This document shows positions 1 to 54,589 of a DNA stretch of 54,589 nucleotides, one piece after another; the first letter of the stretch is position 1, and every line of letters begins with the position of its first letter. Under the pieces are notes generated by a model that was not told the DNA's origin, did no database searches, and worked only from the letters and a program-made list of their open reading frames with translations. Origin of the DNA: a candidate division TA06 bacterium SM23_40 (GTDB lineage Bacteria > LJUI01 > SM1-40); contig LJUI01000008.1 of the NCBI GenBank assembly GCA_001303705.1, positions 1 to 54,589 of the forward strand, read 5' to 3'. The position numbers and the translations under genes are program-made.

Positions 1-655
1 CCCTGCGTACCGTCCCTACTTCTGTCCCCACCCAGGGGCCGACGCCTACCCGCCAGCGATCGATGGTCTCGTCATAACGAGGCACAAGAGCCTTTTCGAT
101 TCTCTGGCCATCCCGATCGACGATAAGGCGCATCTCCGATCCATCGCACTCAGCGACAGCGTCAACAAGATCAGACCAGAACTGCACAGACCTGCCGTCG
201 GCGCTGATGATCCGATCACCCGGGAGCAGCCCTGCCGAGGCGGCCGGGGATCCCTCCTCGATCTGTCCCACAACAGGTTTATACGTCTCGATCCCCAGCG
301 TGTAGACGATGCCGAACAGGATTATCCCTGCAAATACCAGATTTCCCATGGGCCCGGCGAGGACCACGATACTTCGAGCCCACACGGGTTTTGCCGAGAA
401 CCGCCCCTCGGTCTCTGTCTCGACACCCGGTTCCGCCAGCCCCTCCTCGCCGGCCATCCGCACATAGCCGCCGAAGGGAAGGCTCGACAGCCGGTATTCG
501 GTCCCACCCACCTCTATTCCGAAGAGCCGCGGCCCGAACCCGATCGAGAATCTCAGTACCTTGATGCCCAGCCTCTTAGCAGCAAGGAGGTGTCCAAACT
601 CATGGATTACGATCAGCACACTGAGCACGAGTAGCGTGGCGAGCAAGGTAGTCAA
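1..655 (-). CDS. rseP: RseP-family site-2 intramembrane metalloprotease, C-terminus cut by window edge
   Basis: Membrane zinc protease that cuts anti-sigma factors or signal-peptide remnants within the bilayer. The visible 218 residues carry the zinc motif HEFGH at about residues 18-22 in the first membrane helix, a hydrophobic second segment with the GPMGN-type loop near residue 100, and the start of a PDZ domain (GSPA-AGLLPGDRI). The C-terminal LDG motif and last helices lie beyond position 1. No ATG fits; the best start is a TTG at 653-655, 10 bases after the dxr stop. It is the last visible gene of uppS-cdsA-dxr-rseP, an arrangement common in bacteria. The family is clear; the exact start is inferred. 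Confidence 0.9.
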   Translation of the reverse strand, partial: MTTLLATLLVLSVLIVIHEFGHLLAAKRLGIKVLRFSIGFGPRLFGIEVGGTEYRLSSLPFGGYVRMAGEEGLAEPGVETETEGRFSAKPVWARSIVVLAGPMGNLVFAGIILFGIVYTLGIETYKPVVGQIEEGSPAASAGLLPGDRIISADGRSVQFWSDLVDAVAECDGSEMRLIVDRDGQRIEKALVPRYDETIDRWRVGVGPWVGTEVGTVRR

Positions 656-665
656 GATCGCACCA

Positions 666-1844
666 TCACTTCGCGTCCGCCGGCCGCTGACTCCTATCTT
701 CGATCCGACTCGTGACGAACTCCCTCGCCCAGCGGTCGGCCTCGATGACATCTGCATAGGACGGACGCAGCCTGTTTGTGTGGTGACGCATCGCCTCCGA
801 GACCATGGCGGGGATCGTATCGAATCCGATGCGTCCCGCGAGAAAGGAGGCAACCGCCGTGTCATTTGCCGCGTTGAGCACTGCAGGCACGGTTCCCCCT
901 GCCCGCAGAGCATCGTAGGCGAGCGCCAAACATGGAAAGCGCTCGAGATCCGGTTCCCTGAATTCCAGCTGGCCCACAGAGATAAGGTCGCATGACGATG
1001 CCAATGACGGGATCCGTTCCGGGTACACAAGCGCATACTGGATCGGCAAGCGCATGTCAGGTACTGCCAGCTGTGCAATCATTGAGCCATCTGCGAATTC
1101 GACTATGGAATGGATCATCGACTGAGGGTGGATCAGCACCTCTATTTGCTGCGGTTCGAGACCGAAGAGCCAGTGCGCCTCTATGACTTCCAGTCCCTTA
1201 TTCATCAGTGTCGCCGAGTCAATGGTGATCTTCTGTCCCATGCTCCACACCGGATGACGCAGCGCGTCACCGGGTGAGATGCTCGAGAAGGCCTCACGCG
1301 GGGTATCGAGGAACGGGCCCCCAGAGGCGGTCAAAAAGACCCTCGACACCTCCCCCGCGGCACCGCACCGCAGACACTGGTGTATGGCAGAATGCTCACT
1401 GTCGATAGGCAGCAGCTCTCCAGGGCCGGCTGCAACCTCCTCCATCATCAGCTGGCCGAACGTCACCAATATCTCCTTGTTGGCAAGCCCCACCCGCTTC
1501 CCGGAACGGAGCGCCTCTCTCGTGGGCAGGAACCCGGCCACGCCGGCCATGGCGTTTACCACGACGTGGGCTCGCGGGTCCGCTGCAAGGTCGACAAGAG
1601 CCTCCGGCCCGCCCTCAACTGTCGTGTCGGCGGGAAACCCCACCGCCCCCTGGCCGCCGCCCGCGGCCGCATCGGCGAGCACGGCCCGCACAGACCCGTA
1701 CGATCGACACTGCTCTCTCAGCACATCTACCTGCGTATTGGCGGCCATGCCATAGACGCGGAAGCGGTCCGGGAGACGTCGAACCACTTCGAGAGTCATC
1801 CTGCCGATCGACCCTGTTGAACCGAGTATGACCACGTTTTTCAT
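666..1844 (-). CDS. dxr: 1-deoxy-D-xylulose 5-phosphate reductoisomerase
   Basis: Cytosolic NADPH-dependent enzyme converting DXP to 2-C-methyl-D-erythritol 4-phosphate, the committed step of the MEP isoprenoid pathway. The 392 residues are the usual length. Visible are the NADPH-binding GSTGSIG at residues 8-14, NKE at 122-124, the metal-binding D148-S-E150-H, and the ITIDSATLMNKGLEVIEA block near 206-223 with a third metal ligand at about E219. Its ATG overlaps the cdsA stop by four bases (ATGA), which suggests translational coupling. The product feeds the undecaprenyl carrier made by UppS, encoded upstream in the same operon. Confidence 0.97.
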   Translation of the reverse strand: MKNVVILGSTGSIGRMTLEVVRRLPDRFRVYGMAANTQVDVLREQCRSYGSVRAVLADAAAGGGQGAVGFPADTTVEGGPEALVDLAADPRAHVVVNAMAGVAGFLPTREALRSGKRVGLANKEILVTFGQLMMEEVAAGPGELLPIDSEHSAIHQCLRCGAAGEVSRVFLTASGGPFLDTPREAFSSISPGDALRHPVWSMGQKITIDSATLMNKGLEVIEAHWLFGLEPQQIEVLIHPQSMIHSIVEFADGSMIAQLAVPDMRLPIQYALVYPERIPSLASSCDLISVGQLEFREPDLERFPCLALAYDALRAGGTVPAVLNAANDTAVASFLAGRIGFDTIPAMVSEAMRHHTNRLRPSYADVIEADRWAREFVTSRIEDRSQRPADAK

Positions 1845-2671
1845 CGAAGCACAAAGAATCTGAGGTAGTAGTACGTGATAGGCGCAGTCAACAGTAGGCT
1901 GTCGAACCTGTCGAGCACACCGCCGTGACCGGGTATCGTCTTAGCCGAATCCTTGAGATTCGCGTCTCGCTTGATCAGCGATTCAATCAGATCGCCGATG
2001 GTGGCGAAGGCACTCACCAGCACCCCGAGGCCGATGCAATCTCCGATAGTAAGATAGCGCGCGAACCACGCTCTCGCCACAAACGCCATCACAAGCACAG
2101 ACAGTGTTCCATACACGACGCCCTCGACTGACTTCTCCGGGCTTATCCGCGCAAGCAGCTTTCGCCTGCCGAACCCTATCCCGGCAAAGTAGGCCGTGGT
2201 GTCGAATGCCCAGGTGAGTACGTACGGGAGAAGCGCATAGCCCGTGCCTTCACTGTATTCAGTGCCCAGCACACGCGGCAGCTCGCGCAGAAGAAGCAGA
2301 TGACTTCCCAACCAGCCGACATAGAGGATGCCAAAGATCGTGCCTGCAATGTGGAATATCGCGCGGTCGAGATCGCGCCGAAACAGCTCCGAGACCATTG
2401 CGACGAACAGGACCAACGTGAACAGGGTGAACGCCCAGAGGGGATTCTGGAAGTAGACACCGAACCCGAGGATCACCGCCCCCCCGATCCCCAGAGTCTT
2501 TCGCGGCCTCGTGCCCTTTGTCTCCATGATGCGGTAGTATTCGTACGTGCCGACGCCTATCAGGAGTTCAACGAGGATCAAATAGTAGATCCCACCCTCG
2601 TGAAGTATGATCACCAAGATGGGGATGTAGAGGCAGGCTGTGACAATCCGTCTGACCAAGTTCAGTGTCAT
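1841..2671 (-). CDS. cdsA: Phosphatidate cytidylyltransferase
   Basis: Integral inner-membrane enzyme making CDP-diacylglycerol from phosphatidate and CTP, the precursor of all phospholipids. The 276-residue protein is strongly hydrophobic with about eight predicted helices. It ends with the CTP_transf_1 signature: SPEKS at 177-181 and the S231-L-I-K-R-D ... GHGGVLDRFDS block near 231-257, whose aspartates bind metal and substrate. The ATG overlaps the uppS stop by four bases and the stop overlaps the dxr start by four, so three genes are tightly coupled. Confidence 0.95.
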   Translation of the reverse strand: MTLNLVRRIVTACLYIPILVIILHEGGIYYLILVELLIGVGTYEYYRIMETKGTRPRKTLGIGGAVILGFGVYFQNPLWAFTLFTLVLFVAMVSELFRRDLDRAIFHIAGTIFGILYVGWLGSHLLLLRELPRVLGTEYSEGTGYALLPYVLTWAFDTTAYFAGIGFGRRKLLARISPEKSVEGVVYGTLSVLVMAFVARAWFARYLTIGDCIGLGVLVSAFATIGDLIESLIKRDANLKDSAKTIPGHGGVLDRFDSLLLTAPITYYYLRFFVLR

Positions 2672-3417
2672 TCGACTCGACCATATCTCCGCTCACGCCT
2701 TCCGAATTCCCTGACAGCCTCGTAAAGATGCTCCCGCCGGAAATCTGGCCACATCACATCGGTTACCCATATCTCCGTGTAAGCGAGCTGCCAGAGGAGG
2801 AAGTTGGAGATGCGGAGTTCCCCGCTCGTCCGTATCAGCAGATCGGGGTCCGGGATTTCGGGATCATACAGGTAGTTGCGAAAACTCTCCTCGTCCAGCG
2901 CATCGAGTGAGAGCTCCCCCGTCTTGATCCTGCGCGCAACGGATCGAACGCCATCAACGATCTCACTCCGTCCTCCATAGCTGAGGGCCAGGCGGAGCTT
3001 GAGTCCGGTATTGCCTGAAGTCTCCTTGATCGCCCTGATCAGTTCATCGCGCACTGGCCCCGGCAGGTCGTCGATCCGCCCAATCGTCCGCAATTGCACC
3101 TGATTCTTCTGTAATTCCTTGAGCTCCGACCGGATCTGCTCCCGTAGGAGGCCGAGGAGTGCCGATATCTCTCGTCTCGGACGTTGCCAGTTCTCGATCG
3201 AGAACGCATAGATCGTGAGGACATCAATGCCCATTTCACCACAGGCACGCACCGTATCTCGAACCGACTCGATACCTGCCCGGTGCCCGGCAATGCGCGG
3301 CAATCCACGCTGCCGGGCCCATCGTCCGTTCCCGTCCGGTATGACGGCAAGATGACGGGGCAGCGTTGCTCCCTTCAGATCCTCAGGTACCCCTTCTTGC
3401 TCGTTTCGCCCTGGCAC
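2668..3417 (-). CDS. uppS: Isoprenyl (undecaprenyl) diphosphate synthase
   Basis: Cytosolic cis-prenyltransferase that extends farnesyl diphosphate with isopentenyl diphosphate to give the C55 carrier lipid for peptidoglycan and LPS. The PDGNGRWA motif holds the catalytic Asp (about residue 28, close to E. coli D26). Also visible are YAFSIENWQRP, LALSYGGRSEI and the C-terminal PDLLIRTSGE-R-SNFLLWQ-AY-E block. The frame stays open upstream to 3609, but that codon lies inside the -35 box of the operon promoter, so it cannot be the start. I chose the GTG at 3415-3417, with GAGGG eight bases upstream; an ATG at 3474 without a ribosome site is the alternative. Confidence 0.93.
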   Translation of the reverse strand: MPGRNEQEGVPEDLKGATLPRHLAVIPDGNGRWARQRGLPRIAGHRAGIESVRDTVRACGEMGIDVLTIYAFSIENWQRPRREISALLGLLREQIRSELKELQKNQVQLRTIGRIDDLPGPVRDELIRAIKETSGNTGLKLRLALSYGGRSEIVDGVRSVARRIKTGELSLDALDEESFRNYLYDPEIPDPDLLIRTSGELRISNFLLWQLAYTEIWVTDVMWPDFRREHLYEAVREFGRRERRYGRVE

Positions 3418-3580
3418 TCTCCCGACCCTCTTCCATCGATTGCCTGTCCCCGAGCGCAACGCGACTTCAGTCATCACAACAGAGTAGACCGCTAACCATC
3501 GGCTCCAGAGATGGGCACGCAACCCTACGACACAGGAATCGCCTAACCCTTTGGCGATAAATGCCGTCAGCCCTTCGCGG

Positions 3581-3609
3581 ATTATAGATACCGCACTGTG
3601 CGATGTCAA
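3581..3609 (-). promoter_or_regulatory. Sigma-70 type promoter with perfect consensus boxes, for uppS-cdsA-dxr-rseP
   Basis: On the minus strand TTGACA (3604-3609) and TATAAT (3581-3586) are separated by exactly 17 bases. Both hexamers match the housekeeping consensus without mismatch. The 17-base spacer contains an 11-base inverted repeat, CGCACAGTGCG (3592-3602), which could be an operator. Transcription would begin near 3574, leaving about 155 bases of leader before the chosen uppS start. Confidence 0.85.
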
Positions 3610-3638
3610 GGCAATTCCCCGACCACCGCCACAGATAG

Positions 3639-3667
3639 AAAAAGCCCTTCGCGACTACACGAAGGAC
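3639..3667 (-). terminator. Rho-independent terminator after frr
   Basis: On the minus strand an eight-pair stem GTCCTTCG/CGAAGGGC (one G-U pair) with an eight-base loop is followed by GC and TTTTTC. It sits about 65 bases after the frr stop and just before the uppS promoter, so it separates the rplM-to-frr unit from the uppS operon. Confidence 0.8.
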
Positions 3668-3732
3668 CCCAGCTTCCGCAATGGCAGGCGCCACAAGCAC
3701 TGTGTTGTCGAGGGGACGTCGCACGAGACGTC

Positions 3733-4290
3733 CTAGACCTCCATGATCTCCTTCTCCTTATCCAGTAATAGAGCGTCGACCTCTTCGATGGTCTTGTCCG
3801 TCAGCTCCTGAATCTTCTCGAACCACCGGTGCTCTTCATCCCGGGATATCTCCCCCGTCTTCTCCATCTTCTTGAGAGCATCGTTTGCGTCCCGGCGGAT
3901 GTTGCGCGCCGCGATACGACCCTCCTCTGCCAGCTTTCTGACGACCCTCACGAGTTCTTTCCGCCTCTCCTCAGTCAGGGGGGGGATGGGGACGCGCACG
4001 ATGTTTCCGTCGTTCGACGGCGTGAGTCCCAGATCAGACTTGTGCAGAGCCCTCTCGATCTCCGGAATGATGCTCTTGTCCCACGGTTGAATGACGAGGA
4101 GCCGCATTTCCGGCACGCTTATACCCGCGACCTGGCTGAGCGCGACCTGCGAGCCGTAGTAGTCCACCTTGATGCCGTCAAGGAGCGTCGTCGTCGCCTT
4201 GCCCGTCCGTATCCCCGCCAGTTCGCGTCCCACCGCCTCGACGCTCTTCTCCATCTTCGCCTTGGTTTCTCGAAAGACAGGATCGAACAT
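3733..4290 (-). CDS. frr: Ribosome recycling factor
   Basis: Splits post-termination ribosomes together with EF-G. The 185-residue length is exactly that of the family. Recognisable blocks are GRELAGIRTGKA-T-LLD near residues 22-39, YYGS-VALSQVA at 44-54, and the C-terminal helix VRKLAEEGR-AARNIRRDAND. GGAGG lies eight to nine bases before the ATG, inside the last codons of pyrH. It is the last gene of rplM-rpsI-rpsB-tsf-pyrH-frr and is followed by a clear terminator. Confidence 0.97.
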   Translation of the reverse strand: MFDPVFRETKAKMEKSVEAVGRELAGIRTGKATTTLLDGIKVDYYGSQVALSQVAGISVPEMRLLVIQPWDKSIIPEIERALHKSDLGLTPSNDGNIVRVPIPPLTEERRKELVRVVRKLAEEGRIAARNIRRDANDALKKMEKTGEISRDEEHRWFEKIQELTDKTIEEVDALLLDKEKEIMEV

Positions 4291-4294
4291 GGAA

Positions 4295-5014
4295 TCAACC
4301 CTCCCTCACAACCGTACCGACCTTCTCTCCTTCTATAACACGACGAAGGTTACCGCTCACGTTCAGGTTGAAAACGATGATCGGCAGGGAGTTCTCCATA
4401 CAGAGTGAGATCGCCGTGGCATCCATGGCCTTGAGACCCTTGCTCAGGACTTCGAGATAGGTGAGCTCATCGTACTTGGTTGCATCCGGGACCTCCACCG
4501 GATCCGCATCGTAGATCCCTTCGACCTTAGTGCCCTTCAGGATAACCTCTGCCCCGATCTCCACCGCGCGGAGCGTGGCGGCCGTATCAGTTGTGAAGTA
4601 GGGATTTCCTGTCCCACAGGCAAAAATGACGACTCGGTTCTTCTCCAGATGTCGCGTCGCTCGCCGCCTGATATATGGCTCCGCCATCTGGGATATTGCT
4701 ATTGCGCTCATCACACGGGTCACAGTGCCGTGCTTTTCCAGGTAATCCTGAAGGGCGACGGCGTTGATCATCGTGGCGAGCATCCCCATATAATCACCTG
4801 TGACTCGCTCCACTCCCAGATGCTCTGCCGTGTGGCCGCGAAAGATGTTCCCGCCCCCGATCACCAGTCCCAACTCGACTCCAGTCTCCACTGCATCGAG
4901 CACTTCAGTGCCAACGCGTTCAAGCGACATGGGATCTATCCCACGCCCACCCTCTGGCGCGAGGACCTCACCGCTCAACTTCAGCAGAACACGTCCGTAT
5001 CTCCGCTCTGACAC
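4295..5014 (-). CDS. pyrH: UMP kinase
   Basis: Phosphorylates UMP to UDP, feeding pyrimidine nucleotide and cell-wall precursor pools. From the GTG at 5012-5014 the protein is 239 residues, matching the family. Motifs visible are VLLKLSGE at the N-terminus, [12 protein letters not shown], the [16 protein letters not shown] segment, and [17 protein letters not shown]. The frame is open further up to 5068, but that would overlap tsf and add unmatched residues; GGGG lies about six bases before the GTG. The tsf-pyrH-frr order is widespread. Confidence 0.95.
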
Positions 5015-5042
5015 GTCTACCCCGCAATCGAGGAGGACGACC

Positions 5043-5636
5043 TCACTCGCCCAGACGGAACCGCGCAAACCGTCTCACTGTGATATTCTCGCCGATCTTG
5101 GCGATCTGCTCGGTGATCACATCCCCTACCGTACGGTCGGGATCCTTGATGAACGGTTGCTCCAGGAGGCAGGTATCCCGGTAGAATTTCTCCATTTTCC
5201 CTTCGACGATCCGCTCGACTACCTGCTCCGGCTTCCCCGAACTCCGGGCCTGACTGCGATAGATATCCTGCTCCCGCTCAATAAGATCAGCCGGGAGCTG
5301 GTCCCTCGATACTGCAATTGGATTCGACGCTGCCACCTGCATGGCGATATCCCTCGCAAGCCGTCGAAACTCCTCGTTCCTGCCGACAAAGTCTGTCTCG
5401 CAGTTGATCTCCACCAGGACACCCAAACGCTCGCCGGGATGGATGTAGGCGTCTATCACCCCCTCGAGAGTAGCTCTCCCCACCCGTTTCCCCGCCTTGG
5501 CAATGCCTTGTTTGCGCAGATGCTCAATGGCAGCTTCGATGTCGCCGTCGGTGGCCTCGAGCGCCCGTTTGCAGTCCATGATACCGACACCAGTTCTCTC
5601 CCGCAACTCCTTCACCAGCGTTGGCGTAATACCCAT
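5043..5636 (-). CDS. tsf: Elongation factor Ts, short form
   Basis: Nucleotide-exchange factor for EF-Tu. The N-terminal UBA-like domain ([19 protein letters not shown]), the core [14 protein letters not shown] with the TDFV motif that enters EF-Tu, and a C-terminal dimerisation part are all present. At 197 residues it is the compact type known from Thermus, lacking most of the second core subdomain and coiled coil of the E. coli protein (about 283). The reading frame is clean, so this is a family variant and not a truncation. Confidence 0.96.
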
Positions 5637-5740
5637 CTCCTCTCATCCCCCAATGGAGGTTAGCACTCAGTCATCTCTCTGGCCGACCGCACCCGTTCGA
5701 TTCGATCCTCCGCACACACAGTCGATAGCGCCGATGATCG

Positions 5741-6514
5741 TCATGATTGCTGAGGCGTCGTCATGCCCTCAGTCCAGGCCTCCATCTTCTTGCCCTCGGT
5801 CGATGCGGCGAGTTCTGTGCGGCGGTCCATGAGTCTTTGTTTGCCTTCAAGTACTGCGTCAGCGATCAACCTGGTAATCAGCCTCACCGACCGTATCGCA
5901 TCGTCGTTCCCCGGGATCGGATAGTCGATAGGATCCGGATCGGAGTTGGTGTCGAGAATGGCAACGACGGGGACCCGAATGCGGTTCGCCTCCGCCACCG
6001 CGATCCTCTCCTTCCGGGCGTCTACGACATATACGATGCTCGGCAGATCATTCATCTCCTTGATACCCCCCAAGATCCGTTCGAGTCGCTCCCTCTCCTT
6101 CTCGAAACGAAGCACCTCCTTCTTGGGGAGAAGGTCGAACCGACCATCCTCCTTCATGCGCTCCAGGCTCTTCAGCCGTTCTATGTTGCGTTTGATCGTC
6201 CGGAAGTTCGTCAGCATTCCTCCCAGCCAGCGCTCTGAAACACTGAACATCGCGCAGCGGGCGCTCTCTTGAACAATGGTCTCCTTGGCCTGCCGTTTCG
6301 TGCCGACGAAGAGAACAGTCCCGCCGTCCGCCACGGCATCCGATACCGTCTGGCTCGCTTTACGAAGGAGGTTGGCAGTCTTCTGGAGGTCGATGATGTA
6401 GATCCCATTCCGCTCCGAGAAGATGTATTTCTTCATCTTCGGGTTCCACCGGCGAGTGCGGTGCCCGAAGTGAACGCCAGCCTCGAGCAGTTCTTTCATC
6501 GAGACTACTGACAA
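5741..6514 (-). CDS. rpsB: 30S ribosomal protein S2
   Basis: Small-subunit protein at the head-body junction that is needed for S1 binding. The 257 residues include the typical [21 protein letters not shown] start, [39 protein letters not shown] and [14 protein letters not shown]. The start is a TTG at 6512-6514 with AAGGAG six bases upstream; an ATG five codons later has no such site. Upstream partner of tsf, as in most bacteria. Confidence 0.97.
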
Positions 6515-6657
6515 GATTCTCTCCTTCCTGCGAATCGGTTATCGCCTCCGCTCCCGTCAACTCCCATCCGGACTGGACCCGCGGGCTCTTCACCTGCTGA
6601 GAGCCGGGGTGCCCAGCACCGCCGGTGGGATCGGGGAGCGTGTGAAATGGAGGCAGA

Positions 6658-7050
6658 CTAGCGCTTGGAGAACTGGAAACGCTTTCTGCGCTTAGCCAGC
6701 CCGTACTTCATGCGTTCTTTCCGTCTCGGATCCCTCATCAGGAACCCGGACTTCTTCAGAACAGGCCGCAACGAATCATCGTATCGGAGGAGAGCTCTCG
6801 CTATGCCGAGCCGCAGAGCACCCGCCTGGCCCGAGATCCCGCCCCCTCCGACCTTCGCCAACAAGTCGAATTGGTCTCCCGTCTCCGTAAGGTTGAACGG
6901 CTGCTCAATGATCATGACGAGGCTCTCCCGGCCGAAGTAGTCCATAAGATCATTCCCGTTGACCCGCCTCCGGCCCGAGCCAGGCCTCAGCCGAACTTCG
7001 GCCACGGATTCCTTTCTGCGACCTGTCGCCCGGTATTCAACCAGCGCCAT
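6658..7050 (-). CDS. rpsI: 30S ribosomal protein S9
   Basis: Head protein of the small subunit whose C-terminal tail reaches the P-site tRNA. At 130 residues it is of standard length, with [15 protein letters not shown], the [18 protein letters not shown] block and the basic C-terminal [21 protein letters not shown] ending KR. The chosen ATG (7048-7050) has GGAGG five bases upstream; an earlier in-frame ATG at 7062 overlaps that ribosome site and is unlikely. Pairs with rplM upstream. Confidence 0.97.
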
Positions 7051-7209
7051 ATGGACCTCCATTAATAGACTTCACCCGCGCCACTGGTACTCGAAAGTCA
7101 AGACCGCCCCCGCAAGACCCCAGTCCTGATCGCGAGGCAACGGCTTCAGAAGCCACGACTATGAGCCAAGATCCCCAGGCAGGACAGGCTGCGGGGTGAC
7201 TCGCCTCGC

Positions 7210-7638
7210 TCATATGGCCAGTACTTCAGGCGTCTGAGCCTGGTGCGGGTGAGTCGGACCGCTGTACACACGAAGTTTCTTGAGCATTCTCCGCCCGAGG
7301 CGATTTCGGGGAAGCATGCCCTTCACCGCCAGGTAGATGACTCTCTCCGGATGTTTCTCCAGCATCTGCTTGAACGTGATCGTCTTCACGCCGCCGGGGT
7401 AGCCAGAATGGCGATGGTACGTCTTCGTCTGCGATTTCTGGCCGGTCACGATGACCTTTTCTGCATTGATGACGATGACGTGGTCCCCGAGATCGAGGTG
7501 CGGAGTGAACTCCGGCCTATGTTTGCCCCGAAGTATGTAGGCAATGCGACTCGCTAGCCTGCCGAGCACTTTCCCTTCGGCATCGACCACATACCACCGC
7601 TGCTCAGCCTCGAGGAGTCCAGGAACATATGTCCGCAT
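7210..7638 (-). CDS. rplM: 50S ribosomal protein L13
   Basis: Early-assembly protein of the large subunit. The 142 residues show [16 protein letters not shown], the [14 protein letters not shown] block, the [12 protein letters not shown] motif, the [13 protein letters not shown] signature and VY-G-THPH-AQ. GGAGG lies five bases before the ATG. It opens the rplM-rpsI-rpsB-tsf-pyrH-frr unit, with a promoter at 7680-7709. Confidence 0.97.
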
Positions 7639-7679
7639 CGGACCCTCCTTGATGCCCTCAGAAGTCCGCTAAAATACTT

Positions 7680-7709
7680 AATCTACATCCCATCGTCGCC
7701 TAAAGTCAA
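7680..7709 (-). promoter_or_regulatory. Putative sigma-70 promoter for rplM operon
   Basis: Minus strand TTGACT (7704-7709), an 18-base spacer and TAGATT (7680-7685), placed between the mtnA terminator and rplM. The predicted start near 7673 gives a leader of about 35 bases. Confidence 0.65.
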
Positions 7710-7732
7710 GGAAAATCTGGGTATATCTGACG

Positions 7733-7760
7733 AAAAACTGGGCTAGCCCCCGAAGCCCAA
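7733..7760 (-). terminator. Rho-independent terminator after mtnA
   Basis: Minus strand stem TTGGGCT/AGCCCAG (one G-U pair) with a nine-base loop, followed at once by TTTTTC. It begins 13 bases after the mtnA stop and ends the maf-mtnA unit. Confidence 0.75.
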
Positions 7761-7773
7761 GTGAATCATCATC

Positions 7774-8817
7774 TTACGGCTCAGCGACGATCCCGGGGAG
7801 ATTCTGCCCCACCGGCTCTTCGATAATGCCTCGCTCGGTCACTATCGCGGAGACCAGCTCCGCGGGCGTGACGTCGAAGGCCGGATTTCTCACAGGCATG
7901 TCGGCGGGCGCGATGGCATGTCCGGCGATCTCTCGCACTTCTTCCGGACCACGTTCCTCAATGGGGATCTCAGCGCCGCTGCCGATCGAGAGATCGAACG
8001 TCGAGACGGGGGCCGCCACATAGAAAGGGATGCCGTGCCTTCGGGCGGAGATCGCCAGTCCGTACGTACCGATCTTGTTGGCGACATCCCCGTTGCGGGC
8101 TATTCTATCGGCACCCACGATGACGCAATCGATCCGCTCCTGGCGCATGATGTGTGCGGCCGCTCCGTCGCATATGAGTGTCGCCCCTATCCCCTCTTTC
8201 ACTAGCTCCCACGCCGTGAGCCTTGCCCCCTGGAGAACCGGCCGCGTCTCAGGCACAAAGACATGAATCTGTTTCCCCTTCTCTCTCGCCGAGCGGATCA
8301 CCCCCAGTGCAGTTCCCCACCCGGCCGTGGCCAGAGCTCCGGCATTGCAGTAGGTCATCACCTTTGCCGTCCCGCCGATGAGACGGGCGCCATACTCTCC
8401 AATCGTACGGCATTGTGCGAGGTCCTCGGCAGCAATGGCCTTGGCCTCCTCGAGCAAAGCATGTCGGACGCCCTCTCGCCCCAATGCGGCGGCCTCCGTG
8501 AAGACCCCTTCCATCCTGTCCAGGGCCCACCTTAGATTGATGGCTGTCGGCCTTGCCGCCTCCACCAGGGCCCGGTCACATCGAAACTGCTGTTGAAGAG
8601 CAGCTCGATCATCTGTATCCAGATACCAGATACTCAACACCATGCCCATCGCCGCGGCGACTCCGATGGCCGGAGCTCCGCGGACCGACAGATTCTGAAT
8701 GGCATCGGCGACCTCCGCCCCGGTCCTGCACTCTATGTATGCGAGCGAGTGCGGCAATCGCCGTTGGTCGATGAGACGCACAACTCCATCAGCCCATTCT
8801 ACTGTCCGTATCTCCAT
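7774..8817 (-). CDS. mtnA: S-methyl-5-thioribose-1-phosphate isomerase
   Basis: Isomerises methylthioribose 1-phosphate to methylthioribulose 1-phosphate in the methionine salvage pathway. The 347 residues match the family (eIF2B-alpha/beta/delta-like fold). Visible are the N-terminal LIDQR-LP, SVRGAPAIGVAAA near residues 45-57, the T-YCNAGALATAG-GTALG block holding the catalytic Cys, and VGADRIARNGDVANKIGTY with the catalytic Asp. No other salvage gene lies nearby. Close relatives can act on other pentose phosphates, so the exact substrate is inferred. Confidence 0.92.
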   Translation of the reverse strand: MEIRTVEWADGVVRLIDQRRLPHSLAYIECRTGAEVADAIQNLSVRGAPAIGVAAAMGMVLSIWYLDTDDRAALQQQFRCDRALVEAARPTAINLRWALDRMEGVFTEAAALGREGVRHALLEEAKAIAAEDLAQCRTIGEYGARLIGGTAKVMTYCNAGALATAGWGTALGVIRSAREKGKQIHVFVPETRPVLQGARLTAWELVKEGIGATLICDGAAAHIMRQERIDCVIVGADRIARNGDVANKIGTYGLAISARRHGIPFYVAAPVSTFDLSIGSGAEIPIEERGPEEVREIAGHAIAPADMPVRNPAFDVTPAELVSAIVTERGIIEEPVGQNLPGIVAEP

Positions 8818-8863
8818 CGTCGCACCTCGGAAGTACCTGTCGCCTTGTCCGTTTCCCGTACGC

Positions 8864-9448
8864 CTACTCTCCCTTCATCAGCCCGAATTCCCTCAACATC
8901 GCGTAGAGCCTTGCCACCGGCAACCCGACGACGTTATAGAAGCAGCCCTCGATTCTGTCCACAAAGAGCGCACCCATCCCCTGGATCCCATAGGCCCCCG
9001 CCTTGTCCAGAGGTTCTCCTGTAAGAACGTACCGATCGATCTCACTTCTGGTGATGCGACGGAAGTGGACAACTGTCGTCTCCACCTCCACAAGCTCCCG
9101 TCCACTCGCTACATCGAACACTGCGAGGCCAGTATGCACCTGGTGGGCGCGGCCGCTCAGTGAGGCGAGCATCGCGGCCGCGTCTTCCTGATCCCGGGGC
9201 TTGCCCAACACCCCTTCCCCACAGACGACGACGGTATCGGCGCCCACCACGATACCTTCCACGAGACGCCTGGCCACATCTCTGGCCTTCTCCACCGCCA
9301 CACTCCGAACCAGCTCCAGGGGCTTCTCTTGAAGTCCCACCTCCTCATCGACCCTGCTCGGCATCACGATGAAAGGGATACCGATCTGACGAAGTATCCA
9401 CTGTCTCCGCGGCGAGGATGAGGCCAGGACGATCGGGATCGCAGTCAT
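8864..9448 (-). CDS. maf: Maf-family nucleotide pyrophosphatase
   Basis: Hydrolyses non-canonical or surplus nucleoside triphosphates (dTTP/UTP or modified bases) to monophosphates and is linked to septum control. The 194-residue protein has the N-terminal ASSSPRR phosphate loop (residues 9-15), the VVGADTVVVC catalytic strand, GKP-D-EDAAAML--LSGR, the EIDRYVLTGEPLDKAGAYGIQG segment and the C-terminal F-NVVGLPVARLY. It lies 46 bases upstream of mtnA and probably shares its transcript. The substrate subtype is not certain. Confidence 0.93.
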   Translation of the reverse strand: MTAIPIVLASSSPRRQWILRQIGIPFIVMPSRVDEEVGLQEKPLELVRSVAVEKARDVARRLVEGIVVGADTVVVCGEGVLGKPRDQEDAAAMLASLSGRAHQVHTGLAVFDVASGRELVEVETTVVHFRRITRSEIDRYVLTGEPLDKAGAYGIQGMGALFVDRIEGCFYNVVGLPVARLYAMLREFGLMKGE

Positions 9449-9505
9449 TGCTCAGTATCGCTCCTCGTAACACGGCCAGAGATTTTCCGGGCAGGGATAT
9501 GGATG

Positions 9506-9540
9506 AAAAAGAGGAGGCAAGGGATGCCAACCCTTGCCTC
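9506..9540 (-). terminator. Rho-independent terminator after hup
   Basis: Minus strand perfect ten-pair stem GAGGCAAGGG/CCCTTGCCTC with a seven-base loop, followed by CTCTTTTTC. It starts about 30 bases past the hup stop and is the strongest terminator in the window. Confidence 0.9.
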
Positions 9541-9569
9541 GGAGTCCCTAAGCAGCCACAGGACGGACA

Positions 9570-9842
9570 CTACTTGATTGCATTTCTGAGCTTCTGGCCC
9601 GCCTTGAAGGCGGGAACTCTCTTCCCCTTCACATGGATGATCTCACCTGTCTGCGGGTTGCGAGCGTTCCTCGGCGCTCGCTTCTTGACGGAGAAAGTGC
9701 CGAATCCCACGAAGGATACCCTATCACCCTTCTTCAGCGCTTTGGTGATGCCGCCCAGCATGGCGCTCAACGCGACATCAGCCTGCCGCTTGGTGATTCT
9801 GGCGTCTTTCGCCATCGCATTGATCACATCCTGCTTGTTCAC
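9570..9842 (-). CDS. hup: HU-family nucleoid DNA-binding protein
   Basis: Dimeric histone-like protein that bends DNA and compacts the nucleoid. The 90-residue length is standard. It starts MNKQDVINAMA, and the beta-arm signature is visible as VGFGTFSVKKRAPRNARNPQTGE, ending in KAGQKLRNAIK. The start is the GTG at 9840-9842 with AAGGAGG eight bases upstream; an earlier GTG at 9851 overlaps the ribosome site. It is a single-gene unit with its own promoter and a strong terminator. Confidence 0.96.
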   Translation of the reverse strand: MNKQDVINAMAKDARITKRQADVALSAMLGGITKALKKGDRVSFVGFGTFSVKKRAPRNARNPQTGEIIHVKGKRVPAFKAGQKLRNAIK

Positions 9843-9880
9843 AGAGTTCACCTCCTTTCACTTGGGACTCCAATCGAGCC

Positions 9881-9910
9881 ACTATAGCCCATTCCGCCGA
9901 TCGGCGTCAA
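9881..9910 (-). promoter_or_regulatory. Sigma-70 type promoter for hup with embedded palindrome
   Basis: Minus strand TTGACG (9905-9910), 18 bases, TATAGT (9881-9886). A perfect 12-base palindrome, CGCCGATCGGCG (9895-9906), overlaps the end of the -35 box and the spacer and could be a repressor site. The predicted start lies about 30 bases before the hup GTG. Confidence 0.75.
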
Positions 9911-10027
9911 GCGCAATTTTGACAAATTCTTCACATTTCTCCGAACAGCCCGATCGGGCCTCGAGCCCGCCCTCCTGGCGCGCCGATCCGGGACCCGGAT
10001 CTCAAGAAGGAGGGAAGACGAAGGTCC

Positions 10028-12430
10028 TCACGGGAGTACGAATCCGAGGAAACTCGGCTCAATCTTGATCTCCGGGATGGCCCGTATGCCGACGCGGAAA
10101 TCGTACGACCACCGGTTCCCCACCAAGCTCCAGTTGAACCGCGCCTCCCAGCAGTGGAGATCTCGGTATACCTGGAGCCGTTGCGAGACGACATCGCGCT
10201 CTTCAAGATCGTAGCGGACCGAGTAATCGACCCGCCAGTGTTTCGTGAGATTCAACCCGACGGAGCCCCAGACCTGCCGGGCCTCGCGCACATCCTCCTC
10301 CCCGATTGCCTGCCGACTATAGGTATGTGATAGACTCAATCGCCACGGCTTCCCGACCGGGCTGGGCTCCTCGGGCTGATCTGCCCCGCCCTCCCCGCCG
10401 AGCCCTGTCAACATCGGCGACGTCGACTCCACGTCCCCATCACCACCAACCGTGTCGAGCTCAGCTTCCTCCCCGGCCCGGCCCGGGGCCTCCCCCTCGC
10501 TCTGTCCTGATAGGTGCAGAGAAAGCGTCAGGTTGAGCCGTTCGAGTCGCCGATCATATGGATCGTGAGTCGTCGACAGGTCCATGCGCAGCGCCCGCGT
10601 CGGCCGCACCTCTAAGCGGCTCCTCACATCCGAGAGCCGTCTCTCTTCCTTGCGCCTGTCGTAGCTCGCCGACACGTCCAGATAGGCGAGATCTAAGGTC
10701 CGCTCACCTTCGCCTTCGCCGATCTTCGCCTGGAATGTATTGCCGATGTTTCCGCTCACAACATCCTGAGGGGCAATTGTTCCGATCCCGGCAAACCGGT
10801 ACAACTGTGATTGGTCGCGCTCGGGCGTGTATCGGTACGTGAGTCTAGGCCGTACGACGTGACGCATCGAGCGCACCGGACCGAGGGAACGCCGGAAATA
10901 TCCATAGGCGGTAGCGCTCACGCCGATCGAAGTCTCATAGATCCCTCGCCGCACGTTCCGCTGCCCCTCGGTGTCTCTGTCGTACCATGTCTCACGGTAC
11001 GTGAGGCGAGGACTCAGATTCAACCAACCGAAGAGTTGGGGAGAGTATGACAGCTCAACGCTGCTGTCGATCGCCTGATGGTCTCCCGCCGAGGTGCTCT
11101 CCGAGCCGATGAGTCGCGATTTACCGGAGACATAGAGTCTGTTATACCAGCTGGGTTCCTGCTCTGTCTGGCCCCGCCGCTGGCGGCCCGGAGCAGACGG
11201 CACGAGTGGCCGCTTTACGAGCACGAACGACGCATCCGGCACCTTGGCCGTCCGCTCATCCGTGTCCAGATTCCGCTGCTCCTCGAGCACAACCGAGGCG
11301 CGGGCACCGCTCCAGGATTTGCTGACCGATAGGTAGGACTGAGTGTCCCGTCGCAGCCGCTCTTCGAGATTCCCGCTGATGTCTGTGTAGAATTGCGAAT
11401 CACTGACGAAGCTGCCCCTCCCCTGCACATTGAACCCCTCACCGATCCGATGCAGATGGGCAAACCGCACGCTCCACCGTCTCGTCTGGCTCCGTCGATC
11501 TTCGATGTAGGAGCCGATGACTTGCCCGGTGAGTTGTGGCCGCGCGATATACAAGCCCTCGAGCAACCAGTGGTATCCGAGATGTTCCATGAAGTCGAGG
11601 GTGAGGGTCGCATCGGCGTAGTCGTTCATGACATAGTAATAGGCCAGGTTCTTGATGTATCTCCCCTCTCTCTCATCCTCCCCGAACCTGGGGATCAGGA
11701 ACCCTGAGTGACGGTCCCGCCGGATCGGGAAGAACCAGAAGGGAAGTGCCATTATCGGGACATCCTGAACCATCAGGATGAGAGGCTCACACACCACCAT
11801 GTCATCACGATATATCTTCATGCGGTCTGCGGCGAACCAGTAGTGAGGCGTCTCGTCCTCGCAGGTGGTGAATGTCCCCCTGTGAACGTTGAGGCTATTG
11901 TCGCCCACCTTCCTGATGACCTCTCCCGTGAACCACCCCTTCTGAAGCTGGGTGCGTCCTCTGCTGACCGCCCCCTTCTCGCTCTCCATATTGTAGGCCA
12001 TCACCGATCCGGTGATCTCCTGGCTTCCATCCCACAGCACAGGCGAGCCCCGCGCCACGACGATGCGGCTCTTGGCGTTGTACTCGACAGTATCGGCCTC
12101 CACCTTCAGTCGCTCATAGGTGACTGTTGCGCCATCGCGGAGTATGATGAGCTCATCGGGGACGTGGTACTCAATGACCCCGGCGCTATAGCTGACGAGC
12201 CCCTGCCGACCCCTTTCCGGGCCTCGCTCAACCATCTCCTCGGCAGGCGCGCTCACCTCGATACTGTCAGAGATGCCCGACGCCGGCACGAGCAGCGAGA
12301 ATGCATCCTGCGATCGGACGGGGCTCACACCGTGTATGACGATGATCCCGAGCGCCCATATCGCACTGGTTCTCAGAGTCACGCCTGGATCGGGCCTTCT
12401 GGTCATCATGCGTGAATCGACTGATTCCAT
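10028..12430 (-). CDS. lptD: LPS-assembly protein LptD (OstA/Imp-type outer-membrane protein)
   Basis: Outer-membrane beta-barrel that inserts lipopolysaccharide into the outer leaflet. The 800 residues begin with a signal-like hydrophobic stretch (about 20-40). An OstA-like beta-jellyroll follows near 85-200, with LKVEADTVEYN and the GTFTTCEDETPHYWF motif, then the barrel starting at the conserved PFWFFPIRRDRHSGFLIP near 240. The C-terminal half is a strongly alternating beta pattern with aromatic strand ends, interrupted by an acidic low-complexity stretch (about 645-700). The cysteine pairs of the E. coli protein are not clearly conserved. It follows the ABC ATPase by 57 bases. The start is uncertain because no ribosome site is evident. 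Confidence 0.85.
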   Translation of the reverse strand: MESVDSRMMTRRPDPGVTLRTSAIWALGIIVIHGVSPVRSQDAFSLLVPASGISDSIEVSAPAEEMVERGPERGRQGLVSYSAGVIEYHVPDELIILRDGATVTYERLKVEADTVEYNAKSRIVVARGSPVLWDGSQEITGSVMAYNMESEKGAVSRGRTQLQKGWFTGEVIRKVGDNSLNVHRGTFTTCEDETPHYWFAADRMKIYRDDMVVCEPLILMVQDVPIMALPFWFFPIRRDRHSGFLIPRFGEDEREGRYIKNLAYYYVMNDYADATLTLDFMEHLGYHWLLEGLYIARPQLTGQVIGSYIEDRRSQTRRWSVRFAHLHRIGEGFNVQGRGSFVSDSQFYTDISGNLEERLRRDTQSYLSVSKSWSGARASVVLEEQRNLDTDERTAKVPDASFVLVKRPLVPSAPGRQRRGQTEQEPSWYNRLYVSGKSRLIGSESTSAGDHQAIDSSVELSYSPQLFGWLNLSPRLTYRETWYDRDTEGQRNVRRGIYETSIGVSATAYGYFRRSLGPVRSMRHVVRPRLTYRYTPERDQSQLYRFAGIGTIAPQDVVSGNIGNTFQAKIGEGEGERTLDLAYLDVSASYDRRKEERRLSDVRSRLEVRPTRALRMDLSTTHDPYDRRLERLNLTLSLHLSGQSEGEAPGRAGEEAELDTVGGDGDVESTSPMLTGLGGEGGADQPEEPSPVGKPWRLSLSHTYSRQAIGEEDVREARQVWGSVGLNLTKHWRVDYSVRYDLEERDVVSQRLQVYRDLHCWEARFNWSLVGNRWSYDFRVGIRAIPEIKIEPSFLGFVLP

Positions 12431-12487
12431 GTCAAACGGTGTGGCGGATTGGGTGGCCGGAGAATGGAGCGGAGAGGCAGGAAGGAT

Positions 12488-13591
12488 TCAGATGGAGTCT
12501 CCGGTCCCGGCGTCGAAGAAATGGGCTCGCTCGAGGCTGAATCCGAATTCGAGTACATCTCCGACCGCGGGGGGCTTCGTCGCCGAGACCTTTGCCACCA
12601 TTGTTCCCTCGCCCGCACGGAAGTGAAGCAGTATCTCGCTGCCCATGGGTTCGACAACCTCGACCTCGGCGCGGAGTTGCACATCACCGACCCCGCCGGC
12701 GGTCCCACCACCCACATCCCGCCATACGATGTGTTCAGGGCGGATACCGAAGAACACCTCTCTCGACGTGCCACCGAGCCGCTCCCCGATCGCCGGAGGG
12801 ATGTCGATCAGCAGCCATTCCGCGTCGAGCGTCAGGCTCCGCTCCCCATCCCATTTCGCCTCGACCAGGTTCATGGCAGGGCTCCCGATGAACTGCGCCA
12901 CGAAGCTGTTCCGCGGCTGGCGGTACAGAGACATCGGATCGTCGATCTGCTGCAACCTCCCCTGCTTGAGCACAACGATCCTGTTGCCCATGGTCATCGC
13001 CTCCACCTGATCATGCGTGACATAGATCATGGTGGTACCGAGATGCTGATGGAGCCGGGAAAGCTCAGCCCTCATCTGGACCCGGAGCCTGGCATCCAGG
13101 TTCGACAGCGGCTCGTCGAAAAGAAAGACCTTGGGCTTGCGCACGATCGCCCGCCCCACGGCCACCCTCTGTCGCTCGCCGCCGGATAGCTCACGCGGCT
13201 TCCTGTGGAGGAGATGCTCAATGCCGAGCAGAGACGCCGCGCCGCGGACGCGCTCCAGAACCTTCTGTCTGGGGTGGCGTCTCAGCTTCAGCCCAAATGC
13301 CATGTTGTCGAAGACTGTCATGTGCGGGTACAAAGCATAGTTCTGGAAAACCATGGCGATGTCCCGATCCCGTGGCGAGTCAGTGTTGACGACGCGCCCA
13401 TCGATCACCACGTCCCCGCTGGTCACCTCTTCGAGACCGGCGATGAGGCGAAGGACCGTCGATTTCCCGCACCCCGAGGGGCCCACGAGGACAACGAACT
13501 CCTGGTCGGCAACGGCGAAGCTGATGTGATCGACTGCCACCACATCCCTGCCGAACCTCTTTGTGACATCTCTCAACTCCACTGTCGCCAT
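12488..13591 (-). CDS. Sugar-type (MalK/UgpC-like) ABC transporter ATP-binding protein
   Basis: Cytosolic ATPase that powers carbohydrate importers of the CUT1 class. In its 367 residues are Walker A GPSGCGKST (about 38-46), the Q-loop MVFQNYALYPHMTV, the signature LSGGERQRVAVGRA, Walker B VFLFDEPLSNLDA and the switch histidine VTHD. A C-terminal OB/TOBE regulatory region is marked by GIRPEHI. The ATG at 13591 has GGAG seven bases upstream and overlaps nothing; longer readings run into accD. No permease or binding protein is encoded here, so it is an orphan ATPase that presumably serves a transporter elsewhere, as MsmK-type proteins do. Confidence 0.9.
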   Translation of the reverse strand: MATVELRDVTKRFGRDVVAVDHISFAVADQEFVVLVGPSGCGKSTVLRLIAGLEEVTSGDVVIDGRVVNTDSPRDRDIAMVFQNYALYPHMTVFDNMAFGLKLRRHPRQKVLERVRGAASLLGIEHLLHRKPRELSGGERQRVAVGRAIVRKPKVFLFDEPLSNLDARLRVQMRAELSRLHQHLGTTMIYVTHDQVEAMTMGNRIVVLKQGRLQQIDDPMSLYRQPRNSFVAQFIGSPAMNLVEAKWDGERSLTLDAEWLLIDIPPAIGERLGGTSREVFFGIRPEHIVWRDVGGGTAGGVGDVQLRAEVEVVEPMGSEILLHFRAGEGTMVAKVSATKPPAVGDVLEFGFSLERAHFFDAGTGDSI

Positions 13592-13595
13592 CGCA

Positions 13596-14480
13596 CTACT
13601 CCGTCGCTCTGAGCTCATCACGCTCGTGGGGCTCGGCGCGGCGGTCGATACCGAAGAAATCGAGAATGTTTGCAATCGTCGCTTTCAATTCCTTCCTCGA
13701 TACCACCTTATCGATCATCCCATGTTCGAGAAGGAACTCTGATCTCTGGAATCCCGGTGGCAGTTCCTCGCCAATCGTCTGTTGGATGACCCGAGGACCG
13801 GCGAACCCCAGGAGCGCTCCCGGCTCGGCCAGAATGACATCCCCGAGTGAAGCGAAGGATGCCATGACTCCGGCCATGGTCGGATCTGTCAGCACAACGA
13901 TATACGGGATCCTCGACCGTCCGAGGTCGCCAAGAGCGGCGGAGGGCTCAGCCATCTGCATGAGGGAGAGAATCCCCTCCTGCATGCGCATCCCGCCACC
14001 TGAGGCCGTGACGATGATGAGGGGGAGCCTCTCTTGTGTGGCGAGCCGTATCGCCCTCGCCACCTTCTCGCCGACGAGCGAACCCATACTCCCGCCCATG
14101 AACTCGAAATCAGTAACCGCGAAGACGACCGGATGCCCGCCGATCCTGCCCCGGCCACTGGTGATTCCTTCCCTCAGGCCCGTTCGCGTCTGCGCCTCCC
14201 GGAGTTTGGCCCGATAGTCGGGAAACCCGAGAGGGTCAGTGGTCGCAAGATCAGCATCGATCTCTTCGATCGCGCCGTCGTCGAGCAGGATCTCGACATA
14301 CTGCCTGCTGTTTATACGGAAATGGAACCCGCATTTGGTGCAGATCGAGAGGTTTTGCAGCAATTCTTTCCGATAGATGATCTCGCCACACTTGTCGCAT
14401 TTGAGCCACAAGCCGTCAGGGATCTCTTTCTTCTTCTGCCGACGAACACGCGGAGGTCTTGTTCTCCTGAACCAGGACAT
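13596..14480 (-). CDS. accD: Acetyl-CoA carboxylase carboxyltransferase subunit beta
   Basis: Forms the carboxyltransferase with AccA, moving CO2 from carboxybiotin to acetyl-CoA for fatty acid synthesis. The 294 residues start with a basic stretch and the four-cysteine zinc ribbon CDKCGEIIY ... CTKCGFHF (about 32-55). The crotonase-like core follows, including the ASGGGMRMQEG oxyanion-hole segment, DPTMAGVMASFA, GFAGPRVIQQTIGE and LPPGFQRSEFLLEHG. I chose the ATG at 14480 (MSWFRRTRPP), with GGGAG about nine bases before it. birA, encoded upstream, supplies the biotin ligation this complex needs. Confidence 0.96.
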   Translation of the reverse strand: MSWFRRTRPPRVRRQKKKEIPDGLWLKCDKCGEIIYRKELLQNLSICTKCGFHFRINSRQYVEILLDDGAIEEIDADLATTDPLGFPDYRAKLREAQTRTGLREGITSGRGRIGGHPVVFAVTDFEFMGGSMGSLVGEKVARAIRLATQERLPLIIVTASGGGMRMQEGILSLMQMAEPSAALGDLGRSRIPYIVVLTDPTMAGVMASFASLGDVILAEPGALLGFAGPRVIQQTIGEELPPGFQRSEFLLEHGMIDKVVSRKELKATIANILDFFGIDRRAEPHERDELRATE

Positions 14481-14546
14481 GATCACTCGCTCCCTGGAAG
14501 CAATCCACACTTCGCTGCTGCTGGTATGCCCCACGACCTCGAAGGG

Positions 14547-15086
14547 CTATCCCCGCCCCGCCGAAAACGGTTGTGGCTCTATCATAGGCGGGATGGCACA
14601 TCCAGGTCCCTCGCGGCCGGGCGCTGATCCCCCTCCCAGAGCCCGCGCCATGACGATCGCATCCTCGCAGTCTGGCACATAGTACTGCGGCCGCCGACCC
14701 ACAACCCGGAATCCATATCTTCCGTACAGAGCGAGAGCTGCCTCATTGGAAGGACGGACTTCCAGAGTCGCCAGACGCGCCCCTCCCTGCTCACCGGCGC
14801 TCAGCAGTCTCCTCAACAGGGTAGTCGCGATCCCCCTCCGCCGCATCCGCTCGGCAACCGCCAGATTCCCGATATGGAGATAGGGAGGGAGGATCCACCC
14901 CACACAATACCCTACCACAATCTCGCCCTGTACCGCCACAAGGGAAATCGTGAGATCGGAGTCGAGATCGATTTCGAAGGTGCTTCTCGACCAGGGCATC
15001 TTGAACGATGCTCGCTCGATGGCCAGCACCTGATTCAGGTGCTGCCGTTCCATCTCACCGACTGCTATGTCTCCGGCGTCGCGCAA
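14547..15086 (-). CDS. rimI: RimI-type protein N-alpha-acetyltransferase (GNAT)
   Basis: GNAT enzyme expected to acetylate the N-terminus of ribosomal protein S18. The 179 residues show AIERASFKMPWSRSTFE near the N-terminus, LHIGNLAVAERMRRRGIATTLL with the acetyl-CoA loop RRRGIA, LEVRPSNEAALALYGRYGF, and Y-PDCEDAIVMARAL. The start is a TTG with GGAGG six bases upstream and overlaps the end of tsaB by 32 bases; an ATG 11 codons later would lose the first strand. The tsaE-tsaB-rimI order is a common cluster. About 25 proline- and glycine-rich residues follow the domain. Confidence 0.92.
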   Translation of the reverse strand: MRDAGDIAVGEMERQHLNQVLAIERASFKMPWSRSTFEIDLDSDLTISLVAVQGEIVVGYCVGWILPPYLHIGNLAVAERMRRRGIATTLLRRLLSAGEQGGARLATLEVRPSNEAALALYGRYGFRVVGRRPQYYVPDCEDAIVMARALGGGSAPGREGPGCAIPPMIEPQPFSAGRG

Positions 15087-15699
15087 GTTCAGCCTCCGAC
15101 GGCCTCAGATAGCTCGGCACCAGGGCGGCGGCATCTTCCTCCTCACCCCGCTCCAGGCGTATCGCCCCAAGAAAGGCGATGGCGGACGCCCGCGGCCGGG
15201 CGTGGCCGACCGGGACGAAATGCGCCTTCGCACCGCACAGGCGGCTCAGTGCCTCCCGATAGACCAACGCACCAGTTCCCAGAAACAGCGTGTCAGTGTC
15301 TCGATAGACGACGGGCAGCTCTTCCGGTGCGCAGGCAACGGGCGCGCTCAGTTCCTCTGGAACTCCCCCCGCCGTCGAGTACAGCCCGATGTACATCTCC
15401 CCTTTTCGCGCATCGAGCGCCGGGGCCACGGGCCAACAGGCGAATGGAACATCCCAGGCCATCGCCGCCAGGGAAGAGATGCCGACGATCGGCTTCGACA
15501 ATGCGAGGGCCAGTCCTTTGGCGGCAGCAAGCCCTACCCGCAGGCCGGTGAACGACCCCGGACCGATAGAGACCGCAATCCCATCGATGTGGTGGGGCGT
15601 CAGGCCGCCCCCCAGGCTGCATTCCCCGATCAGCTCGCCGGCGCGGACAAGTGCCGCACCACACCTGCCCGTCGACGACTCTATCCCCAACACCATCAT
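15055..15699 (-). CDS. tsaB: tRNA threonylcarbamoyladenosine biosynthesis protein TsaB, with a shortened N-terminal lobe
   Basis: Scaffold partner of TsaD in forming the t6A37 modification on ANN-decoding tRNAs. The 214 residues show the ASKHA start LGIESSTGRCGAALV and the strongly conserved GIAVSIGPGSFTGLRVGLAAAKGLA. Between LGGGLTPHH (about residues 30-38) and IDGIAV the helix usually carrying H-S-E-R-L-L-P and the next 20 or so residues is absent. The frame is intact. The ATG overlaps the tsaE stop as ATGA. The cluster context makes the assignment secure; whether the gap is real or an assembly collapse is open. Confidence 0.92.
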   Translation of the reverse strand: MMVLGIESSTGRCGAALVRAGELIGECSLGGGLTPHHIDGIAVSIGPGSFTGLRVGLAAAKGLALALSKPIVGISSLAAMAWDVPFACWPVAPALDARKGEMYIGLYSTAGGVPEELSAPVACAPEELPVVYRDTDTLFLGTGALVYREALSRLCGAKAHFVPVGHARPRASAIAFLGAIRLERGEEEDAAALVPSYLRPSEAELARRRRHSSR

Positions 15700-16259
15700 C
15701 CGGATGTCCCCCGATCGAGCGGCTCGGCCTCCCCCGCGCCTCGCGCCGACTCCCAGAGCAACCCGGCAAGATCGCCGACGAGCCGGCCCTCCTGAGTTCC
15801 AGTTGCGGAAATGGTCAACCTCCGCTCGAGAGGCGCGAGGTGTGATATGTCCACATCTATCTTCGAGGCAGGGACCAGTCCTCCTGCCTTCTCTGGCCAC
15901 TCCACTACGACGACAGCATCCACACCAAGATACTCGTCCCAGCCGAGGTCTGCCACCTCATGTGCATCGTCTATTCGATAGAGATCGATATGATAGAAGG
16001 GGAGAACGCCGGCGTGCTCGGCGACGAGGATATAGCTCGGACTCCTGACCCGAGAGCGGACACCGAGACCGTCAGCCACTCCCTGCGCGAAACACGTCTT
16101 GCCGGAACCGAGGGGCCCTGTCAGCCCGATGAAGGTAGCCCGTCTGATGAGAGAACCCAGCATCCTGCCGAGCGACCGCGTATCATGCCCGGATTCCGTG
16201 ATCAGGACGAGCGTAGGGTTGATCCCCCTCTCAATCGACTCGATGTGCAAGTTCTTCAT
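15696..16259 (-). CDS. tsaE: tRNA threonylcarbamoyladenosine biosynthesis ATPase TsaE
   Basis: P-loop ATPase that regenerates the TsaBD complex during t6A synthesis. The 187 residues contain Walker A GPLGSGKT near residue 47, the RSPSYILVAEH switch region, FYHIDLYRIDD, and VVVVEWPEKAGGLVP, all diagnostic of the family. I chose the ATG at 16259 because it places the P-loop closest to its usual position. In-frame GTG and ATG codons at 16280 and 16292 would overlap coaX and cannot be excluded. The stop overlaps the tsaB start. Confidence 0.93.
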   Translation of the reverse strand: MKNLHIESIERGINPTLVLITESGHDTRSLGRMLGSLIRRATFIGLTGPLGSGKTCFAQGVADGLGVRSRVRSPSYILVAEHAGVLPFYHIDLYRIDDAHEVADLGWDEYLGVDAVVVVEWPEKAGGLVPASKIDVDISHLAPLERRLTISATGTQEGRLVGDLAGLLWESARGAGEAEPLDRGTSG

Positions 16260-16269
16260 CTGCTCTGCT

Positions 16270-17052
16270 TCATCGGTCACTCGGCATCCCACAGACCCGC
16301 TCGTGGATGAGCCGCAATCCGCTGAGGACGAGATGCCGGTCGACGCGGGCTATTGTCCGCGTCTGTGGCACGATAAGATCGGCAAGCCCCCCCGTCGCCA
16401 CCACCTCTGCCCTCTCGCCCAACTCACTGAGCAACCTCTCCACCATACCGTCGATGAGGCTAGCAATCCCCAACACAACTCCCGAGCGTATCGAGTCCTC
16501 AGTTGTTGTTGCGATTGCCGACTGCGGGACTCTGAGATCGACGCGCGGCAGTCTCGCCGCCCGCCGGAAGAGCGCATCCACACTTGCCTCGATCCCGGGG
16601 GCGATTGCGCCGCCGATGTACTCACCTTCCTGTGAGATGACATCGAAGGTGATCGCGGTCCCGAGGTCGACGACGATGGCCGGGACGCCGTACAGCTCCT
16701 TTGCCGCCACGGCATTGACGATCCGATCCGCGCCAACCTGGTCCGGATCCTGATAGCGTATCTTCATGCCCGTTGGGGTACGCGCTGTCACTACGAGCGG
16801 CTCGACATCAAAGAGACTCCTGCCCGCCGCCTCGAATGCTCCTGTGAGGGCGGGCACGACCGAGGAGATGGCCACGCCGCGAATCCCAGCAACATCGAGC
16901 TCTCTGGAACGGAGAAGATGACCGAGCATCAGAGCGCACTCGTCCGCTGTCAGGGCGCCCCTGCTCGATAGTCGCCAGTCGACAATGAGTTTGGCCCCGT
17001 CGTATACGCCAATCACCACATTCGTGTTACCAACGTCTGCTACGAGAAGCAT
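16270..17052 (-). CDS. coaX: Type III pantothenate kinase
   Basis: First enzyme of coenzyme A synthesis, phosphorylating pantothenate; the type III form is insensitive to CoA feedback. The 260-residue ASKHA protein has the phosphate loop DVGNTNVVIGVYDG at the N-terminus, YQDPDQVGADRIVNAVAA with the catalytic Asp, and VDLGTAITFDVIS plus GGAIAPGI further on. It lies between birA and tsaE; birA-coaX adjacency is common in many phyla. Confidence 0.96.
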   Translation of the reverse strand: MLLVADVGNTNVVIGVYDGAKLIVDWRLSSRGALTADECALMLGHLLRSRELDVAGIRGVAISSVVPALTGAFEAAGRSLFDVEPLVVTARTPTGMKIRYQDPDQVGADRIVNAVAAKELYGVPAIVVDLGTAITFDVISQEGEYIGGAIAPGIEASVDALFRRAARLPRVDLRVPQSAIATTTEDSIRSGVVLGIASLIDGMVERLLSELGERAEVVATGGLADLIVPQTRTIARVDRHLVLSGLRLIHERVCGMPSDR

Positions 17053-17080
17053 CGCACATCTCTCTTTCGGGACTCGCCTC

Positions 17081-18082
17081 TCAGTCAGATAGCTCGATCT
17101 TGCGTACTTCGCCCGCAGGAAGCTGTTGTATCATGCCATGATCATCGCGCAGCACGAGACGTCCCCAATCGTCGATGTCGAGTACCTGGCCGAACACTTC
17201 CTGTTTCTCGATCCAGACCGCCACGTGTTCACCGAGAAGAGAGGAACACTCACGGATCCGCGGCAGGAGCGGGGCGAGGCCGCCGCGGCAGAATCGATGA
17301 TAGGCAGTATCGAAATCGTTGAGTACGCCCGCCGCGAGATCTGGTCGGGGAACGGTCCGCCCCAGCTCGGCAAACAGCGAGGTGGCAGTCCCACGGATAG
17401 AGGGATCGAAATCATCGGGCCTCTGGTTGACGTTGATGCCGATGCCGACGACGATGTGCTGTACGCTCTCAGCAGCTCCCTCCATCTCGCTCAGGATTCC
17501 ACAGATCTTTCTCCCGCTGGCGACGATGACATCGTTCGGCCACCTCACCAACACGGGGAGTCCAACAGCACGGATAGCCTGGGTCACCGAGGCGGCGGCA
17601 ACGAGTGTGATGGCCGGCGCACGCTCAGGTGGCACGGCCGGCCTCAAGATGAGCGACATCCAGATCCCCGCGCCCGGCGGCGACTCCCAGCGTCGTCCCA
17701 GGCGGCCCCTGCCTCGCGTCTGGTGATCGGCGATCACGAGGGTACCTTCCGGCGCACCCCGTCTGGCAAGCTCCAGCGCAGCCGCATTCGTCGATCCGAC
17801 GCGGCCATAGCCCACTATTCTCCCACCCACCACCTCTGTGTGGAGCCCGGCCCGTATGTCGGCAGGCAATACCAGTTCCGGGGTCTCCACCATGCGATAC
17901 CCCGATCCCGGCCTCCGCTCGATGTCGTACCCCCTGGACCGCAGTTCGTCCACCATCCGGGCCAGATCGTCGGCCCCGCAATTGAGGGACCGCTCCAGTT
18001 CATCGATCGCGTAGAACGCGCCGCCGCGAAGCACCTGCAGCAGAGCCTCCTCCCTGTCGGATTCCCTTCCTCTCATCTTCAC
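17081..18082 (-). CDS. birA: Bifunctional biotin ligase / putative biotin repressor BirA
   Basis: Attaches biotin to the carrier subunit of acetyl-CoA carboxylase and, with its N-terminal helix-turn-helix, may repress biotin genes. The 333 residues hold a winged-helix domain (about 10-70, ending RRPGSGYRM), then the ligase: YGRVGSTNA-A-ELA, the adenylate loop DHQTRGRGRLGRRW, LVRWPNDVIV--GRKICGIL, and VVGIGINVNQ. The C-terminal SH3-like domain follows. The start is a GTG overlapping the nadC stop (GTGA). No biotin operon is nearby to show the repressor role. Confidence 0.94.
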   Translation of the reverse strand: MKMRGRESDREEALLQVLRGGAFYAIDELERSLNCGADDLARMVDELRSRGYDIERRPGSGYRMVETPELVLPADIRAGLHTEVVGGRIVGYGRVGSTNAAALELARRGAPEGTLVIADHQTRGRGRLGRRWESPPGAGIWMSLILRPAVPPERAPAITLVAAASVTQAIRAVGLPVLVRWPNDVIVASGRKICGILSEMEGAAESVQHIVVGIGINVNQRPDDFDPSIRGTATSLFAELGRTVPRPDLAAGVLNDFDTAYHRFCRGGLAPLLPRIRECSSLLGEHVAVWIEKQEVFGQVLDIDDWGRLVLRDDHGMIQQLPAGEVRKIELSD

Positions 18083-18856
18083 CCGAGGTCCACCTCAAGG
18101 CTGACATCGAGGGCCGGGGCCGAATGCGTCAATGCTCCCACCGAGATGTAATCCACACCAGTCAGGGCGATCTCCCTCACCGTATCGAGGGTCACCCCTC
18201 CCGACGCCTCGACTTCGGCACGACCCCTCGCGAGATCCACGGCTCGCTTCATCGTCCCGATGTCCATATTGTCGAGGAGCAGCCGGTCCGCCCCTGCGGC
18301 GAGCGCCTCCTCCACTTCGGAGAGATCCGTTACCTCTACCTCTATGACGAGGGGTCGCGCCTCAGTGCCGGCCGCGCGCTCTACTGCCTGACGCACCCCT
18401 CCCGCCATCCGGATATGGTTATCCTTGACCAGCACCATATCGAACAGACCCATCCGATGATTGCTACCCCCACCCATCCTGACGGCATACTTCTGGAGCA
18501 TGCGGAGGCCGGGCGCCGTCTTCCGGGTGTCGAGTATGACAGCCCCGGTTCCCTCAATGCGCTCAACGAACTCGGCCGTCAATGTCGCTATGCCGGAGAG
18601 AAGCATCACAAAGTTGAGCGCGGTTCTCTCCGCAGAGAGAATCGGAGCCGCACGTCCCTGAACCCGGGCCAGCACCTGACCCGGCTCGACGCGATCGCCA
18701 TCCCGCGCCTCCAGGACGACGACGGCCTCGGGATCCATCTTGAGGAACGTGGCCTTTGCGACCTCGAGGCCGGCGACAACCCCATGGGCTTTGGCTACGA
18801 CCAGGCCCTCCGCCCTGGAATCTGCGGGAACCACTAATCGACATGTGATGTCACCG

Positions 18857-20905
<2,049 letters not shown>

Positions 20906-21033
20906 GGTATACTCGTTACCGCGTTCGGGTTCTCCATCTCGTACACCGCCGTGCCGGTCGAGATGCATACAGCCCTCGCGCCGTTCCTGACATCATTGAC
21001 CATGAGACAGATGCCCCCCCCGGCATTCGCCCC

Positions 21034-22068
21034 TTATCGAGCGTCCCTTGCCGACTCCGCGCCGTCGCGGAGCTCCCGGAACGTCTCACACAAGATCTGC
21101 CAGACCACCTCCGGGCGGTCACAGGCGAGCGACGACATCGCCGCACACCCCTCGTACCCCCATGCCGCAAGACTCTCAATGCCCATCTCTGAGGCGAGAA
21201 AGGCAGCATCCCGCACCTCGGACTCCCGCCCTCGAGGCACTCTGAACGCCTGGACCCAGATCTGACTCTCTTTCCCGTGCCGGACACAGAGATCCCGGAC
21301 CCGACCTGCCCACTCCCCGACGAACGGCTCCATGTCGCGGCAGAAGTGAAACCAATAGGGATCTGTACCGAAGAGATCGATCGAGCCAAGAGCCGCGATC
21401 CGCTCCCACAGCCCCTGCTGTGGCCACTCGATCTCCTCCCGGCTCTCTGTACCCATATCGACGGGCAACAGACAGATTGCGTTCCCCAGGCCCTGAGAGC
21501 GGGCCTCCATGGCAAGTGCATCGACGAACTCAGTCAACGAGTCGACACGGAACTGCTCAACCTCAGGTGTCAGCGCCCGGGGCATGGGATGGCCAAACCG
21601 CTCGGCGAACCTCCTCTCGCACCGCTCGCAGGAGCAGGCCCAGGGTCCGCCTCGCTTCTGCACAGAATAGAGGTGCGGTTCATCCCAGAAGACAGACTCC
21701 GCGCCGGCAGAGGCGGCAGCGCTGATCCACGAGAAGAGCATATCGCGGAATCGGGTGCTGCCGAGGCAGACGTGTGGAACCGGCGTACCGTCCGAGGTGA
21801 CCTGACGATCTTCTGGATGCTCGGCGAGGAACGAGCTGAACGCCTCCCCCCCGAAGACACGACCAACGCCCCACGGATCGAGATAGACGTCCAGACCGCG
21901 CTTGTGGCTGAGTTCGACGATGCGGTCGATTGTACCCCGATAGTAGAGGAGGTCATTCTCACTGAACGTATGGACAACGAAGGTGCAGCCGGCATCAGCA
22001 ATTCTGTCGAGATCTTCAGCGACGTGCCGGACGTGCCGGACTCCGAAGTAGCTCACACCTACCTTCAC
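21034..22068 (-). CDS. Uncharacterised glycoside-hydrolase-like TIM-barrel protein
   Basis: I do not recognise a named family. The 344 residues alternate strands and helices as in a (beta/alpha)8 barrel: KVGVSYFG start, CTFVVHTF, GLDVYLDPWGVG, AESVFWDEPHLY near residue 137, IDLFGTDPYWF, SQIWVQAFRVP and SLAAWGYEGC. The acidic pair in FWDEPHLY at a strand end is the best candidate active site. The cluster CSCERCERRF resembles the C-x-C-x2-C-x3-F pattern of some hypothetical glycosyl hydrolase families. No signal peptide is seen. The GTG at 22068 has AGGGG eight to nine bases upstream; a GTG at 22170 is the alternative. It sits between mutM and uvrB, but nothing in it suggests DNA repair. Confidence 0.6.
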   Translation of the reverse strand: MKVGVSYFGVRHVRHVAEDLDRIADAGCTFVVHTFSENDLLYYRGTIDRIVELSHKRGLDVYLDPWGVGRVFGGEAFSSFLAEHPEDRQVTSDGTPVPHVCLGSTRFRDMLFSWISAAASAGAESVFWDEPHLYSVQKRGGPWACSCERCERRFAERFGHPMPRALTPEVEQFRVDSLTEFVDALAMEARSQGLGNAICLLPVDMGTESREEIEWPQQGLWERIAALGSIDLFGTDPYWFHFCRDMEPFVGEWAGRVRDLCVRHGKESQIWVQAFRVPRGRESEVRDAAFLASEMGIESLAAWGYEGCAAMSSLACDRPEVVWQILCETFRELRDGAESARDAR

Positions 22069-22194
22069 GCTCTTTTCCCCTGTCGCATTGCCCCCCGGGC
22101 GCGGCTCCGGACGCAGGCCCCTGGCGAGACAAGGGCCGAGCCCAAGCCCTCCCCGGACTGAGGCCCGCACACAGGTCTCGCCGCAGGGGCAGCA

Positions 22195-23007
22195 TCACCG
22201 CTGGCAGCGTGAGCAGTAGAAGGTGCCACGCCCGGCCACCATGATCCGTTTGATCGGCTCTCCGCACGTCGGGCACGGGGCGCCAGCACGATCGTATACC
22301 TCGAACGCCTCCTGGAACCGCCCGACAGAGCCATCCGGCCGCCGGTACGTACGCGTTGAGGCTCCCCCGTGCATGACTCCTTTTCGCAGCACCCGCCTCA
22401 CGGCGCGGTGGAGCCGCCGCGCCTCATCCATGGTGATGGTGTGAGCCCGTCTCGTCGGCCTGATCCCCGCGCAGTGGAGCGCTTCATTGGCGTAGATGTT
22501 CCCCAGCCCGGCCAGGAAGCGCTGGTCCATCAACAGCGGCTTGATCCGCGACCTGCGGCCCCGGAGCAGGCGCCGTAGACGTCTGGCGGTGAACCGAGGA
22601 GCCAGCGGATCCGGACCCAGCGCCTCGATTGCCGGAAGCCGTCGTGCGTCTCTCACGAGATGGAGCGTACCGAGACGGCGCAAGTCGACAAATCGCAATG
22701 TACCCCCGCCGTCAAGCTTGAGCGCGACGCGTTCTCTGGTGGCCGGCTGCTCGCCATCAGGATCGTACACGAGCCGGCCGGTCATCCTGAGGTGAAGGAC
22801 GATCTCGTCCCCCGTGTCGAGCCGGAGAATGAGGTACTTTGCGATCCGGTGAAGATCGACGATCGTTGTCCCCGCGACACGCCTGCAGAACTCGCCGTGC
22901 GCGCCCGGCATCTTGATGGCCGAAGGATCGGCGCAGTCGGCCGAGACGATGCGTCTTCCCGCGAGGAGCGGTTTCAGATCCATCAGGATCGTCTCGACTT
23001 CCGGCAT
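22195..23007 (-). CDS. mutM: Formamidopyrimidine-DNA glycosylase (8-oxoguanine glycosylase/AP lyase)
   Basis: Base-excision repair enzyme removing 8-oxoguanine and ring-opened purines. From the ATG at 23007 the protein is 270 residues beginning PEVETI after Met, so the catalytic Pro2 and Glu3 are in place. Other marks are the RIAKYLILRLD strand with the conserved Lys, HLRMTGRL, the helix-two-turn-helix LMDQRFLAGLGNIYANEALH, and the C-terminal zinc finger CPTCGEPI ... CSRCQR. The frame is open for 97 further codons upstream into pcm, but that segment is arginine-rich shadow sequence. Confidence 0.96.
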   Translation of the reverse strand: MPEVETILMDLKPLLAGRRIVSADCADPSAIKMPGAHGEFCRRVAGTTIVDLHRIAKYLILRLDTGDEIVLHLRMTGRLVYDPDGEQPATRERVALKLDGGGTLRFVDLRRLGTLHLVRDARRLPAIEALGPDPLAPRFTARRLRRLLRGRRSRIKPLLMDQRFLAGLGNIYANEALHCAGIRPTRRAHTITMDEARRLHRAVRRVLRKGVMHGGASTRTYRRPDGSVGRFQEAFEVYDRAGAPCPTCGEPIKRIMVAGRGTFYCSRCQR

Positions 23008-23054
23008 CTCCGGCACCGTCACTATCCTCACACAGAATGCCCGGATCCTCAGCG

Positions 23055-23864
23055 CTACTCGTCTTGCCCGCTCTCTTCCACCTCGCCGGTCATGGGGACG
23101 AATCGAACCGGACAGAGTGCCTTCCCCATCAGCTTCCCCTCTTTCTTCTCGATGAGGGTGAGCATCTGGGTCTTTCCTTTCTGTCCCAGCGGCACAACGA
23201 GCCTGCCTCCCTCTACCAGCTGGTCGGTCAGAGGGCTCGGCACAAAAGAAGGAGCTGCGGTGATGATGATCGCATCGAACGGAGCGTGCTCTTCCCATCC
23301 GGCGTATCCATCGCCCGTCTTCACTGACACATTATCATATCCCAACTCCGACAGCACCAGACGCGCCCGCTCCGCCAGCTCCGGGATGATTTCGATCGTG
23401 TACACTTCTTTCGCCAGCCGAGAGAGCACTGCCGCCTGGTACCCGGAGCCGGTGCCGATCTCCAGCACCCGCTCCTGCCCCTGAAGACCGAGATGCTCGG
23501 TCATCAGGGCAACGATGTAGGGTTGCGATATCGTCTGACCCTCTCCGATAGGGACGGGAAAGTCCCCATATGCGACCGGCCACCTCGATCTGGGGACAAA
23601 GCGATGCCGCGGGATCCGAGTCATGGCATCGAGCACACGTTCATCCGAGATGCCCCGCGCCACGAGCTGAGTCTCGACCATGGCGAGACGCTTCTCGCGG
23701 TACGGATCATCGCCCCCAGGGAGATGTGCCTCGTCTTCGGCTTCAGGAGCCGGGCGACTGGGGGAGCATCCGGCGAGCAGAGCGGCTGACATCAGGCCGA
23801 CACAGAATCTCGAGGCCAGCCGGTTGAGCGCGAGCCGCCTGCTATTCTTTGAGTGGTGCACCAT
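23055..23864 (-). CDS. pcm: Protein-L-isoaspartate O-methyltransferase with a lipoprotein signal peptide
   Basis: Methylates isoaspartyl residues in damaged proteins using S-adenosylmethionine. The catalytic domain is complete: VETQLVARGISDERVLDAM--IPRHRFVP, the GEGQTISQPYIVA substrate loop, SAM motif I VLEIGTGSGYQAAVLSRL, and FDAIIITAAP. In front of it lies a basic, then hydrophobic stretch ending in the lipobox LLAGC, with Cys33 as the predicted lipidated residue, followed by a charged linker. This predicts export and anchoring, unlike the cytosolic enzyme of E. coli. The 269-residue total is longer than usual by this leader. It stands between ligA and mutM. Confidence 0.9.
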   Translation of the reverse strand: MVHHSKNSRRLALNRLASRFCVGLMSAALLAGCSPSRPAPEAEDEAHLPGGDDPYREKRLAMVETQLVARGISDERVLDAMTRIPRHRFVPRSRWPVAYGDFPVPIGEGQTISQPYIVALMTEHLGLQGQERVLEIGTGSGYQAAVLSRLAKEVYTIEIIPELAERARLVLSELGYDNVSVKTGDGYAGWEEHAPFDAIIITAAPSFVPSPLTDQLVEGGRLVVPLGQKGKTQMLTLIEKKEGKLMGKALCPVRFVPMTGEVEESGQDE

Positions 23865-23875
23865 CTGTACCCTCG

Positions 23876-25906
<2,031 letters not shown>

Positions 25907-26045
25907 TCACCTCAAGGAGCTTCGCCCGCTCAGCCTGTTGCCTGCCACAGCCTGCCACATCGGCGCTATCGAGGGCAACCGAACAGGCCGGTCGCCGTAA
26001 TCTCCTCGGCGGCCGGCCCCCTACTAACCTAGGCGTGCTTGGCGA

Positions 26046-27257
26046 CTAGCCACTCTCCTGCGGCTTCTCCGGTCCGGCGCCCTCCTCCGCCGTCTCCTCA
26101 ACCGTCCCTTCTGCAGCCCTCTCTTCGGGTGCCTCCTGCTTTTCCGGAATACCCGCCTCCTCCGGGAGTTCCCGCTCGTCACGACGCTCCAGAAGGTTGC
26201 GATCGTCCTTCTTTTTGTACAGGACGAGGTAGATCAACGTCTCTCCTGCCGAGGCGATCGCCACCCCGTAGGAGACCACGAAGAGCAGTACCACATAGAG
26301 CGCAATGCCGCCCAGCAGAGCAGCGATCTCCCAGCTCCATCCCGGGCTTGCTGCGTAGCGCGTCGGGCCGAAGGCCTCGATCGATCGGGCCACACCGGGC
26401 AGCCACTCAAGCCGCTCGATCGCAGGGCAGTAGGGCAGATACCACATCGCCCTGGCGATGATCGCTTCCGCCTTGTCGGCGGCAAATGGCCACACTGTTA
26501 CCGCCCATGAGAAGAGCCTGAGGGAGCCGATGACGAATGCGCCCAGGACATAGACCGCGACCCACACGATGCCCGCAAGGATAACTTCGTACACCACCAG
26601 CCGCCACGGCTGATCGTTGACGACTGAGAAGAGCTCGAAGATCGAGTCGAAGGTATCGCTCTCCGTCGTGGCAACGATGGCGGGCCCCATGATGAGGGAG
26701 ACGATGAAGATGATGCCGAGATATACTACGAACAGGAAGACCGCGAAGAGTGGAATCGCTGCGAGGGCGGTCAGCCACTCGCCGGCAAAGGGAATCCAGA
26801 GAAATGCCCCCGGGATCAGGCCGCAGAAGATGACGAGAACCGCCATGAAGAGCAGCAACGCGAGTGGCGAGAGGAGGACAACCCGCCAATGCCTCCTCAC
26901 GAAGCGGAGTGCCTCCTGGATTTCGTAGAATTCGTCGCCTCGCAGCTGCTCGAACGTCACCTTTGCCACGGCCGTGTTGGCGAGCAAGTTAGTGATGAGA
27001 AGGAGTAGCGCGCCGACCGCGACCAAGATGACGGAGTACCACGTCAGATCTGCGTACAGGGGAAACGGCCAGAGTCGATAGGACGTCCATATCTCTCCGA
27101 TGTCCCATCCGCTCAAGAGGAATGCGACATACCCGAAAATGGTGTAGAGAACGAGGCCCACGCCGAGCCCTACGAACTGCATCCACATCTTCTTGGGACT
27201 GAAACCCAAGCGACCGGCCCGAAACACATCCTTGAAGTCAAAATGGAGAGTTACCAT
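26046..27257 (-). CDS. Multi-pass membrane protein of unknown function with an acidic C-terminal tail
   Basis: Not recognised. The 403 residues contain about six hydrophobic segments (roughly 28-49, 73-92, 126-153, 161-191, 210-235, 311-343), with a loop of about 75 residues before the last. The N-terminal cytosolic-looking start is HFDFKDVFRAGRLGFSPKKMW. The tail after the last helix begins KKKDDRNLLERR and becomes rich in Glu, Pro and Ala for about 40 residues, probably disordered. No catalytic or transporter motif was seen. The chosen ATG has AAGGAGG 11 bases upstream; an ATG at 27278 overlaps that site. It is separated from HNH upstream by 262 bases in which I see no convincing promoter or terminator. 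Confidence 0.7.
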   Translation of the reverse strand: MVTLHFDFKDVFRAGRLGFSPKKMWMQFVGLGVGLVLYTIFGYVAFLLSGWDIGEIWTSYRLWPFPLYADLTWYSVILVAVGALLLLITNLLANTAVAKVTFEQLRGDEFYEIQEALRFVRRHWRVVLLSPLALLLFMAVLVIFCGLIPGAFLWIPFAGEWLTALAAIPLFAVFLFVVYLGIIFIVSLIMGPAIVATTESDTFDSIFELFSVVNDQPWRLVVYEVILAGIVWVAVYVLGAFVIGSLRLFSWAVTVWPFAADKAEAIIARAMWYLPYCPAIERLEWLPGVARSIEAFGPTRYAASPGWSWEIAALLGGIALYVVLLFVVSYGVAIASAGETLIYLVLYKKKDDRNLLERRDERELPEEAGIPEKQEAPEERAAEGTVEETAEEGAGPEKPQESG

Positions 27258-27519
27258 CTCAAGCGACACCTCCTTCATCGGTTTAGCCGATTGCCCACCG
27301 CCCCCTCGATCCGGACCCCGAGTCCACGGACGGCTCGAGCTGGTTCGACGGGACACCCGGTGTACGGTTCATTGACTACGGCCGTCTCCGGAACTCCTTT
27401 GCCGCCTGTGACACAAATGGGGACTGAACGCTTCTAACCACCTCCTCCTGGCCGCAAACGATCCGCTCCATCTGCAGACGTTCGTGATGGCTGTTGATGG
27501 CAGAGACCCGCGGATGAAT

Positions 27520-28065
27520 CTAGCCAACACCTGCTGAGATAACATCCACGGCCGAGGCATCGCTGAGAAACAGATATTGCCGCCACTTCTGATCCGGTAT
27601 CGTGATGAAGTAGTGGACGAACGCAAAGAAGTGGGGCATTGCAGGACGGCGGATGAGCTTCATCGACGCCTGTTCCGGCGTCCTGTTTCCCTTCTTGTTA
27701 TTGCACTCGACGCACGCACAGACGAGATTCTCCCAGGTATCCTCTCCTCCCATCGTCTTGGGGATGACGTGATCGGTCGTCATCTCCCCGGTCGTCCGCC
27801 CGCAATACTGACAATGATGCCGGTCGCGTCTGATGATATTCTTACGGGAAAGAGGAACCTCACGTCGTGAGGCCTTTATATAGAAGACGAGGCGCACAAC
27901 ACTGGGCAGGGGATAGCTGAGCGCAACCGAGCGCACAAGAAGCCCATCGTACTGCTCCACGATCTCCGCTTTCCCCAGGTAGACGAGGATTATCGCCCGC
28001 CGGGCATTACAGACGCAGAGCGGCTCATAATTCTGATTGAGAACCAGCACGTGTCTCGACAGCAT
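27520..28065 (-). CDS. HNH endonuclease family protein
   Basis: Stand-alone HNH nuclease of the type found as a chromosomal single gene in many phyla. The 181 residues begin VLVLNQNYEPL--CNARRAI, typical of this subfamily. The HNH fold is visible with zinc cysteines CQYCGR (about 86-91), the catalytic stretch MTTDHVIPKTMGGEDTWENLV and a second pair CVECNNKKGNRTPEQA. Cellular role is not established; the context gives no restriction partner or phage gene. AGGAG lies six bases before the ATG. It follows the small anchored protein by nine bases and so shares its promoter. Confidence 0.88.
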   Translation of the reverse strand: MLSRHVLVLNQNYEPLCVCNARRAIILVYLGKAEIVEQYDGLLVRSVALSYPLPSVVRLVFYIKASRREVPLSRKNIIRRDRHHCQYCGRTTGEMTTDHVIPKTMGGEDTWENLVCACVECNNKKGNRTPEQASMKLIRRPAMPHFFAFVHYFITIPDQKWRQYLFLSDASAVDVISAGVG

Positions 28066-28074
28066 CGACTACTC

Positions 28075-28452
28075 CTACTGGAGCGGCTCATTCGCCTCTA
28101 TCCGGAACGTCAGGCGCCGCCTGTATCCGGGCAAGACGAAGTCTTCCTCGTACTTAGCTTTCACCGTTATGTCGATATGAGGGCGGCGGACGATTTTTAT
28201 ATCGTGCGGCTCGAGTGGTATGCCGAGCTCTCGAGCGCTCTCGAGAATCGCGCCCTTGATCTCCGTGTCATCTCGTATGGCTGCGTGCCTGGTCTCGACC
28301 TCGACCTTGTCGCGGAGCCGGTAGTAGTCCAGCCAGAGCGCGCCGTACCTGAACCCGACGAATGCCGCTGCGCAGACGATGGCGATCAAGATGATGGCAG
28401 TGAACTTCCCCATTCCGCGCTGCCGCCATTCATCATTCGATGGCACGCACAT
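28075..28452 (-). CDS. Small single-pass membrane protein, DUF4845-like
   Basis: A 125-residue protein with one membrane helix (about 16-35) and a soluble remainder of some 85 residues. That part has ILESARELGIPLEPHDIKIVRR and a beta-rich end KAKYEEDFVLPGYRRRLTFRIE. This layout resembles small DUF4845-type envelope proteins, but I recognise it only by general pattern. The ATG at 28452 has AAGGAG 11 bases upstream; an ATG 13 codons later has a weaker site. It is the first gene after the promoter at 28555-28584 and precedes the HNH gene. Confidence 0.65.
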   Translation of the reverse strand: MCVPSNDEWRQRGMGKFTAIILIAIVCAAAFVGFRYGALWLDYYRLRDKVEVETRHAAIRDDTEIKGAILESARELGIPLEPHDIKIVRRPHIDITVKAKYEEDFVLPGYRRRLTFRIEANEPLQ

Positions 28453-28554
28453 GAATCGATATTCTCCTTATGAGCTCGTTACTTATCTCCATCTGCGTCG
28501 GATTGCGGAACGGCAAGCGCCATCGAACCTTGCGATGGGGAAAGTACCATACGC

Positions 28555-28584
28555 GATAGTTGCTGTCAAGCGAAAAGTCGTCCT
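28555..28584 (-). promoter_or_regulatory. Putative sigma-70 promoter for the small membrane protein and HNH genes
   Basis: Minus strand TTGACA (perfect -35), 17 bases, then TACTTT as a weak -10, about 100 bases upstream of the first start codon. The -35 is preceded by an A/T run (TTTTCGC). Coordinates cover roughly both boxes. Confidence 0.6.
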
Positions 28585-28612
28585 TCTCGGGGTCAGGCCG
28601 CCATGCACGGCA

Positions 28613-28640
28613 CCGCCACCGAGGAATGTATCGGTGGCGG
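28613..28640 (-). terminator. Strong hairpin after the TPR lipoprotein gene, possible terminator
   Basis: Perfect ten-pair inverted repeat CCGCCACCGA/TCGGTGGCGG with an eight-base loop, about 34 bases past the stop. No U-run follows on the minus strand, so intrinsic termination is uncertain; it may instead stabilise the transcript end. Confidence 0.5.
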
Positions 28641-28673
28641 CATCTATCACTGCCCTCATACCGAGCCATCTGA

Positions 28674-29792
28674 TCAGTACCAGCCCTCTCTCTCCCTGCG
28701 TTCCTTCTCCTTCCTCGCTTCTGCCCGCGCGATAATGTTCCGGGCGAAGCTTCCCCAGGTCGGATCGTCGACGGCCTTCTCGGCCTCCGCTATGGCGGTA
28801 TCATATGCCCCTGTCTCCAGATACCCCTCCCCCAGAAGGCACCGTGCCCCTGGATTCGCCGGATCGAGTTCCAGCACTCTCCGCAGCAACGGACGCGCCT
28901 GAACAAAGCGGTCCATGTCGGTGAGGAGCTTTCCTTCATAAAGGAATCCGATGTAGTCCTCCGGAGCTATCGATTGAACCATCCGATATTCCTCGAGCGC
29001 GTCGTTGTTCCGGCCCTTCCTCTCCAGAATCTTCCCCAGCTTCAGATGGGTCGATATCTGATCTGGCCTGTGAGCAATGAGCCAGCGAAATTCGCGCTCT
29101 GCCTCATCGTCCCGCTCCGCTCCATAGTAGGCATCTCCGAGAACACTGTGAGCGTCGTAGTCAGAAGTGTCGGCGGCGACAACCTGTTCGAGAGCGGAGA
29201 TCGCTTCCTCGAACCGCTCACCCGCTACGAGAAGAGACCCCATTCGATAGTACGCGCTCACGAAGCCGGAATCGCTCTCTATCGCCCGGCGGTACGCATC
29301 GATTGCCTCTTCACTCTTACCCCATTGCTCGTATGCGTACCCAAGGCCGAAGAGGAGTTCCGGATCTCTGGGCAGCACGGCGAGACCCTTTTCGTACTCC
29401 TCGATGGCCTCACTGTACATCGACCGGACGACAAACAGGTACCCCACACCCTGGTACCCCTCGGGCCGGTCGGGATCCAGCTCAATCGCACTTCTGTATG
29501 CCACCTCTGACTCATCGTACGCCCTCAGCTCTGCCTTCGCCTTCCCCAGACCGACGTAGCAGAGGAGACATGCAGGGTCGAGATCGATTGCCTTCTCGAA
29601 GGAGCCCACGGCATCGACATAGAGCCTGTTTCTCAGGTATTCCATTCCGATGTTGTACGCCTTTTCCGCCTCATCCTTTGATGCGGTAGCTGTATCTGCA
29701 GAGATATCCGCCTCCTCGGTAACCACCGCGCACCCGGTGAGCATGAGGCACAGTCCCAGGGACACTAGAAACTGAACGCATTGTCTCTTCAT
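28674..29792 (-). CDS. TPR-repeat lipoprotein
   Basis: Predicted lipoprotein of 372 residues: a short basic start and hydrophobic stretch end in the lipobox LMLTGC, lipidated at Cys21. The rest is a solenoid of about eight tetratricopeptide repeats from residue 43 to 355, each near the pattern A--GLG-AY--WGKSEEAIDAYRRAIE-DP. Such proteins are scaffolds in envelope complexes such as secretion, pilus or cell-wall machineries. No partner is identifiable here, so a specific role would be a guess. It lies downstream of tRNA-Ala and may be co-transcribed with it. Confidence 0.85.
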   Translation of the reverse strand: MKRQCVQFLVSLGLCLMLTGCAVVTEEADISADTATASKDEAEKAYNIGMEYLRNRLYVDAVGSFEKAIDLDPACLLCYVGLGKAKAELRAYDESEVAYRSAIELDPDRPEGYQGVGYLFVVRSMYSEAIEEYEKGLAVLPRDPELLFGLGYAYEQWGKSEEAIDAYRRAIESDSGFVSAYYRMGSLLVAGERFEEAISALEQVVAADTSDYDAHSVLGDAYYGAERDDEAEREFRWLIAHRPDQISTHLKLGKILERKGRNNDALEEYRMVQSIAPEDYIGFLYEGKLLTDMDRFVQARPLLRRVLELDPANPGARCLLGEGYLETGAYDTAIAEAEKAVDDPTWGSFARNIIARAEARKEKERREREGWY

Positions 29793-29847
29793 CGCAGCCT
29801 GTTACTCCCCTTGAAGATTGAACGCCAACAGATGCTGGACAATCATC

Positions 29848-29865
29848 CCTCGTCCACGGACGAGG
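29848..29865 (-). terminator. Hairpin just past the tRNA-Ala 3' end
   Basis: Minus strand CCTCGTC/GACGAGG seven-pair stem with a four-base loop, starting three bases after the encoded CCA. No U-run follows. It may mark the tRNA 3' processing or attenuation point before the TPR gene. Confidence 0.4.
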
Positions 29866-29868
29866 TTA

Positions 29869-29944
29869 TGGTGGAGCCGACGGGATTCGAACCCGTGACC
29901 TTTTGACTGCCAGTCAAACGCGCTCCCAACTGCGCCACGGCCCC
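29869..29944 (-). tRNA. tRNA-Ala (anticodon GGC), CCA encoded
   Basis: The 76-base minus-strand sequence folds as a cloverleaf. The acceptor stem GGGGCCG/CGGCTCC has the G3-U70 pair that identifies alanine tRNA, with discriminator A73. The anticodon stem is TTTGA/TCAAA around loop CTGGCAG, giving anticodon GGC for codons GCC and GCU. The T-loop is GTTCGAATC, and a genomic CCA follows. It has its own promoter 70-100 bases upstream. Confidence 0.96.
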
Positions 29945-30016
29945 ACGTCAGATTCTCACCACCTTCTTCGCAATGTAACCCTTGGAGCACCGAACGGATG
30001 CACCGACGCCGACATC

Positions 30017-30046
30017 AGTATGAAAGCACTCTACCCTCTCTGTCAA
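30017..30046 (-). promoter_or_regulatory. Putative promoter for tRNA-Ala
   Basis: Minus strand TTGACA (30041-30046), 18 bases, CATACT (30017-30022), in the gap between the slipin gene and the tRNA. The predicted start leaves a leader of about 65 bases before the mature tRNA. Confidence 0.6.
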
Positions 30047-30053
30047 GCGAAAA

Positions 30054-30815
30054 CTAGACGCCTGGGCCCTTACCCAACCCGAGAAACGGGCGCAGGAGGT
30101 CGATGGGCACCGGGAAGATAACGGTGGAGTTGTTCTCCGCGCCGACCTTTGTGAGCGTCTCGAGGAACCGGAGTTGGAGGGATATGGGCTCAGCCGCCAG
30201 TATCTTCGCCGCCTGGGACAGCTTGTCCGCAGCCTGGAGCTCTCCCTCGGAGTGGATGACTTTGGCCCTCCGCTCCCTCTCCGCTTCTGCCTGCCTGGCG
30301 ATCGCCCGCTGCATCTCCACGGGGATGTCCACGTGCTTGATCTCCACCATCGACACCTTGATCCCCCAGGGATCGGTCTCTTCGTCGATAATCTCCTGGA
30401 GTTTCGTGTTCATCTTATCCCGCTCGGCGAGCAACTCATCCAGCTCGGCCTCGCCGAGCACGCTCCTCAACGTCGTCTGTGCGATCTGTGAGGTTGCGTA
30501 CAGGAAATCTTCCACCTCGACGATAGCCCTGGCAGGATCCATGACCCGGAAATAGACGACTGCGTTCACCTTCACGGTGACGTTGTCGCGAGTGATCACG
30601 TCCTGAGGGGGAACATCCATCGTGACGACACGCAGGCCGACCTTCGCCATCTTGTCGACGATGGGGATGAGCAGAATGAGCCCGGGGCCTTTCACTCCGA
30701 TGAGACGGCCGAGCCGAAAGATGACCCCCCGTTCATATTCACGGAGAATCCGAATAGCGCTGGCAAGGAGCATCACTACGATGAAGACGACAACATACAG
30801 CCCGAGACCGGTCAT
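30054..30815 (-). CDS. Slipin / SPFH-band 7 membrane protein
   Basis: Inner-membrane stomatin-like scaffold that forms oligomeric rings and organises membrane microdomains. The 253 residues have an N-terminal hydrophobic helix (about 4-23), then [28 protein letters not shown]-like [14 protein letters not shown], and the helical stretch [23 protein letters not shown] typical of prokaryotic slipins. The C-terminus is hydrophobic ([13 protein letters not shown]), a feature cleaved by NfeD partners in studied cases. nfeD lies 53 bases upstream in the same direction, the usual pair. AGGAAGG precedes the ATG. Confidence 0.93.
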
Positions 30816-30868
30816 GGTCCTTCCTCCTCTCGATACGGCAGCCGCCGCCGCACGCGTCTCTGGATGAT

Positions 30869-32158
30869 CTAGACCCGAGTCACCCTCGCGGTCAACCCTT
30901 CCACTCCGGTGACCTTTACTCGTTCGCCCTTCTCTATCCTCTCGTCAGACGTGGCCCTCCATATCTCCCCGTGCACCAGAACCGTTCCCTCCGACTCCGC
31001 ATCGATGGGCGATCTGACGACGCCGATGAGACCCGTCAACCCTTCCGAACCCGTGGCGGGCTTCCTCAGCTGCGCCCTCAGCCCCATACCCACGGCAAAG
31101 ACGAAGAACGCGACGGTCGTGAGCACGGCCGGGATGATGACCGACCAGGAGACTCGGAGGAATGGCTCTGACGAGTCGATCAGCAAAACAGATCCAAGCA
31201 CCATAGCTGCTACGCCTCCGATCGTCAAGATGCCGTGAGAGGGCACCTTCAGCTCGAGGATGAACAGAATCATCGCCAGGACGATGAGCAGTAATCCTGC
31301 ATAGTTGATAGGCAGGGTCTGAAACGCAAGGAATCCAAGGATGAGACAGATCGCCCCCACGACACCGGGAAAGATCGCACCTGGATTCTGGAGCTCGAAC
31401 AGGAGTCCGTAGAATCCGAGAATGAACAGGATGTAGGCAACATTGGGGTTGGTGATTACGTGGAAGACCTCATCACGCAGGCCCATGGCGATCTGACGCG
31501 TCGCCGCCTCCCTCGTTGCGAGCGTCACCGTCCCTGATGCCACCTCGACCTCGTGCCCATCTATCTTCTCGAGCAGTCCCGGGATGCTGAGAGCGACGTA
31601 CTCTATGACAGAAAGCTCTAGAGCCTCCTCTTCAGTAGCCGACGCACTCTCGAGAACCGCCCGCTCCGCCCACTCTACATTTCTCCCCCTCCGCTCGGCG
31701 AGAGCACGCACATATGCTGCGGCATCTCTCGTCATCTTCTCGGAGAGCACTTCATCGGTCCCCTCTCCCCCAATAGTCACCGGATGGGCGGCACCGATAT
31801 TAGTGCCCGGAGCCATGGCCGCGATGTGAGCGGCGAGAGCAATAACAGCACCGGCAGAGGCAGCACGGGCGCCCCCGGGGGAGACGTATACAACGACCGG
31901 CACATCCGCAGCCAGAATGCGCTTGATGACCTGACGCATCGACTCATCGAGGCCCCCGGGAGTGTCCATCTCGATGATCAGGCACTCGGCCCCATCTTCC
32001 TCAGCCTGGTCGATCGCCCGGACAAGGTACCGGGCGGAAAATGGTGCGATCACCCCCTCAAGACGTGCCACATCGACATGTTGGCCCGGAGCAGAATACG
32101 CGGCAATGAAGATGACCGGACCCGCGACGAGCAAGAGAAATCGCGTTCTCACGTGCAC
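30869..32158 (-). CDS. nfeD: NfeD-family membrane serine protease (ClpP-like domain plus OB fold)
   Basis: Membrane-bound protease partner of slipin. The 429 residues start with a signal-like helix, then a ClpP/crotonase-type protease domain with MDTPGG, the serine in [15 protein letters not shown] and the lysine in SEKMTRDAA. Four to five membrane helices follow (about 235-375), then a C-terminal OB-fold domain [10 protein letters not shown] ... [11 protein letters not shown]. This is the long, complete NfeD type. The GTG at 32158 has GGAG five bases upstream; a GTG two codons later and one at 32197 are alternatives. Its promoter is at 32212-32240. Confidence 0.92.
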
Positions 32159-32211
32159 ACACTCTCCCGGGTTATGACGACAGTTCAACCTGGCCAAGTT
32201 CGCCCGCCACT

Positions 32212-32240
32212 AGTGTAACTGTCGAAAGGACATGAGTCAA
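32212..32240 (-). promoter_or_regulatory. Sigma-70 type promoter for nfeD-slipin
   Basis: Minus strand TTGACT (32235-32240), 17 bases, TACACT (32212-32217). The predicted start near 32205 leaves about 45 bases to the nfeD start. The boxes lie just left of the repeat array. Confidence 0.7.
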
Positions 32241-32248
32241 GCCTAACT

Positions 32249-32395
32249 TTCGCACCTGTCAATGCCAAATAGAAATGTCCGGTTCTTAGCCAAGGTAGAA
32301 ATGTCCGGTTCTCAGCAACATAGAAACGTCCTGTTCCCAGCCAATCGGAAATGTCCGGATTTCGCCACGATATGAGTGTCCCATTCCGCTCGTGC
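32249..32395. repeat. Array of five degenerate 25-bp direct repeats, possible insertion-sequence end relic
   Basis: Five head-to-tail units begin near 32270, 32296, 32321, 32346 and 32371, spaced 25-26 bases. They share TAGAAATGTCCGGTTCT followed by (T/C)AGCCA. Units 1 and 2 are nearly identical and unit 5 is the most decayed. TGTCA at 32257 may mark an element tip. Arrays of AGAAATGTCC-type repeats remind me of the multiple transposase-binding repeats at ends of IS21-like or ISNCY elements, but I recall this from general knowledge and could not check it. No transposase lies nearby. The 360-base gap between nfeD and the DUF2089 gene holds only this array and the two divergent promoters. Confidence 0.75.
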
Positions 32396-32453
32396 CGGGG
32401 TCGCCCCCCTGTGGCCCCCGATACCTGGCCGCTGAATTTTGTTAATTTTCCTA

Positions 32454-32483
32454 TTGACAAAATCAATAAACACCTAATATAAT
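32454..32483 (+). promoter_or_regulatory. Strong sigma-70 type promoter for the DUF2089/SHOCT operon
   Basis: Plus strand TTGACA (32454-32459), 18 bases, TATAAT (32478-32483): both hexamers match consensus. It lies in a conspicuously AT-rich island (about 32435-32520) within GC-rich surroundings. The predicted start near 32490 is about 30 bases before the first GTG, which has GAGGAG eight bases upstream. Confidence 0.85.
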
Positions 32484-32519
32484 TCAATATGAGATGGCGA
32501 AAAATGAGGAGAATTAAAA

Positions 32520-32900
32520 GTGAAGCCTAAGAATCTCGTAAGCAGGTGCCCGGTGTGTGGGGAGGCAATGGATGTGACGCGCCTGGAATGTCGAGCCTGC
32601 TCCGCGGCCCTCGAAGGCCGGTTCACCACGTGCGAATTCTGCCAGCTCTCCCCGGAACAGGCTCAGTTCGTCCGCATCTTCCTCAGGTGCCGCGGCAACA
32701 TCCGGGAGGTAGAGAAGGAGCTCGAGATCTCCTACCCCACCGTCAGAAACCGACTTGACGCCGTCCTTCAGGCGCTGGGGTGCGTGCCCGAGGACAGAAA
32801 GGAGAGACAGAGATTGAGGGCTGACGTCCTTTCTCAACTCGAACGAGGGGAACTCCCCGTCGACCAGGCGATCAAGATACTGAAAGATGACGGCGTGTAA
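32520..32900 (+). CDS. DUF2089-family zinc-ribbon/helix-turn-helix regulator
   Basis: Predicted small DNA-binding regulator of 126 residues. A zinc ribbon comes first (CPVCGEAM at 10-17 and CRACSAALEG at 25-34, then CEFC at 39-42). A helix-turn-helix domain follows (about 50-92; FLRCRGNIREVEKELEISYPTVRNRL). Last is a short helical pair VLSQLERGELPVDQAIKIL (about 103-121) of the SHOCT-like type. It heads the only plus-strand operon in the window. The start is GTG with a good ribosome site. By family it probably regulates its own operon, but that is inference. Confidence 0.85.
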   Translation: MKPKNLVSRCPVCGEAMDVTRLECRACSAALEGRFTTCEFCQLSPEQAQFVRIFLRCRGNIREVEKELEISYPTVRNRLDAVLQALGCVPEDRKERQRLRADVLSQLERGELPVDQAIKILKDDGV

Positions 32901-32910
32901 GGAGGAAGAT

Positions 32911-33237
32911 ATGACCATGGGGCATGGTTCTGCGGGTTCCGGGAGGAGACGTTCAGCACGAGTATGGTTGGGCCTGATCGTCGCGGCCATCGGCCTGCTG
33001 ATCTGGTTCAGCAATATCGGCCTGGTCCAGATCGAAATCGCGCGGCACTGGCCCCTGCTGCTCGTCCTGATCGGGCTCGCGCTCATGGCCGGAGGCGTTC
33101 GCCGCCGCGGCTCCCGGCCCAGGGCCGATCGGAGACCACGAGACCCAGGGAGACGAGAGGAAATCCTGGACCGACTGGAGCGGCGGGAGATAAGCGCCGA
33201 AGAGGCTGTCGCCCGGCTGCGGCGTGAGCGCATGTAA
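32911..33237 (+). CDS. Small two-helix membrane protein with C-terminal SHOCT-like motif
   Basis: A 108-residue protein: a basic N-terminus, two hydrophobic helices (about 18-36 and 47-62) separated by VQIEIARHWP, then an Arg/Pro-rich linker and a C-terminal helical pair REEILDRLERREISAEEAVARL (split here only by class, about 82-103). The helix pair plus RHWPLLLVLIGLALM resembles LiaI/LiaF- or PspC-like envelope-stress membrane modules. AAGGAGG lies five bases before the ATG, ten bases after the DUF2089 stop. Function unknown. Confidence 0.75.
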   Translation: MTMGHGSAGSGRRRSARVWLGLIVAAIGLLIWFSNIGLVQIEIARHWPLLLVLIGLALMAGGVRRRGSRPRADRRPRDPGRREEILDRLERREISAEEAVARLRRERM

Positions 33238-33311
33238 GAACAGATCCCCGTATCCCGCCTGCCAGACCAATGCGCCAGGCGGCCCTGCGGGCAGAAGAGG
33301 AGAGACAGACG

Positions 33312-33677
33312 ATGAATGGCACAAAAGACGATCGACTGCGCATACTGAAGATGCTCGAACAGGGCAAGATCACCGCCGAGGAGGCGGAAAAGCTCCTCGA
33401 TGCACTCATACCAGAGGGAAGGGTCGGCGCGGAGGAATCGGGCGGCAAGATGCTCCGCTTACGCGTCTGGCAGGGGGGCGAACAGAAGGTGAACGTCAAC
33501 ATTCCCATCACGCTCGCCAAGTTGGCGGCTCGGTTCATCCCCGATGATGCAAAGGCGAAGATGGGCGAGAAGGACATCGATGTCGATGAGCTCGTGGCCC
33601 ATATCGAGAACGGCGCGCAGGGGAAGATCGTGGAAGTCGATGACGGGGAGGACCGGGTCGAGGTGACTATCGAGTGA
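33312..33677 (+). CDS. SHOCT-like domain-containing protein
   Basis: Soluble 121-residue protein. It starts with the helical pair RLRILKMLEQGKITAEEAEKL (about 8-28) and continues with a beta-rich part: MLRLRVWQGGEQKVNVNIPITLAKLAARFIP and IDVDELVAHIENGAQGKIVEV, ending EDRVEVTIE. This fits the SHOCT-like/DUF2089-associated family, often encoded near envelope-stress modules; no biochemical role is known to me. GAGGAG lies nine bases before the ATG. It is the third gene of the plus-strand operon and is followed by a strong hairpin. Confidence 0.78.
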   Translation: MNGTKDDRLRILKMLEQGKITAEEAEKLLDALIPEGRVGAEESGGKMLRLRVWQGGEQKVNVNIPITLAKLAARFIPDDAKAKMGEKDIDVDELVAHIENGAQGKIVEVDDGEDRVEVTIE

Positions 33678-33756
33678 TGGCATGAGAGTGCGTTACATCG
33701 GCCCCGCCCCTTACCGGATTTCGGCCTCCGGAGCAGGACCCCGGGGCGTACAGGGA

Positions 33757-33782
33757 AACCGGCCGGATCGACCCGGCCGGTT
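33757..33782. terminator. Hairpin between convergent SHOCT operon and secA
   Basis: Perfect ten-pair inverted repeat AACCGGCCGG/CCGGCCGGTT with a six-base loop, 80 bases after the plus-strand stop and 28 bases past the secA stop. A short T/C run follows on either strand but no long U-tract, so it could serve both transcripts as a bidirectional terminator. Confidence 0.6.
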
Positions 33783-33810
33783 CTCGACAGGAATTGGCTG
33801 AAGCAGCTCC

Positions 33811-36800
33811 CTAACGCCCGCAGCACTTCTTGTACTTCTTCCCGCTGCCACACGGGCACGGATCATTCCGACCAACCTTCTTTCCCACTCGCACCGGGCT
33901 CGGCCTTTCCGCCCCCGCGCGTCCCGCAGGCTCAGGCCGCGCCTCCGGTCGCCCCGCCGGCTCTCCCGCGACCATAGGAGCCACCGTACTCGGCTTCATA
34001 GCTCGCACGGGAGGGGCCACATCGAGCTTCCGCTCAGCGACCCGTCGAGGTTCCCGAGCCGCCACCTGAAACCTGAACAGATACCTGATCACATCTTCGT
34101 AGATCTCAGTCAGCAGCTCCTCGAACATACGGAAGCTCTCTGATTTGTACTCGAGCAGCGGGTCTTTCTGACCATATGCGCGCAGACCGATGCCTTCCCG
34201 CATGGCATCGATGGCGCGCAGGTGATCGCGCCAGCGGTCATCGATCGTCCTGAGCAGAATCGCTCGCTCGAGCTGCCGCATATCCTCGGATGGAAGCAGG
34301 GCCTCACGTTCACTGTACAGCGAGCGAGCTCGGTGGAGAATAGTCTCATACAGATCATCGACACGGAGACGCTCGCTCTTCTCGTCATCAACCTGGAAAT
34401 CAGACAGAAGGAATAGCCTCATCAGTTCATTGCGCAGGCCCTGCCAGTCCCACGTCTCCGGATAGGCACGGGAGTCGGTATGCTGCTCGACGACTCTCTC
34501 CACGACCGTCGCAATCACTTCGTCGACCCGGTCTCTGACGTCCGCCTCTTCCAACACCTGCTGTCGCAGCTGGTAGATCGTGGACCGCTGTTTATTCATC
34601 ACGTTGTCGTACTCCAGCAGCCGCTTACGTATATCGAAGTTATATCCCTCGATCCGCTCCTGGGCCCGCTCGATCGCGCGCGTCACCATGTTGTGTTCGA
34701 TCGGCTGCCCTTCCTCCACCCAAAGCTTGTTCATGACCGATGCGACCCATTCAGAAGCAAAGAGTCGCATCAGATCGTCTTCCAGCGAAAGATAGAATCG
34801 GGAGGAACCCGGATCCCCCTGACGTCCGCACCGCCCCCGGAGCTGACGATCTATCCTTCTCGCCTCATGTCGCTCAGTTCCAACGATGTGGAGGCCGCAG
34901 GGGACAGCCCCGGGACAGCGGCCCGGCTCCTCATCCCAGTACCGGCATGCACCATCCCCCGATACGAGATAGCACGCCTCACCCTTCACCACGCCCGTAC
35001 CGAGCTTTATGTCCGTCCCCCTGCCGGCCATATTCGTGGCGATGGTTACAGCGCCTGGCTCGCCGGCCAGCGCGACGATCTCAGCCTCCTTCTGATGGTA
35101 CTTCGCGTTGAGTACTGAGTGCTTGATGCCTCGTCGTTTCAGCATCCTCGAAAGGGTCTCGGAGACTTCGACGCTCACGGTCCCCACGAGAACGGGACGT
35201 TCCTGCTCGTGCAGGGAGACGATTTCGTCTATGACCGCGTTGTATTTCTCACGCCTCGTCTTGTATACCAGGTCAGCGTAGTCGATCCGGCGAACGGGTT
35301 CATTCGTCGGTATGACAACCACCTCGAGGCCGTAGTTCTCGTAAAATTCGGCCTGCTCGGTCTCCGCGGTCCCCGTCATACCTGCCAGTTTCTCATAGAG
35401 CTTGAAGTAGTTCTGGAGGGTAATGGTAGCCATCGTCTGAGTCTCGCGCTCGATGGTGACGCCCTCCTTGGCCTCAAGCGCCTCGTGAAGACCGTCACTG
35501 AACCTCCTGCCCGGCATCAGCCTGCCGGTGAACTCGTCCACTATGATGACCCGGCCATCGGTGACGACGTATTCCACGTCCTTCTCGAACAGCGAGTAAG
35601 CCTTGAGCAGTTGTCTGATATTATGGAGACGTTCGCTCTTCTCAGCGAACACCCTGTGCAGCCGTTCCTCCTTTTCCACGCGCTGCTGAGGCGTCAGGCT
35701 CTCGTCGCGCCGTATCTCTTCCACCTCGACAGCCAGGTCGGGTAAGACGAAGAACTCCGGATCGTCGGGGGCGATTGCATTCCGCCCTCTCTCAGATAGA
35801 TCAGTAACCTGGCCCCTCTCGTCGATGCTGAAGAAGAGCTCTTCGTCTATCTCGCCCATGCGTTTGTCGCGCGTATATTCCGATTCCACACGACTGATCA
35901 ACTTCTTGACCCCGACTTCCCCTTCGATCTTCATCAGCCGTTTGTTCTTCGGCGCGCCGCGCCGCGCCTGGAGGAGCTTGATTCCTGCGCCATATTCGTC
36001 CCCTTGATCGAGGAGCTCCTGGGCATCAGCCACAATCCGGTTCACAAGTACAGTCTGCTGATGAACAACTCGATCCACTACGGGCTTCAACTTATCGAAT
36101 TGGTGGAGCGAATGCTCGACCACGCCAGAGATGATGAGCGGAGTTCTCGCCTCGTCGATAAGGACGCTGTCAACTTCATCGACGATGACATAGTAGTGCC
36201 CGCGCTGAACCTGGTCTTCGATCCTCACAGCCATGTTGTCGCGCAGGTAATCGAAACCGAATTCGTTGTTCGTCCCGTGAGTCACATCGCATTCGTACTC
36301 GCGCTTTCGCTCGATCGGCGTCATTCCCGCCTGAATGCATCCGACTGTCAATCCGAGGAACTCATATACCTTCCCCATCCACTCTCGGTCGCGTTGTGCA
36401 AGGTAATCGTTCACCGTCACCACGTGGACCCCTCTCCCCAGCAGGGCATTCAGGTAGACAGGCATGGTGGCAACAAGCGTCTTGCCCTCTCCTGTCGCCA
36501 TCTCCGCAATCTTCCCGCGGGGGCTCTTCTCGCGCTTCTCTATGTCTTTCGACCAACGCTCTCTCCAGTTGCCGGAGCGCTGATGGAGAACGATCGCCCC
36601 CATGAGCTGAACATCGAAGGGCACCATGTCCCAGGTGGTATCTATTCCGCACACTCGCCAGGTCTGCCCGACGAGCCTTCGGCACGCCTCTTTGACGACG
36701 GCGTAGGCTCTTGGCAGAAGATCATCGAGCACCTCTGCCTGACGGATCTCGAGTGCGGCCACGGCATCATGTTCCTCCTCGCGGCAGTCTTCGAGCTCCC

Positions 36801-37101
36801 GTTCCAGCTCATCGATGTCTCCCTCTATCACCTCGGACCTGGCCCTCTTTCGCACATCACCCAGTTCGTCCATCAGTTCCGTGCGCCGCGCCCGGACCTC
36901 GTCAACATGTACCCTGAGCTCCTCCGTCGCCTCCGCGACGGCCGCACGTAGCTCATCCGTCTTCCCGCGCAGCTGTTCATCGGTGAGGTGATACAGATCC
37001 GCATAGATCTGATTAATCTCGTCGACAAGCGGGAGGAGTTTCTTCAGCTCGCGCTCGTTCTTCGAGCCTCCCATTACCTTTCTGAGGACTTTCGTAAGCA
37101 C
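33811..37101 (-). CDS. secA: Preprotein translocase ATPase SecA, enlarged form
   Basis: Motor that pushes unfolded preproteins through SecYEG. At 1096 residues it is well above the roughly 900 of E. coli. Walker A ATGEGKT (about 192-198), VDEVDSVLIDEARTPLIISG (about 297-316), VDEFTGRLMPGRRFSDGLH, and TNMAGRGTDIKLG are all present. Extra segments are a charged coiled coil (about 60-125), a 16-residue insert before GKIAEM, and an insert at 700-725 with four cysteines (C700, C709, C719, C725). A Pro/Ala linker leads to the C-terminal zinc motif CPCGSGKKYKKCC. The start is GTG with GAGG five bases upstream. Confidence 0.97.
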   Translation of the reverse strand: MLTKVLRKVMGGSKNERELKKLLPLVDEINQIYADLYHLTDEQLRGKTDELRAAVAEATEELRVHVDEVRARRTELMDELGDVRKRARSEVIEGDIDELERELEDCREEEHDAVAALEIRQAEVLDDLLPRAYAVVKEACRRLVGQTWRVCGIDTTWDMVPFDVQLMGAIVLHQRSGNWRERWSKDIEKREKSPRGKIAEMATGEGKTLVATMPVYLNALLGRGVHVVTVNDYLAQRDREWMGKVYEFLGLTVGCIQAGMTPIERKREYECDVTHGTNNEFGFDYLRDNMAVRIEDQVQRGHYYVIVDEVDSVLIDEARTPLIISGVVEHSLHQFDKLKPVVDRVVHQQTVLVNRIVADAQELLDQGDEYGAGIKLLQARRGAPKNKRLMKIEGEVGVKKLISRVESEYTRDKRMGEIDEELFFSIDERGQVTDLSERGRNAIAPDDPEFFVLPDLAVEVEEIRRDESLTPQQRVEKEERLHRVFAEKSERLHNIRQLLKAYSLFEKDVEYVVTDGRVIIVDEFTGRLMPGRRFSDGLHEALEAKEGVTIERETQTMATITLQNYFKLYEKLAGMTGTAETEQAEFYENYGLEVVVIPTNEPVRRIDYADLVYKTRREKYNAVIDEIVSLHEQERPVLVGTVSVEVSETLSRMLKRRGIKHSVLNAKYHQKEAEIVALAGEPGAVTIATNMAGRGTDIKLGTGVVKGEACYLVSGDGACRYWDEEPGRCPGAVPCGLHIVGTERHEARRIDRQLRGRCGRQGDPGSSRFYLSLEDDLMRLFASEWVASVMNKLWVEEGQPIEHNMVTRAIERAQERIEGYNFDIRKRLLEYDNVMNKQRSTIYQLRQQVLEEADVRDRVDEVIATVVERVVEQHTDSRAYPETWDWQGLRNELMRLFLLSDFQVDDEKSERLRVDDLYETILHRARSLYSEREALLPSEDMRQLERAILLRTIDDRWRDHLRAIDAMREGIGLRAYGQKDPLLEYKSESFRMFEELLTEIYEDVIRYLFRFQVAAREPRRVAERKLDVAPPVRAMKPSTVAPMVAGEPAGRPEARPEPAGRAGAERPSPVRVGKKVGRNDPCPCGSGKKYKKCCGR

Positions 37102-37260
37102 GTCAACCTCGTAGTATGGCGTACAAGACCCTTCTCCATGCTATCCCAACTGCACCTGGATATTCTTCGAGGCCCGGCGCCCCGCAGGACATCGGCGGGA
37201 ACCGGACGTAGACGCCTCCTGGCGGATGCCCATGTACCGCCTGATGATCGACACCGGCCC

Positions 37261-38790
37261 TTACGACTTCAGGCCGAAAAACCGCCGAATGCCGTGGAGA
37301 ATCGATCGACGTGTCGCCTCCCTCTCCTCGATCGGAACCTCCTTCGCCTCGAGGAGCCGCGCCCGCGTCGCCTTCTCGCGCTCGTCCAGGATCTTGCACA
37401 GTTCCTCGGCTATTGCCGGATTCCGTTCCAGGATGGTGGCAAACTGAGCCTTATCCACGATGAGCACATTCGTGTCCTGGAGAGCCGTGACTGTGGCGTT
37501 CCGCGGCGCCCCCGTCAACAATGACATCTCTCCGAAGAACGAACCATCGCCGAGCCGGGCGACCTCGGCCGAATGGCCCTCCGCATCTCTCACCGTCACC
37601 GAGACTTCACCGCTCACTATGATGTAGAAGCTATCGCCCGGTTCACCCTGTGTCACCAACGTCTCTCCCCGAGCGAAGCGTCCGAGCCTGAGCTGTCTGC
37701 TGATGCGCGCGAGTTCATCCTCGGAGAGTGGCGCGAAGATCTCGACTCTCTTCAGCAACTCCCGATGGCGATCGACCTCAGCCCGGCGTTCCCTCTCGGC
37801 CTCCTCCTCAGTAACCTGATGCAGATAGACAGTTCGGATGGGGAATGGTATCTCGATACCAGTCCGTTTGAAGCGGTACCATATCTTCGTCCTCACCTCA
37901 TCTTCGATATCGAGATGGGCTGCGAAATCGGCCGTCCAGAACTTCACAACGTACCTGACCGAGAAGTCATCGAATCCCTGAAGGCGAACGATGGGAGCCG
38001 GCCGTCTCAGCACCCTCGGGACCTCGAGTGAGGCCTCGATCATGCGCCTCTTCACCTCCCCGGGAGGCACGCCGTAGCTCACGCCCACCTCGATCTCCCG
38101 TGCATGCGCCCGCGTGGGCACCGAGTAGTTGATGATCTTCTCCTTCGCCAGCGACCCGTTCGGCATGATCACATAGTCGTTGCCCAGGGTCCGGATTCTC
38201 GTCGCTCTCCAGCTCATATCGACGACCTGCCCCGTGTCGGTCCCCACAGTGATCCAGTGGCCGATATCGAACGGTCTCTCGAAGTTGAGAGCAATGCCGC
38301 TGAAGAGGTTGCCCAGGATATCCTGAAGGGCAATGCCGATGACGATAGCCGCCACGGCAGACGTGGCAAAGAGCGGCGCAAGACTGAATTGCGGATAGAG
38401 GCTCTTGAGCAGCGCGAAGATGACGATGAGTACGAGTATCCAGCGGATGATTGTCCGGAACAGAACTGGTATCTTGACCTCACGACGAGGGAGCACGACG
38501 AGATCAAAAAAGAAGACCTCGATCAGCCGGAGCAACGTGTACAGAACGAACAGGAGACCGAGAGCGGTCAAGATCTGGAGAGAGAGCGGCGACAGGGAGA
38601 ACGGCGCGAACTGCAGGGCGATCCATACCGCGGCAAGGAGAAAAAGAAGGTGGAGTGGCCAGGCGATCTTGCGAAAGGTCTCGAGCCTGCTCACAAATCG
38701 CCATATGAGATGGAGCAGGAGAAAGGTTCCCACGCCCACGGCCACAGAGACGATCAGGCCAATGGCGAGAGAAGAGGGGGTCTCGGGCAC
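37261..38790 (-). CDS. MscS-family channel fused to a cyclic nucleotide-binding domain
   Basis: Inner-membrane channel of 509 residues. Membrane helices lie at about 8-30, 43-62, 70-95, 115-130 and 137-165; the pore-lining MscS helix is followed by the signature FSGIALNFERPFDIGHWI and the beta domain with NDYVIMPNGSLAKEKIINYS. After a charged helix (about 325-345) comes a cNMP-binding domain, with FYIIVSGEVSVTV and the phosphate-binding cassette FFGEMSLLTGAPRNATV in which the ribose-binding Glu and the phosphate-binding Arg are kept. This matches the bacterial cyclic-nucleotide-gated (bCNG) architecture. The start is GTG with AAAGGAG nearby. It stands between rplQ and secA. Confidence 0.93.
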   Translation of the reverse strand: MPETPSSLAIGLIVSVAVGVGTFLLLHLIWRFVSRLETFRKIAWPLHLLFLLAAVWIALQFAPFSLSPLSLQILTALGLLFVLYTLLRLIEVFFFDLVVLPRREVKIPVLFRTIIRWILVLIVIFALLKSLYPQFSLAPLFATSAVAAIVIGIALQDILGNLFSGIALNFERPFDIGHWITVGTDTGQVVDMSWRATRIRTLGNDYVIMPNGSLAKEKIINYSVPTRAHAREIEVGVSYGVPPGEVKRRMIEASLEVPRVLRRPAPIVRLQGFDDFSVRYVVKFWTADFAAHLDIEDEVRTKIWYRFKRTGIEIPFPIRTVYLHQVTEEEAERERRAEVDRHRELLKRVEIFAPLSEDELARISRQLRLGRFARGETLVTQGEPGDSFYIIVSGEVSVTVRDAEGHSAEVARLGDGSFFGEMSLLTGAPRNATVTALQDTNVLIVDKAQFATILERNPAIAEELCKILDEREKATRARLLEAKEVPIEEREATRRSILHGIRRFFGLKS

Positions 38791-38888
38791 TCTACCTACT
38801 CCTTTCGGCGCGCTCGTCGACGCAATGCACTACCTGTGCCCAGACCGATGGAGAGACCGACAGTACGGCACGGCTGAGGGGTGGAGCG

Positions 38889-39287
38889 TCACTTCGACTT
38901 CCCCTTGCCCCCCTTGGTCTTCTCGGACAGCTCGTACCCCACGAGTTCCAGTATCGAGACTGACGCACCATCTCCTCTACGCCGCCCGAGCTTGATGATG
39001 CGCGTATAACCTCCGTTACGCCCTTCGTATCGGGGAGCGATCTCCTCGAACAGCTTCCGGACGACCTTCTTATCTCTCAGCGAGCGCAGGACAACTCTCC
39101 TCGATGCCAGACTACCATCTCGCGCCCGCGTTATGAGCCGCTCCGCGACTCTGCGGGCTTCCTTCGCCTTCGCATCGGTTGTCCGCACACGCTCATGCTC
39201 GAACAGGGCAGTCACAAGGTTCTCAAGCATCGCCTTGCGGTGAGCACTCGTGCGTCCCAGTCTGTTTCCATCTTTCCTGTGACGCAT
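38889..39287 (-). CDS. rplQ: 50S ribosomal protein L17
   Basis: Large-subunit protein near the exit tunnel. In its 132 residues are MRHRKDGNRLGRTSAHRKAM at the N-terminus, LF-HERVRTTDAKAKE-R--AERLIT, and the C-terminal YTRIIKLGRRRGDGASVSILELV. It closes the alpha operon directly after rpoA, as in most bacteria. Confidence 0.97.
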   Translation of the reverse strand: MRHRKDGNRLGRTSAHRKAMLENLVTALFEHERVRTTDAKAKEARRVAERLITRARDGSLASRRVVLRSLRDKKVVRKLFEEIAPRYEGRNGGYTRIIKLGRRRGDGASVSILELVGYELSEKTKGGKGKSK

Positions 39288-39301
39288 ACCAGACGTCCCC
39301 T

Positions 39302-40291
39302 CTAGGCTTCCTTCTGTGGTTCTTTCTTCACGTACTTCGAGATATCCATCCCGAAAGAGAGTCCGAGCTTTTTCAGAATCCCGTTGAGCTCTCCCAGTGA
39401 CTTCTTCCCGAAGTTCCTGTATTTCAGCATCTCCACTTCCGACTTCTGCACCAGATCGCCCAACGTCTTGATCCTGGCGGCTGCCAGACAGTTTGCTGAC
39501 CGAACGGACAGCTCCAGCTCGTCGACACTTCTCGCCAGAAGCTCCCGCATCCGCTCCACTTCCTCGTCAATCTCTTCTTCTTCCTGCTCAGCTTCCTCCT
39601 CGAAATTGATGAGCAAGTTCATGTGGTCCTTCATGATCTTTGCTGCGTAAGCCAGCGCGTCATCCGGCCGTATCGTGCCATCGGTCCACACGTCGAGTAT
39701 CAGTTTGTCGTAGTCTGTTCGCTGTCCTACCCGCGTATTCTCGACACGATAGTTCACTTTAGTGATCGGCGAGAAGAACGCATCGAGGGCGATGGTTCCG
39801 ATTGGATTCCGCGGATCTTTCAATTGCTCAGCCGGTACATAGCCCCGGCCAGTACCCAATTGTATTTCCATACGGACCTTGGCGTCGCTCGACACCGTCG
39901 CGATGTGCTGTTCGGGATTCAATATCTCTACATCGACATCAGTTTCGATGTCCCCCGCACGCAGCTCGCGCTTGTTGTCGCTCGTCAGCCAGACAGTCTT
40001 CGATCTCTCGCCCGTCAGCCGAGCCCGGATTTGCTTGAGGTTGAGCACGATCTCCGTAACATCCTCGAGCACCCCCGGTATCGTGCTGAACTCATGCAGT
40101 ACGCCATCGATACGCACGGATGTGATGGCCGCCCCCTCGATAGACGAGAGGAGCACACGGCGCAGAGCGTTTCCCAGTGTGGTGCCGTACCCTCGCTCCA
40201 GCGGACCGACGACGAATCTGCCATAGGTATCGCTGAACGTCTCTGTGTCGATCTCAACCCTCTTAGGCATTTGCAGGCTTTTCTTCTTCAT
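39302..40291 (-). CDS. rpoA: DNA-directed RNA polymerase subunit alpha
   Basis: Assembles the polymerase core and contacts activators and UP elements. The 329 residues include the N-terminal domain with FVVGPLERGYGTTLGNALRRVLLSS (here shortened: RGYGTTLGNALRRVLLSS), EDV-EIVLNLK, and the interface block RVGQRTDYDKLILDVWTDG. An acidic linker (EEEAEQEEEEIDEE) leads to the C-terminal domain ELSVRSANCLAAARI with RNFGKKSLGE. Both domains are complete, so activator contacts through the CTD are expected. Lies between rpsD and rplQ. Confidence 0.97.
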   Translation of the reverse strand: MKKKSLQMPKRVEIDTETFSDTYGRFVVGPLERGYGTTLGNALRRVLLSSIEGAAITSVRIDGVLHEFSTIPGVLEDVTEIVLNLKQIRARLTGERSKTVWLTSDNKRELRAGDIETDVDVEILNPEQHIATVSSDAKVRMEIQLGTGRGYVPAEQLKDPRNPIGTIALDAFFSPITKVNYRVENTRVGQRTDYDKLILDVWTDGTIRPDDALAYAAKIMKDHMNLLINFEEEAEQEEEEIDEEVERMRELLARSVDELELSVRSANCLAAARIKTLGDLVQKSEVEMLKYRNFGKKSLGELNGILKKLGLSFGMDISKYVKKEPQKEA

Positions 40292-40333
40292 GACTCCGGC
40301 CCTCCGCCTCTGAGGAGCGTATTGCCACGAAAG

Positions 40334-40963
40334 CTACTTGGAATACAACTCAACGATCTGCTGTAGTTCCACCGGCACCGCCACGTGCTCGAGCGTCGGC
40401 AGCTCCATCATGGTGCCGCGGAACGACTCCCTGTCGAAAGAGAGCCACGCAGGGAGCTCACGCCGGCCGCGCTCTTCGAGACTGGCTTCCACCAGCGGCA
40501 TTGAGCGCCCCTTCTCTCGCAGTTCGACCACGTCGCCAGCACGCAGCAAGAAGGATGGGATGTCTACCCTTTTTCCGTTGACTGTGAAGTGACCGTGCCG
40601 TACAAGCTGTCTGGCTGAAATCCGGGACGGTGCGAATCCGAGTCGGTAGACTGTATTGTCCAGACGACGCTCCAGCAGCTGCACGAGAAGCTCGCTGGTC
40701 ACTCCCTTCATGCGTTCCGCCTTCTTGAAGTAGTTGTGGAATTGTCGCTCGAGCAGCCCGTACATGCGCCGGAGCTTCTGCTTCTCGCGCAGCTGCACGC
40801 CATACCCCGATAGCTTCATCCGCGAATCTCGCCCGCGTTCACCAGGAGGATAGGCGCGCCGCTCCATAGCGCACTTCTCGGTGATGCATCGTTCGCCCTT
40901 CAGGAACAGCTTCGTTCCCTCGCGTCGACAGAGTTTGCATCGCGCGTCGGTATATCGCGCCAT
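40334..40963 (-). CDS. rpsD: 30S ribosomal protein S4, zinc-binding form
   Basis: Primary 16S rRNA binder that starts assembly of the 30S body. The 209 residues carry an N-terminal zinc knuckle, CKLCRREG ... CITEKC (residues 9, 12, 26, 31), followed by [10 protein letters not shown], then the S4 RNA-binding domain [32 protein letters not shown]. The C+ form implies no adaptation to zinc shortage in this copy. Part of the alpha operon between rpsK and rpoA. Confidence 0.97.
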
Positions 40964-41011
40964 CGACGAACCTCCCTCGATCCCCCGATGGTGCCGTACC
41001 CCTCGAGTCCA

Positions 41012-41407
41012 CTAAACCCGACGTCTCTTCGGCGGGCGGCATCCATTGTGGGGAATCGGTGTTACGTCCTTTATCGCCACGATGTCGAGCCCTGCGGCCT
41101 GGAGCGACCTGATCGCCGCCTCTCTGCCCGATCCCGGCCCCTTGACCCAGACCTCGACTCTCTTCATGCCAGAACTCAGAGCCTCCTTGGCACAGCTTTC
41201 AGCGGAGACCTGGGCGGCAAAGGGAGTGCTCTTCCTTGACCCCTTGAAGCCAACTCTTCCCGCACTCGACCAACAGACCACATTGCCCTGTGTGTCCGTG
41301 ATGGTCACAATCGTGTTGTTGAAGGTTGCCTGAATGTGAGCAACACCAGTCGGCTCAATGTGACGATCCTTCTTCCGAACCCCTCTCTTCCGTCTCCTGT
41401 CGGCCAC
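41012..41407 (-). CDS. rpsK: 30S ribosomal protein S11
   Basis: Platform protein lining the mRNA exit. The 131 residues show [65 protein letters not shown], and the C-terminal [18 protein letters not shown], which is nearly invariant among bacteria. Lies 33 bases after rpsM. Confidence 0.97.
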
Positions 41408-41440
41408 GTGCTATCCCTCCACGTAAACGCAAGGTGGGGA

Positions 41441-41815
41441 CTACGCTCGCTTCTTCAGCGTACCAGAGCCCTTCCTGGGACCTCGTCTCGTTCTCGCATT
41501 GGTGTGCGTCCGCTGACCTCGCACGGGTAGACCCCGCTTGTGGCGGATCCCGCGATAGGTCCCGATGTCGATGAGTCGTTTGACGTTCATCGCGACCTCA
41601 GCTCGCAGCGCACCTTCGACCTTGTAGTCAGCTTCTATGGCGCTCCGCAACCTCGCGACCTCCGCCTCAGTCAGGTCCTTGACCTTGCCCCCCGGATCGA
41701 CTCCGGTCTTCTCGATAATTTCCCTTGCAGAAGTTGCCCCGATGCCAAAGATGTAGCGTAGTCCTATCTCTACACGCTTCTCTTTCGGGAGATCGACACC
41801 TGCTATGCGTGCCAT
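41441..41815 (-). CDS. rpsM: 30S ribosomal protein S13
   Basis: Head protein forming intersubunit bridge B1 and contacting P-site tRNA. The 124 residues begin [19 protein letters not shown] and contain YIFGIG--SA-EI, the helix-two-turn-helix [36 protein letters not shown] (seen as [19 protein letters not shown]) and the basic C-terminal tail. Standard position after rpmJ. Confidence 0.97.
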
Positions 41816-41898
41816 GCCGAAACCTCCTTATCTCATCCAGACTGAGCGGATCGAGTTCCTGCCACACCGCCCGAATTGTACGTCCGCAGCCGGCCTCG

Positions 41899-42012
41899 TC
41901 ACCCCTGGCGCTGTTTGTGCCGAGGATTCTTGCAGATCACGCGCACTACACCCTTCCTGCGGATGATCTTGCAGTGATCGCAGATCTTCTTTATGGAGGC
42001 TCGCACTTTCAT
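41899..42012 (-). CDS. rpmJ: 50S ribosomal protein L36, zinc-binding form
   Basis: Smallest ribosomal protein, 37 residues, stabilising 23S rRNA near the peptidyl-transferase region. The translation begins [20 protein letters not shown] and ends [16 protein letters not shown]. The zinc ligands C11, C14, C27 and H32 are all present (C+ form). The ATG is at 42010-42012 and the TGA at 41899-41901. It sits between infA and rpsM, its usual place, and is easy to miss because it is so short. Confidence 0.96.
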
Positions 42013-42048
42013 GGAGATCTTCCCCAAAAACGCTAAGGCCACTCTCTG

Positions 42049-42267
42049 CTACTTGAACCGATAGATGATCCTGCCTCTCGTGAGATCATAAGGGGAGAGT
42101 TCCACAGTGACCCTATCTCCCGGCAGAATCCGTATGAAGTGCATTCTCATCTTTCCCGACACATGCGCAAGGACGCGGTGTCCGTTGTCGAGCTCGACCC
42201 GAAACATCGCGTTCGGGAGCGGCTCGACAACCGTCCCCTCGACCTGAATGGCGTCCTTCTTGGGCAT
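42049..42267 (-). CDS. infA: Translation initiation factor IF-1
   Basis: OB-fold factor that binds the A site during initiation. The 72-residue length is canonical. It begins [20 protein letters not shown] and shows [31 protein letters not shown] and [16 protein letters not shown]. Immediately follows map and precedes rpmJ, as in Bacillus and many other phyla. Confidence 0.97.
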
Positions 42268-42270
42268 GAT

Positions 42271-43029
42271 CTACGTCCCTCGCTTGTCCGCGGTCAGAAC
42301 CCTGGGTCCGTTCTCAGTAACGACTATGGTGTGTTCGAAGTGAGCCGAATGGGAACCATCACGCGTTACGCATGTCCACCCGTCGGGAAGCGTCTCGACT
42401 TCGGGCCCGCCGGCATTGACCATCGGCTCGATCGCAAGCACCATGCCGGCCTTGAGCTTTGGGCCCCGCCCCGGCGGCCCGAAGTTCGGTATGGGAGGAT
42501 CCTCCCAGAGCTCGGTACCGATGCCGTGGCCGGTCAGCTTCTCAACGACCGAGAACCCCGCCCGCTCCACGCACCGCTGAACAGCGTGCGATATATCGGA
42601 GAGTCTGTTGCCCACCCTGGCCTGGCCTATGCCGTCCATGAGAGCGGCCTCAGTAACGGCCAGGAGCCGCAGGACCTCGGGAGACACGCTCCCCACGGCG
42701 AAGGTCCGAGCGCCATCCCCGAAATACCCATCCTTCTTGACGCCCACATCGATACTGACTACGTCGCCGTCAGCAATCGTCCTGTCGGACGGGATGCCGT
42801 GAACAACCTCCTCATTGAATGATATGCAGACCGCACCCGGGAAGCCATGCCAGCCACGAAACGCCGCCTTGCCGTTTTCCCGCTCGATAAGGGCCTCGAT
42901 TCTCTCCTCGAGTTCCCCGGACGTCACTCCCGGCCGCAGCCATCGCTCGACGCTCGATAGCACGAGAGCGACAATGCGACAACACTCTCCGATCGTCCTG
43001 ATCTCTCGCTCAGATCTGAGAACGATCAT
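42271..43029 (-). CDS. map: Methionine aminopeptidase, type I
   Basis: Removes the N-terminal methionine from new proteins with two active-site metals. The 252 residues contain the metal ligands in VVSIDVGVKKDGYFGDGARTF (two aspartates 11 residues apart), LTGHGIGTELWEDPPIPNFG (His), MVLAIEPMVN (Glu) and the last Glu in SAHFEHTIVV. The ATG overlaps the adk stop by four bases. adk-map-infA-rpmJ is the usual Gram-positive and FCB order. Confidence 0.97.
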   Translation of the reverse strand: MIVLRSEREIRTIGECCRIVALVLSSVERWLRPGVTSGELEERIEALIERENGKAAFRGWHGFPGAVCISFNEEVVHGIPSDRTIADGDVVSIDVGVKKDGYFGDGARTFAVGSVSPEVLRLLAVTEAALMDGIGQARVGNRLSDISHAVQRCVERAGFSVVEKLTGHGIGTELWEDPPIPNFGPPGRGPKLKAGMVLAIEPMVNAGGPEVETLPDGWTCVTRDGSHSAHFEHTIVVTENGPRVLTADKRGT

Positions 43030-43682
43030 GGGGAGATCCCCCGGGTGATTTCTCTGCGTATCCTCCCATAGACTTCTTCCAGTGTTCCGTTCCCATCGAC
43101 CGCCGCGAGAATCGACCGCTGCCGATAGAATCCACGAAGCGGATCGGTCTGCTCGTTATAGACTCGAAGACGCTCCGCGACAGTCTCCCGACGGTCATCC
43201 TCGCGCTGAATGAGCTTGCCGCCGCAGGCATCGCACAGACCTTTTCGCGCCGGCGCCTTCGTTACGAGATTGAAGACCCGCCCACACTCGCTGCAGACAT
43301 AACGCCGGCTGAGCCGCTCGATAACATTCTCTTCCGTGACGTCGAGCGAGATAACGACATCGAGGGTGACGCCACGGCTGCTGAGCATCCGGTCCAGCCC
43401 TTCTGCCTGAGCGATAGTCCGCGGGAATCCATCGAAAAGGAATCCGTTCGCAGCATCATCCGAAGAGATCCGCTCCTCGATCAAGCCGAGAATGACGTCA
43501 TCGGGCACGAGATCGCCCTTGTCCATGTACCCCTTCGCCTTCAGCCCCAGCTCGGACCCATTCCGTGCAGCCTCGCGCAGGATGTCGCCGGTCGAGATCT
43601 TGGGTATCCCGAACTCCCTGGATATCCGCTCAGCCTGTGTCCCTTTCCCTGCACCAGGCGGTCCAAGTAACACGAGACGCAT
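43026..43682 (-). CDS. adk: Adenylate kinase, zinc-LID form
   Basis: Interconverts ATP, ADP and AMP. In its 218 residues are the P-loop GPPGAGKGTQA (7-17), the AMP-binding ISTGDILREA, FDGFPRTIAQAEGL, and the LID domain with a four-cysteine zinc site CSECGRVF ... CDACGGKL. Structural zinc in the LID is typical of many non-enterobacterial enzymes. It lies 40 bases after secY and overlaps map. Confidence 0.97.
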   Translation of the reverse strand: MRLVLLGPPGAGKGTQAERISREFGIPKISTGDILREAARNGSELGLKAKGYMDKGDLVPDDVILGLIEERISSDDAANGFLFDGFPRTIAQAEGLDRMLSSRGVTLDVVISLDVTEENVIERLSRRYVCSECGRVFNLVTKAPARKGLCDACGGKLIQREDDRRETVAERLRVYNEQTDPLRGFYRQRSILAAVDGNGTLEEVYGRIRREITRGISP

Positions 43683-43722
43683 GCGTGGAACCTAGTCCTC
43701 CGGGGAGACGATACCATGCCCC

Positions 43723-45042
43723 CTACCGTCTACCTCTGATGCGACCCTTTCTGAGGAACCCCTCATAGTGGCGCATCAGCAGGTGTGATTCGATCTGCTG
43801 AACGGTGTCGAGGGCAACGCCGACAATGATCAACAGTGCCGTTCCCCCAAAATAGAAAGGCACATGGACCGATTTCGCCAGCCAGAAGGGAAGTATCGCG
43901 ACAAATGCCAGAAAGATCGCCCCTGGCAGCGTGATCCGCGTCAGAACCCGGTCTATGTACTCGGCGGTGCGAGCTCCCGGACGGATCCCGGGTATGAAAC
44001 CGCCGTACTTCTTCATGTTGTCCGCCAGATCGACCGGGTTGAAAACGATCGCGGTATAGAAGTACGTGAAGAATACGATGAGCGCAGCGTAGACGATCGA
44101 GTAAAGGAGCGCGCCGGGATCGAACCACGCGGCGATCGCCTGGGCAGTCTCGCTCTTCGAGAAGAATGTCGAGATCGTGCCGGGGAACATCATTATCGAC
44201 TGGGCGAAGATAATGGGAATCACACCAGCAGTATTGATCCGGAGCGGAATATGTGTGCTCTGCCCCCCGTACATTCTCCTGCCGATCACCCGTTTGGCAT
44301 ACTGCACCGGTATCCTTCTCTGCCCCTGGGTCATCAACACCACGGCTGCGGTGACCGCAACCATCAGAGCTGCCACAAAGACCATCGCGATCGGGCCCAG
44401 CATCCCAACCCGGACGAGATTGAACGTATTCAGGACATCACTGGGCACACTATCGAGGACACCTACGAAGATTATCAGAGATATTCCGTTCCCTATTCCC
44501 CGGTCAGATATCTGTTCCCCAAGCCACATGATGAAGATAGTACCGGAGGTTAGGGTGATCATCGTCAGGAGGCGGAACGGAATCCCTGGATTCGGCACGA
44601 TCGGGAGGATCGTACCACCGGGAGATGCCGACAGCCCTTCGAGAAATATCGAAATGCCATATGACTGGATGAGTGACAGGAGGACCGTACCGTATCGGGT
44701 GTACTGCGTAATCTTCTTCCGTCCCTCTTCCCCCTCTTTCTGGATGCGCTCGAGGTACGGCACGACAGGCGTCAGGAGCTGCATGATGATCGACGCACTG
44801 ATATAGGGCATGATCCCGAGGGCGAAGATGGTGGCACGTCGGAGTGCCCCACCAACAAACATGTCGTACAGCCCGAAGAGCGTGCCGCGCGCTTGCGCCA
44901 GGTACGCCCCCAGGGCAGATGCGTCGATGCCCGGCGATGGCACATGCGCCCCAAGGCGATAGACAATCAGCAGGGCGAGAGTGAACAGGATGCGACGCCT
45001 CAGCTCTGGTATCTTGAAGATGTTCTGAAAGGTTTGGATCAC
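43723..45042 (-). CDS. secY: Protein translocase subunit SecY
   Basis: Channel-forming subunit of the Sec translocon. From the GTG at 45040-45042 the protein has 439 residues and ten predicted helices. Visible are IPELRRRILFTLALL, RLGAHVPSPGID, the plug region ALRRATIFALGIMPYISASIIMQLL, EQISDRGIGNGISLIIF, and the cytosolic loop with RR-PVQYAKR--GRRMYGGQ. The start codon overlaps the rplO stop (GTGA). Readings from 45198 add 52 residues of rplO shadow and are wrong. SecA, its partner, is encoded 6.6 kb downstream. Confidence 0.97.
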   Translation of the reverse strand: MIQTFQNIFKIPELRRRILFTLALLIVYRLGAHVPSPGIDASALGAYLAQARGTLFGLYDMFVGGALRRATIFALGIMPYISASIIMQLLTPVVPYLERIQKEGEEGRKKITQYTRYGTVLLSLIQSYGISIFLEGLSASPGGTILPIVPNPGIPFRLLTMITLTSGTIFIMWLGEQISDRGIGNGISLIIFVGVLDSVPSDVLNTFNLVRVGMLGPIAMVFVAALMVAVTAAVVLMTQGQRRIPVQYAKRVIGRRMYGGQSTHIPLRINTAGVIPIIFAQSIMMFPGTISTFFSKSETAQAIAAWFDPGALLYSIVYAALIVFFTYFYTAIVFNPVDLADNMKKYGGFIPGIRPGARTAEYIDRVLTRITLPGAIFLAFVAILPFWLAKSVHVPFYFGGTALLIIVGVALDTVQQIESHLLMRHYEGFLRKGRIRGRR

Positions 45043-45485
45043 AGCTCGATGACCTCTGCCTTTCCGCCTAGAGCCTCGATCTTCTCCCTGGCACTCTTGC
45101 TGAATGCGTTCGCCCGCACAGTAAGGGGAATGCTCAACTCTCCCCGACCCAGGACCTTCACCGGACCGCCGCGTCGGCGAACGAGCCGACGTTCGCACAT
45201 CAGGTCGAAATCGATCGTCGCCGAGGCATCGAATCGCGCAAGATCGCCCACGTTGACGACCTGGAATTCCCGTCTATGAGGATTCACGAATCCGCGCTTG
45301 GGTACTCTCCGCTGCAGCGGCATCTGTCCACCTTCAAACCACGGGTGACTCCGGCCGCCGGAGCGGGAGAGTTGCCCTTTCGTGCCACGTCCCGATGTCT
45401 TGCCCAGCGTGGATCCTGGACCCCGCCCAACCCGCTTGCGCTTGGTCCTGGACCCCGGTGGGGGGTGGAGCCTCGACAGCCTCAC
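45039..45485 (-). CDS. rplO: 50S ribosomal protein L15
   Basis: Late-assembly large-subunit protein. In its 148 residues are the N-terminal RLHPPPGSRTKRKRVGRGPGS, the glycine-rich GKTSGRGTKGQLSRSGG, FEGGQMPLQRRVPKRGF, and a C-terminal KAFS-SA-EKIEALGG. Overlaps rpmD by four bases and secY by four bases, so translation of the three is likely coupled. Confidence 0.97.
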   Translation of the reverse strand: MRLSRLHPPPGSRTKRKRVGRGPGSTLGKTSGRGTKGQLSRSGGRSHPWFEGGQMPLQRRVPKRGFVNPHRREFQVVNVGDLARFDASATIDFDLMCERRLVRRRGGPVKVLGRGELSIPLTVRANAFSKSAREKIEALGGKAEVIEL

Positions 45486-45670
45486 GCTTCCTCAACCTCC
45501 AGTAGGTGCTCTATCTTCTTGATCATTCCCCGAATCGCCGGAGTGTCCTCATGAACGACCGTCTGCTGGAGCTTCGTAATGCCGAGCGCCTTCAACGTTC
45601 GCTTCTGATCGTACCTCCTGCCGATCGCACTCCGTCTCTGGGTAATACGCAACCTGCCGCCTCCGGTCAC
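45482..45670 (-). CDS. rpmD: 50S ribosomal protein L30
   Basis: Small 62-residue large-subunit protein. The pattern [43 protein letters not shown] (seen here in parts) matches the family signature. It starts inside the end of rpsE with a four-base overlap and precedes rplO, its usual place. Confidence 0.95.
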
Positions 45671-46176
45671 TTTCGATCACCCTCCGCGCTTCTCGGGGCC
45701 CTCGCCCTCCTGCGAGCGGCCTCCTCCGGACGCCGTAGACGACGCAGGCCCTCCATAGTCGCCTTGACCAGATTGAGTGCGTTGTTCGAACCGAGAGACT
45801 TGGTAAGGATGTCGCGCACTCCCGCGGCCTCCAGCACGGCCCGAACCGCATCACAGGCGATCACACCTGCACCGGGAGCCGCCGGCTTTAACAGAATCAC
45901 GCTCGCACCCACCTTCCCCACCACCTGGTGAGGAATCGCACCGTCGACCACGGCGATCTCGACCATATTTCTACGGGCGTCTTCTGTAGCTTTCCGGATC
46001 GCCTCGGAGACCTCGCCAGCCTTTCCCTGACCAATCCCGACCTGCCCTGCCTCGTTCCCGACTGCCACCACGGCACTGAACTTGAATCTCCGTCCGCCCT
46101 TGACCACCTTGGCGACGCGATTGATGTTCACGACCTTCTCAACCAGTTCTGTCCCGCTGACGTCGGTCTGTCTCAA
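45667..46176 (-). CDS. rpsE: 30S ribosomal protein S5
   Basis: Small-subunit protein that supports decoding accuracy and mRNA unwinding. In its 169 residues are [68 protein letters not shown], and the C-terminal [20 protein letters not shown] short Arg-rich tail follows. Overlaps rpmD by four bases. Confidence 0.97.
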
Positions 46177-46197
46177 ATTACCGCTCCTCCCTCCGCA

Positions 46198-46566
46198 CTA
46201 GAACTCCAATCCGCCCTCTCGAGCGGCCTCAGCAAGCACTTTGACTCGACCATGGTATCGATAGCCACCTCGATCAAAGACGACGTGCTTGATGCCCTTC
46301 TCCAATGCTGCCCTGGCCAGCACCAGGCCGGTCTCCTTGCTCTGGTCCGACTTAGTGCCCGGACTGGAGCCATCGCGCGACCGGCTCCCGAGAGTCGAGG
46401 CGGCACAGAGGGTACGGCCAGCCACATCGTCGATGATCTGCGCATAGATGTGCTTACGGCTTCTGTACACCACCAGCCGCGGACGGTCGGGCGATCCGCT
46501 GATCTTCTTTCTCACTCGACGGTGTCTTCTCGCGACAGCAATCGCCCGCTTACGGCTCTTCTGCAT
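46198..46566 (-). CDS. rplR: 50S ribosomal protein L18
   Basis: Binds 5S rRNA together with L5. The 122 residues show [24 protein letters not shown] at the N-terminus, [21 protein letters not shown], and the C-terminal [24 protein letters not shown]. Standard position between rplF and rpsE. Confidence 0.96.
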
Positions 46567-46646
46567 CAGTCTCGTCCCTCCCGGAACCGGCTCCCCTCGT
46601 CGCCCAGGATCACCTCACCCAACTCCTACACGCACGTTCAGACTAT

Positions 46647-47207
46647 CTAGATACCGGTCTTTCCCGCCTTCCTTCGGACGTATTCGCCCTCGTATCGTAT
46701 ACCTTTTCCCTTGTACGGCTCTGCAGGTCGAATTGAACGGATCTTTGCAGCCACTTCGCCCACCCGCTCCTTATCCGCACCGCGAACGACGATTTTCGTC
46801 GTCAGCTCCTTCTCGACTCCACGGACGGACTCTGCGACGAATTCGATCCCCTCGATATTAGGAATAGTAACGACACTCGAGTAGCCGACGGAGAGCGCCA
46901 GCCCCTCACCAGTCACCTGTGCCCGGTAGCCGATACCCCACACCTCCAGAACCTTCTCAAACCCTCTCGAGACCCCGAGCACCATGTTCGCCACAAGGCT
47001 CCGCGTGAGACCGTGGAGAGAGCGGTGGCCACTGCCGTCGGACGGGCGCTCAACCCGGATCCTGCCCTGTTCCACCATGACCTTCATGCTCGGATGCAGA
47101 GAACGGGTGAGCTTTCCCTTGGGCCCTGTCACTGAGATCGTATGACCCGAGAGATCCACCGTCACTCCATCAGGAATCTCGATGGGCTTGAACCCTACCC
47201 GTGACAT
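46647..47207 (-). CDS. rplF: 50S ribosomal protein L6
   Basis: Large-subunit protein near the factor-binding centre. From the ATG at 47207 it has 186 residues starting [17 protein letters not shown], with [43 protein letters not shown] and the C-terminal signature [20 protein letters not shown]. The frame stays open to 47426 in the intergenic region but that part has no homology to the family. Confidence 0.97.
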
Positions 47208-47301
47208 CTCTCCCTCCGTATCGCGCTTGCGACTGCGCCGCGCCAGTCCCGATCCCGCCGCCCCTCCCGCGGTCCGCTGGCAGGTGAGTCGCCAGCTCAC
47301 T

Positions 47302-47700
47302 CTACCAGACCCGGCAGAGCACCTCGCCTCCAATACCCAGCCGACGTGACTGCTGCCCGGTATGAATGCCCTGGGAAGTCGAGAGAATCGAGATCCCGAG
47401 ACCGGCCAAGATCCGAGGGATCTCATTCTTGCCTACGTAGACCCGACAGCCTGGCTTCGAAATCCTCTCGATCCCCGTTATGATGCTTTGCTCTCTCGAA
47501 TCGTAACGCAGCTTGATGCGAATCGTGCCCTTCCCCGCAACGTCCAGGCGCTCGTATCCTTCGATGAAACCCTCGTCGCGGAGGATTCGAGCGATCTCCT
47601 CTTTCATCTTCGACCGTGGAATATCGACGCGTGGGTGTTTAGCACGACAGCCGTTTCGGATCCGTGTCAGCATGTCGGCGATCGGATCGCTCATCGCCAT
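47302..47700 (-). CDS. rpsH: 30S ribosomal protein S8
   Basis: Primary 16S rRNA binder and, in E. coli, the translational regulator of the spc operon. From the ATG at 47700 it has 132 residues: [16 protein letters not shown] at the N-terminus and [31 protein letters not shown] at the end. GGAGG lies seven bases upstream of the chosen start, which decides it over the GTG/ATG at 47727. Confidence 0.97.
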
Positions 47701-47777
47701 CTTTGTTCCTCCAGATATACTGTCCAACGCGAAATCATCGCCACACGGACAATAGCCTCCCGGCGAAGCCGAGGGCT

Positions 47778-47963
47778 CTACCAGCTTGCCTTCCGCACAC
47801 CCGGTATCTCACCCTTCAGCGAGAGTTCCCGGAAGCATATTCTGCACAAGCCGAATCGACGAATGTAAGCACGCGGCCGCCCACATCTCCGGCACCGGTT
47901 ATAGCTCCGTACCCCGAACTTCGGAGGTCTCTTTGCCTTCTGGATCAACGACTTCTTTGCCAT
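47778..47963 (-). CDS. rpsN: 30S ribosomal protein S14, zinc-binding type Z
   Basis: Head protein in its short zinc form. It has 61 residues starting [19 protein letters not shown]. The zinc ligands are in CRRCGR ... GLCRICF, followed by [14 protein letters not shown], the invariant end. GAGGAGG lies just before the chosen ATG; a start six codons earlier would overlap this site. Confidence 0.96.
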
Positions 47964-47993
47964 ACCCTCCTCTCTTCTCACCCCGACGAGGCA

Positions 47994-48542
47994 TTACCGC
48001 GATGCCCCGCGAAATGGCATACCCATTCCGCGAAGGAGTTCGAACGCCTCGTCATCACTCGCTGCGGTCGTCACTATGGTGATATTCATGCCCATTATTC
48101 GCTGAACCTTGTCATAGTCGATCTCGGGGAAGATGATCTGCTCCGTAATACCCATCGAGTAGTTGCCGCGCCCGTCGAAACTATCCGCCGAAAGTCCTCG
48201 GAAGTCCCTTACCCGCGGAATCGCCACGTTAATCAGACGATCGATGAACTCGTACATCATCGCGCTTCTGAGAGTCACGCGGCAACCTATCGGGGTCCCG
48301 GCGCGAAGCTTGAAGTTGGAGATCGAGCGCCGCGCCTTGGTGATGGCCGGCCGCTGGCCGGCGATGGTGGCGATGTCCTGCATTATCGCCTCGAGCAGTT
48401 TGGGTTCCTGGATCGCCTCACCCACTCCCGCATTGACGACGACCTTCTCGAGCCTCGGCACTTGCAGACGGTTCTTATAATTGAACCTCTTCATCAAGGC
48501 GGGTACGACATTCTGCTGGTAGTGCTCTAGCATTCTAGGCAT
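47994..48542 (-). CDS. rplE: 50S ribosomal protein L5
   Basis: 5S rRNA-binding protein of the central protuberance that contacts P-site tRNA. The 182 residues show [79 protein letters not shown] and [24 protein letters not shown]. The ATG at 48542 has GAGGG nine bases upstream; an ATG three codons later is equally possible. Confidence 0.97.
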
Positions 48543-48557
48543 GCTCGACCGCCCTCA

Positions 48558-48878
48558 TCAACGTTCCATCGTTTCCCTGCACCGCTTACATACTCTGACC
48601 CGCGATCCATCGGCCAACTGCTGGATGCCTGTCCGCGTAGGCTTGCCACACTTGGGGCAGACGACCATAAGGTTGGAGAGATGGACCGGACCCTCTTTCT
48701 CGACGATACCTCCCTGGGCACTGCGGCGGGTTGGCCTCGTATGCCGCTTAACGAAGTTGATGCCCTCAACGATGGCTCGATTCTTGTTCGGGAAGATCTT
48801 CAGTACCTTCCCCCTCTTGCCTCTGTCGTCGCCGGAGACGACGACCACCGTGTCATTCTTCACGATATGCCTGGGCAT
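48558..48878 (-). CDS. rplX: 50S ribosomal protein L24
   Basis: Assembly initiator at the tunnel exit. The 106 residues contain the KOW motif ([22 protein letters not shown] near residue 6, shown here in part), then [31 protein letters not shown], and a four-cysteine ribbon [10 protein letters not shown] ... CKRC. Lies two bases after rplN. Confidence 0.96.
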   Translation of the reverse strand: [106 protein letters not shown]

Positions 48879-48880
48879 AG

Positions 48881-49249
48881 CTACACAACCTCTGCTGCCA
48901 GGGAGACTATTTTCATGAACTGACGCTCACGCAATTCACGGGCCACCGGTCCGAAAATCCTTGTCCCCTTCGGTTCTCGCTGTTCGTCGATCAGCACTGC
49001 GGCGTTCTCGTCGAACCGAATGTATGATCCATCGCGCCGTCGGTACTCGCGCTTCGTCCTCACGACCACCGCCCTCGCGATGTCCCCTTTCTTGATCGTG
49101 CTCCCGGGCAGAGCATCCTTTATGGCAACCACGACTATGTCGCCAATCTTGCCATAGCGACGACGCGAACCTCCCAGAACCTTGATGCACATCGCTTCCT
49201 TCGCACCGGAATTGTCGGCTATGTTCAGTCGTGTGTATTCCTGGATCAT
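48881..49249 (-). CDS. rplN: 50S ribosomal protein L14
   Basis: Forms intersubunit bridges B5 and B8. In its 122 residues are [71 protein letters not shown] and [14 protein letters not shown]. All conserved blocks are intact. Lies between rpsQ and rplX. Confidence 0.97.
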
Positions 49250-49322
49250 CGGTGTTCTCTCAAGATACTCTTACGAGAAGTCGCACATACCTCGGCGACT
49301 GAGAATCAACAGGCCTGGACGA

Positions 49323-49586
49323 TCAGATCTCCGGGGCGCGAGTAACGATTTCGACCAGCCTCCACCGCTTCGTCTTGCTCAAGGGTCTGGTCTCCATTAT
49401 TCGCACAATATCGCCTATCCGGCACTGATTATCCTCATCGTGAGCCACCATCTTCGATGTTCTTCGAACGACCCGCTTGTACATGGGGTGGCGCACCAAC
49501 CGATCGACCGCAACCACGATCGTCCTATCCATCTTGTTGCTGACTACTTTACCGATTCGCACTTTCCGTCTACTTCGCTCGGCCAT
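49323..49586 (-). CDS. rpsQ: 30S ribosomal protein S17
   Basis: Primary 16S rRNA binder of the body. The 87 residues show [44 protein letters not shown], and [19 protein letters not shown]. Standard order rpmC-rpsQ-rplN. Confidence 0.97.
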
Positions 49587-49642
49587 TGGCAGATAACGCC
49601 TCCTTCACTCCGTGGCAGCCTCGATCGACCGCCAGAAGATGC

Positions 49643-49837
49643 TCACGCTCCGATTTCCCCGCCTCCCAGTATCGTACGTATCCTCGCGATCTCGCGGCGG
49701 ACTGTGCGGATCCTCAGTGGGTTTGTCAATTCCTGAGACACGTGGCGCAGGCGAAGGTTGAATAGCTCTTCTTCGAGGTCGTGCAACCTTGTCTCGAGCT
49801 CCGTCCTGGTCATCTGCCGAAGTTCCCTCGCCCTCAT
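49643..49837 (-). CDS. rpmC: 50S ribosomal protein L29
   Basis: Two-helix protein at the tunnel exit, near the signal recognition particle and trigger factor site. The 64 residues read [18 protein letters not shown] then [32 protein letters not shown], closely matching the family. The ATG at 49837 has GGAGG five bases upstream and overlaps the rplP stop region by one base or abuts it. Confidence 0.95.
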
Positions 49838-49838
49838 A

Positions 49839-50264
49839 TCAACCTCCAGCGAGTACCTCATCACGAACGAGGAATCGTGTCTTGATCGGGAGCTTGGCGG
49901 CGGCCAGGGTCAACGCGCGCTTCGCTCTCTCCCGCGTCACCCCCTCCAGCTCGATGAGGATCCTTCCCGGCTTGACTACCGCCACCCAGTACTCCGGCGC
50001 ACCCTTGCCCTTCCCCATGCGCGTCTCCGCTGGCTTGGCAGTCACTGGTTTGTCAGGAAACACCCTGATCCACATCTTCCCGCCTCGCTTCAGGTACCTC
50101 GTTGTCGCCACGCGGGCGGCCTCGATCTGGCGACTCGTGATCCATGCGGGCTCGACTGCTTGGAGCGCGAATTCTCCGAATGCGATGGTCGAACCCCGTG
50201 TCGCCACACCCCGACGTCTGCCGCGATGCTGTTTCCGGTACTTCACCCGCTTCGGCATGAACAT
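49839..50264 (-). CDS. rplP: 50S ribosomal protein L16
   Basis: Positions A-site tRNA near the peptidyl-transferase centre. The 141 residues show [72 protein letters not shown] and the C-terminal [12 protein letters not shown]. The ATG at 50264 or the one two codons later may be used; GGAGG lies nine bases before the first. Confidence 0.97.
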
Positions 50265-50268
50265 CGCG

Positions 50269-50931
50269 TTATCCCTCCTGCCCCGTCGCGGAAGCCTCGG
50301 CCCGCTTGCTCAGTACCTCGCCCTTGAAGATCCAGACCTTGACACCGATGCATCCGTAGGTCGTGCGCGCCAATGCGGTGGCATACTCAACATCAGCACG
50401 TATCGTTTGGAGTGGGACCCTACCTTCCCGGTACCCCTCTCTCCTCGCGATCTCAGCGCCTGCCAGCCGTCCCGCACAAGAGACCTTGATCCCCTGAGCG
50501 CCCATCCTCATCGCCGACACCACTGCGCGCTTCATGGCTCTCCGATAGGAGACACGCTGCTCGAGCTGCCGCGCGATGCTCTGCGCAACCAACTCGGCGT
50601 CGACCTCAGGAGTCTTTACCTCCTCTATGTTGATGAATACATCTTTCCCTGTGATGTGCTTCAGCTCGTCACGCAGCCGATCGACCTCGACCCCTTTCCT
50701 GCCGATCACTACCCCGGGACGAGCCGTCTTGATCGTGACAGTCACGCGCTTCACGGCACGCTCGATCTCGATCTTGGAGACGGCGGCCCGCGACAGACGC
50801 TCCCGGAGATACCGGCGGATCATGAGATCCTCTTCAAGCAGGTCGGCATATGATCGCTTCGTGAACCACCGGGAATCCCAATCTCTGATGACGCCAAGAC
50901 GAAAGCCGGTCGGATGCGTCTTCTGTCCCAA
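50269..50931 (-). CDS. rpsC: 30S ribosomal protein S3
   Basis: Forms the mRNA entry tunnel and helicase site. The 220 residues start, after a TTG codon, with [21 protein letters not shown]. The KH domain ([23 protein letters not shown]) and [26 protein letters not shown] follow, then [18 protein letters not shown]. The TTG at 50931 has GGGAGG seven bases upstream and gives the family N-terminus exactly; the ATG/TTG at 50952 overlaps that site. Confidence 0.97.
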
Positions 50932-51014
50932 ATCCGTGCCTCCCTTCAACAATAGACATGAGCGCCGTCTGCACCCGGTCTGGTGAGCCAGCCTCCAGTC
51001 GGCGCGAGAGAGCG

Positions 51015-51377
51015 CTACGACTCCTCCCCCTCCCCCTCCTGCTCGGAGACGACAACAGTAATGTGGCTCGTCCGCTTCCTGATGAGATTAGCTCTCCCCA
51101 TTGCCCGGGCCCGCCAGCGCTTCATGGTAGCTCCGCCGTCCACCCGGATCTCCTTAATCCACAGCTGGTCTGGATCGATGCGCCGCCCCTCGGTGTTGTG
51201 CACGGCATTCGCTACGGCCGACCGAATAGTCTTCTCGACAGGAACGGCAGCCCGCTTGGGAAGGAACTTGAGCAGCTGAAGTGCCTCTCCGACGCCCTTT
51301 CCCCGCACGAGATCGATCACTCGACCTATCTTTCGAGGAGAGAGCCGCACGTATCTCGCTCGTGCCCGTGCCTCCAT
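51015..51377 (-). CDS. rplV: 50S ribosomal protein L22
   Basis: Lines the peptide exit tunnel, where its loop can sense stalling sequences and macrolides. The 120 residues show [19 protein letters not shown], the tunnel-loop region ending [23 protein letters not shown] and [11 protein letters not shown]. The loop residues look ordinary. Lies between rpsS and rpsC. Confidence 0.97.
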
Positions 51378-51388
51378 TGTCGCTCCCT

Positions 51389-51679
51389 CTATTTCTTCAG
51401 AGTCGTCGCTCTCTCTTTCCTCATCTGTCCGTGGCCGCGAAACGTCCTCGTCGGCGCGAACTCACCCAGCCGGTGGCCTACCATGTTCTCCGTGACATAT
51501 ATCGGGATGAACTTGTTGCCGTTGTGGACAGCCAACGTATACCCGACAAAATCGGGCGGGATCGTCGACCGTCTGGCCCAGGTTTTGATGACCCTCTTCT
51601 CGCCGCTTCGAGACAGCGCAGCTATCTTCTTCGCGAGCTTCGGATCGACATAGGGTCCCTTCTTGACCGATCGACCCAT
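51389..51679 (-). CDS. rpsS: 30S ribosomal protein S19
   Basis: Head protein in contact with S13 and 16S helices. The 96 residues begin [19 protein letters not shown] and include [49 protein letters not shown], all invariant blocks. Lies between rplB and rplV. Confidence 0.97.
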
Positions 51680-51718
51680 GCACCTTCCTCCTTGGCATCT
51701 CGATGCTGCTCAGGTCCG

Positions 51719-52540
51719 CTATTTCCTTCGCCGCACGATATACTTATCGGAGAGCTTCTTTCCTCTCGTCTTGTATCCTTTGGTCGGGCGTCCCCAGGGC
51801 GTACATGGATGCCTGCCCCCGGAGCTCCGGCCCTCTCCCCCTCCCATCGGATGATCGTGAGGATTAGTGGCCACTCCTCTTACGCGAGGCCGCCGCCCCA
51901 GCCACCTCGAGCGACCGGCCTTGCCCGCCACGATGCTTTCATGATCGACGTTGCCGACCTGTCCGATCGTCGCGAGGCAGTCGAGATGAATGAGCCGGAC
52001 TTCGCCTGACGGCAACCGCACATGACCGAATCCTCCCTCCCGGGCGACAAGCTGGGCAGCAGTACCGGCTCCCCTCACGAGCTGTCCACCCTTGCCCTTC
52101 TTCAGCTCGATATTGTGAATATCCGTCCCGAGAGGGATCTCTCGGAGGGGAATGGCATTTCCCACCCTGATGTCCGCCCCAGACCCCGAAGCGACAGTGT
52201 CTCCCACGCGGAGCCCTTCCGCGGCGAGAATGTAGCGCTTCTCCCCATCCCGATAATGAAGCAGTGCGATTCGCGCGCCGCGATTCGGATCGTACTCGAG
52301 CGACGCGACGCGGCCGGGAACGCCGATCTTGTCCCGCTTGAAGTCGATGACCCGATAGCGCCTCTTGTGCCCGCCACCCCGATGCCGAGCCGTGACCCGT
52401 CCGCCCATGTTGCGGCCGCCGCTGCTCTTCAGGGGTCGTAGCAAAGACTTCTCGGGTTTCGAACGGGTGATCTCCTCAAATGTGGAGACGGTCCGGTACC
52501 TCGATGAAGGGGTGCGCGGTTTGAACTTCTTGACTGCCAT
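51719..52540 (-). CDS. rplB: 50S ribosomal protein L2
   Basis: Large-subunit core protein needed for subunit association and peptidyl transfer. The 273 residues begin [19 protein letters not shown], with [40 protein letters not shown] and the functional loop [20 protein letters not shown] that carries the key histidine. AAGGAG lies seven bases before the ATG at 52540. Confidence 0.98.
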
Positions 52541-52568
52541 CGACCTGCTCCTTCGTTCCAGGACGGCG

Positions 52569-52859
52569 TTATGCGCCCTCGAAGATATCGATCTTATCAC
52601 CTTCCCTGAGCGTGACGATCGCCTTCTTCCACTTGGACCGTCTACCCTGGAAGACACCCATGCGTTTTAGCTTTCCCTTCCTCACCTGCGTACGGACATC
52701 AACGACCTGCACGCTGAATGCCGACTCCACTGCATGCTTTATGTCGATCTTATTTGCGTCCAGTGCGACTCGAAACACATATTTGTTCTGCCGCTCATAG
52801 AGCTGCGTCGCCTTCTCCGTGAGGAGCGGATGAACCAGAACCGAACGAGCACTCTTCAC
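52569..52859 (-). CDS. rplW: 50S ribosomal protein L23
   Basis: Tunnel-exit protein that docks trigger factor and the signal recognition particle. The 96 residues include [25 protein letters not shown] and [19 protein letters not shown]. The start is a GTG overlapping the rplD stop (GTGA), with GGAGG about ten bases upstream inside rplD. Confidence 0.95.
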
Positions 52860-53485
52860 GAGGTCAACACCTCCTCTAGCTGGGAAAGGCACGCCTGCTC
52901 CATGATGATCACATCCGCCCGCAGTACGTCCCAGACGCTCACATTCCGACCTACTTTCGTCGCCGCCCTGGGGATGTTCCTCATCGAAAGCAGCACGTTT
53001 CGGTTCTTCTCCTTGAGGAGCACGAGACAGAAGTCGGTACGTCCGACGAAGTTGTCGAGTCTCTTTCTCATCTCCTTCGTCGCGGCACGCTCCGCGGTCC
53101 ACTCATCTACGACGATGATCTTCCCGGCCTTCGCCTTCTCGCTCAGAGCGGTACTCAAAGCAAGATGCTGCTTCTTACGGGGCATCGAATATCGGTAATC
53201 GCGGGGTGTGGGCCCGAACGCCCTCCCTCCCCCAACCCACAGAGGAGAGCTCCTCGTTCCATGCCGCGCTCTACCGGTTCCCTTCTGCCTCCAGGGCTTC
53301 CTCCCGCCTCCTCTTACGGCTGACCGGTTCTTTGTGGAAGCGGTGCCACGACGCCGATTCGCCTGGATCATGCAGACGGCCTCGAAGACGGCGCCATCAT
53401 GAGCGGGCACATCGAATATCGCCGACGGGGCCTCCACGGTGCCGAGAACCTTACCATCCAATGAATACCGATTAAGTACACTCAT
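52856..53485 (-). CDS. rplD: 50S ribosomal protein L4
   Basis: Tunnel-wall protein and, in E. coli, the S10-operon autoregulator. The 209 residues start MSVLNRYSLDGKVLGTVE and include RRGTASTKNRSAVRGGGRKPWRQKGTGRAR (tunnel loop, quoted in part), GGG-AFGPTPRDYRYSMPRK, and VLLSMRNIPRAATKVGRNVSVWDVLRAD. AAAGG lies seven bases before the ATG at 53485. Confidence 0.97.
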   Translation of the reverse strand: MSVLNRYSLDGKVLGTVEAPSAIFDVPAHDGAVFEAVCMIQANRRRGTASTKNRSAVRGGGRKPWRQKGTGRARHGTRSSPLWVGGGRAFGPTPRDYRYSMPRKKQHLALSTALSEKAKAGKIIVVDEWTAERAATKEMRKRLDNFVGRTDFCLVLLKEKNRNVLLSMRNIPRAATKVGRNVSVWDVLRADVIIMEQACLSQLEEVLTS

Positions 53486-53501
53486 CAGATCGCCTTTCCC
53501 T

Positions 53502-54143
53502 TCACGACCCGCTCTTCCGACCGGCACCGGCTCGCCTCTTACGTATCAACAGATATCCGTTCCTCGCGCCCGGAACGGCACCCTTGACGAGAAGAAGATT
53601 CTGGTCTGGCACGACCTCCACGACCCGCAGGTTGCGGACGGTCCGACGCCTGTTGCCCACTCGCCCCGGCAGGCCCTTCCCCTTCCAGACCCGCCCCGGA
53701 TTCGTGCCCGAACCAATCGATCCCGGGACAGCGTGAGACATCGAACCGTGGGACTTCGGCCCTCCTGAATACCCGTGCTTCTTGACCACGCCTGTGAACC
53801 CCTTACCCTTCGACCATCCGGTCACATCGATGACGTCGCCGGGAGCGAATTCCTCAACGGTCACAGCCTGGCCGAGTTCATAGGATTCCGGATCATCGAC
53901 GCGGAATTCGACCAGCCGACGGCAGGGATCGACACCAGCCTTAGCGCAGTGTCCAGTGAGGGGTTTCGATGCCCGTTTCTTGGCACCCGCGCCGAGCTGA
54001 ATGGCGTTGTACCCATCACGGGACAGCGTCTTCTGCTGCACCACCCTGCACGACTCTGCCCTGATTACCGTGACCGGCACGACCGTCCCCGCCTCGTCGA
54101 AGACGGCCACCATACCCATCTTCCTGCCTATGATGCCCAGCAT
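53502..54143 (-). CDS. rplC: 50S ribosomal protein L3
   Basis: Early assembly protein reaching towards the peptidyl-transferase centre. In its 213 residues are [63 protein letters not shown] (long loop, in part) and [20 protein letters not shown]. The basic C-terminal tail AGAGRKSGS is typical. Lies 12 bases after rpsJ. Confidence 0.97.
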
Positions 54144-54154
54144 CTCCCGTTCCT

Positions 54155-54463
54155 CTACAGCTTGATCTCGACGTCCACGCCCGCCGGCAGATCGAGCCTC
54201 TTCAGTGCATCGATCGTCTGCGCCGTGCTGTCCTTGATGTCGATCAGCCGCTTGTGGATCCGGATCTCAAACTGCTCGCGCGACTTCTTGTCCACATGCG
54301 GCGACCTGAGGACAGTGTAAACGGTCCTTTCTGTCGGCAATGGTATTGGTCCAGATACCTTAGCGCCTGTGCGCTTGGCGGTACGCACGATCTCACTCGC
54401 CGACTGGTCGAGTATCGCGTGATCGTACGCCTCCAGCCGGATGCGAATCTTGTCTCCTACCAA
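54155..54463 (-). CDS. rpsJ: 30S ribosomal protein S10
   Basis: Head protein and, with NusB, part of the antitermination complex. The 102 residues contain [53 protein letters not shown] (in part) and [29 protein letters not shown]. The start is a TTG at 54461-54463, with GGGAGG five bases upstream; the frame upstream overlaps the end of tuf out of phase. First complete gene of the S10 operon. Confidence 0.96.
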
Positions 54464-54485
54464 GGTACCCTCCCGCACTGGGCTC

Positions 54486-54589
54486 CTATTCGATGATCTT
54501 GGCGACGACTCCCGCCCCGACCGTCCGGCCGCCCTCTCGTATCGCAAACCGTAGCTGCTCCTCACATGCTATCGGCGTTATCAAACTCA
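54486..54589 (-). CDS. tuf: Elongation factor Tu, C-terminal end only (cut by window edge)
   Basis: The last 34 codons are present: [18 protein letters not shown] followed by [15 protein letters not shown] and a TAG stop. The terminal block [16 protein letters not shown] is the invariant end of EF-Tu domain 3. The GTPase body lies beyond the right edge. tuf directly ahead of rpsJ is the standard str-S10 junction. Confidence 0.96.

Follow-up and report, generated by a model that had tools for sequence, protein, structure and literature searches.

A decayed IS1202/ISNCY-family end behind the predicted nfeD promoter of a candidate division TA06 bacterium and a probable preference of its branch for promoters

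The short tandem repeats between two divergent predicted promoters in a candidate division TA06 bacterium raise the question of whether they are a regulatory site or the remains of a mobile element. The window, by which we mean the whole 54,589-nucleotide (54.6-kb) stretch of DNA analysed, carries five units of 25-26 bp at 32270-32395, starting at 32270, 32296, 32321, 32346 and 32371 (spacings 26, 25, 25 and 25), and to the left of them an element tip, TGTCAATGCC, with which the feature begins at 32257. A first-pass annotation made from the sequence had described five units at this spacing with decay rising from left to right, and the array is real on both counts: matches to the core TAGAAATGTCCGGTTCT run 17, 17, 14, 13 and 11 of 17 from unit 1 to a weak unit 5, Tandem Repeats Finder at its default score finds it to be the sole tandem array in the window (score 111, 3.8 copies), and a three-unit pattern has two matches in the array and none in 100 shuffles. 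The -35 boxes also lie where they had been placed, TTGACT complementary to 32235-32240 and TTGACA at 32454, and the units abut, at ~25 bp each and without spacers, in keeping with the earlier statement that this is not CRISPR. The features are as follows.

30869-32197, minus strand: nfeD-family gene, with a TTG start as listed; the true start may be further in
32212-32217, minus strand: -10 box TACACT of the predicted nfeD promoter (sequence and promoter scoring)
32235-32240, minus strand: -35 box TTGACT of the predicted nfeD promoter, spacer 17, the presumed insertion target (sequence and promoter scoring)
32241-32256, no strand: 16 bp from the -35 box to the tip, the presumed place of the target duplication (by analogy with two-ended copies)
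32257-32269, plus strand: element tip TGTCAATGCCAAA (same tip in other copies and other genomes)
32270-32295, plus strand: unit 1, core 17/17, a presumed transposase site (core match)
32296-32320, plus strand: unit 2, core 17/17 (core match)
32321-32345, plus strand: unit 3, core 14/17 (core match)
32346-32370, plus strand: unit 4, core 13/17 (core match)
32371-32395, plus strand: unit 5, core 11/17, weak (core match)
32454-32483, plus strand: predicted promoter of the DUF2089 operon, TTGACA-N18-TATAAT, read from the sequence; context, outside the element
32520-32900, plus strand: DUF2089 gene; context, outside the element

The plus-strand neighbours encode a DUF2089 protein, a LiaF-like membrane protein and a SHOCT-like protein, and nfeD lies on the minus strand. 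At gathering threshold, Rfam matches nothing in the window except a tRNA gene at 29872-29944 (minus strand). The array-side tip is TGT, and an opposite tip was not found within the window, where the best match to a left end (13 of 24) lies under the shuffle mean of 13.6. For this copy, a second target duplication was not found, no duplication rose above control, and no transposase tail motif was present in three frames.

A set of operator sites for the DUF2089 protein, or for another regulator of the two divergent genes, would fit direct, evenly spaced units between two predicted divergent promoters, and was one of two readings in the first-pass annotation, which also proposed searching the rest of the genome for the unit. 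BLAST and pattern searches of the host genome (2.88 Mb, 189 contigs, ~90% complete) found similar ends in twelve copies besides the window, 13 in all: on contigs C43, C68, C111 (two arrays used), C168, C102, C182, C92, C65 and C177 (three used). All 13 tips begin TGT, with TGTCAA in 8, and the other copies have two to three units each compared with five in the window. By eye, among the loci listed, these copies adjoin other kinds of genes, such as a valyl-tRNA synthetase-like ORF on C102. The tip pattern TGTCAANNCNANNTAGAAATGTCC, with at most one mismatch, occurs in 28 of 386 sampled genomes, and its reversed control in none. Units with a TGT tip beside other kinds of genes in the same genome, like units at the ends of transposase elements, the spread of the tips among sampled genomes and the decay of units 3-5 all argue against an operator. 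Since the units are not confined to DUF2089 promoters, we ruled this reading out on distribution and consider it very improbable.

Five of the host-genome copies (C111a, C65, C68, C177b and C177c) are short and two-ended, and eight are one-ended. The two-ended copies are 88 bp long, C68 being 113 bp with one extra unit, and their far tip is ACA, or GCA in C65. Their 16-17-bp flanks match, in the same order, at 15/16, 15/17, 12/17, 12/17 and 13/17 positions; four of the five matches exceed their own 99% control limit, and that of C177b (12/17) falls between the 95% and 99% limits. For the eight one-ended copies, the window among them, a second duplication was not found within 2.2 kb. On C177 (L039, 1159-1370), one short two-ended copy follows another in tandem at a distance of 105 bp, and a 17-bp stretch flanking both lies between them, an arrangement that could reflect repeated insertion beside an existing copy or amplification.

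Past the units, a tail of ~100 bp is common to C111b, C182 and C102, with part of it in C92 and a short piece in C43. Its opposite-strand translations include KKVYTPPPEHLWRRR (C102), KKVYTP-stop-PDHPWRRRYKPP (C111b) and DHPWRRRYKPP (C182), and the opposite strand beside C177c reads PADHPWRRQYRP. Judged by their predicted sequence, the opposite-strand tail peptides beside some arrays are C-terminal remnants of a transposase. The inner edge of another copy's transposase tail on C111 carries a further degenerate pair of units, oriented alike (L033, 5017). An intact ISNCY transposase was not detected in the ~90% complete host genome, in which nothing scored over the NF033594 cut-off; two weak matches below that cut-off, to the N-terminal part of the model, lie on C129 at 2873-3319 (L059-L061), with a unit-like word at 4825.

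Transposases beside like ends in other genomes identify the family. A blastn search with one array against plasmids returned 35 records, and in three of the four regions that we opened (Paraburkholderia, Cupriavidus and Burkholderia) an annotated ISNCY transposase ends beside the array; in two of these Burkholderiaceae elements the units stand at both ends. Two of the plasmid transposases score 514 and 506 bits against NF033594 (cut-off 250). The fourth region, from Acinetobacter, has two opposed ends ~150 bp apart with no transposase between them. This small element of the same kind, on Acinetobacter baumannii plasmid pD13-2 (L057, ~3995-4170), carries two units at each end and sits directly before a RelE/NadS toxin-antitoxin pair. 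An apparently complete element of 1,470 bp, which ends at a contig end (L127), encodes a transposase of 423 residues (399 bits for NF033594) as its only ORF of at least 200 aa, and the C-terminal RKVYIPPKDHPWRK of this protein aligns to the tail beside the C102 array with 8 of 14 residues identical (E = 1e-4). The L127 transposase shares 53% identity over 415 positions with that of L068, the same element as L121; the two elements have class II and class I tips, respectively, the second and main tip classes described below. Relatives carry Q seven residues past the catalytic E, the E being assigned by eye, in GRVERAHLTLQDR, GRVERLFNTLQDR and GRIERLFKTFQDR.

The first-pass annotation had left the choice between an IS21-like and an ISNCY-like solo end; the ISNCY half stood and the IS21 half did not. 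IS21 ends likewise carry repeated sites, the likeness that had spoken for that family. The transposases beside like ends score 24-39 bits against the IS21 model (cut-off 160), compared with 399-514 bits for ISNCY (cut-off 250), and on these models an IS21 end was ruled out. The rve profile (PF00665) also has no match in the host genome, although the ISNCY transposases P0001 and P0002 lack an rve match as well. An IS21 origin is thus exceedingly improbable, and the expectation that ends of this kind would be found beside transposase genes is borne out by the ISNCY transposases that like units flank in other genomes.

The window array is almost certainly the decayed end of a relic IS1202/ISNCY-family element, the end proximal to the transposase C terminus. 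Because the host genome yielded no intact family transposase and intact relatives with like ends encode ISNCY transposases, we regard it as an end without its element. A second inner-TIR copy near the end is a trait of the IS1202 family and is present in the window as five units at 25-26 bp; the family transposase within the element, a further trait, is absent, so that the window holds a relic end and not a complete member. An IS1202/ISNCY element would have inserted at the nfeD promoter, 16 bp behind the -35 box, and would since have lost its transposase gene and its other end, the 25-bp units being the putative transposase-binding sites of the remaining end, by analogy with the TnsB sites of Tn7. 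As a relic the array is nothing out of the ordinary, and we infer that it is now neutral. Such a relic could also have been co-opted, the five-unit array serving nfeD or DUF2089 as an insulator or upstream element and having gained its extra units for that role. Five units are unusual, the exact three-unit pattern occurring in only 4 stretches of an 84,980-species collection (L064, one of these, adjoins a fragment of an ISNCY transposase that is 230 residues long and scores 162 bits, cut-off 250), and one-ended copies outnumber two-ended ones in the host genome by 8 to 5. Against co-option, decay grows away from the tip, and C68 illustrates that small two-ended copies can gain or lose a 25-bp unit, so we consider co-option unlikely.

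The position of this relic end raises the further question of how it came to lie at a promoter. The window tip (TGTCAA, 32257) is 16 bp behind the TTGACT -35 box of the predicted nfeD promoter (TTGACT-N17-TACACT), a spacing whose recurrence at many other insertion sites the first-pass annotation had not noted. Using E. coli-type weights scored against mononucleotide shuffles, by which all promoters discussed here are predicted, we found the -35 box of the best promoter at 14-17 bp from the tip in 9 of the 13 host-genome copies (window, C43, C68, C111a, C111b, C168, C102, C65 and C177a); the scorer did not find one at that distance in C182, C92, C177b and C177c. Beyond the host genome, matches to the tip pattern were listed in the 386 genomes, 4 viral contigs and further stretches, giving 68 matches with 64 distinct flanks; 63 sites, one of them the window, have flanks of at least 45 bases among the matches listed. 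L097 and L133, from one genome, have near-identical flanks and are not independent. In 27 of the 63 sites, among the matches listed, GTCAA, the reverse complement of TTGAC, ends 15-17 bp ahead of the tip. With the 12 further host-genome copies added, this becomes 34 of 75, compared with 43 of 14,037 positions drawn at random from those loci, and every other 3-bp window up to 53 bp holds four or fewer GTCAA words.

These words are also often accompanied by a -10-like word. In the 75 sites, TANNNT stands at a spacer of 16-18 beside 30 of the 34 GTCAA words, compared with 69 of 523 other TTGAC words; in the 63-site set the count is 23 of 27, compared with 27 of 71 intergenic TTGAC words (Fisher p = 2e-5) and 19 of the 312 remaining ones. 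At 17 of the 27 GTCAA sites, and at 12 of the 36 without the word, the first leftward ORF of 60 aa or more begins 59-137 bp from the tip. For tips of class I, the best promoter lies 15-17 bp from the tip in 33 of 62 sites (34 genomes or contigs), where shuffles predict 4.4, and 17 of 34 sources (30 genomes and 4 viral contigs) have at least one GTCAA site at 15-17 bp; at 4-7 bp class I has no clear excess (8 sites, 5.8 expected). At the array end, about half of the class I sites lack a promoter at 15-17 bp, only 2 of the 15 tips that start with TGTCAAC have one, and the viral contigs have a target at the array end in none of 4. Outside the main set, the best -35 box lies at 15-16 bp in Nitrospinae (L065), Thermodesulfovibrionales (L066) and genome G065 (L072), the last two being weaker cases in that L066 needs a 19-bp spacer and the -10 box of L072 is TACAAG. 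No promoter was found at the class I distance in WWE3 (L063) or Bryobacterales (L064), and an Aliivibrio element had neither a duplication nor, by eye, a promoter.

An expectation fixed in advance called for GTCAA at 15-17 bp in no fewer than 25% of new sites. It failed: 0 of 15 new sites, which came from 5 genomes of one genus and mostly have class II tips, carry the word there. In 6 of the 15, GTCAA lies at 5-7 bp instead, and most of these sites share the tip variant TGTCAACCACATT and others alike. For class II, which was defined after seeing the data, the best promoter lies at 4-7 bp in 12 of 16 sites, compared with 1.4 expected from mononucleotide shuffles, and all 12 have a spacer of 17; the exact GTCAA matches (6 of 16) all come from one genome. 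The step of ~10 bp between the class I and class II distances is suggestive, no more, of one face of the DNA. At several loci of genome G217 (L124, L125, L128-L131, L185-L191, L193 and L194), the sequence ends 75-150 bp into the element, suggesting that many G217 contigs break within one and the same element of high copy number, which is perhaps recently active.

The other end of these elements can also face a promoter. Among 13 distinct left ends with at least 58 bases of flank, the best outward promoter lies at 15-17 bp in 6, where 1.0 is expected; two of the six (L112 and L142) reach p <= 0.05 singly, and C177b, with a score of 0, plainly has no promoter. The left end of L113 has a TTGACT that abuts a perfect 17-bp duplication (p = 0.07), and both viral contigs L112 and L113 have a candidate promoter behind the other end. 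An early view that orientation is fixed had covered array-bearing ends only and was dropped; since promoters are predicted behind the other end in 6 of 13 cases, there is no fixed orientation, and some of the sites that lack a promoter at the array end may have it on the opposite side. A 480-bp two-ended copy in G187 (L142, contig C20, 961-1441) lies between two outward promoter-like sequences, 16 bp behind one and 17 bp behind the other.

Where duplications can be read, they abut the -35 box. L121, a 1,527-bp class I element with a transposase and with TGT and ACA tips, has a perfect 15-bp duplication abutting GTCAA, and L091 is arranged alike, with one inserted base in one copy of the duplication (by eye). 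Duplication lengths are thus 16-17 bp in the two-ended host-genome copies, 17 bp in L113 and 15 bp in L121. Because the duplication abuts the box, the core promoter is spared at these readable sites, and insertion in this manner would leave it intact.

Element-free counterparts were sought in G075, G217, G347, G226 and G339 for insertion flanks from G217, G075, G347, G208 and G086. In seven of nine comparisons, covering five insertions, the flank was found without a unit-like word nearby, six times in a sister species and once in the same genome, this last (L093 compared with L165) being a second place and not a sister species; therefore, the promoter-like sequence exists there without the element. 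For L124, the alignment with both relatives extends through the last base ahead of the tip, after which each relative continues into other DNA. For L125 compared with L167, the word was found in sequence without 25-bp units, and the word test gave no call on the absence of the element. L132 compared with L164 was rejected as an empty site because the two share a relic: the L132 tip (G075, contig C145, 2422-2552) lies behind a tRNA-Glu gene read away from it, and the homologous place L164 in G217 has the remnant of a small two-ended copy.

That the tips lie at a fixed distance from many promoter-like sequences, and that such sequences exist at homologous places free of the element, argues for insertion directed by promoters, and a promoter preference of this IS1202 branch is highly likely. 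The branch would favour sigma70-type promoters and insert behind the -35 box at a set spacing, which is 15-17 bp in the main tip class and 4-7 bp in the second. We infer that the transposase reads the promoter, through either RNA polymerase or a sigma factor or through the DNA sequence. The simplest form of the latter would be a transposase that reads only the TTGAC word, which is similar to its own tip (TTGACA when read on the opposite strand), with insertions outside promoter regions being lost by selection. GTCAA is indeed the strongest single feature (27 of 63 sites, among the matches listed) and equals part of the tip TGTCAA. A TTGAC word alone accounts less well for the -10 matches beside these words (23 of 27), which exceed those beside other intergenic TTGAC words (27 of 71), and for several sites at the class distance in which a weak -35 box (TTGCCA, TTGTAA, TTGCTT or TTGATT) stands with TANNNT at spacer 17. 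This reading is, on balance, less likely than not. The -10 enrichment and the sites with a weak -35 and a good -10 favour RNA polymerase or sigma70 over the TTGAC word as what is read. We tentatively propose, at somewhat short of an even chance, that the elements hunt promoters: the transposase would engage RNA polymerase or sigma70, as has been proposed for XerC at dif, and integrate behind the -35 box at a distance of about two helical turns (15-17 bp) or, for class II, of about half a turn to a full turn (4-7 bp), with the duplication abutting the box and the host gene still expressed.

Among known systems, the closest is the IS1202 family, which was defined by Harmer et al. 2023 as having ends of the form 5'-TGT...ACA-3' and a transposase in which Q follows the catalytic E by seven residues, and for which a second transposase site near each end is described in ISAjo2-type members (PMC10132070). 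The long-duplication group (IS1202, ISCARN53/62/63, ISTde1, ISHahy13 and others) has duplications of 16-28 bp, and for elements whose duplications are longer or absent the authors report no conserved target, noting that independent examples are lacking (PMC10132070). The copies described here resemble this group in their tips, their 2-5 units, the Q in relatives and duplications of 15-17 bp, and differ in that many sites lie at a fixed distance behind a -35 box and that the window copy consists of a single five-unit end. Elements of the ISAjo2 type sit 5 bp from the XerC site of dif, for which direct contact between transposase and XerC has been proposed (PMC10132070). A fixed distance to a protein-binding site is common to both; the ISAjo2 group has a recombination site as its target, a 5-bp duplication and a fixed orientation, whereas class I here has a promoter-like target, a 15-17-bp duplication and no fixed orientation. 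TGT/ACA tips and several transposase sites per end are shared with Tn7 and TnsB, as stated by Harmer et al. (PMC10132070). Unlike Tn7, the L127 element has the transposase as its only ORF of at least 200 aa, and the targets differ. MITEAba12 was considered as a relative and set aside as unrelated, having a 9-bp duplication (PMC6382973). Insertion sequences often lie <100 bp from genes, with no phasing to the -35 box stated in the sections of that work consulted (PMC9208149).

In the literature searched, a library with few subscription papers and no preprints, we found no description of a promoter target for the IS1202 family or of targeting phased to the -35 box. To our knowledge, no bacterial element has a sigma70 promoter at a fixed distance as its target. 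The yeast elements Ty1 and Ty3 integrate upstream of Pol III genes and work alike in taking a set place relative to promoters that spares the gene; they are unrelated eukaryotic elements, and we make no claim of common family. What is new here is that a branch of insertion sequences for which earlier work found no target seems to settle behind sigma70-type promoters at a set spacing. Should this hold, promoters would be read by a simple DDE transposase, with a host protein or a promoter word guiding integration, which would account for the spread of such elements without the breaking of genes. Their relic tips might then mark the positions of promoters in uncultured bacteria.
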